Source: an uncultured Gammaproteobacteria bacterium (lineage in GTDB: Bacteria; Pseudomonadota; Gammaproteobacteria; CAMYKB01). From it: 37,949 bases of DNA. The notes under the pieces were generated by a model. The model was not told the DNA's origin. It ran no database searches and worked only from the letters and a program-made list of their open reading frames with translations. This document shows, piece by piece, positions 1 through 37,949 of the stretch; the stretch's first letter is position 1; each line of letters starts with the position of its first letter. The stretch lies in assembly GCA_947258875.1 (NCBI GenBank), contig CAMYKB010000016.1, positions 1-37,949 of the forward strand, written 5' to 3'. The position numbers were made by a program, and so were the translations under genes.

Positions 1-174
1 CACATCATCGGCACCCGAGGCACGCGCTGTGGCCTCATCATGCGGAAAGAATTTTGGCCTTACCAGATAAAGGCGATCCTGACACATTGTCTTCATAGCC
101 CGCGCGGCAGCACCAATATTCCCCGGATGGGATGTCTCAACCAAAACAATACGAATATTACCCAGATCAAACAT
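1..174 (-). CDS. trmJ: TrmJ, tRNA Cm32/Um32 2'-O-methyltransferase (partial, N-terminus only)
   Basis: Only the first 58 residues lie in the window; the gene continues beyond base 1. The protein begins [20 protein letters not shown] and continues with [10 protein letters not shown], which matches the start of the SpoU/SPOUT-family enzyme TrmJ (E. coli YfhQ), including the [21 protein letters not shown] stretch. TrmJ methylates the 2'-OH of residue 32 in the anticodon loop of several tRNAs, using S-adenosylmethionine. The ATG is at 172-174 on the minus strand. In E. coli and P. aeruginosa the divergent neighbour is suhB; here suhB lies 20 kb away and the adjacent gene is nrtA. Confidence 0.9.
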
Positions 175-305
175 AAATCAGTCACATGATTCTCTACACA
201 CACCTGGCAACACAATATCAGATTGACGGCTGTTTGGACGCATTTGACAGTGGCATAGTGATATAAAGCATCAAGGCATCTGAATTCATCGGTCTCTTAT
301 ATCAC

Positions 306-320
306 GCACTTTTTGAATGC
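306..320. promoter_or_regulatory. Putative NtrC-binding site 1 upstream of nrtA
   Basis: GCACTTTTTGAATGC keeps the outer GCA...TGC half-sites of the NtrC consensus (GCAC-N7-GTGC type). Its centre (313) is 30 bp from site 2 and about 142 bp upstream of the transcription start predicted from the -24/-12 element, as in glnA-type enhancers. It is weaker than site 2 on its own. Confidence 0.55.
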
Positions 321-335
321 ACGCACCATCAAACC

Positions 336-350
336 GCACCAGATTTGTGC
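336..350. promoter_or_regulatory. Putative NtrC-binding site 2 upstream of nrtA
   Basis: GCACCAGATTTGTGC closely matches the NtrC consensus GCACYAWAWTGGTGC. Its centre (343) is about 112 bp upstream of the predicted start at about 455. The narK promoter shows nearly the same spacing, which supports both. Confidence 0.7.
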
Positions 351-428
351 GTATCAACACCTCAATAAAACCTCCTCTTTCCCCGTAAATTCATTTGTCA
401 CGCCAAAATCCCGCACTCCGCTCCGTAA

Positions 429-444
429 TGGCACGCTTCGTGAA
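429..444 (+). promoter_or_regulatory. Putative sigma-54 promoter of nrtABD
   Basis: TGGCACGCTTCGTGAA has a perfect -24 element (TGGCACG) but a GA instead of the canonical GC in the -12 element, giving 10 of 12 consensus positions. A start near 455 would leave only about 6 bases before the ATG at 461, which favours the downstream ATG at 512 as the nrtA start. Confidence 0.6.
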
Positions 445-511
445 TAGAGTCCTCGCGTGAATGATCATGTTTGTGAATCTTACTGAGTTCGAAACGTCAT
501 TGGAGAGTTTA

Positions 512-1921
512 ATGCGAAGCAATCAAAAAAATATCACAGGAGCAAAACCAACCCGCCGTGGATTCATCAAAAGCATGGCTACCGCACTCGCGGCGACAGT
601 ACTTGCAGCCAACGCCACAATCTTGCCCGCCCATGCAGGCGAACTGGAAAAGGAAGATCTTAAATTCGGCTTCATTAAATTGACGGATATGGCACCACTG
701 GCAATTGCATATGAAAAAGGCTATTTCGAAGACGAAGGCTTATACGTCACTCTCGAGGCACAAGCCAACTGGAAAGTATTGCTGGACCGGGTCATTGATG
801 GTCAGCTCGATGGTGCACATATGCTCGCCGGACAGCCATTAGGTGCGACCATCGGCTTTGGCACTAAAGCGCACATCATTACCGCATTCAGTATGGATCT
901 GAATGGCAACGGCATCACGGTCTCCAATGACGTCTGGAAAGAAATGAAGAAAAACCTGCCCATGAAGGACGGCAAACCGGTGCATCCCATCAAAGCCGAT
1001 TACTTAAAACCGGTTGTTGAGAAATATAAGGCAGAGGGCAAGCCCTTCAAGATGGGCATGGTATTCCCGGTCTCGACACATAATTATGAACTGCGTTACT
1101 GGCTGGCTGCCGGCGGCATCCACCCCGGTTATTACGCACCCCACAAGGGTGACACTTCAGGTCAAATCGATGCCGATGCGCTACTTTCCGTAACTCCACC
1201 GCCACAAATGCCGTCTACACTCGAGGCCGGTACCATCAATGGCTACTGCGTCGGCGAACCCTGGAACCAGCAGGCTGTGTTTAAAGGCATTGGCGTACCC
1301 GTAATCACTGACTATGAGATTTGGAAAGACAATCCTGAGAAAGTTTTTGGTGTGAGTAAGGGCTGGGCTGACAAAAACCCGAATACCCACAAAGCCGTAG
1401 TCAAGGCAATGATTCGTGCCGCGAAGTGGCTGGATGAGGACAACAATGCCAACCGCATGGAGGCCGTCAAAATACTCTCTAGACCTGAATATGTGGGCGC
1501 AGATGCCGAGGTGATTGCGAACTCGATGACAGGTACCTTCGAATATGAAAAAGGTGATAAGCGTGATGTACCCGACTTCAATGTGTTCTTCCGCTATAAC
1601 GCAACCTACCCGTATTACAGCGATGCTGTCTGGTACCTGACACAGATGCGCCGCTGGGGTCAAATCTCCGAATACAAACCGGACAATTGGTATACGGAGA
1701 TCGCAAAGAAAGTCTACCGCCCAGACATCTACGCCGCTGCGGCCAAGGAATTGATTACCGAAGGCAAAGTGAAGGCCTCTGAATTCCCCGATTTCGCTAG
1801 CGAAACCGGTTTTCGCAAACCACAAACAGAATTCATCGACAACATTACGTTTGACGGCACCAAACCGAATGGTTACCTGAAGCAATTCCCGATCGGTTTG
1901 AAGGACAAAGACAAGATCTAG
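512..1921 (+). CDS. nrtA: Nitrate ABC transporter substrate-binding protein NrtA
   Basis: NrtA captures nitrate outside the inner membrane and delivers it to NrtB. From the ATG at 512 it has 469 residues. A Tat signal is visible: TRRGFIK at residues 14-20, a hydrophobic stretch, then PAHA ending at residue 42. The mature part opens with a [20 protein letters not shown] stretch, characteristic of the NrtA/CmpA branch of CO-regulated SsuA/NMT1-like binding proteins, and contains [12 protein letters not shown] and GEPWNQQAV. The frame also opens at 461, but GGAGAG at 502-507 lies 4 bases before the 512 ATG, and the sigma-54 promoter would leave almost no leader for 461. It is first in an operon with nrtB and the ATPase. 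Cyanate or bicarbonate as substrate is possible, but nirBD, nasA and narK next door argue for nitrate. Confidence 0.92.
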
Positions 1922-2005
1922 GATTTATGGGCTGATGCTAACCCGCCCTTCAATGGCGAAAGGCGGGCAATCATTAGAATCAACAACAGGTTTCATCAAG
2001 TATGT

Positions 2006-2968
2006 ATGAAACCGCTACATAACAAAGGCGTTATGGACTATTTGAAACTCGCATTTAACACTCTGGTAATACCTATTACAGGGTTGCTGGTTTTCCTGTT
2101 GATCTGGGCAGGCGCAGCGTCAATGATCGATACCTCGCTAGGCAAGTTTCCGGGACCTGCACAAGTCTACCAGCAGTCGACCACCCTCTATCAGGAGCAT
2201 ATCAACGAGCGCACCAAGGAAGTCGCGTTTTATGAGCGCCAGGAGAAACGCAACGCAAAAAAACTGGCCGAAGATCCAGCGGCGAAAGTCAAGATACGTC
2301 CATACACAGGCAAGCCGACCTTTTTCGACCAGATCATCACCAGCCTGCTAACGGTAATGACCGGGTTCCTGATCGCATCTGCCATCGCGATACCGATCGG
2401 CATCATTATTGGCCTGAGTCCGACCCTGTACTCAGCATTTAATCCACTCATCCAGATATTCAAACCGGTATCACCGCTCGCCTGGCTACCTCTGGTGACA
2501 ATGGTGGTCAGCGCAGTCTATGTCACGCAAGACCCGATGTTCTCCAAATCCTTCATCACTTCAATGATCACTGTATTACTGTGCTGCCTGTGGCCCACCA
2601 TGATCAACACCGCTGTTGGTGTCGCCACGATCAGCACGGATTTGGTGAACGTCAGCCGTGTATTACGTCTTAGCTGGATCACGCACATCATCAAAATTGT
2701 ATTGCCATCTTCGATCCCAATGATGTTCACCGGTCTGCGCCTGTCGCTGGGTATTGCCTGGATGGTACTCATCGCAGCGGAAATGCTCGCGCAAAATCCG
2801 GGGCTCGGCAAGTTCGTTTGGGATGAATTTCAAAACGGCAGCTCCAATTCGCTGGGACGCATCATGGTAGCAGTACTGGTTATCGGATTTATCGGTTTCC
2901 TATTGGATCGCGTCATGTTGTTGTTACAACGCAAGTTCTCCTGGGATAAAACGGCAATATTGCGCTAA
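2006..2968 (+). CDS. nrtB: Nitrate ABC transporter permease NrtB
   Basis: This is an inner-membrane permease of 320 residues. The first membrane segment covers roughly residues 15-40, and the BPD_transp_1 core runs from about 105 to the end with five or so segments and the coupling loop GLRLSLGIAWMVLIAAEML. That EAA-like loop is typical of SsuC/NrtB permeases. Between segment 1 and the core lies a charged insert (about 45-105) rich in Glu, Lys and Arg, which makes the protein longer than the roughly 280 residues of cyanobacterial NrtB. A second possible start is the ATG at 2033, preceded by AAAGG. The gene lies 84 bp after nrtA and 19 bp before the ATPase, so one transcript is likely. Confidence 0.9.
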   Translation: MKPLHNKGVMDYLKLAFNTLVIPITGLLVFLLIWAGAASMIDTSLGKFPGPAQVYQQSTTLYQEHINERTKEVAFYERQEKRNAKKLAEDPAAKVKIRPYTGKPTFFDQIITSLLTVMTGFLIASAIAIPIGIIIGLSPTLYSAFNPLIQIFKPVSPLAWLPLVTMVVSAVYVTQDPMFSKSFITSMITVLLCCLWPTMINTAVGVATISTDLVNVSRVLRLSWITHIIKIVLPSSIPMMFTGLRLSLGIAWMVLIAAEMLAQNPGLGKFVWDEFQNGSSNSLGRIMVAVLVIGFIGFLLDRVMLLLQRKFSWDKTAILR

Positions 2969-2987
2969 CACATAGAGGGGAAATACC

Positions 2988-3845
2988 ATGAGTCAGGCAC
3001 ACCTGGAATTATCACGCGTTTCAATTGAATTTCCGACACCGACCGGATCCTTCAAGGCGCTCGACAACGTTAATCTAAAGATTAACAAGAGCGAATTCAT
3101 TACATTGATCGGCCATTCAGGCTGCGGCAAATCGACCGTGTTGAACATTATTGCCGGACTTTATAAAGCGACAACCGGCGGAGTTATTCTGGATGAGAAA
3201 GAAGTCAACGAACCCGGCCCCGAACGGGCTGTTGTATTCCAGAACCACTCACTGCTCCCCTGGCTGACCGCTTACGAAAACGTTGAGCTGGCGGTTAAAC
3301 AAGTGCTGAATAACAAACCTAAAGCGCAAATCAAAGAATGGGTCGAACACAACCTTGAACTCGTGCATATGATGCATGCAAAAGACAAATTGCCTTCTGA
3401 AATTTCAGGCGGCATGAAACAACGCGTCGGCATTGCACGCGCCTTATCGATGCAACCCAAAGTCTTGCTGATGGATGAACCCTTTGGCGCACTCGACGCC
3501 CTCACCCGCGCGCATTTGCAGGACTCGTTAATGGAAATTCATGCCGATCTAAAGAATACAGTGGTCATGATTACACATGATGTGGATGAGGCGGTGTTGT
3601 TATCAGATCGCATCGTCATGATGACTAATGGCCCTGCTGCTACCATTGGCGAAACCCTGGATATTAAACTGGCTCGCCCGCGCGATAGGGTAAAACTTGC
3701 CGACAATGCGGAATACAACCATTACCGTCATGAAGTTCTCAGTTTCCTATATGAGCGGCATGGTCATAAAGACGAGACCACAGCAACAGAACCTGAGAAA
3801 AAAAAACCTATTGTCACCATTCGAACCAGTAATAAAGCCGCTTAG
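2988..3845 (+). CDS. nrtD: Nitrate ABC transporter ATP-binding protein (NrtD type)
   Basis: This 285-residue ATPase powers NrtAB. It shows Walker [10 protein letters not shown] (about residues 43-51), the Q-loop [10 protein letters not shown], the signature [15 protein letters not shown], Walker [13 protein letters not shown] and the H-loop [10 protein letters not shown]. It has a single ATPase domain with no C-terminal solute-binding fusion, so it resembles NrtD rather than the two-domain NrtC; presumably it acts as a homodimer. The start is supported by AGAGGGG about 7 bases upstream. The C-terminus is polar and Lys-rich. It is last in the operon. Confidence 0.9.
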
Positions 3846-4142
3846 CCATGACAATAAAATACAAGCGCACAGCAATTACTAACGGCTGCACTGCATGACA
3901 GAGGTTACTCCTACTATCCTTTTACATTCCCTCCACCCATGGATGGTCAAATGCAAAATAACTTACATAGGAGCAAGAGGTAGGATTACACAGAGCCTGT
4001 TACCGATGTAAGGTAATGGCCTGGATAACCACCAGGACGTAAGTTATAGTTTGATGTAGCGGCAATTAACAAGCGGCTATCTAGATACAGATAATTTTAG
4101 ACTTAACGTGAGCGAGTTGAATCAATCAAAAATTTCTCAAAT
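3846..4142. other. Convergent gap between nrtD and the kinase gene
   Basis: This is about 297 bp without a credible gene. It looks more AT-rich than its surroundings. A weak stem (CCTGG / CCAGG, 4020-4036, 7-base loop) is the only structure I could find. No T-tract follows it, so I do not call a terminator. Confidence 0.5.
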
Positions 4143-5864
4143 TCATCTAAGCAATAGATATAACAACACCAGGTTTACGACAAACAATAGTTGAGCAGTC
4201 ACTTTCCAGAATAGAAGAGGATTTCTTTCGATAAGGGGGGCAATTTCCTTACTCATGTAGGATGGATTGGGGTGCTCCAAATCATAAATGAACTCGGAAA
4301 TTTCCCCGTACCTCCGATCAGGCTCAATTTTCGTCGCCTTCTCCAAAGCGCCATCCATCCAGATAGGGATCATCGGATTGAAATGCAAACTTGATTGATA
4401 TTTAATTTTGAGTAATTTACGAGGGTTGATGTCTCGCCCTAGTCGTTCCTCATAAGGTAGCTTTCCAGTTAACATTTCATACGCTATCACCCCAAGGCTG
4501 AATAAGTCTGAACGGACCGCGCCACTCTTTCCTGACAAATATTCAGGCGCCATATAATTCTTGGTCCCCAACATATTGATCCGTTCGACCGGACTGGCTG
4601 TTTCCGCTATACCAGCAATACGCACCGACCCAAAATCAATGATTTTCACAACACCGGTATTATCGATCAGGACATTTTCAGGTTTTAGGTCCTGATGGAT
4701 CATATCCAGGCGATGTAGAGCACGCAAACCCGACTCAATTTGCTTGATGATGTTGAGTACAACCGGTAACTCGGGTTTAGGATGTGTATCCATCCATTCT
4801 CTCAAGGTTTTACCTTTGATAAGTTCCATTACGGTATAAAGAAAGTGGCGCTCACGGGCACACTCAATAAGCTTAACCACATGTGGACTTTGCACCCGCC
4901 TGCCTACCCAGCTTTCGTGCAGGAATCTTTCAATATATGCAGGATCATCATTGTAATTATCAGATGGCGTCTTGATTACCACCTTCATACGAGTTTCCAT
5001 ATCCTCGGCGAGATACAGTTCACTGGTGGTACTGGCATGTAATTCCTCGATAATTTGATAGCCATCGAGCTTCATGCCTGATTCAAGCGGAGGAGGAAAT
5101 GGCAGCGCAGTCAATTCGCGAAACACTTCATCCGCTGCTTGTTCAGGCAAGGTTTCAATGTAAACGATCTGGCATGTCAGGTTATCAGGACTGTCATTGG
5201 CTGCTGCCGCGTCGACTATCCTCTGAGCGGCCATATCGAGATTATCAGAATGTTGTTCGATGAAATTGTGGATCTCCCGGTCTTTCAGATACTCATGCAC
5301 GCCATCAGTAGTAAAAACATAATAATCATTTTCTTTAAGGCTACGACTGCTGTAGTCAATATCAAGATGCAGATCCACACCCATGGCACGTGACAGATAA
5401 CGTCTATCACCACGCATTTGCGCATGATGATCGCGAGTCAACGGTTCCAACTGTCCGTCGCGAAGACGATAGATACGTGAATCACCTACGTGAAATACAT
5501 GCGTGCGGGTTGACTTGAAAACCAGCGCGCTAAGCGTTGACACCATTGCATGAGTCGGGTCCGGGTTTCTCACACCGATTCCGTAGAGCCAACTATTGAG
5601 CGCCGACAATACTTTCTGACAGGATTTCTTTACTGACCAGGAATCTGGCGTGCTGTAATAGTCTGACAAAAAACCTTTGACACAGGCTTCGCTGGCTTCC
5701 TTACCGGCACTACTACTGCTCACGCCATCCGCAATGACCGCAACTATACCTTTGGACTCAAGCAGAGTGGCTTGCGGGGTCAAAACACCATAGGAATCCT
5801 GATTCTCGGCCTTGGCGCCAGCTATCGAGTATTGGCCGCTTTTAATAGTCAGAGTATTAGACAT
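4143..5864 (-). CDS. PP2C-type phosphatase fused to a Ser/Thr protein kinase, C-terminal membrane anchor
   Basis: The protein has 573 residues from the ATG at 5864 (the frame opens 7 codons earlier). Residues 1-240 are a PP2C phosphatase with metal-binding aspartates in NQDSYG (D23), VIADGVSS (D46), HVGDSRIY (D128), TTDGVHEY (D187) and DNLT (D227). Residues 265-530 are a Hanks-type kinase with VVIK (K298), the C-helix Glu (about E317), HQDLKPEN (D392), DFG (410-412) and APE (439-441). The glycine-rich loop is degenerate, and HRD reads HQD. A single hydrophobic segment near 552-572 should anchor it with both domains in the cytoplasm. It lies 72 bp downstream of narK on the same strand. P. aeruginosa has a kinase gene (PA1782) between nirB and nasA, so the association recurs; the substrate is unknown. 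Confidence 0.88.
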   Translation of the reverse strand: MSNTLTIKSGQYSIAGAKAENQDSYGVLTPQATLLESKGIVAVIADGVSSSSAGKEASEACVKGFLSDYYSTPDSWSVKKSCQKVLSALNSWLYGIGVRNPDPTHAMVSTLSALVFKSTRTHVFHVGDSRIYRLRDGQLEPLTRDHHAQMRGDRRYLSRAMGVDLHLDIDYSSRSLKENDYYVFTTDGVHEYLKDREIHNFIEQHSDNLDMAAQRIVDAAAANDSPDNLTCQIVYIETLPEQAADEVFRELTALPFPPPLESGMKLDGYQIIEELHASTTSELYLAEDMETRMKVVIKTPSDNYNDDPAYIERFLHESWVGRRVQSPHVVKLIECARERHFLYTVMELIKGKTLREWMDTHPKPELPVVLNIIKQIESGLRALHRLDMIHQDLKPENVLIDNTGVVKIIDFGSVRIAGIAETASPVERINMLGTKNYMAPEYLSGKSGAVRSDLFSLGVIAYEMLTGKLPYEERLGRDINPRKLLKIKYQSSLHFNPMIPIWMDGALEKATKIEPDRRYGEISEFIYDLEHPNPSYMSKEIAPLIERNPLLFWKVTAQLLFVVNLVLLYLLLR

Positions 5865-5880
5865 GGCCTGGAATATAACA

Positions 5881-5903
5881 GGCACCCCACTGTGCGGGGT
5901 GCC
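5881..5903 (-). terminator. Stem-loop between narK and the kinase gene
   Basis: A perfect 8-bp inverted repeat (GGCACCCC / GGGGTGCC) with a 7-base loop lies 33 bases after the narK stop and 16 bases before the kinase ATG. On the minus strand it is followed by the moderately T-rich TGTTATATTCC. It could be a leaky terminator or a processing or stability element that sets the kinase:transporter ratio. Confidence 0.55.
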
Positions 5904-5936
5904 TTATGTGAAATTAATTTAGTTTTTTTAATAGCC

Positions 5937-7406
5937 TTACGTGACGTCAATCATCTCGACAGTACCATCAGGCAAGACTTCAGCCATATGGCCTGCGGGT
6001 TCTTCCATAAACAAGGCTACGGCACCCAGTGTGACAACTGCCGCAGCCGCGATCACCAGGAAAAACACCTGTGGCGTCACAAAGGAGAACACCGTCAAAA
6101 ACGTTACTGCACCAACATTGCCATAAGCACCCGCCATACCAGCGACCTGTCCGGTCATGCGGCGTTTCACCAGAGGCACCATAGCAAACACAGCGCCTTC
6201 GCCCGCCTGCACGAAGAACGAACACATCATCGTTACGATCACTGCCAGTGGAATCCACCAGCCCGAACCGATCTGGCTCATCAGGATGTAGCCCACGATC
6301 AAGCCAGCTAAAAGGAACATTAATGTCTTTTTACGCCCGAACTTGTCGCTAAACAGACCACCACCTGGGCGCGCCACCAGGTTCATAAAAGCATAACCTG
6401 CAGCCAGCATGCCCGCCAGCACCTGGGTTAAACCAAAGGTATCCATGAAAAACCCGGGTAGCATGGAAACCACCGCCAACTCGGAGCCAAAAGTGACCAT
6501 GTAAGCCAGGTCGAGAACCGCCACCTGCTTAAACTTATAACGATGAATTTCCGGCACCTCTACAGTGAAGACATGCTTATTGATGCGATAAATATGACTG
6601 AATTGATAGATAAGAACAGCCGCCAAAAGAGCATAGATTGCTAATTCAGCCGTGGCCCCCAACATGCCCAGATTTGCGGGGCCGAGTTTCCAGTTAAGCA
6701 CCGCTAATGCAGCGTACATGGGCAGGTTCATAATGGCATACAACAGGAAGTCTCCTTTGCTAGTGACTTCCATCGCGCCACTCTTTTTCGGCTTGAAATA
6801 AGTCGAACCCTTGGGTGTATTGTGAACGCTGAAATAATAAATAACTGCGTAAACCAGCGAAATTACACCAGTCGTGGCCATGGCATAGCGCCAGCCATTA
6901 TCACCACCATACATAAGCGCTAGCGTAGGAAGAGTAAATGCCGCTGCAGCCGAACCGAAATTACCCCAACCTCCATAGATACCCTCAGCCACACCAACCT
7001 GCTTTGCCGGGAACCATTCGCCAATCATGCGGATACCGATGACGAAGCCTGCGCCTACAAAACCCATCAGAAAGCGCATAATGGCCATCATCTCGAAACT
7101 ATTAGACATCGCAAACAGGAAACACAACACACTGGAGAAACCCAGCAGCAATGAATACAGGATCTTGGGACCAAACCTGTCGACCAGCATACCGATCACG
7201 ATGCGGGCTGGTATGGTCAGTGCTACATTGAGGATAAGTAATGTCTTCCATTCCTGGGGAGTCAGGTCAAAAGCGGCCATCACCGATTCTTTAAAGGGCG
7301 CCAGGTTGAACCACATGACAAAACTAAGGAAGAAGGCAAACCAGGTAAAATGCAGGACGCGTATATTGTCTTTGAACGACAACACATTCATCTTCATTGC
7401 GGACAT
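5937..7406 (-). CDS. narK: MFS nitrate/nitrite transporter (NarK/NasA family)
   Basis: This inner-membrane transporter of the nitrate-nitrite porter family has 489 residues. Both family signatures are visible: [16 protein letters not shown] in the first half and [12 protein letters not shown] in the second. The MFS A-motif reads [10 protein letters not shown]. It is longer than compact NarK proteins because of a central region with extra hydrophobic stretches between the two six-helix halves. The ATG at 7406 is preceded by GAGG (7414-7417). It is divergent from nirB, has its own sigma-54/NtrC promoter and is followed by the kinase gene. The assimilatory context suggests nitrate import; nitrite export is possible for the family. 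Confidence 0.9.
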
Positions 7407-7444
7407 TCTGTTTCCTCATGACATTTAAAATCCGCAGAAGTTAG

Positions 7445-7460
7445 TGCAGTTCTCATGCCA
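7445..7460 (-). promoter_or_regulatory. Putative sigma-54 promoter of narK
   Basis: Read on the minus strand the site is TGGCATGAGAACTGCA, with GG and GC exactly 10 bases apart and 10 of 12 consensus positions. The start should be near 7434, giving a leader of about 27 bases. The element is embedded in an 8-bp inverted repeat (7444-7451 / 7460-7467). Confidence 0.72.
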
Positions 7461-7538
7461 ACTGCACGGTTTCGACGCAATCCACGAAAGTTCATCACTA
7501 ATACAACCCGTAATGCATCAATCAAGCCCATAGGGCGC

Positions 7539-7553
7539 GCACCAAAATGATGC
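7539..7553. promoter_or_regulatory. Putative NtrC-binding site, narK proximal
   Basis: GCACCAAAATGATGC differs by one base from a perfect NtrC palindrome of the GCACCAAAATGGTGC type. Its centre is about 112 bp upstream of the predicted narK start. Confidence 0.7.
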
Positions 7554-7569
7554 CTTATGATTAAGCAGC

Positions 7570-7584
7570 GCACTCTCTGGAAGC
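7570..7584. promoter_or_regulatory. Putative NtrC-binding site, narK distal
   Basis: GCACTCTCTGGAAGC is a weaker match, with one good half-site (GCAC) and TGG plus GC on the other side. Its centre is 31 bp (three helical turns) from the proximal site and about 143 bp from the predicted start, which is the reason to include it. Confidence 0.45.
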
Positions 7585-7797
7585 ATCGACCAAGGCACTG
7601 CACAACTCAAACTTGTCGCGTCCCGCCTTACATAACACTCGGCTATTTCGCCTCTCTTGACTTATAATGCTGCCTAATTACATGCACTCAGGTCAGAGAC
7701 GACCCACATAGCCAGTTGGTTTGCGAGCGGATTTTCTGCCTACGCGGATAGCGATCCAGTAAACAAGACTGTGGCTGAGCATCCAGGTCATTGCCTC

Positions 7798-7812
7798 GCA
7801 CCATATTGGTGC
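7798..7812. promoter_or_regulatory. Strong putative NtrC-binding site for nirB
   Basis: GCACCATATTGGTGC is a perfect palindrome around its central bases and matches the NtrC consensus throughout. Its centre is about 128 bp upstream of the predicted nirB start. I found no equally good second copy nearby. Confidence 0.78.
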
Positions 7813-7906
7813 TATAAGGCTCGTTACCCGTCTACGCAGTTAACCCAATAATAATTTTTTTCGAAATAAATCAAATAGTTAGTACATCACGGGTGCTTAT
7901 ATTAGC

Positions 7907-7922
7907 TGGCATGTATATTGCT
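7907..7922 (+). promoter_or_regulatory. Putative sigma-54 promoter of nirBD-nasA
   Basis: TGGCATGTATATTGCT matches 11 of 12 positions of TGGCACG-N4-TTGCW with the required GG-N10-GC spacing. A start near 7933 gives a leader of about 53 bases before the nirB ATG at 7986. Confidence 0.8.
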
Positions 7923-7937
7923 ATACTCTGGGCACAT

Positions 7938-7961
7938 ACGACGGTATCAGGAGGCCGTCGT
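7938..7961 (+). other. Leader stem-loop of nirB mRNA
   Basis: ACGACGG / CCGTCGT form a 7-bp stem around a 10-base loop containing AGGAGG (7949-7954). It lies just after the predicted transcription start and 10 bases before the SD-like GGAGG at 7971-7975. It could stabilise the 5' end or affect ribosome loading. No start codon follows the loop AGGAGG at a usable distance. Confidence 0.5.
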
Positions 7962-7985
7962 CGATTCACTGGAGGCTTATTCATC

Positions 7986-10421
7986 ATGAAAGAACAACTG
8001 GTCTTGATCGGTAATGGCATGGCGGGCGTACGTACACTGGAAGAAATCCTCAAGCTGGCACCGGACAAATACGAAATCACCGTATTCGGAGAAGAACCCT
8101 ATGGTAATTACAACCGCATCATGCTCTCGCCGGTGCTGGCCTCTGAAAAGACCATTGACGAGATCATGCTCAATGACGAGCAATGGTACGTCGATAATGG
8201 CATTACCTTGCACAAGGGTAAGAAAGTGGTCGATATCGACCGCGCCAAACGCATCGTCAAGGCCGAGGACGGCACCGAGGCCCCTTATGACCGTTTGATC
8301 ATCGCAACTGGATCCTCCCCCTTCATCATCCCGGTGCCCGGCGCCGATCTGGAGGGTGTGATTTCTTTCCGCGACATACATGATGTCGATGCCATGCTGG
8401 CTACCGCGGATCAATATAAGCATGCTGTCGTCATTGGCGGCGGCCTGCTTGGCCTGGAAGCCGCCAATGGCCTGATGAAACAGGGCATGCAAGTCACCGT
8501 CGTCCACTTGATGGACACCCTGATGGAACGGCAACTCGACAAGGCCGCTGCAGGCCTGCTCAAACGCTCACTGGAAGAACGCGGCATGACATTCCTGATG
8601 GAACATCAGACCGAGGCGATTATCGGCGATAACCGTGTACACAGTGTGCGCTTTAAGGACGCCCCGGAAATTGAAGCCGACCTGGTGGTCATGGCCGTCG
8701 GAATCCGCCCCAACATCGAACTGGCAAAAAAAGTCGGCCTACATTGTGAACGCGGTATTGTCGTCAACGACACCATGCAGACCTTCGACCCCCGGGTTTA
8801 TTCAATCGGTGAGTGCGTACAGCACCGCGGCGACACCTACGGCCTGGTCGCACCGCTATTCGAGCAGGCCAAGGTCTGCGCGAATCATCTTGCCGAAATT
8901 GGTATTGCGCGTTATCAGGGCTCTGTCACTTCCACTAAGCTGAAAGTGACGGGGATCGATCTGTTCTCGGCGGGCGATTTTACCGGTGATGAAAACACCG
9001 AGGAACTGGTGTTCCAGGATGCCTCCCGCGGCGTGTATCGAAAACTGATCGTACAGGATGACCGCATCAAGGGTACTGTCATGTACGGTGACACCATCGA
9101 CGGCGCATGGTATTTCGATCTGATGCGCGATGAAACTGATATTTCGGATATGCGCCAAAACCTGTTGTTCGGTCAGGCGCATTTGGGTGATTCGGGACAT
9201 GGCGAGGAAAACCGTGTGGTCACCATGTCTGATACGGCAGAAATCTGCGGCTGTAACGGTGTCTGTAAGGGCGAAATCGTCCAGGCTATCACTGACAAAA
9301 AACTCTTCACACTAGAAGATGTGCGCGCCCACACCAAGGCCTCCAGCTCCTGCGGTTCCTGCACTGGCCTGGTGGAAGCATTATTAGCCCATACAGTCGG
9401 TGGCAACTATTCCACCGCACCACATCTCAAACCTATGTGTGGCTGCACCGAACATCCCCATGACGAAGTGCGTGCTACCATTCAGGAGCAGGAACTGAAA
9501 TCTATACGCGCGGTTATGGATTTTATGGAATGGAAATCACCCGATGGCTGCCCCAAGTGCCGCCCTGCGCTGAATTATTACCTGCTCTGTGCCTGGCCAG
9601 GCGAATACCAGGACGATAACCAGTCACGCTTCATCAATGAACGTGCACACGCCAATATTCAGAAAGACGGCAGCTATTCGGTGGTACCGCGCATGTGGGG
9701 TGGTGAAACCACGCCGACCGAACTCAAGGCCATTGCGGAAATCGCCGAAAAGTACGAGGTACCCACCCTGCACGTCACGGGCGGACAACGCATCGACATG
9801 CTGGGTGTGAAAAAGGAAGATCTGCCCAGTATGTGGGGCGACCTGTCGAAAGCGGGTTTCGTCTCCGGCCATGCCTATGGCAAAGCAATCCGTACGGTAA
9901 AGACCTGCGTGGGTTCAGATTGGTGCCGGTTCGGCACCCAGAACTCCACGCAAATGGGTATCGACCTGGAAAAGATGACCTGGGGTGCCTGGACACCGCA
10001 TAAATACAAGATGGCAGTATCCGGCTGTCCGCGTAACTGTGCCGAAGCCACCATCAAGGACTTTGGTGTGGTTGCGGTAGATTCCGGCTGGGAACTGCAT
10101 GTCGGCGGTAATGGTGGCGTAAAGGTACGCGCCACCGACTTTCTATGCCATGTCAGCACGACTGAGGAAGTGAAAGAATACAGCGCTGCCTTCCTGCAAC
10201 TGTATCGCGAAGACGCCCATTACCTGGAGCGCACCGCACCATGGATTGAACGCGTTGGGCTTTCCTATGTCAAGGAACGTATCGTCGACGATGAAAACGG
10301 GCGTAAACTATTAGCTCAACGTTTTCTGTACTCGCAGAAATTTTCACAAATCGACCCCTGGAGCGAACGCGCCTCAGGCGTTGATAAACATGAGTTTATC
10401 CCGCTTAAACAAGTCAGCTAA
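7986..10421 (+). CDS. nirB: Assimilatory NAD(P)H nitrite reductase, large subunit NirB
   Basis: NirB reduces nitrite to ammonium in the cytoplasm with six electrons from NAD(P)H. From the ATG at 7986 it has 811 residues. The N-terminal pyridine-nucleotide oxidoreductase part has an FAD motif (GNGMAG, 9-14) and an NAD motif (GGGLLGLEAANG near 151). BFD-type [2Fe-2S] cysteines follow (C421, C423, C456, C459). The C-terminal sulfite/nitrite reductase half ends with the siroheme-[4Fe-4S] ligands C641-x5-C647 and C681-x3-C685. The frame is open upstream to 7893, but family alignment (MKEQLVLIGNGMAG) and GGAGG at 7971 fix the start. nirD follows after 53 bp. Confidence 0.96.
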   Translation: MKEQLVLIGNGMAGVRTLEEILKLAPDKYEITVFGEEPYGNYNRIMLSPVLASEKTIDEIMLNDEQWYVDNGITLHKGKKVVDIDRAKRIVKAEDGTEAPYDRLIIATGSSPFIIPVPGADLEGVISFRDIHDVDAMLATADQYKHAVVIGGGLLGLEAANGLMKQGMQVTVVHLMDTLMERQLDKAAAGLLKRSLEERGMTFLMEHQTEAIIGDNRVHSVRFKDAPEIEADLVVMAVGIRPNIELAKKVGLHCERGIVVNDTMQTFDPRVYSIGECVQHRGDTYGLVAPLFEQAKVCANHLAEIGIARYQGSVTSTKLKVTGIDLFSAGDFTGDENTEELVFQDASRGVYRKLIVQDDRIKGTVMYGDTIDGAWYFDLMRDETDISDMRQNLLFGQAHLGDSGHGEENRVVTMSDTAEICGCNGVCKGEIVQAITDKKLFTLEDVRAHTKASSSCGSCTGLVEALLAHTVGGNYSTAPHLKPMCGCTEHPHDEVRATIQEQELKSIRAVMDFMEWKSPDGCPKCRPALNYYLLCAWPGEYQDDNQSRFINERAHANIQKDGSYSVVPRMWGGETTPTELKAIAEIAEKYEVPTLHVTGGQRIDMLGVKKEDLPSMWGDLSKAGFVSGHAYGKAIRTVKTCVGSDWCRFGTQNSTQMGIDLEKMTWGAWTPHKYKMAVSGCPRNCAEATIKDFGVVAVDSGWELHVGGNGGVKVRATDFLCHVSTTEEVKEYSAAFLQLYREDAHYLERTAPWIERVGLSYVKERIVDDENGRKLLAQRFLYSQKFSQIDPWSERASGVDKHEFIPLKQVS

Positions 10422-10474
10422 TCACGGCTTCCCGATTTAATGCTGAGGTTAAGGACTATGTACAGGAGAAAAAA

Positions 10475-10834
10475 ATGCAGGCTGTATCCAAAATGACAGA
10501 ACAAGAGTGGATTGATGTAGGCACGCTGAATGACATCCCCCAATTGGGCGCCCGTGTAGTAAAAACAACCGAAGGTAACATTGCTGTATTCAGAACTGCA
10601 GAAGATGAAATCTTTGCAGTTCGCGACAAATGTCCGCATAAAGGCGGGCCGCTATCGCAGGGCATCGTCCACGGCAAGCGTGTTGCCTGCCCGCTACATG
10701 ACTGGAAGATTCATCTTGACTCTGGCGAGGCTGTGGCACCGGATGAAGGCTGCGCAGCAACCTATCCTGTGCGTATCGAAGGCAACAATATCTTACTTTC
10801 ATTACTGCCCAATGAAGGTTGTCCCAACAAATAA
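10475..10834 (+). CDS. nirD: Nitrite reductase small subunit NirD (Rieske type)
   Basis: NirD is the 119-residue partner of NirB. It has a Rieske fold with an intact pair of ligand motifs, C-P-H in KCPHKGGPL and C-P-L-H in ACPLHDWKI, so a [2Fe-2S] cluster can be expected. Many enterobacterial NirD proteins lack these ligands. The start is supported by AGGAG about 9 bases upstream. nasA begins 11 bases after the stop. Confidence 0.94.
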   Translation: MQAVSKMTEQEWIDVGTLNDIPQLGARVVKTTEGNIAVFRTAEDEIFAVRDKCPHKGGPLSQGIVHGKRVACPLHDWKIHLDSGEAVAPDEGCAATYPVRIEGNNILLSLLPNEGCPNK

Positions 10835-10845
10835 GAGAAGATTGA

Positions 10846-13026
10846 ATGTTATTCGGACGCGACAAAAAAAACCCGATCAAGATTGCTGACAAAGGTGTCA
10901 TCGAATGGAAGTACACCACATGCGGCTATTGCTCGACGGGTTGTTCTATAGAAGTCGGCCTGAACGACAAGGGTGAGGCCGTGGCCTCCCGCGGCGTTGG
11001 CGGCGCCGATGTCAATCGTGGCAAGCTTTGCCTTAAAGGTATTTTTGAGCATGAACTGTTCCGACTACCTGGGCGTGGCAAAACACCGTTAATGCGCGAT
11101 AAACACTATGATCCCTTTCGCAAGACCGGCTGGGATGAAGCCCTCGATAAGGTGGCCTCGGAAATCAAACGTATCCAGGCACAGCATGGGCGTGACAGCT
11201 TTGCCATTGTCTCTACTGGTCAGATTATGACCGAAGAATTCTATACACTCGGCAAGCTCGCGCGCGGCGTGATAGGTACTAACAATTACGACGGCAATAC
11301 TACATTATGTATGGCCTCTGCCGTCTCAGGATACAAACGCTCGTTTGGTTCCGATGGCCCACCGGGTTGCTATGATGATTTCGAGCACACCGAGTGTCTG
11401 CTGGCCATCGGATCCAACCTGCCCGAGCAGCATCCGATTATCTTCTGGCGTCTGCGGCTGGCATTAGAAAAGCGCAAGTTTCCGATTATCGTCATCGATC
11501 CACGCGTCACTATGTTCGCACAGATGGCAGACATCCATTTGCCGATTACACCCGGCACCGATCTGGTACTACTGAATAGTCTGGCACATGTCATTCTCGA
11601 AGAAGGCCTTGAAGACCGCGCATATATCGAGGCCCACACCAGCAACTACGATGAATTTTCCAAACTGGTGAAACAATACGACCCGTTGACAGCATCACGC
11701 ATTTGCGGCATCGACGAGGATACCATCCGTAATGTCGCCCGCACCTACGCCAAAGCTGGCGCAGCCATGACCATCTGGACCATGGGGATCAACCAAAGCA
11801 CTCACGGTTCAGACGGCGTTGTGGGTATCAACAACCTAAACCTGATTACCGGCAATATCGGTAAACCTGGCGGCACCAGCCTATCGATCACGGGCCAGAG
11901 CAACGCCATGGGTACCCGTGAATGGTCATCCTGCTCGGGATTGCCGGGCTATCGTGCACTGGAGAGCGAACAGGATCGCAGCGACATCGCACAATTCTGG
12001 GGTATTGATCCTGAATTCTTCCCCAAGAAGCGCGGTCTCTTCCAGACCGACATCTTCCCCGCCATCGAGGCTGGCCGCATCAAGGGACTGTGGCTCATCG
12101 CCACTAATCCGATGACCTCGATGACCAATACGTCACGCATTCGCAAAATTCTCGAAAAACTTGATTTTCTGGTGGTACAGGATGCCTATGAAGACGTAGA
12201 GACCAATGAGTACAGCCATGTGTATTTACCCGCAGCTGTATGGGCTGAAAAGGAAGGCTGCTTCACCAATACTGAACGGCGCGTTAATCTGACACGTAAC
12301 GTCATTAAGCCGAATGCCGATTCCAAATCTGATTTGTGGATCTTTAGCCAGATGGCAAAACGCTTTGAGCAGGGACAGAAGATGCATTTCCCTGAAACAG
12401 CAGAAGCGGTGTTCGAGGAACTGCGCACACTTTCCAAAGGGCGCATGCTGGATTACTCCGGCATGTCCTATGACAAGATCGAACAGCAGCGCGGCATCCA
12501 GTGGCCCTGCACTGATGGAAACGAAACCGGCACACCCCGATTATACAGCGACGGAAAGTTCCAACATGCCGACGGCAAGGCCAAACTCATTCCACTGCCA
12601 TTCGTGGACAACAATGAAAGACCAGACAAGGAATACCCGTTCTGGCTTAACAGTGGCCGCGTGGTGGAGCACTTTCACACCCGAACACGCACCGGCAAGG
12701 TGGGCAACATCAATAAATTCAGCCCAACACCCTATATGGAGATGAATCCGGATGCAGCTAGGGAACTTGGAATAGAACACGGTAATTACGCCCGCCTCAC
12801 CTCACGCCGTGGCGATGCTGTAGTTATGGTGCAACTGACTCAACGCGTTCCGCCTGATATGGTGTTTATTCCCTTTCATTATCACGAGTGCGTCAACCGA
12901 CTGGCCTTGGGACTATTGGATCCTCATTCTCGGCAGCCCGCATTCAAACAATGCGCCGTACATATCGCACCGGCAACAGACCAGCAATCCGCCGCAATCC
13001 GAAACAAAGCGGCACGCGCATATTAG
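10846..13026 (+). CDS. nasA: Assimilatory nitrate reductase catalytic subunit (molybdopterin, [4Fe-4S])
   Basis: This enzyme reduces nitrate to nitrite. It has 726 residues in the order [4Fe-4S] domain (C26, C29, C33, C62 in CGYCSTGC...LCLKG), bis-MGD catalytic domain and the C-terminal molydopterin-dinucleotide-binding domain with NSGRVVEHFHTRTRTGK. C155 in NTTLCMASAV is the expected Mo ligand of Nap/Nas enzymes. There is no Tat signal, so it is cytoplasmic. The length matches the cyanobacterial NarB type; the extra C-terminal BFD-like domain of enterobacterial NasA is absent, so it needs a separate electron donor. The next gene, 11 bp downstream, is the likely donor. It is the third gene of the nirBD-nasA operon. 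Confidence 0.93.
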   Translation: MLFGRDKKNPIKIADKGVIEWKYTTCGYCSTGCSIEVGLNDKGEAVASRGVGGADVNRGKLCLKGIFEHELFRLPGRGKTPLMRDKHYDPFRKTGWDEALDKVASEIKRIQAQHGRDSFAIVSTGQIMTEEFYTLGKLARGVIGTNNYDGNTTLCMASAVSGYKRSFGSDGPPGCYDDFEHTECLLAIGSNLPEQHPIIFWRLRLALEKRKFPIIVIDPRVTMFAQMADIHLPITPGTDLVLLNSLAHVILEEGLEDRAYIEAHTSNYDEFSKLVKQYDPLTASRICGIDEDTIRNVARTYAKAGAAMTIWTMGINQSTHGSDGVVGINNLNLITGNIGKPGGTSLSITGQSNAMGTREWSSCSGLPGYRALESEQDRSDIAQFWGIDPEFFPKKRGLFQTDIFPAIEAGRIKGLWLIATNPMTSMTNTSRIRKILEKLDFLVVQDAYEDVETNEYSHVYLPAAVWAEKEGCFTNTERRVNLTRNVIKPNADSKSDLWIFSQMAKRFEQGQKMHFPETAEAVFEELRTLSKGRMLDYSGMSYDKIEQQRGIQWPCTDGNETGTPRLYSDGKFQHADGKAKLIPLPFVDNNERPDKEYPFWLNSGRVVEHFHTRTRTGKVGNINKFSPTPYMEMNPDAARELGIEHGNYARLTSRRGDAVVMVQLTQRVPPDMVFIPFHYHECVNRLALGLLDPHSRQPAFKQCAVHIAPATDQQSAAIRNKAARAY

Positions 13027-13037
13027 TGGATGAAATA

Positions 13038-14876
13038 ATGTTTAAAGTACGACAAGACGAACCCGATTACGCCTTCATCCCTGAAGTTGAAGTGCCTGAT
13101 GTCAATCGCTACGGCAAAAAAATTCAACTCGTCGATCAACATGATGACCTGGCTGGGAAGAGCCTGAACATCAATGGTGATCCAAGCATTAGCGATAGCC
13201 CTAACCGCTACAAACAACACGGTTTTTATTTCAACGCGGACAATTGCATATCCTGTCATGCATGCGAATCAGCATGTAGCGAGAAAAACGATCTGCCTCC
13301 TCATCTTGCCTTCCGTTCCGTCGGCTATGTCGAGGGTGGAACCTATCCCAACTATGCACGCCTCAATATCTCCATGGCCTGCAATCATTGTGATGACCCA
13401 GTCTGCCTCAAGGGTTGCCCGACACGTGCGTATACTAAGTTCGCCGAGTATGGTGCGGTACTGCAGGACCCAGACATCTGCTTTGGTTGCGGTTACTGCA
13501 CTTGGGTATGCCCCTACAATGCACCCCAACTCGATACCACCAAGGGCCACGTGCAAAAATGCAACATGTGTGTGGATCGGCTCGAGGTCGGCCTTAAACC
13601 AGCTTGCGCATCCGCCTGTCTGGCGGGCGCACTGGATTTCGGTGTGATTGAAACCACTCCGGAAAACCGTGACCAGTTAAAGACCCAAATCCCCGGTTTT
13701 CCTGATCCGGAGATTAGCCATCCCAACATCCGCTTCCAGCAAACCAAGAGTCTGCCTCGTGAGATGACACGCCCCGACAACATACCTGTACGTTATGAGC
13801 GTGATGAACAAGGTCAGAATGGATTCAATACCAAAGTTCGTGGCAATGGCGGCAAACCGGAATGGAATCTAGGAAAACTGCGTTCACGCGAAGACCCGCT
13901 GGTCATCTTTACATTAATCACGCAAACCGTGGTCGGCGCTTTCCTGATCCTGTATTTAGGCCCAAAATTCGGTCTTGGTGAACTCACTGTGGGTGCGCAC
14001 CCCGTGCTATACCCATCCTTATTACTTGCGTTGCTCGGCATTCAGACCTTCGCCCTGGCCCTGTCGACCATGCATCTGGGCAAGCCGCATCGCTTCTACC
14101 GTGCCTTCAACAACCTTCGCTATTCGCCCGTAAGCCGTGAAATCGCAGGCATCGCCGTTTTTTACAATTTGCTGGGGGTGTATACCTTACTCTCGGCATT
14201 ACCTGTGCTGTTCGGCTGGCAGCCCTCCTCTCTTATTAACGGTTTGCTATCCATCGTAGGCTGGTGCGCGGTTATCGCCGGGCCAGTTGCACTGTACTTC
14301 ATGTACCGTATCTATCGCATCAAGGCGCGGCCTTTCTGGAATCATTGGCAAGTACTCACAGCCTTCTATGGCAACATGCTCGCGCTTGGCGGCATGATCG
14401 TGTTGCTGGTGTATGGTGCTGTATTAGTGTCTCAAACACACTCCATCACCCATCTGGGCAGCTCCCTAAGCGCGCTTATCGCTACAGGTCTGTTGATCGA
14501 AATGATTGGACTCTTTTTTCATGCACGCGACCTTGAGCATCAGGGTGGCGAAGCCGCGGCCTCCCACTACAGGCAGCGAACGACCTATGGCAAGACCTAT
14601 ATCGCACGCAATATCGGTCTGGCTTTGACCCTGGCTGCGACTCTCCTGCTGGCTGTAAGCGGACTCGATGGCATTGCCGGTTATACTGGCTGGGTTTTGG
14701 CTGGTATGCTGATGACTGCAGTCGCTGTGGTGGGACGTTCACTGTTCTACGTGCTGGTCATCCCCACCACTATGCCCGGCGCGTTCTTCTGGCATAACCC
14801 TGGTTTCCAGGAACATGCCCGCGAAACCGGGTTAGCGGAAATGGCTCAGGTCGGTGTAGTCACAGACAAGCACTGA
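13038..14876 (+). CDS. DmsB-like four-cluster ferredoxin fused to a DmsC-like quinol-oxidising membrane anchor
   Basis: The protein has 612 residues from the ATG at 13038; upstream in-frame codons lie inside nasA. The N-terminal part (about 60-205) is DmsB-like with four cysteine sets for [4Fe-4S] clusters: CISCHACESAC (70-80), CNHCDDPVCLKGC (115-127), CFGCGYCTWVC (148-158) and CNMC...CASAC (175-194). After a linker (205-285), about eight membrane segments form a DmsC-type anchor, including STMHLGKPHRFYRAFNNLRY. DmsC oxidises menaquinol and passes electrons through DmsB to a molybdoenzyme. There is no Tat signal, so the clusters should face the cytoplasm where NasA is. The inferred role is quinol:nitrate electron transfer. 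A DMSO-type reductase is less likely because the adjacent catalytic subunit is Nas-like. Confidence 0.88.
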   Translation: MFKVRQDEPDYAFIPEVEVPDVNRYGKKIQLVDQHDDLAGKSLNINGDPSISDSPNRYKQHGFYFNADNCISCHACESACSEKNDLPPHLAFRSVGYVEGGTYPNYARLNISMACNHCDDPVCLKGCPTRAYTKFAEYGAVLQDPDICFGCGYCTWVCPYNAPQLDTTKGHVQKCNMCVDRLEVGLKPACASACLAGALDFGVIETTPENRDQLKTQIPGFPDPEISHPNIRFQQTKSLPREMTRPDNIPVRYERDEQGQNGFNTKVRGNGGKPEWNLGKLRSREDPLVIFTLITQTVVGAFLILYLGPKFGLGELTVGAHPVLYPSLLLALLGIQTFALALSTMHLGKPHRFYRAFNNLRYSPVSREIAGIAVFYNLLGVYTLLSALPVLFGWQPSSLINGLLSIVGWCAVIAGPVALYFMYRIYRIKARPFWNHWQVLTAFYGNMLALGGMIVLLVYGAVLVSQTHSITHLGSSLSALIATGLLIEMIGLFFHARDLEHQGGEAAASHYRQRTTYGKTYIARNIGLALTLAATLLLAVSGLDGIAGYTGWVLAGMLMTAVAVVGRSLFYVLVIPTTMPGAFFWHNPGFQEHARETGLAEMAQVGVVTDKH

Positions 14877-14883
14877 AATGTTA

Positions 14884-14909
14884 CACATGGATTGCATGTG
14901 ACAATCCAT
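14884..14909 (+). other. Overlapping alternative stem-loops after the DmsBC fusion gene
   Basis: Two mutually exclusive hairpins share bases: CACATG / CATGTG (14884-14900) and ATGGATTG / CAATCCAT (14887-14909). No T-tract follows. They could be a stability element between genes; the evidence is only the repeats themselves. Confidence 0.3.
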
Positions 14910-14976
14910 TCATAAGCGGTATGATGATTGGGAGCTCTCCCATCATCGCGTCGTCCATGAAGATCCAGCCACCGCT

Positions 14977-15324
14977 ATGGCCAGGCAAGCTGACAAGATT
15001 CTTAATGACCTGGAACGCGCCGTGTTCCAGTCAGTTTATCGTTCGCGCACCCAGCGCCTGCGACGTATTACCGCCATACAGATACTGTTACTCAAACACA
15101 TCACAGGTGGCCTGCTCTTTTTATGGCCGCTATATGTCATATTACTCGCAGTACTGTTAACGCCAGTCACATCGCGCCACCTGATTTATTTGCTTGCATT
15201 GTTACCCGGCTTGCTCGTTTGGTTTTATATCCATATTTCAGGCGCGCGCGAGGATTATCGTCAGCACGTACGCAACCATATCCTCGGAAAAGGCTTCATT
15301 AAAGACTTATTCAGAAAATCATAG
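14977..15324 (+). CDS. Small two-helix membrane protein, unknown function
   Basis: A 115-residue protein with a basic N-terminus (residues 1-35), two hydrophobic segments (about 39-61 and 67-86) and a basic, His- and Arg-containing tail. I do not recognise a family. It starts 100 bp after the DmsBC fusion on the same strand and may be the last gene of the nir-nas operon. The arrangement of a charged helix, a helical hairpin and a charged tail would suit an accessory or assembly subunit of a membrane complex, but that is inference. No strong SD precedes the ATG. Confidence 0.6.
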   Translation: MARQADKILNDLERAVFQSVYRSRTQRLRRITAIQILLLKHITGGLLFLWPLYVILLAVLLTPVTSRHLIYLLALLPGLLVWFYIHISGAREDYRQHVRNHILGKGFIKDLFRKS

Positions 15325-15366
15325 CTACATCAAGGACGTAACAATCCTGACCCTATCATCAAAGTG

Positions 15367-15386
15367 GGGATCTGATTAATGATCCC
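15367..15386 (+). other. Weak stem-loop after the nas operon
   Basis: GGGATC / GATCCC form a 6-bp stem with an 8-base loop, 43 bases after the small membrane protein gene. It could help end transcription, but no run of T follows, so it is not called a terminator. Confidence 0.3.
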
Positions 15387-15474
15387 AACACACAGATTAT
15401 TTGATCAGCATCAAGCGATTCATTAGTACAAGCTGTCAATCTAATCACATAACAATAAGCAGATTACACACATC

Positions 15475-16863
15475 ATGCATATTGAATTTCATGGTGCAGC
15501 CCGTGAGGTTACCGGTAGCGCCCATCTTATAGAATGTAACGGTTATCGCATCCTGCTGGACTGCGGCCTGATCCAGGGCGGCCGCAAGGATGAGGCACGC
15601 AATCGCGAACCCTTCCCTTTTGACCCACAAGATTTGCATGCGGTGGTCCTGAGTCATTCCCACATTGATCATTCAGGGCGTTTACCCTTGTTAGTTAAAC
15701 AAGGATTCACGGGCAAGATTTATACGCAACGCGCCTGCCGCGATCTGTGCCGCATCATGCTCAACGATGCTGCCTATATTAATGAACATGAAACGGAGTG
15801 GGAAAACCGCAAACGTCTGCGTAAAGGATTACCGCTTCTGGAGCCACTATACTCTGCGGCCGACGTCAAAACAGCGCTGCAGCGCTTTAAAGCCATTGAT
15901 TACAATAGTAACACTACAGTAGCACCCGGTATCAGAATCTGCCTGAATGATGCAGGCCACATCCTAGGATCATCTATCGTTGAAGTTTGGCTGGAAGAAA
16001 ACGGCCAGCAACGCAAACTCGTCTTCAGCGGTGACCTTGGAGATACCGGTGCACCGATCCTACGTGATCCTGCCGTCATCGTCGAAGCCGATACAGTTAT
16101 CCTGGAAAGCACTTACGGTGACCGCCTGCACCGGCTGCGCGAGCAAACAATGTCGGAGATCAAACAGATCCTGCAAGAAACGCTACGCTCGCGCGGCAAT
16201 ATCCTGATACCTGCCTTCGCGGTGGGCCGCACTCAGGAGTTGCTGTACCTGTTCGCCAAACACCGTGACGAACTTGAACTGGATCGCTGGCAGATCTTTC
16301 TCGACAGCCCGTTAGCCATCCAGGCAACCGAAATCTATGTACGCCATGCCGAGTTATACGACAAGGAAGCGGCCGCGCTATGGCACAGGAACAACCGGAG
16401 TGGGTTATTGCCCAATCTCACCTTCACACGCACACCCAAACAGTCCATGAATCTGAACAAGGTTCACTCCGGTGCCATGATTATTGCCGGCAGCGGTATG
16501 TGCACGGGGGGGCGTATCAAACATCACCTGAAACATAACATCTGGCGCAAGGATTGCCATGTCATTATTCCTGGTTTTCAGGCACGCGGCACCACGGGAC
16601 GAGCCCTGGTAGATGGTGCGGGCTTTATCCGCTTGTGGGGTGAAACCATCCGTGTGGCCGCAAACATCCACACCGTTGGCGGCCTCTCTGCGCACGCCGA
16701 CCAGCATGGCCTCTGTAACTGGTATGCGAATTTCAGGAATACCCCACCAGTTATTCTGGTGCATGGCGAAACAGCCAGTATTGACACCCTGGCAACAAAG
16801 ATGCGAAATGACTTCAGTACGCAAATCACCGTACCGGTATTGGCTCAGCGAATTGAGTTATGA
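15475..16863 (+). CDS. Beta-CASP metallo-beta-lactamase (RNA-processing exonuclease-like)
   Basis: This 462-residue protein belongs to the Ysh1/CPSF-73-like bacterial branch. The MBL motif HSHIDH (61-66) supplies zinc ligands, followed by DAGHILGS, FSGDLGD and ESTYGDR. The beta-CASP insert includes PAFAVGRTQE and the GSGMCTGGR loop, and a late GLSAHAD supplies the final His. Such enzymes cut or degrade RNA, though many bacterial members have no tested activity. It is 150 bp downstream of the nas cluster on the same strand and is probably transcribed separately. Its tail is 12 bp from the convergent histidine kinase gene. Confidence 0.85.
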   Translation: MHIEFHGAAREVTGSAHLIECNGYRILLDCGLIQGGRKDEARNREPFPFDPQDLHAVVLSHSHIDHSGRLPLLVKQGFTGKIYTQRACRDLCRIMLNDAAYINEHETEWENRKRLRKGLPLLEPLYSAADVKTALQRFKAIDYNSNTTVAPGIRICLNDAGHILGSSIVEVWLEENGQQRKLVFSGDLGDTGAPILRDPAVIVEADTVILESTYGDRLHRLREQTMSEIKQILQETLRSRGNILIPAFAVGRTQELLYLFAKHRDELELDRWQIFLDSPLAIQATEIYVRHAELYDKEAAALWHRNNRSGLLPNLTFTRTPKQSMNLNKVHSGAMIIAGSGMCTGGRIKHHLKHNIWRKDCHVIIPGFQARGTTGRALVDGAGFIRLWGETIRVAANIHTVGGLSAHADQHGLCNWYANFRNTPPVILVHGETASIDTLATKMRNDFSTQITVPVLAQRIEL

Positions 16864-16875
16864 AGTCAAAATTAC

Positions 16876-18222
16876 TTAGGCTATATTGGCAGGTGACCTA
16901 ATAGGTAGTGCAACAGATACGCAGAATCCACCCAGATTTTCTGAATTTCCAAGTTCAAGTTCACCATCGTAAAGTGACACGATATCAGAAGCGATCGCGA
17001 GTCCCAGCCCGGTACCGGCAGTTGCCTCATCTATTCTTATACCACGCCGACTAAGCTGTGACAGCTGATCGCCCGGACAGCCGGGCCCATCATCTTCAAT
17101 GGTGGCAATCATCATGCCTGATTGTAGTTGGATATTACATTCAATACGTTGACGCGCCCATTTAAAGGCGTTATCCAGCAAATTACCAAATAGCTCAACC
17201 ATATCATCACGATCAAACGGCGCAATGGCATCATCCGGAATGTTACAGTTGATCTCAATATCTTTGTTCTGATAAATATTTTTTAACGTAGCGATTAAGT
17301 CTAATAACTCATTGGCATGGAATATTTTTTGCCCGGCTATGCCACCACCCGCAATGCGCGCCCGTTGTAGCTCACGGTCAATCAATCTTGAGATCTGTTT
17401 TGTATTATTTTCAATGGCCCGCCTAACAGCGTCATCAAGAGATGGCTTGTCACAAAGACGTACCAATACTGTTAATGGTGTTTTCAGAGCATGCGCCAGA
17501 TTTCCGAGCGATGCCCTATAGCGTTCGAGCCGTTGCCCCAGCAAACTTGTCAGGTGATTCACCTCATCCACCAAAGGATTAACCTCAAGTGGAACAGTTG
17601 CGCTCACCGCCGAAATCTCGCCGTGCTGCATACTGACTAGTTCTTTACGTACATCATCGAGCGGCCTTAATCCTCGCCAAATTATCCAGCGTTGCACTAA
17701 TATCCAACCTATCAGCAAGGCCACTCCGATAATACCGGAACGCCACTGCAGGCGCCGAATACTTGCCCATGCTGGCGAAAGATCTTCTGCGACAGTTAAG
17801 GTGAAATCATAACCTTGTTTACGAAGACCGTAACTCAGAGCCAACAACAACTGATCTCTAGGACCGGCAACATGGTTATGCCGTGTTTCACCCAGTGCGA
17901 GCTGTTGGGGCGCTGACATCTCCTCATCCCACAAGGAGCGGGAACGCACATCCATAACATCGCTGCGCAAAATAAAGTAATGCCCGGAAAATGGTGTCAT
18001 AAAAACAGGGTTCAATCGCTCCTCGCTAACAGAAATCATCCCTGAGACATCAAATTGTATCGATGGCAGCAGACTTTCCATATCGTGGTGCAGGCGAGTG
18101 GCAATTTGATCTTCGACTATCTTACTGATTGCATAACTACCGCCAAGCCAGAGAATCAGGAACAGCAAAACCAGAGTAAAAATCAGCGAATGGCTCAGCC
18201 AACGTTGTATGGAGCGTATCAA
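16876..18222 (-). CDS. Sensor histidine kinase (PhoQ/QseC-like)
   Basis: This inner-membrane sensor has 448 residues. Membrane segments lie near 12-31 and 161-180, and the roughly 130 residues between them form a periplasmic sensor region. HAMP-like and dimerisation segments lead to the phosphoacceptor H244 in NLAHALKTPLTVL. An N-box (NLLDNAFKWAR) and G-boxes (DDGPGCPG, GTGLGLAIA) complete the ATPase domain. It overlaps the response regulator gene by 4 bp, so the two are translationally coupled and form a pair. The ligand is unknown; coupling to PepSY and cytochrome b561 proteins suggests an envelope or redox signal. Confidence 0.92.
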   Translation of the reverse strand: MIRSIQRWLSHSLIFTLVLLFLILWLGGSYAISKIVEDQIATRLHHDMESLLPSIQFDVSGMISVSEERLNPVFMTPFSGHYFILRSDVMDVRSRSLWDEEMSAPQQLALGETRHNHVAGPRDQLLLALSYGLRKQGYDFTLTVAEDLSPAWASIRRLQWRSGIIGVALLIGWILVQRWIIWRGLRPLDDVRKELVSMQHGEISAVSATVPLEVNPLVDEVNHLTSLLGQRLERYRASLGNLAHALKTPLTVLVRLCDKPSLDDAVRRAIENNTKQISRLIDRELQRARIAGGGIAGQKIFHANELLDLIATLKNIYQNKDIEINCNIPDDAIAPFDRDDMVELFGNLLDNAFKWARQRIECNIQLQSGMMIATIEDDGPGCPGDQLSQLSRRGIRIDEATAGTGLGLAIASDIVSLYDGELELGNSENLGGFCVSVALPIRSPANIA

Positions 18223-18887
18223 CGCCTTTCTCCGAACACATAGCCTTGACCGCGATAGGTTTTAATCAGTGTCTTGCCCAATTTTCGCCTCAAACGGTTA
18301 ATATAAACCTCGATTACGTTACTATCCTTGTCTGAATCGAAATCATAAACATGCTCCATGAGTTGTGACTTGGATAGCAAACGACCAGGATTCAACATCA
18401 AATAACGCAACAAACGAAACTCTGTGGAGGTGAGCTCATATTTCTGCCCATCCGTAATCCTTACCGACTGATTCTGTTCATCCAAAGTAAGGCCCCCGAC
18501 ACACAGTTCACCGGTTGATTGTTTTATACTACGATGAATAACTGCCCGGACTCGCGCCAGTAATTCTTCCACATGAAAAGGCTTACCGACGTAGTCATCC
18601 GCCCCAGCCTTGAAACCAAGCACACGCTGATTCCAGTCGTCCCGCGCTGTGAGAATCACCACTGGAACGGTGTTATCTTTCTGTCGCCAAGCACGCAGCA
18701 CATCCAGTCCTGGCTTTACAGGCAAACCCAAATCGAGAATAATCAGATCATAAAGTCCTTCATTACCCAGGTACTCCGCCTCATCTCCAGATCCTGCTTC
18801 ATCAACAGCATAGCCTGCTTTTTCAAGATCCATTTTCAACGGCAATCTCAATGATTCATCATCTTCGACCAATAACAAGCGCACCAT
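18219..18887 (-). CDS. OmpR/PhoP-family response regulator
   Basis: A 222-residue DNA-binding regulator. The receiver domain has the acidic pair D9-D10, phosphoacceptor D52 (LIILDLGLP), T80 and K102. The C-terminal winged helix ends with EVYINRLRRKLGKTLIKTYRGQGYVF, typical of the OmpR/PhoB class. It overlaps the upstream PepSY gene by one base (TAATG). Its likely targets are the two mirrored repeats at 19844-19860 and 19881-19897, upstream of its own operon and of the divergent PepSY gene. Confidence 0.94.
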   Translation of the reverse strand: MVRLLLVEDDESLRLPLKMDLEKAGYAVDEAGSGDEAEYLGNEGLYDLIILDLGLPVKPGLDVLRAWRQKDNTVPVVILTARDDWNQRVLGFKAGADDYVGKPFHVEELLARVRAVIHRSIKQSTGELCVGGLTLDEQNQSVRITDGQKYELTSTEFRLLRYLMLNPGRLLSKSQLMEHVYDFDSDKDSNVIEVYINRLRRKLGKTLIKTYRGQGYVFGERR

Positions 18888-19237
18888 TAATCTCCAGGCT
18901 CAACACCTATCAATTCGCCCGTGCGGGCATCGTAGAACAACTCGATCACAGTACCGTCCTGCATCAACATTTCCAGCTCATAAATCAACACACCATCTTC
19001 ACGCTCCAACTCAACTTCTAGCAACCGGCCCTGGTAGCGCTTGCTGGCATCATCGATAATTGAACTGAGCGACAGGATTTCACCTGAGTTTCTCAGCTCC
19101 CTCACATACTCCTGGTCCTCGGGATAGTCGTGGCTCGCACCGGTATTTTGTACAACTACAAAGCACAGCAGAATCAATAACAAACCAACAACTGGGAGCT
19201 GCGAGCCACGGCCTGCATTCCTGAATGAGCTAGACAC
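18887..19237 (-). CDS. Membrane-anchored PepSY-domain protein
   Basis: This 116-residue protein has one N-terminal hydrophobic segment (about 14-32), either an uncleaved anchor or a signal peptide, and a PepSY domain with IIDDASKRYQGRLLEVELERE and YDARTGELIGVEPGD. PepSY domains are thought to modulate peptidases or sense envelope or metal-redox conditions. It overlaps the cytochrome b561 gene by 8 bp and the regulator gene by one base. It shares the YxGRxxExELE pattern with the divergent PepSY protein at 19993, suggesting an old duplication. Confidence 0.85.
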   Translation of the reverse strand: MSSSFRNAGRGSQLPVVGLLLILLCFVVVQNTGASHDYPEDQEYVRELRNSGEILSLSSIIDDASKRYQGRLLEVELEREDGVLIYELEMLMQDGTVIELFYDARTGELIGVEPGD

Positions 19238-19790
19238 GTTTGTTCCCTGTCACCATAGCGCGCACAAGATTCTCCTTATGTATAAAACTCTCAAACACGA
19301 CACCCGCAACATGTATCACCACCAACATGAGCGTGATATTCGCAAACACCTCATGCAATTCTTCAGCAATATCATCGTCCCATGGCAACCCATAAACCAG
19401 ACCTGCAAGTGGGCCTGCCTGCTCTTCAGCAGCGTAAACCACGAGCCCTGTCAAGCTCGTTATCAGCAAGCTCACCAGCAACATAACAATCATCCAGCCA
19501 CCTGCCGGGTTATGACCGATATAACGCTCGTTCCGCAATCGCAACAGATCACACAAATAAGCCATTGTTGCGGAAGGTGATGACACGAAATTGGAAAAAC
19601 GCGCATACCTGGGTCCAATAAACCCCCAAATCAGCCTGAAGCCGATCAATGCCAAGACCATGTAACCAGCCAGGTTATGAATATCCAGCCACTCATCATC
19701 CGTCAAATACGCAATAGCAAAGGCAGCCACCAGGCTCCAATGAAAAATCCTGATCAGTGAATCCCACACCTTAATCTCACGGCCATTCAT
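19230..19790 (-). CDS. Cytochrome b561-type di-heme membrane protein
   Basis: A 186-residue, four-helix protein of the prokaryotic b561 / Ni-Fe-hydrogenase b-subunit type. Candidate heme ligands are the histidines in RIFHWS, DIHNLAGY, EELHEVF and VVIHVAG, one per helix as the family expects. It probably moves electrons between quinol and a periplasmic partner. It is the first gene of the minus-strand operon with PepSY, response regulator and kinase, all overlapping or nearly so. Confidence 0.88.
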   Translation of the reverse strand: MNGREIKVWDSLIRIFHWSLVAAFAIAYLTDDEWLDIHNLAGYMVLALIGFRLIWGFIGPRYARFSNFVSSPSATMAYLCDLLRLRNERYIGHNPAGGWMIVMLLVSLLITSLTGLVVYAAEEQAGPLAGLVYGLPWDDDIAEELHEVFANITLMLVVIHVAGVVFESFIHKENLVRAMVTGNKRV

Positions 19791-19843
19791 CGCAACATAT
19801 CCTCATTCGAAATACTATTGTGACGAATTTCGCATATCAATAT

Positions 19844-19860
19844 GAAATCAAGCTGAAATC
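19844..19860 (-). promoter_or_regulatory. Putative response-regulator box, b561 operon side
   Basis: Read toward the b561 gene, the site is GATTTC-AGCTT-GATTTC, a direct repeat with an 11-bp period like the PhoP box ((T/G)GTTTA-N5-(T/G)GTTTA). A perfect 14-bp core (AAATCAAGCTGAAA on the plus strand) reappears inverted at 19883-19896. Confidence 0.6.
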
Positions 19861-19880
19861 GGCATAGTATTTTTATCCCC

Positions 19881-19897
19881 TGTTTCAGCTTGATTTA
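19881..19897 (+). promoter_or_regulatory. Putative response-regulator box, PepSY side
   Basis: TGTTTC-AGCTT-GATTTA matches a PhoP-type direct repeat with one mismatch per half. It ends 12 bp before a -10-like TAATCT (19910-19915), the placement at which PhoP-class activators replace a -35 element. It is the mirror copy of the site at 19844-19860. Confidence 0.65.
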
Positions 19898-19992
19898 AGT
19901 TTCCAGGCTTAATCTTGCTCCACGGTAACAACAGGAGGAGCAGTTTTGAATCTGATCCCCTGCGTAATTAACTTACTAAGTGGAGATTTATC

Positions 19993-20307
19993 ATGACATC
20001 GATCAAGAAAACCTTAGCTAGCGTAATTATTAGTAGTGGACTACTCGCAGCGGTTGGCGGGACATTCGCCAGTTCTGAGACAGAATACACAAGAACCGGA
20101 GTCGATCAGGACCTGATTCCCATCGAACAGATTATTGAGCAAACCAAACAGGACTATGCGGGACGGGTTATCGAAACTGAACTGGAGCGGAAACGTTCTG
20201 GTTATGTCTACGAAATCAAAATCATGGACAACAGCGGTGCTGTCACGGAGTTGAAATACAATGCCAAGTCCGGCGAGTTACTGCGGACAGAGCGTGAATA
20301 CGACTAG
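19993..20307 (+). CDS. Exported PepSY-domain protein
   Basis: This 104-residue protein has an N-terminal signal peptide (basic start, hydrophobic core, GGTFAS near residue 27) and a single PepSY domain (about 44-104) with IIEQTKQDYAGRVIETELER and YNAKSGELLRTE. It should be periplasmic. GGAG precedes the ATG by 7 bases. It is transcribed away from the b561 operon and shares its mirrored operator, so the two units are likely induced together. It may be the soluble partner or the signal modulator of the kinase. Confidence 0.85.
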   Translation: MTSIKKTLASVIISSGLLAAVGGTFASSETEYTRTGVDQDLIPIEQIIEQTKQDYAGRVIETELERKRSGYVYEIKIMDNSGAVTELKYNAKSGELLRTEREYD

Positions 20308-20325
20308 AATCTGTCTTAAAAAATA

Positions 20326-20403
20326 GTGGCCCGTACTTCAAGACAAGGCGCAGGCCACGAGAGGCTCAGACACGTCCATGGACGGGCGTGGTAGAGCGCT
20401 GAG
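20326..20403. repeat. Structured extragenic element upstream of suhB
   Basis: Nested inverted repeats fill this stretch: GTGGCC / GGCCAC (20326-20331 / 20353-20358), CTCAG / CTGAG (20365-20369 / 20399-20403), CACG / CGTG, and the perfect 12-bp palindrome CGTCCATGGACG (20373-20384). It resembles an extragenic palindromic repeat, but only one copy is in the window. The rest of the 20308-20604 gap shows no gene. Confidence 0.4.
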
Positions 20404-20515
20404 TCCCCAACATAATCTATAGTCACGATTACCAGCAACACCGGGTGAGTCACTCAAATAAGCTTTTCTTCTAGGTCCTGGAGCTGATACGGCTACCCAA
20501 AGCCGCCACAGCCCG

Positions 20516-20543
20516 TTTCAAAAAGCCGCAATTCTGCTATGCT
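20516..20543 (+). promoter_or_regulatory. Possible sigma-70 promoter of suhB
   Basis: TTTCAA and TATGCT are 16 bases apart, followed by a GC-rich ACGCGCC discriminator. The elements are moderate matches, 62 bases before the suhB ATG. Confidence 0.35.
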
Positions 20544-20604
20544 ACGCGCCTTGTTGTCGTTGTCTCTAACGACGTGCGTACTCTTTAACAATAGGCGATT
20601 ATCC

Positions 20605-21411
20605 ATGAATCCGATGCTGAATATCGCGGTATCGGCGGCGCGTGCCGCAGGCCATATTATTTTGCGTTACAGCAACCGCATCGACAGTCTGTCGATTCAA
20701 AGCAAGCAGCGGAATGATTTTGTCAGTGAGGTTGATCATCTGGCCGAACAGGAGATCCTCAAGATTATACGTCGTGCCCATCCGGATCACGGCATCCTGG
20801 CTGAAGAAAGCGGCACGGAGAACTCCGGTACTAACGATGAGTTCCAGTGGATTATCGACCCGCTGGACGGCACCACAAATTTTCTGCACAACTTCCCACA
20901 ATATGCAGTCTCTATCGCCCTTAAACACAAAGAGCGTTTGATGCTCGGCGTGGTTTACGATCCCCTGAAAGAAGAACTCTTCTGTGCCAGCCGTGGCGAA
21001 GGTGCCACGCTCAATAACCGCAAGATCCGTGTTACACAACTGACCAGCTTATCAGGCGCATTGCTTGGCACTGGCATACCTTATCGCGACGATCAGGATC
21101 TCGACGCTTACCTCATTACCTTAAAGGCATTGATCAAAGATACTGCGGGTGTACGCCGCGCAGGTTCAGCTGCACTGGATTTAGCCTATCTGGCTGCCGG
21201 GCGCCTGGATGGTTTCTGGGAATTCGGACTCAATCCCTGGGATATCGCTGCCGGCGTCATGCTGGTGGAAGAAGCCGGTGGCCTGGTGGGCGATCTCGCC
21301 GGTGGTCATCGTTTCATGGAAAGCGGAGACATCATCGCCGCCAGTCCTAAGGTATTCAAGGCAATGGTGCAAACCTTACGACCCTGCCTGCGCGAGATCC
21401 AACATGGCTGA
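20605..21411 (+). CDS. suhB: SuhB, inositol-1-monophosphatase family / Nus-complex factor
   Basis: A 268-residue Mg-dependent phosphatase family protein. In E. coli SuhB also joins the rRNA antitermination complex. Motifs are AEESG (E67/E68), IDPLDGTTNF (D85, D88) and the C-terminal NPWDIAAGVMLVEEAGG. The frame opens 22 codons earlier, but MNPMLNIAVSAARAAG aligns with E. coli MHPMLNIAVRAARKAG, so the ATG at 20605 is chosen. It is convergent with secF, 27 bp away. trmJ, its divergent partner elsewhere, is 20 kb away. Confidence 0.95.
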   Translation: MNPMLNIAVSAARAAGHIILRYSNRIDSLSIQSKQRNDFVSEVDHLAEQEILKIIRRAHPDHGILAEESGTENSGTNDEFQWIIDPLDGTTNFLHNFPQYAVSIALKHKERLMLGVVYDPLKEELFCASRGEGATLNNRKIRVTQLTSLSGALLGTGIPYRDDQDLDAYLITLKALIKDTAGVRRAGSAALDLAYLAAGRLDGFWEFGLNPWDIAAGVMLVEEAGGLVGDLAGGHRFMESGDIIAASPKVFKAMVQTLRPCLREIQHG

Positions 21412-21438
21412 GCTACAGGGTTTTGTCAACACGTACTC

Positions 21439-22368
21439 TCAGGGACGATCAGGCTCTGCACCCTCTTTCTCAACCGGCATCAAATCCGCTTTACTGACCT
21501 TGAGCACCACCAATGATGTACTGGCGACATAGATCGAGGAATAAGTGCCGACCACGATACCCACGATCAATGCGAGCGCAAAGGCATGTATGACTTCACC
21601 ACCAAGAAAAAACAAGGCCAGCAATACCAGCAAGGTGGTTAACGATGTGACCAATGTTCGTGACAAGGTTTGATTAATCGAGGTATTGATCACCTCAATC
21701 GCATCCGCTTTACGCAGCTTGCGGAAATTTTCACGTATACGATCGAACACCACAATAGTGTCATTCAGCGAGTAACCAATCACCGCCAGGATTGCGGCCA
21801 GTACCGTAAGATCGAACTCAACCTGCGTCACCGCAAACACACCCACAGTTATGACGACATCGTGCACCAAGGCAATGATCGAACCAAACGAAAAGCGGTA
21901 TTCAAAACGCAGCGCGACATAAATCAATATTCCGATCAGCGCATAAACCACGGCGAGACCACCCTGCTCACGCAGCTCTTCACCGACCGCCGGACCGACA
22001 AATTCGACCCTGCGCATATCGACATCACCATCACGCTTCAAGACGCCCAGTATTTCATTACTGAGATTGGCGCGATCCTGTACATCCCGTGGCGCCAGCC
22101 GGATCAGGACATCCTGTGACGTACCGAAGTATTGTACCGTGGCGCGTTCAAATCCACCGCCCTCCAAAGCATCGCGCACCTTATCCAATTCGACAGCCTG
22201 CGGGTAGCCCACCTCAACCAGGGTACCACCCGTAAAATCGATACCATAATTCAGTCCGCGTGCAAATATCGCAGCGATGGAAATGGCGATTAATGCAAGT
22301 GAAAACATCATCGCCAGCTTGCGCTTACTCATGAAATCAAGCTTCATATCTTTACTTATCTGTTTCAT
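21439..22368 (-). CDS. secF: Protein translocase subunit SecF
   Basis: An inner-membrane, six-helix RND-like subunit of 309 residues that works with SecD and YajC to use the proton gradient late in Sec export. Family motifs are GLNYGIDFTGGTLVEV near the start, VGPAVGEELREQG and the helix-4/5 region GYSLNDTIVVFDRIRENF. The open frame extends 15 codons upstream into secD; the ATG at 22368, with AGGGA upstream, is 10 bp after the secD stop and gives the usual family N-terminus. Confidence 0.96.
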   Translation of the reverse strand: MKQISKDMKLDFMSKRKLAMMFSLALIAISIAAIFARGLNYGIDFTGGTLVEVGYPQAVELDKVRDALEGGGFERATVQYFGTSQDVLIRLAPRDVQDRANLSNEILGVLKRDGDVDMRRVEFVGPAVGEELREQGGLAVVYALIGILIYVALRFEYRFSFGSIIALVHDVVITVGVFAVTQVEFDLTVLAAILAVIGYSLNDTIVVFDRIRENFRKLRKADAIEVINTSINQTLSRTLVTSLTTLLVLLALFFLGGEVIHAFALALIVGIVVGTYSSIYVASTSLVVLKVSKADLMPVEKEGAEPDRP

Positions 22369-22378
22369 TCCCGATTCC

Positions 22379-24238
22379 CTAGATTGCAAGCTTCGGCGAG
22401 CGTTTGTTGCCATAGATCAGGTTAATAATCGCGCGCGTACCCATGATGGCCGTGAACATGGATGACACGATACCGATCATGAGCGTCACCGCAAACCCCT
22501 TGATGGGCCCGGTGCCAAAACCAAACAACACCACCGCAGCAATCAGCGTAGTGATGTTGGCATCCGCAATGGTCGAGAGTGCTTTTTGATAACCACTGAA
22601 GATACTCGCCTGCGGCGAATTGCCATTGCGCAATTCTTCACGGATACGCTCGAAGATGAGCACGTTGGCGTCGACCGCCATACCCACCGTCAACACAATA
22701 CCAGCAATACCGGGCAAGGTCAGGGTTGCACCCAGCATCGACATCACCGCTACAATCATCACCAGGTTGGTCGCCAGCGCCAGATTCGCCACCAGTCCAA
22801 ATACCCGGTAATAAATTGCCATAAAGATGACCACCAGTACGAAACCGATAACCACGGATTTCATGCCCTGGTCGATATTCTGCTGCCCCAGGCTCGGGCC
22901 GACCGTACGTTCCTCGATGATTTCCATAGGTGCCGCCAGTGCACCGGCGCGTAATAATAGCGCCAGGTTGCGGGCCTCACGCGGACTGTCAAGGCCGGTA
23001 ATTTGGAAAAGCTTGCCCAGCTGTTCCTGGATACGCGCGATACTGATCACCTCTTCGGTCTTGCGCGACTTACGCACCGACTTGCCGTCCTGCACCACGG
23101 TCTCGGTCTTGTTCTCGATGAACACCACCGCCATCAATTTCTGCACATTCTCGCCGGTGACCTTGCTGAAAATGCGCGCACCCTTGCCGTCCAGTGTAAT
23201 GCTTACGTTCGGCGTAGCAGTTTCGGAATCGATACCCGAAGCGGCATCGGTGATGTAATCACCGGTCAGCATCACACGGCGTTTCAGCAACACCGGCTCA
23301 CCGTTACGTTCGTAATAGAGTTGGCTACCGACCGGAATACGACCGCTGTCCCTGGCCAGATAGGGATCATTCTGTTCATCCACCAGACGGAACTCGAGGG
23401 TGGCCGTGGCGCCAAGAATCTCCTTGGCGCGGGCCGTGTCCTGTACACCCGGCAGCTGCACCACGACACGCGAATCACCCTGGCGCTGCACCAGCGGCTC
23501 GGCAACACCCAACTCATTGACGCGCTTGCGCAATGTGGTGAGGTTTTGTTGCAGGGCAAATTCCTTGAGTTCACGGGCAGTGTTTTCATGCAGACTGGCA
23601 CTCACCAGGAAGGCGCCTTCGGACTCGTTTTCAGTAACCGCCAGGTCCGCGCGGTACTCGTTTTTGAGTTTCTTTAACCCGGCATCACGCGTTGCCTCAT
23701 CCTTGAATTTCACGCTGACGATATCCCCGTCGCGCTTCACCGTGAGATAACGGATCTTCTCCTCGCGCATCACATCGCGAAACTCGCCTTCATAACTGTC
23801 GAGCGCCTTGGTCAGGGCTGCATCCATATCCACTTCCAGCAGAAAATGCACGCCACCACGCAGATCGAGACCCAGGTTCATTGGCAATGCATTGATGCCG
23901 CGCAACCAGGAAGGTGTCGTGGGTGCAAGATTGAGCGCCACGATATGCCGGTCAGTCAGGGCATTCTTTACCAGGTCTGACGCCTTTAACTGGGTTTCAT
24001 CATCGTTAAGCCTGACCAGCACCTTGTCCGGCTCGCGTTCAACCGCTTTGACAGCGACGTCATTGCTCTCCAGGGTCTGCACGATCTGTGCTTCCAGACT
24101 CTCGTCGACGCTGCCGCTGGTGTGCGAAACCTGTATGGCGAAATCGTTGGGATAAATATTCGGAAGCGCATAGACAATGCCTACTGCGATTACCAGCACA
24201 ATAAGCAGGTTCTTCCAGAGTGGATAGTGGTTGATCAT
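22379..24238 (-). CDS. secD: Protein translocase subunit SecD
   Basis: A 619-residue SecD, close to the E. coli length. It has an N-terminal membrane helix (9-27), the large periplasmic P1 region beginning near GLDLRGGVHFLLEVD, and a C-terminal six-helix membrane half with TVGMAVDANVLIFERIREEL. It is between yajC (25 bp upstream) and secF (10 bp downstream), the classical operon order. Confidence 0.97.
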   Translation of the reverse strand: MINHYPLWKNLLIVLVIAVGIVYALPNIYPNDFAIQVSHTSGSVDESLEAQIVQTLESNDVAVKAVEREPDKVLVRLNDDETQLKASDLVKNALTDRHIVALNLAPTTPSWLRGINALPMNLGLDLRGGVHFLLEVDMDAALTKALDSYEGEFRDVMREEKIRYLTVKRDGDIVSVKFKDEATRDAGLKKLKNEYRADLAVTENESEGAFLVSASLHENTARELKEFALQQNLTTLRKRVNELGVAEPLVQRQGDSRVVVQLPGVQDTARAKEILGATATLEFRLVDEQNDPYLARDSGRIPVGSQLYYERNGEPVLLKRRVMLTGDYITDAASGIDSETATPNVSITLDGKGARIFSKVTGENVQKLMAVVFIENKTETVVQDGKSVRKSRKTEEVISIARIQEQLGKLFQITGLDSPREARNLALLLRAGALAAPMEIIEERTVGPSLGQQNIDQGMKSVVIGFVLVVIFMAIYYRVFGLVANLALATNLVMIVAVMSMLGATLTLPGIAGIVLTVGMAVDANVLIFERIREELRNGNSPQASIFSGYQKALSTIADANITTLIAAVVLFGFGTGPIKGFAVTLMIGIVSSMFTAIMGTRAIINLIYGNKRSPKLAI

Positions 24239-24263
24239 GCAGTCGTGTCCGTCAGCTTAGTGA

Positions 24264-24593
24264 TTAGTTGCTCTTGTAAGTCCCTTTTGGCATGACATTG
24301 CCGATGGCATGTTTTTGCACCTGAATGGTGACGTCTTTTGCCACCTCGACTTGCACGAAACTCTCGTCCACTTCGGTAATCTTGCCCAGGATGCCGCCAT
24401 TGGTGACGATCTCGTCGCCACGGGACAAGCCTTCCACCAGCTGCTTATGCTCCTTGGCACGCTTGGACTGTGGTCGAATGATCATGAAATACATGATCAG
24501 GAAAAACAGACCTACGAATATAAACAGCTCGAAGCCACCACCGGGCTGCGCTGCCGCACCCTCAGCCATCGCATCTGAAATCAAGAAACTCAT
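24264..24593 (-). CDS. yajC: Preprotein translocase auxiliary subunit YajC
   Basis: A 109-residue single-pass protein. The hydrophobic segment (about 21-39, FELFIFVGLFFLIMYFMIIR) is followed by RPQSKRAKEHKQL and a small cytoplasmic domain with GDEIVTNGGILGKI. It associates with SecDF. It lies 34 bp after tgt; a GCGGC / GCCGC hairpin (24611-24624) sits in that gap without a T-tract. Confidence 0.95.
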   Translation of the reverse strand: MSFLISDAMAEGAAAQPGGGFELFIFVGLFFLIMYFMIIRPQSKRAKEHKQLVEGLSRGDEIVTNGGILGKITEVDESFVQVEVAKDVTIQVQKHAIGNVMPKGTYKSN

Positions 24594-24627
24594 ATGTGTT
24601 ACCCCTGTCAGCGGCTAAAGCCGCGTA

Positions 24628-25743
<1,116 letters not shown>

Positions 25744-25807
25744 TTATTTGAGTCTCAGATCCAAGGTGGCCAACAGTACGTTAAGCTGGCTGGCACACTA
25801 GGCCTTG

Positions 25808-26851
25808 CTACTTGCCCCCTTGGCGGTGTTTTTTTTCAACAAACATCGCATCACCATAGCTGTAAAACCGGTAACCCTGGGCAATTGCATGGCGGTATGC
25901 TGCCATGACTTCTTGATATCCACCCAGGGCCGACACCAACATTAATAATGTGGATTCTGGCAAATGAAAATTGGTCAATAATGCATCCACCACCTTAAAA
26001 TCATAACCTGGAGTGATAAAAATATCGGTGTCGCCCTGCAAGGGACTTAACTCACCAGTTGCAGCAGCGGCTTCCAGGCTGCGTACCGCGGTGGTGCCGA
26101 CGGCGATTACTCTGCCACCACGTGTACGGCAGGCCGACACCGCTTCGCAGACAGCCTCACCGACCTCCACGTACTCGGCATGCATACGGTGCGCATTAAT
26201 CTCCTCGACCCTGACAGGCTGGAAGGTCCCGGCCCCCACGTGCAGTGTCACAAATGTATGTTCGACGCCCCGCACTGCAAGCGCATCCAGCAAGGCAAGA
26301 TCGAAATGCAATCCTGCTGTTGGCGCTGCTACCGCGCCGGGTCGCTGCGCATACACCGTCTGGTAACGTTCGATATCAGCGGCCTGATCGGTGCGTTCGA
26401 TATACGGTGGCAATGGCACATGGCCATAACGTTCCAGTACATCATGGGCCTCCTGGCTACCTTGCAGCTGTAACTCGTAGAAATCACCTTGACGGCCGAT
26501 GACTTCGATATCGATGCCGTTTCCCAACTTCAGCTGCGTACCCGGCCGGGGAGGCTTGCTGGCGCGCACTTGCGCCAACAGGCGATGTGCATCGAGCACG
26601 CGTTCTACCAGCACTTCGACACGCCCTCCGGTCTGTTTGCAACCATACAAACGCGCCGGGATGACTCGGGTGTCGTTGAAGACCAGCAGGTCACCCTCCT
26701 CAAGGAGGCTGGGCAAATCCCTTATACACTGATCATCGATACCGGTAGAAGCACCCTTCAGCACCAGCAGGCGGCTGTCGCTACGCCCTGGCAAGGGATG
26801 TTGAGCAATTAACTCCTGCGGCAGATCATAGGCAAAATCACGGGTTTTCAT
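25808..26851 (-). CDS. queA: S-adenosylmethionine:tRNA ribosyltransferase-isomerase QueA
   Basis: QueA transfers the ribosyl part of SAM to preQ1 in tRNA, making epoxyqueuosine. From the ATG at 26851 it has 347 residues, matching the family start M-T-DF-y-LP-eLIAq-P. Motifs are [23 protein letters not shown] and [17 protein letters not shown], plus the late [17 protein letters not shown]. Eleven upstream in-frame codons are excluded because family alignment begins at [12 protein letters not shown]. It is the first gene of queA-tgt-yajC-secD-secF and divergent from the tRNA-Leu gene. Confidence 0.96.
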
Positions 26852-26915
26852 GGCGCGCGATGTTAGCAGGATCGCAACGGGCACGCGAGGTTAAGGCACG
26901 GGGAATGCCAACGGC

Positions 26916-26943
26916 TTGCGTGCTGGCTGGAATACGCTAAACT
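26916..26943 (+). promoter_or_regulatory. Probable promoter of tRNA-Leu
   Basis: TTGCGT and TAAACT are 16 bases apart, and the -10 ends 12 bases before the tRNA. The discriminator (TGTGCGC) is GC-rich, as is common in stable RNA promoters. Confidence 0.5.
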
Positions 26944-26955
26944 TGTGCGCTCTTT

Positions 26956-27042
26956 GCCGGGGTGGCGGAACTGGTAGACGCGCCGGATTCAAAATCCGGT
27001 TCTGGAAACAGAGTGCGAGTTCGATTCTCGCTCCCGGCACCA
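26956..27042 (+). tRNA. tRNA-Leu (anticodon CAA), CCA encoded
   Basis: An 87-base class II tRNA. The acceptor stem GCCGGGG pairs with TCCCGGC, the anticodon stem is CCGGA / TCCGG with loop TTCAAAA (anticodon CAA at 26990-26992), the long variable arm and GTTCGATTC T-loop are present, and CCA is encoded at 27040-27042. Confidence 0.96.
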
Positions 27043-27068
27043 AAAAAAACGGGCACATCCTGTGCCCG
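27042..27068 (-). terminator. Intrinsic terminator of the small exported protein gene
   Basis: CGGGCACA / TGTGCCCG form an 8-bp stem with a 3-base loop (27050-27068). On the minus strand eight T residues follow directly (27049-27042). The T-run touches the tRNA-Leu CCA end, and the same stem may help end the tRNA transcript on the plus strand. Confidence 0.8.
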
Positions 27069-27110
27069 GTATCAATATCTTTTAATAGCTATAACTGGCT
27101 GGTCGTTGCC

Positions 27111-27425
27111 TCAGAAGCGGTAGGTATAGCCTACGTCCACATCAATATGGCTGTTGCTACGATCGCGGTTACGTCTGTAATAATCATCGCCATAATCCCT
27201 GTGATAACCATAGCGTACAGTGACACCGCTATCGTAACGGTCGTAGTAGTAATCATCAGAATAACTGTGTTTGTATTTGTGCTTGGTCTTGTGCTTGTTA
27301 CGGTAGCCATGTGCAGGCGCCCAGGACGGCGGATCAGCCAGCACCACCTCAGGCAGGGCAAGACCCAGACCCAACATGAACATCACACCCAACACTGTTT
27401 TTCTGACTGTATTTTGTTTGTTCAT
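27111..27425 (-). CDS. Small exported Tyr/Asp/His/Lys-rich protein, unknown function
   Basis: A 104-residue protein with a clear signal peptide (about 1-31, ending VVLADP). The mature part is low-complexity, rich in Tyr, Asp, Lys, His and Arg (repeated KHK, YYY, DYG patterns), and ends with DVDVGYTYRF, the kind of Phe-terminal strand seen in outer-membrane proteins. I do not recognise a family. A strong terminator follows, and the gene stands alone. The composition is compatible with binding polyanions or metals, but that is speculation. Confidence 0.65.
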   Translation of the reverse strand: MNKQNTVRKTVLGVMFMLGLGLALPEVVLADPPSWAPAHGYRNKHKTKHKYKHSYSDDYYYDRYDSGVTVRYGYHRDYGDDYYRRNRDRSNSHIDVDVGYTYRF

Positions 27426-27560
27426 AGCCTACCCCCCATCAGGACTGGGACTGTTTTCAACGATACCCCTATCCTAGAACCCTTTAGCTGAACTCAGCCT
27501 GAATACCTGGCGCGCCTCACAACAGAGCAGATGTGATATGCATCACAGTTGACCACATCA

Positions 27561-28067
27561 TCATGAGCCCGGTTTGTAGTTAGCGATGAAATCCTCGAGG
27601 AGTTGACCCGTTATACCACCCAGTTGCGTAGCGACCAGCTCACCCTTGGGTGTATACACCAGGGTCATTGGCACACCCGCTAAGCGGCCTGCTCCTAATT
27701 GCTCGGTTATTGTATGGTCGCTCAGCAGAATCGGGAAACTCACCATATACTCTTCTACAAAACCCGCTACCTCTACAGCATTTGCATATCCAAAACTCGG
27801 ATAGTCCAGCGCAATACCGAGCACGATGGCATCCCTCGCTTCATGGTCTTCATGAAAAAATACCAATTCTGGAATCTCTTCCTTGCAAGGTGGGCACCGC
27901 GGGCCCCAGATATTAAGCACAGTCCATTTGCCATTACCAATATACTCTGCCAATGGATGCGTCTTGCCATCGACATCCTTTAGAGAAAAATCGGGCGCTT
28001 CCGCCAATGCCGTCAACGGCAAAGAGAGTGTGGCGGCAAGAATAACCATGCGGATTGTTCTAATCAT
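27561..28067 (-). CDS. TlpA/thioredoxin-like exported protein
   Basis: A 168-residue protein from the ATG at 28067, with GGAG about 9 bases upstream. A signal peptide covers about residues 1-22 (ending TALAEA). The thioredoxin fold has the active site WGPRCPPC (C58, C61) and the conserved cis-proline in AGVPMTLVY. It should act in the periplasm as a disulfide reductase or thiol exchanger of the TlpA/ResA type. The WGPRCPPC site differs from the more common WCxxC. It is 135 bp upstream of the small exported protein gene on the same strand. The client is unknown. Confidence 0.87.
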   Translation of the reverse strand: MIRTIRMVILAATLSLPLTALAEAPDFSLKDVDGKTHPLAEYIGNGKWTVLNIWGPRCPPCKEEIPELVFFHEDHEARDAIVLGIALDYPSFGYANAVEVAGFVEEYMVSFPILLSDHTITEQLGAGRLAGVPMTLVYTPKGELVATQLGGITGQLLEDFIANYKPGS

Positions 28068-28378
28068 TGCGCTACTCCATATAAACGAGACATGTATACA
28101 GTCATAAATAAGCGATATAACTTCATTACGCATCATATAGGGCCTTGGATGCCGCGTTGTTGCAAAACTTGTTGTCTAAGTACGATGTTTTTGGGGGTGA
28201 AAATATTCCTTTCAGGGAAGTCGCATTATGTCGTAACCGCACTAATGCCCACAACACAGTGGACAAGACGCCTCAATTGAAAGAAATACAGGCAACTCCA
28301 CAACCATCAAGTTACCCGAGCTTCACTCCCCGGCTACCTGTCTGCACTGAGATGTGGCAGAATTGCAGCCACCACCTC
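28068..28378. other. Gap between the thioredoxin-like gene and tRNA-Arg
   Basis: This 311-bp stretch has no supported gene. An open frame beginning at 28145 reads into the tRNA and is rejected. I see no clean promoter for tRNA-Arg. Confidence 0.5.
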
Positions 28379-28455
28379 GCCCCGGTGGCACAGCTGGATA
28401 GCGCGTCCCCCTCCTAAGGGGAAGGTCAGAGGTTCGAATCCTCTCCGGGGCGCCA
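28379..28455 (+). tRNA. tRNA-Arg (anticodon CCT), CCA encoded
   Basis: A 77-base tRNA. The acceptor stem GCCCCGG / CCGGGGC is perfect, the anticodon stem TCCCC / GGGGA holds the loop CTCCTAA (anticodon CCT), the T-loop is GTTCGAATC and CCA is encoded at 28453-28455. A 7-bp hairpin (GCTTGTG / CACAAGC, 28465-28491) lies just downstream without a T-tract. Confidence 0.96.
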
Positions 28456-28555
28456 GATATTCACGCTTGTGTATTGAATCACGGCACAAGCAACACCGGA
28501 ATCGATAAACGGGCCATTATTCAGGATAAAACCGCGGCCTAGATCGACCAGATAG

Positions 28556-28584
28556 TTGTAATTCCAGCAGCAAACATTCATAGT
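28556..28584 (+). promoter_or_regulatory. Possible promoter of the 38-residue membrane protein
   Basis: TTGTAA and CATAGT are 17 bases apart, each matching four of six consensus positions. The predicted start leaves a leader of about 58 bases. Confidence 0.45.
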
Positions 28585-28648
28585 AATTTTGTAAAAATAA
28601 AACTTACTCCCGCGACCCTGCAGTGTCATCCAACTAAGGGAGGTTGAG

Positions 28649-28765
28649 ATGGAAGAGCACGAGAGTAGACCCGAGATAATCGCCGTGGCCGGTGTTGCCG
28701 CCATAACCGGACTCGTCTGGTTATGCATTGGCATCTGGTGTGGCTGGTTATTTTGGGGCGACTAG
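28649..28765 (+). CDS. Small (38-residue) single-pass membrane protein
   Basis: The protein begins MEEHESRPEIIAV and ends CGWLFWGD. A charged N-terminus is followed by one hydrophobic segment (about 10-35) rich in Trp, Gly and Cys. GGGAGG lies at 28638-28643, five bases before the ATG, an excellent SD, and a plausible promoter sits upstream. It stands alone between tRNA-Arg and relA. Size and shape recall the small accessory subunits of respiratory or transport complexes, but I recognise no family. Confidence 0.68.
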   Translation: MEEHESRPEIIAVAGVAAITGLVWLCIGIWCGWLFWGD

Positions 28766-28905
28766 AAGACAGATAGTACTCATTTCGGGGGGAAATCGTA
28801 GCCCCATACATTGGCGTTTGGACTAGCATCCTTTGACGCCGTATAAGTACTGTTCCCTTGAAATAATTGCCTGTCAGGCCAGCGTATACCATGCTTGATG
28901 AAAGC

Positions 28906-29104
28906 ATGTACTCTCGTTTGATAATTACGTGCCGGCCACTACGAATGTTGCACACGTGACGAAGCCTGGTCTTTTGCATCGTATGCGCACATGGGGTGGT
29001 CCTGCATTAAAGCAGTCGAATTACAAAATGAAATCTGGGAACCGGGTCATATGTGGCAGGAATTCATCGACGCTATGCTGATAGATGAACAGACCCAAAG
29101 TTAA
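28906..29104 (+). pseudogene. Possible small gene with a frameshift
   Basis: An open frame from 28925 to the stop at 29104 gives 59 protein-like codons (RAGHYECCTRDEAWSFASYA and onward, with QEFIDAML near the end) but has no start until an internal ATG at 28991. The ATG at 28906 (MYSRLII) is one base out of frame, and removing a single base around 28927 would join them into about 65 residues. It could be a decayed gene, a 37-residue ORF from 28991, or chance. I recognise no family. Confidence 0.3.
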
Positions 29105-29111
29105 ACGACGG

Positions 29112-31253
29112 TCAGCCACGAGTACGCTTAGCTTCAACCACATTAGGTACCTGTAAAAATCTGTCCAGAATCCGGCTCAGTTGGCTGGTGTCGCTGATCT
29201 CGAGGCTGAGTTGCATACTGACAAGCTGACTGGTTTTATCTGTATGCGTGTTGGCACGTATCAGGTTAGCCTTTTCATTACTCAGTACTGCCGAGATGTC
29301 ACGTAGCAGGCCCTGACGATCGTAGGCCTCAACATAAACATCAACGTTGTAGACCTCTGCAGAATCACCCCATTCGATTTCCACCAGGCGTGCACGTTTA
29401 GTATCCGGCAAGCGCAGAATACTTGAACAATCACGGCGATGCACCGTGACGCCCCTGCCGCGCGTGATAAAACCGATTATCGGGTCACCCGGCATCGGCT
29501 TGCAACAACGCGCGATGGTTGTCATCAGATTACCGACCCCCTGGATTGTAAACGCATCCTTGCTGATACCCGTCTTTTTCCGTGCTGGCGCCGATGGCGC
29601 CAGTAGTTTCTCAACAGGCACCTCATTTATATGTAAATAACCTGCAATCTGCGCAAAACTGATTTCACCTCGGCCTACTGCCGCCATGAGGTCTTCATCC
29701 TTGTGCATATTAAAATGCCGGGCAACATCAGCAAGATCAACATCGCTGGCCCCCAAACGGGATAACTCACGCTCCAGTATCACTTTACCGTCATGGATGT
29801 TCTGATCGCGATCCTGCTCACGAAACCAGTGCCGCACTTTAGCGCGCGCACGTGATGACTTGAGATATCCCAGGTGAGGATTCAGCCAATCACGACTCGG
29901 CTTGCCTTGCCTGGCAGTAAGCACTTCGACCTTCTCGCCGGAACGCAGCGGGCAGGTTAATGGAACAATATGGTCATTGATCTTTGCCCCACGGCAGCGG
30001 TGCCCTACTTCAGTATGAATGGCATAGGCAAAGTCCAGCGGCGTAGCACCACGCTGCAGATCCATAACATCACCATTTGGTGTAAATACGAATACTCTGT
30101 CCTGAAACAGTTCGGCCCTGAAACTTTCAAGCAGGTCAGCATCATCTTCGTCTTCACCTTCCAGCAAATGACGAAGTGATGAGATACTGCGTTGCAGGAC
30201 CTCATCCTGCTTGCCACCTTCCTTGTAACTCCAATGCGCGGCAACACCGTTCTCGGCAAAATCGTGCATGGCGCGGGTACGTATCTGCACTTCAACCACC
30301 TTGCCATTGGCGCCAATAACCGCAGTGTGCAACGACTGATAGCCATTGGGTTTGGGGTTTGCAATGTAGTCGTCAAATTCCTTGGGGATGTGCCGCCACA
30401 GGCTGTGCACAACACCCAGGGCCGCATAACACGTCGAAACCTTGTCTACGATGACGCGCACGGCACGCACATCATACAGATCCTGGTACTCAAGATGCTT
30501 ATCGTGCATCTTACGCCAGATACTATAGATATGCTTGGGCCGGCCGAAGACTTCTGCGTTGACATCTTCTTCTTGCAGCCCCTGCTTTAGCATTGCCACA
30601 AAGTCATTTACAAATTCTTCGCGCGCGATACGGGACTCTTCCAGTTGCTTGGCCAGCTTTCTATAAGCCTGAGGTTCTAGGTAACGAAAGGAAAGATCTT
30701 CCAGCTCCCACTTCAACTGACCGATTCCGAGACGATTTGCAATCGGTGCATAGATATCGAGTGTCTCGCGTGCAATGCAGCGGCGTGTTTCATAACCATG
30801 GCTGGCGAGTATCCGCAAACGCTGCACCCTGTATGCCAGTTTAATCAAAACCGCACGCACATCCCTGGTCATAGCCAACAACATGCGGCGCAGCCGTTCG
30901 GCCTGCTCCGGTGGCTGAATCATTTCCTGCTTGCATTCCTTGAAGGAATTCAACCAGTGGACACTGTTGACGAGTTCGGCCATATCTTCACCAAACTCCT
31001 GTTTGACCACTGCAAGATGTTGTGGCCCCCGTAATTGTGGGTCACTCAGCAATGCCGCAACCAAGGTCGTTTCGTCAACCGACATACCACGCAGGATATC
31101 TGCTACATCAAGCCCACGCGGTCGCTGCTTGTCGTGTTCCTGTATCGCCAATACATAATCGAGCGCACGCCGTAACGGTGATGTTGCAGGAGCCTCTGCA
31201 ACACCAAACTGTTCATACACCGATGAATACTGCTTTTGGACAGCTCGTCTCAT
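29112..31253 (-). CDS. relA: GTP pyrophosphokinase RelA, synthetase-only
   Basis: RelA makes (p)ppGpp on starved ribosomes. The 713 residues contain a degenerate hydrolase domain: where SpoT has an HD motif this protein reads AALLSDPQLRG (66-75), so hydrolysis is not expected. The synthetase domain has EFDD (292-295), the EXDD form of monofunctional RelA rather than RXKD, followed by NPKPNGYQSLHT. TGS, helical, zinc-finger-like (RCCKPMPGD...HRRDC) and C-terminal ACT/RRM domains follow. It starts 12 bp after the ybbP stop, so it may be in one transcript with ybbA-ybbP. Confidence 0.95.
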   Translation of the reverse strand: MRRAVQKQYSSVYEQFGVAEAPATSPLRRALDYVLAIQEHDKQRPRGLDVADILRGMSVDETTLVAALLSDPQLRGPQHLAVVKQEFGEDMAELVNSVHWLNSFKECKQEMIQPPEQAERLRRMLLAMTRDVRAVLIKLAYRVQRLRILASHGYETRRCIARETLDIYAPIANRLGIGQLKWELEDLSFRYLEPQAYRKLAKQLEESRIAREEFVNDFVAMLKQGLQEEDVNAEVFGRPKHIYSIWRKMHDKHLEYQDLYDVRAVRVIVDKVSTCYAALGVVHSLWRHIPKEFDDYIANPKPNGYQSLHTAVIGANGKVVEVQIRTRAMHDFAENGVAAHWSYKEGGKQDEVLQRSISSLRHLLEGEDEDDADLLESFRAELFQDRVFVFTPNGDVMDLQRGATPLDFAYAIHTEVGHRCRGAKINDHIVPLTCPLRSGEKVEVLTARQGKPSRDWLNPHLGYLKSSRARAKVRHWFREQDRDQNIHDGKVILERELSRLGASDVDLADVARHFNMHKDEDLMAAVGRGEISFAQIAGYLHINEVPVEKLLAPSAPARKKTGISKDAFTIQGVGNLMTTIARCCKPMPGDPIIGFITRGRGVTVHRRDCSSILRLPDTKRARLVEIEWGDSAEVYNVDVYVEAYDRQGLLRDISAVLSNEKANLIRANTHTDKTSQLVSMQLSLEISDTSQLSRILDRFLQVPNVVEAKRTRG

Positions 31254-31265
31254 ATGCCGTGATTA

Positions 31266-33761
31266 TTATCCATTACGCCGCAACACCAGCAAGGGGGACT
31301 GCCGCATTATCCTGTAAGTTCCTAACAAGCCTGCGATCGTTATGATCAAGGCTGCACCCAATAATCCCCATACCCATAACCAGGGGTTGGCAAAATACTC
31401 CAGTTCAAACACCCGGGTTGCCAGCAGATAGCTGGCCAGACTGGCAGCGGCACAGGCCAACATACCGGCAACAGCACCGATAATCAGGAATTCCGCGAGC
31501 AGACCTTGCAGGACTTGTGAACGCCGCGCACCCAGCGCACGCAATAACGCAACCTCGCGACGCCGCTCATGTTGGCTGGACTCAATAGCTGCATACATCA
31601 CCAATAGCCCAGCAAATAGAGTAAACAGGAAGACGTACTCAACTGCCAGGGCTGCACGGTCCATTATACCTCGCACTTGCGACATGATTGCATCAACATT
31701 AAATACGGTAACACTGGGAAAACTGCGCGCCAACTGCCCTACAAATTCGCCATGGCCCGCAGGCAGATAGAAACTGCAAATCAGGCTGGCTGGCACATCC
31801 GTCAGCAGAGCCGGGCTGCCAACGACAAAGAAATTAACATTAAAAGTATCCCACTCAACCTCACGCAAGCTGGTTACCCTGCCGAGGACGTTGTGGCCAC
31901 CGATCTGATACTGCAATTCATCATTCAGCTCGATACCCAGGGTTTGAGCGATTCCGGTTTCTACAGAAAAGCCCTGCGCCTCCGGCATATCGTCCCACCA
32001 GTCACCTGCAACCACTTTGTTATCGTCTGGTAATTCCACCATCCATGACAGGTTAAACTCGCGGCTGATAAGTCGTTGTGCACGCGGACTGTTATAACTT
32101 TGTGCGTTCACTGACTGGCCATTGATTGTCATCAGGCGCCCACGGGCCATCGGATAAAAATCAGGCGCAGCCAAATCCCACTGCGTAAATAATCGCTCAA
32201 TACCCGCGCGCTCATCCTGTTGTATGTTTATCAGGAAATGATTTGGCGCGTTATCCGGCAAGCTTCCCCGCCAGTTATCCAGCAGGTCTACACGTGCGAT
32301 TGCCAGCACCAGTAAGGCCGCCACCCCCAATGCGTAGGCAGCAATCTGCAGCACACTGCTGCCGCGGTTACGACTCAAACGCGCAATTCCATAGCGCCAG
32401 GCCAGGCTACCGAGTGACTGGCTGCGCTCAACTAGCAGCAACGCGAACATTGCCATGAATGCAAACACGGCAACCATCACAGCACCCCCTGATAGCAGCT
32501 TTAACGCAAGATCAGGATCACTGGATTGCAGGATCAGTAATAGCGCCAATGCACCCAGTGCACAGAGCACGGTCAGCCACATCGAAGGTGGGGCATGACC
32601 TATGTCGCGACGCAAAACCCGCAACGGCGAGACCTGTCGCAAGCGCAAAATCGGTGGCAGAGCAAATCCGGCAAGACACAACAGACCCGTGAGCAAGCCT
32701 GTCAGTAATGGCACCCATCCCGGCGCAGGGATATGCTGCAAAAAATAACCCTGCAACAGATACGCCAGTATGCCCTGCGCCAGGTAACCCACCGCACAAC
32801 CCATGAGACTGGCCAGCAAGCCCATGATCAACAAACGCATGCCATAGATTTTCAGTACTGTATTCTGTTGTGCGCCCAGACAGCGCATGATGGCACTGCT
32901 GTCGGCTTCGCGTGCTGCAAAGTAACGCGCCGCCAGCGCGATGGCGGTGCCGGCAACAAACACTGCAACCAATGCAGCGAGGGAAAGATATTGCTGCGCG
33001 CGATCAAGCGCAACACGCAATTCGGGGCGTGCATCACGTACAGTCTGTAGCTCCTCACCGGGTAAACGTTCACCTTCAAACCAGTTGCGGTACGTGTCGA
33101 CCGCGGTCGCCTCACCGGCCAGCAACAGCCGATAGCGCACGCGGCTGGTCGGTTTCACCAGGTCGGTGGCTGCCAGATCTTTGATATTGATCATCACACG
33201 TGGCGCCAGCCGGAACAGGTCGCCGCCACGATCCGGCTCATAATCGATTACTTTATCAATTCTCAGGCGGTGCTCACCCAGGCCGAAATCGATACCCACA
33301 GGCAGCGCAAGGCCATCAAGCAGGCGCGCATCAACCCAGGCAAGGCCTGGCTCAGGTATTCCATCAGCAACCTGCGCCACAGAATAGGCTTTATCAGCGA
33401 GCTTCACGTGCCCCCTGAGAGGATACCCTGGCGCTACGGCCTTGACCTGTACCAGCATGGTTTGATCACTCGCCAGTACAACACTCGGAAAATCCACTGT
33501 CTGCGTAACCAACAAGCCACTCTTGATGGCCTGTTGTTGCAGATTTTCACGTAGCGGTGAGGACGACTGGATCACCATGTCTGCGGCCAGTAACTCACCT
33601 GCCTGGCGTTGCATGGCACGCTGTACACGATCGGTAAAAAATGATACTGCTGTGACAGCAGCAACCGCAATGACCAGTGAAAATACCATCACTCTCAGTT
33701 CTCCGACGCGCCAGTCACGCCGTAAGCTTCGCGACATCAGTTCCCACATGGTATTAGTCAT
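31266..33761 (-). CDS. ybbP: FtsX-family ABC transporter permease (YbbP-like)
   Basis: An 831-residue permease of the MacB/FtsX superfamily. One membrane segment lies near the N-terminus, a large extracytoplasmic region follows, then groups of helices (about 250-480), a second periplasmic region with PNHFLINIQQDE, and three C-terminal helices with LRALGARRSQVLQGLLAEF. The layout and motifs match E. coli YbbP. The ATG at 33761 overlaps the ATPase gene by 8 bp; the frame extends 13 codons further but inside the ATPase. Family members may extract lipoproteins or lipids. Its pairing with tesA is conserved. Confidence 0.9.
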   Translation of the reverse strand: MTNTMWELMSRSLRRDWRVGELRVMVFSLVIAVAAVTAVSFFTDRVQRAMQRQAGELLAADMVIQSSSPLRENLQQQAIKSGLLVTQTVDFPSVVLASDQTMLVQVKAVAPGYPLRGHVKLADKAYSVAQVADGIPEPGLAWVDARLLDGLALPVGIDFGLGEHRLRIDKVIDYEPDRGGDLFRLAPRVMINIKDLAATDLVKPTSRVRYRLLLAGEATAVDTYRNWFEGERLPGEELQTVRDARPELRVALDRAQQYLSLAALVAVFVAGTAIALAARYFAAREADSSAIMRCLGAQQNTVLKIYGMRLLIMGLLASLMGCAVGYLAQGILAYLLQGYFLQHIPAPGWVPLLTGLLTGLLCLAGFALPPILRLRQVSPLRVLRRDIGHAPPSMWLTVLCALGALALLLILQSSDPDLALKLLSGGAVMVAVFAFMAMFALLLVERSQSLGSLAWRYGIARLSRNRGSSVLQIAAYALGVAALLVLAIARVDLLDNWRGSLPDNAPNHFLINIQQDERAGIERLFTQWDLAAPDFYPMARGRLMTINGQSVNAQSYNSPRAQRLISREFNLSWMVELPDDNKVVAGDWWDDMPEAQGFSVETGIAQTLGIELNDELQYQIGGHNVLGRVTSLREVEWDTFNVNFFVVGSPALLTDVPASLICSFYLPAGHGEFVGQLARSFPSVTVFNVDAIMSQVRGIMDRAALAVEYVFLFTLFAGLLVMYAAIESSQHERRREVALLRALGARRSQVLQGLLAEFLIIGAVAGMLACAAASLASYLLATRVFELEYFANPWLWVWGLLGAALIITIAGLLGTYRIMRQSPLLVLRRNG

Positions 33762-34443
33762 GCACCACGCACCCGGCGTCCAGCCGGTAATGCCGGTCAC
33801 AATAACGACTCAAGGCCTGGTCATGCGTCACCATGATCAGGCTTGCACTGTATTCATCGCGCAAACTGAACATCAATTCGATAATCCGCTGCCCGGTGCT
33901 TTGATCAAGATTGCCGGTAGGTTCATCCGCAAACAATACTTGCGGCCGTGAGACAAATGCGCGCGCAATAGCAACGCGTTGCTGCTCTCCACCGGACAAC
34001 TGGGAAGGATAATGTGCAATACGATGTTCCAGACCGACGCGCTGCAAGCTTTCCCGCGCGGCATCCCTGGCCTGTGAAGCATTACCACTGAGCTCCAGTG
34101 GCAGCATGACGTTTTCAAGGGCCGTCAGGCCGGGGAGTAACTGAAATGACTGGAATACAAACCCAACCTTCCCTGCGCGCAGCGCCGCCCGGCCATCCTC
34201 GTCAAGTTGTGTAATATCCTCACCAAACAACATAGCACTACCGGAACTGGGCACATCAAGGCCGGCGAGCAGTCCCAGCAATGTCGATTTGCCCGCACCT
34301 GAGGTGCCAATAATGGCCACCGCCTCACCAGCCGTCGCCTGCATATCCACGCTATCGAGTATTGAGAGTGCGCCTGCAGGTGCAGCGACCTGCTTGCTCA
34401 ACTGGCGGGCCTCTACAACCAGCGGGTTAACGGCTGCTGTCAT
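33754..34443 (-). CDS. ybbA: ABC transporter ATP-binding protein (YbbA-like)
   Basis: A 229-residue ATPase of the LolD/MacB class: Walker [11 protein letters not shown]-loop [16 protein letters not shown], signature [15 protein letters not shown], Walker [13 protein letters not shown] and H-loop MVTHDQAL. It overlaps ybbP, its partner permease, and is divergent from tesA, as in E. coli. Confidence 0.93.
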
Positions 34444-34556
34444 TGCGATATATCCTGTTGTTTCCGGTTACTGTTAAGATACGGGAAGATTTACATCCTG
34501 ACCGGCAATTATCACATTTGTTGCAACATTATGCGTTTTTCCCTGTCACTTGAACT

Positions 34557-35261
34557 ATGCAAGCAGCACTGAGACACATCATTGCCTTAATCATATCCGC
34601 TTTGCTTGTGCAATGTGCCATGACTGTGCACGCACAGCGAGATGTACCCGCAATACTTGTATTGGGTGACAGTCTCAGTGCCGCCTACAACATGGACCGC
34701 GAGCAAGGTTGGGTACAGCTGTTGCAACAACGCCTGCGCGACAGTGGTTACGAATACCGTGTCGTGAACGCCAGCATATCAGGCGAAACCACACGTGGTG
34801 GACTGGCACGCCTGCCGGCGGCTATCAAACAACACGCGCCACTCATCGTTATTATTGAGCTCGGCGGAAACGACGGCTTGCGCGCTATTAATCCACAGGA
34901 GATGCGCTCCAACCTGATACGAATGGCCGAACTCGCACAATCACAGGATGCACGTAGTCTTATCCTCGGCGTACGCATACCCAGCAATTACGGTACGGCC
35001 TATAACAACCGCTTTCAGGAAGCCTATCGTCAAGCCGCGCAACAAAGCGGCAGCGTGTATTTACCCCTGCTACTCAAAGGCATAAGCGATGATCTCTCGC
35101 TGATGCAGGATGACGGCATCCATCCTTCAGCACAGGCACAACCCCTGCTGGTTGAGAATGTCTGGGCGGTACTCGAGCCGGTACTGGATAAAACACAGGC
35201 AAGGCACCAAAACCCAGCTAAGCATAATCAGGCTTACCCGAATTCTGTTAGCACACCATGA
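34557..35261 (+). CDS. tesA: TesA, periplasmic acyl-CoA thioesterase I / lysophospholipase / arylesterase
   Basis: A 234-residue SGNH hydrolase with a signal peptide (about 1-26, ending VHA before QRDV). Block I is VLGDSLSAAYN with the nucleophile S39, the Asn block is LGGNDGLR, and the catalytic Asp-His pair is in DGIHPS. It hydrolyses acyl esters and thioesters in the periplasm. The polar C-terminal tail is longer than in E. coli, and its last 28 bp overlap the 3' end of the convergent HAD gene. Confidence 0.93.
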   Translation: MQAALRHIIALIISALLVQCAMTVHAQRDVPAILVLGDSLSAAYNMDREQGWVQLLQQRLRDSGYEYRVVNASISGETTRGGLARLPAAIKQHAPLIVIIELGGNDGLRAINPQEMRSNLIRMAELAQSQDARSLILGVRIPSNYGTAYNNRFQEAYRQAAQQSGSVYLPLLLKGISDDLSLMQDDGIHPSAQAQPLLVENVWAVLEPVLDKTQARHQNPAKHNQAYPNSVSTP

Positions 35262-35932
35262 AGTTCATCAAGTGAGTGGATCTCGGCTTCGGGTTTGTGC
35301 TCCGCGGTCCAAGTTTCGCGTCTGCGATTGAACCACACTGTACGCATCCCCACCTGTGCAGCCCCATAGACATCCGTGTGCGGATCGTCCCCAACATGTA
35401 CGCTCAAGTGGGCTTCAATCCCCGCGCTTTCCAATGCCGTATGAAAAATCCGTGATGCCGGTTTAGCAGCGCCCGCATCTGCCGCATAAACCACAAAATC
35501 AAACAAGTGATCAATGCCGATAACGTCAAGCTGCGCATTGCCGTTAGTAATCGCGCCCAGTGTGTAAGCATCTTTCAGATGTTGCAGGGTGGGGATAACA
35601 TCGTCATAGAGGGTGACACGATTTCGATGCTCCATAAAAACCAATAAAGCCTGTTCAGCCAGGGTTTGTGGATAGTCATATTCCTCAGCCAGCTCTTGTA
35701 ATGACAAACGCCGCAGCTGCATCAGATCATACAACAGATGCGGATAACGTTGTGACAAGGATTGACGTTGCTCGCGCAGCCCATCAACTGTGTAATTGTT
35801 AGCTATGCGCGGGAAATGTTCGGTAAACCAGGAATGCAAGGCCTGTTCGGCACATTCGATTACCGGCAGACAATCCCAAAGGGTATCGTCAAGATCAAAC
35901 GTGATGCACTGTATGCTGGAGTGATTGATCAA
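35234..35932 (-). CDS. HAD-family phosphatase (YigB/YjjG-like)
   Basis: A 232-residue HAD hydrolase: motif I FDLDDTLWD (nucleophile D13, acid/base D15), motif II in AITNGN, the lysine in AKPASRIF and motif IV in VHVGDDPHTDV. A helical C1 cap sits between motifs I and II. E. coli YigB dephosphorylates FMN and a riboflavin precursor; substrates cannot be read from the sequence. It starts 5 bp after the methyltransferase gene. Confidence 0.88.
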   Translation of the reverse strand: MINHSSIQCITFDLDDTLWDCLPVIECAEQALHSWFTEHFPRIANNYTVDGLREQRQSLSQRYPHLLYDLMQLRRLSLQELAEEYDYPQTLAEQALLVFMEHRNRVTLYDDVIPTLQHLKDAYTLGAITNGNAQLDVIGIDHLFDFVVYAADAGAAKPASRIFHTALESAGIEAHLSVHVGDDPHTDVYGAAQVGMRTVWFNRRRETWTAEHKPEAEIHSLDELHGVLTEFG

Positions 35933-35937
35933 GGTTT

Positions 35938-36540
35938 TCAGTTAATGCGTTTCACGAGCATCCTGATTGTGGACGCTTCTCCCTGATGATACACGCCTTC
36001 ATTCAGATTCACGATCCCATGCTCCATAAAATCAATCTCTGCGTCGGCAAAATCATGGCGCAACAATTCCTGCGTGTAGAGCATAGCCTCTACCGGTGGC
36101 CCACCACTTTCATAAGCCAGTTGCTCCTTATGGAAAACTTCCATGACCAACAGACCACCCGGCTTGAGCGTCTGCAACATTGCAGCATGCAATCTGGGAC
36201 GAATGTCCGGCATAAAATGGATAAAAATCGCGATCACGGCATCATACTCTGCCTGTGGCCAGTCCCACTGCGCAAGATCCGTACAATGTGTGCGTAGTGT
36301 TACATCGCGCTCTGCAGCCAGCGCCTGCGCTTTGGCAAGACCGTTCTTCGATACATCGACAGACAATACATTAAGCCCCTGCTCTGCCAGCCACACGCCG
36401 TTACGGCCCTCGCCATCCGCCACAGCCAGCACCTTCATTGCTGGTTTTAGCCGATGCCGTTGTGACACCAGGAAATCATTGGGTTGTTGTCCATAGGCAT
36501 ACTTATCATCAGCAAAACGCTGTTCCCAAAATTCTCTCAC
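35938..36540 (-). CDS. Class I SAM-dependent methyltransferase
   Basis: A 200-residue methyltransferase with SAM motif I VLAVADGEGRNGVWLAEQG (38-56), acidic motif II LSVDVS and a post-motif LKPGGLLVMEVF. The N-terminal FWEQRFADDKYAYGQQPN resembles TehB-type and thiol or thiopurine-like methyltransferases. The substrate is unknown. It is in a cluster with pirin (18 bp upstream) and the HAD phosphatase. Confidence 0.87.
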   Translation of the reverse strand: MREFWEQRFADDKYAYGQQPNDFLVSQRHRLKPAMKVLAVADGEGRNGVWLAEQGLNVLSVDVSKNGLAKAQALAAERDVTLRTHCTDLAQWDWPQAEYDAVIAIFIHFMPDIRPRLHAAMLQTLKPGGLLVMEVFHKEQLAYESGGPPVEAMLYTQELLRHDFADAEIDFMEHGIVNLNEGVYHQGEASTIRMLVKRIN

Positions 36541-36558
36541 AAAACTCTCCCTGGCAAA

Positions 36559-37398
36559 CTACTGAAAAAGGCCATCCCGGTAATCACGCACGGCCTGTTC
36601 AATCTCTTCATGTGTATTCATGACAAATGGGCCGTGGCGGGCAATCGGTTCGCCTAATAATGCACCGGCTACCAATAAAAACCGGGCATCAGCATCGCCG
36701 CTTGCTATCTGCAGTGTATTTCCGAAACTTGTGATTCCCAACTGACCCTCATTGAGTAACCGCGCATCCTTACCAACACGTATGGACGCTTGAAAAGGAT
36801 ACACAAATGCATTGTGTTTTTCAGGCACCTTATACTCAATACTGTGGTGTGCAGGCACCTCAACATCAATATAAAGCGGTGCGGTAGCGATACCCTGTAT
36901 CGCGCCCTGGCTGTCATCGGGCCCATTACCGGCGATAATCCGGTATTTGGCGTTATCAACCTCTACCTCTGGTACCGCGTGCTCCTCGATCTCCTGATAA
37001 GCAGGTGCAGCCATCTTGGATGTAGCCGGCAAATTAACCCACAACTGAAAGCCCCACATCAGACCATCCTCCTGTTCCGGCATCTCTGAGTGCACTATAC
37101 CGCGTCCTGCCGTCATCCATTGCACACCACCCGGTTTGAGGATGCCCTCATGACCCTGGTTATCGCGATGCCGCATGCGCCCAGCCAACATATAGGTGAC
37201 GGTTTCGAACCCTCGATGCGGATGATCCGGAAAACCGCCGATATAATCACTTGGCGTATCACTTTTGAATTCATCAAACAACAGAAAGGGGTCCAAATCC
37301 TGTAATACTGCACTACCGATACTACGGCGAATCGCAACACCGGCACCATCGGATACCGATTGCGGATCGACGATACGGCGTAATTCGCGTGATGCCAT
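36559..37398 (-). CDS. Pirin-family cupin protein
   Basis: A 279-residue two-cupin protein. The metal site of pirins is complete: H59 and H61 in DHPHRGFETVTYML, and H103 and E105 in GIVHSEMP. E. coli YhhW has quercetin 2,3-dioxygenase activity in vitro; many pirins act as redox-sensing regulators. It follows the nitroreductase gene by 18 bp on the same strand. Confidence 0.9.
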   Translation of the reverse strand: MASRELRRIVDPQSVSDGAGVAIRRSIGSAVLQDLDPFLLFDEFKSDTPSDYIGGFPDHPHRGFETVTYMLAGRMRHRDNQGHEGILKPGGVQWMTAGRGIVHSEMPEQEDGLMWGFQLWVNLPATSKMAAPAYQEIEEHAVPEVEVDNAKYRIIAGNGPDDSQGAIQGIATAPLYIDVEVPAHHSIEYKVPEKHNAFVYPFQASIRVGKDARLLNEGQLGITSFGNTLQIASGDADARFLLVAGALLGEPIARHGPFVMNTHEEIEQAVRDYRDGLFQ

Positions 37399-37416
37399 AT
37401 TTGTAACCCCCAGCTA

Positions 37417-37949
37417 TCAGAAATGGTCTGTAATCACGACCTCATCCATAGGCAATTGTCCCGGCTTGGGCCATGCTGCCTTGGTGCCTTTACCGACCAC
37501 GACAAACATCGCCACCACATGATCTTCAGGCAGGTTAATCAACTTGCCAACCGCCTCGTAGTCGAAGCCGTCCATGGGACAGGAATCATAGCCCATGGAC
37601 CTGGCAGCCAGCATAATGGTTTGTGCTGCAATACCACATGAACGCATCGCTTCATCACGTTGCACCTGTTGCTTATCGCGATAATACGCGTCTATCGCAG
37701 GTACCATAAATTCTTGCACCTCTTGCGCTGCGTTACGCCAATAACGCACGGGCTCTTTTTCCCAGGACTTCATGTCCGCACACATGATTATCAACATGGA
37801 TGCATCGGTCACTTGTGCCTGGTCCCAGGCGGCCTCGCGAATCTGTCGGCGTAACGCCTTGTCTTTGACTACTGCAAACCGCCAGTTTTGTATATTGAAT
37901 GCCGTCGGTGCCTGCATCGCCAGGCCTAGTAGCTTATCGACTTCAGTCT
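37417..37949 (-). CDS. Nitroreductase-family flavoprotein (partial, N-terminus outside window)
   Basis: The frame is open to the window edge: upstream of the internal Met at 37917 it reads TEVDKLLGLAM, so the true start is beyond 37949. The 177 residues seen include APTAFNIQNWRFAVVKD, the FMN-contact region of NfsB/YdgI-type enzymes, and AAQTIMLAARSMGYDSCPMDGFD. It reduces quinones or nitro compounds with NAD(P)H and FMN. It leads the pirin - methyltransferase - HAD cluster. Confidence 0.88.
   Translation of the reverse strand, partial: TEVDKLLGLAMQAPTAFNIQNWRFAVVKDKALRRQIREAAWDQAQVTDASMLIIMCADMKSWEKEPVRYWRNAAQEVQEFMVPAIDAYYRDKQQVQRDEAMRSCGIAAQTIMLAARSMGYDSCPMDGFDYEAVGKLINLPEDHVVAMFVVVGKGTKAAWPKPGQLPMDEVVITDHF

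Follow-up and report, generated by a model that had tools for sequence, protein, structure and literature searches.

A nasA gene paired with a DmsB-DmsC fusion gene suggests a quinol-linked, membrane-anchored assimilatory nitrate reductase in Gammaproteobacteria

The window analysed here is the whole stretch of 37,949 nucleotides of contig CAMYKB010000016.1 (GCA_947258875.1), from an uncultured Gammaproteobacteria bacterium. It carries an operon of nirB, nirD, nasA, a gene in which DmsB-like and DmsC-like sequences are fused, and a gene for a small two-helix protein, with narK in the divergent orientation (Table 1). The fusion gene starts 11 bp after the nasA stop codon, and the conservation of its first methionine among homologues supports this start. 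The nirB, nirD and narK genes score above their NCBIfam cut-offs. The nirB frame opens at a GTG codon, however, a later ATG is the more probable start, as inferred from the profile match. Two further genes of the window were noted. One, beside narK, encodes a PP2C phosphatase domain fused to a Ser/Thr kinase domain and a C-terminal helix, and the other encodes a beta-CASP metallo-beta-lactamase-fold RNase whose best NCBIfam match is the type VII CRISPR Cas14 nuclease model (382 bits, cut-off 800).

Table 1. Coordinates of the genes and domains discussed. L093, L157 and L159 are the labels of other stretches that were compared; L093 belongs to the same genome as the window (contig C36).
Sequence	Position	Strand	Feature	Product
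Window	4143-5885	-	PP2C phosphatase-Ser/Thr kinase gene	
Window	5937-7406	-	narK	narK-family nitrate/nitrite transporter
Window	7986-10421	+	nirB (ORF opens at GTG 7893; likely start ATG 7986)	NADH-dependent assimilatory nitrite reductase large subunit
Window	10475-10834	+	nirD	nitrite reductase small subunit
Window	10846-13026	+	nasA	nasA-type catalytic subunit, 726 aa
Window	10846-10875		N-terminal extension of NasA	MLFGRxxKNP
Window	13038-14876	+	DmsB-DmsC fusion gene	612 aa
Window	13212-13652	+	DmsB-like domain of the fusion	residues 59-205, four [4Fe-4S] cluster motifs
Window	13890-14762	+	DmsC/NrfD-like membrane domain of the fusion	residues 285-575, eight helices, putative quinol site
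Window	14977-15324	+	two-helix protein gene	membrane protein, 115 aa
Window	15475-16863	+	beta-CASP RNase gene	
L093	2261-6896		soeABC-like operon	966-aa Mo subunit, four-cluster subunit, DmsC-type anchor
L157	9145-9492		DsrC-like protein gene	
L157	9499-12189		canonical BFD-type nasA	
L159	8595-11282		canonical BFD-type nasA	

The Pfam domains Molybdop_Fe4S4, Molybdopterin and Molydop_binding are found in NasA, but Fer2_BFD is not, whereas the same search finds Fer2_BFD in canonical NasA proteins from related loci. The cysteine residues of the FS0 cluster are C26, C29, C33 and C62. Neither NasA nor the fusion begins with a twin-arginine or other signal peptide, as judged by reading the sequences without a predictor. 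The fusion matches DmsB (TIGR02951, E 2e-46, below its curated cut-off) over residues 60-205 and DmsC (PF04976, E 1.4e-19, above the gathering score) over residues 285-573. The 16 cluster cysteines, C70/73/76/80, C115/118/123/127, C148/151/154/158 and C175/178/190/194, are invariant in 28 homologues, so the count of four clusters is right. The two-helix protein has no Pfam or NCBIfam match.

The gene pair is far beyond chance. A scan of genome contigs with the fusion found 537 related stretches, and the best 80 were retrieved, nearly all from gamma- and betaproteobacterial MAGs. Homologues of the same length occur in hundreds of genomes, therefore a fusion made by a sequencing or assembly error was rejected. 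All 73 loci with more than 700 bp of upstream sequence have the same NasA, 67-88% identical to that of the window, immediately upstream; in two of these, overlapping frames hid the gene from automated scoring but it is present. In a separate collection of 369 gammaproteobacterial genomes drawn evenly, the fusion profile hit 59. The NasA profile separated a high-scoring partner class (over 1000 bits, plus fragments at contig ends) from canonical NasA (up to about 620 bits), and 58 of the 59 fusion genomes have the partner NasA (Fisher p 7e-63). The relatedness of the genomes makes this p-value an overstatement, but the pattern is not in doubt. Of 60 fusion copies, 57 lie directly downstream of the partner NasA on the same strand. 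Two of the exceptions are at contig ends, and in the third, in the genome labelled G409, nirBD-nasA and the fusion with the two-helix gene lie in the interior of different contigs, so the parts are kept even when unlinked. Only one genome has a NasA without a fusion that is not explained by the adjacent contig end, and there the NasA is itself split over two contigs. In a phylum-wide sample 6 of 398 genomes had the fusion, and a plasmid search gave only separate dmsB and dmsC genes. A chance neighbourhood or a shuffling anchor gene was rejected on this linkage. One result that would have refuted the original prediction, a fusion gene that travels without nasA, was thus looked for and did not emerge.

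The partner NasA proteins form one clade (100/100) apart from canonical NasA (100/100). Both lie inside the group with NapA and FdhF and away from SoeA and DmsA, however, the order inside this group is unresolved. The Mo-ligand region reads TLCMASAVSGYKRSFG, in which Cys155 is followed by Met156 (CMASAV), as in NasA (CMSSAV/CMASAV) and NapA (CMASAV), and the R358-E359 region also aligns with NasA and NapA and not with FdhF. No NCBIfam equivalog cut-off is reached, so this is not a described subfamily there. The highest score is for Fdh-alpha (594.7 versus 666.25 required). NasC gives 542.3 of 1100 bits and haloarchaeal NasA 470.9 of 1000, while the DmsA model TIGR02166 gives 143 of 778 and NarG 41 of 1084. 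The best PDB match by sequence is a CO2 reductase/FDH. These matches leave open a catalytic subunit that acts on formate, sulfite or another oxyanion, with neighbouring genes that are only partly informative, but this is very unlikely. FdhF has Sec-His followed by GPSV, and SoeA lacks the CMASAV motif. In addition, nirB, nirD and often narK flank the pair in most gammaproteobacterial loci, and NirB-type proteins also occur near it in Betaproteobacteria. Nitrate is by far the likeliest substrate. Partner NasA proteins also share an almost invariant N-terminal extension before the first cluster motif that is absent from canonical NasA and is a candidate docking element for the fusion.

Alignment with hhalign gives the fusion a probability of 99.9% to DmsB and 98.0% to DmsC. 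The quinone-site residues of DmsC listed by Calisto and Pereira (PMC8076601), S62, H65, S82 and E87, align with S343, H346, S363 and E368, all invariant in 28 fusions. The predicted membrane domain has eight helices with pLDDT mostly near or above 90, but the Fe-S half of the model is of low confidence and was not used, and the same is true of the NasA model. Foldseek alone gave no match below E 0.001 for the fusion model. A second aligner matched the membrane domain to ActC of alternative complex III (Z 24.6, rmsd 3.0, 289 residues) and to PsrC with bound menaquinone (Z 18.7, rmsd 4.1, 245 residues). Cytochrome bd also scores 17-19, so the fold match is to a class of quinol-binding helical bundles. 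It is possible that NasA takes electrons from ferredoxin or NADH as usual and that the fusion only anchors it or serves another partner, as ferredoxin- and flavodoxin-linked enzymes of the NarB type probably also lack BFD domains. This is thought to be very improbable because a mere anchor would not need the invariant cluster cysteines and quinone-site residues, and because linkage to one NasA clade is almost absolute, also where the genes are unlinked.

The orientation of the anchor was examined by the positive-inside rule. In 71 fusions the three inter-helix loops on the Fe-S side hold on average 9.3 Lys/Arg (7-12) and the four opposite loops 0.56 (0-3), which puts the Fe-S side in the cytoplasm. 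E. coli DmsC (3 versus 8) and YnfH (2 versus 11), whose Fe-S partners are periplasmic, show the opposite bias. A DmsABC-like periplasmic enzyme was rejected on this charge bias and on the absence of a signal in the sequence as read. The window's own genome encodes a soeABC-like operon, and its SoeC shows the same bias as the fusion (17 versus 1). SoeABC is the literature precedent for an inverted DmsC-type anchor (PMC8076601), a precedent that the original prediction missed.

The two-helix protein is found in 14 of the 369 genomes, 13 of which have the fusion. The fourteenth lies at a contig end. The protein occurs in 33 of 72 loci and stays with the fusion in G409. The original prediction that it could be a further subunit is therefore only partly supported; it is a specific but non-essential, accessory partner, and an obligatory subunit was rejected. 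A subset of fusions has a charged C-terminal extension of about 45 residues, seemingly in loci without the two-helix gene.

Comparison with known systems shows where this pair differs. Like NasA, NasC and NarB, the catalytic subunit appears to be a cytoplasmic Mo-bisPGD enzyme with a Cys ligand in the CM[AS]SAV context, encoded with nirBD and narK. Known members use NAD(P)H, ferredoxin or flavodoxin, whereas this clade lacks the BFD domain of proteobacterial NasA, is only 34-39% identical to it, and comes with a DmsB-DmsC fusion in nearly every case. SoeABC, a cytoplasmic sulfite:quinone oxidoreductase, also has a Mo subunit, a four-cluster subunit and a DmsC-type anchor facing the cytoplasm, but SoeA is a different catalytic family, the subunits are separate, and the reaction runs the other way, into the quinone pool. 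DmsABC and other DMSO-reductase-type complexes share the DmsB-like four-cluster ferredoxin and the DmsC-like eight-helix quinol-binding anchor. However, DmsAB are exported by Tat to the periplasmic side, while here no signal was seen, the charge bias of the anchor is inverted, B and C are fused, and the catalytic subunit is of Nas type. NarGHI carries out quinol-linked nitrate reduction with the active site in the cytoplasm, as is inferred here, but its catalytic family is different and quinol is oxidised on the periplasmic side by cytochrome b NarI, conserving energy; there is no NarI-type cytochrome b here.

Wells et al. (PMC7331816) state that none of the members of the clade with NasA/NasC, AioA and NapA is associated with the four-cluster or membrane-anchor subunits. 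The pair described here is a widespread exception. No such case was found in the 2023 update (PMC10100899), and the review of NrfD-like proteins (PMC8076601) lists no nitrate reductase of Nas type. Papers on Ferrovum, Gallionellaceae and Zetaproteobacteria report nasA with a nitrite reductase, with no mention of an anchor found. No description of a quinol- or anchor-linked Nas was found in the openly licensed literature, to which the search was limited, so a prior description cannot be excluded.

Taken together, the evidence supports the original prediction that the nasA product and the fusion work on the cytoplasmic side, the reverse of DmsABC, and link nitrate reduction to the quinone pool. 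We consider it likely that they form a two-polypeptide quinol:nitrate oxidoreductase serving assimilation, although complex formation, quinol as donor, the direction, the assimilatory role and the energetics are inferred without biochemical or genetic data. In this model two electrons pass through four [4Fe-4S] clusters and the FS0 cluster of NasA to the Mo-bisPGD, where nitrate from NarK becomes nitrite, and NirBD then reduces nitrite to ammonium with NADH. Protons would be released and consumed on the same (N) side, so the reaction should be electroneutral and driven only by the roughly 0.3 V between quinol and nitrate.

A quinol:nitrate reductase whose main role is dissimilatory, as an electron sink or in ammonification through NirBD, is a less likely alternative. 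Quinol linkage is typical of respiration, and NirBD can serve ammonification. A canonical BFD-type NasA of about 890 aa is encoded next to the complex in a sizeable minority of operons, including those of L157 and L159 and 9 of 50 loci in one set, and could already cover assimilation. In L157 a gene for a DsrC-like protein (PF04358, E 8.5e-35) sits between the two-helix gene and the canonical nasA. On the other hand, an electroneutral reaction, as inferred from the cytoplasmic quinol side, conserves no energy. In 34 of 59 fusion genomes this is the only Nas/Nap/FDH-type protein seen at E 1e-100, although at most three candidates were scored per genome and NarG was searched only in the window's genome. 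That genome (98.5% complete) has no NarG and no second Nas/Nap/FDH-type enzyme, so this is probably its only nitrate reductase.

RuBisCO is present in 53 of 59 fusion genomes, against 81 of 157 other genomes with a Nas/Nap/FDH-type protein (p 1e-7, relatedness not corrected). This fits, but does not prove, the idea that autotrophs, for which NADH must be made by reverse electron transport, save NADH by feeding nitrate reduction from quinol. Nitrate assimilation is taught as depending on NAD(P)H, ferredoxin or flavodoxin. It is somewhat more likely than not that the pair, present in about 16% of sampled gammaproteobacterial genomes and in hundreds of mostly CO2-fixing bacterial species, represents a further, widespread way to power this process, in which the first two electrons are drawn from the quinone pool so that autotrophs need less NADH. 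Where the complex lies beside a BFD-type NasA, the cell would be able to choose the donor.
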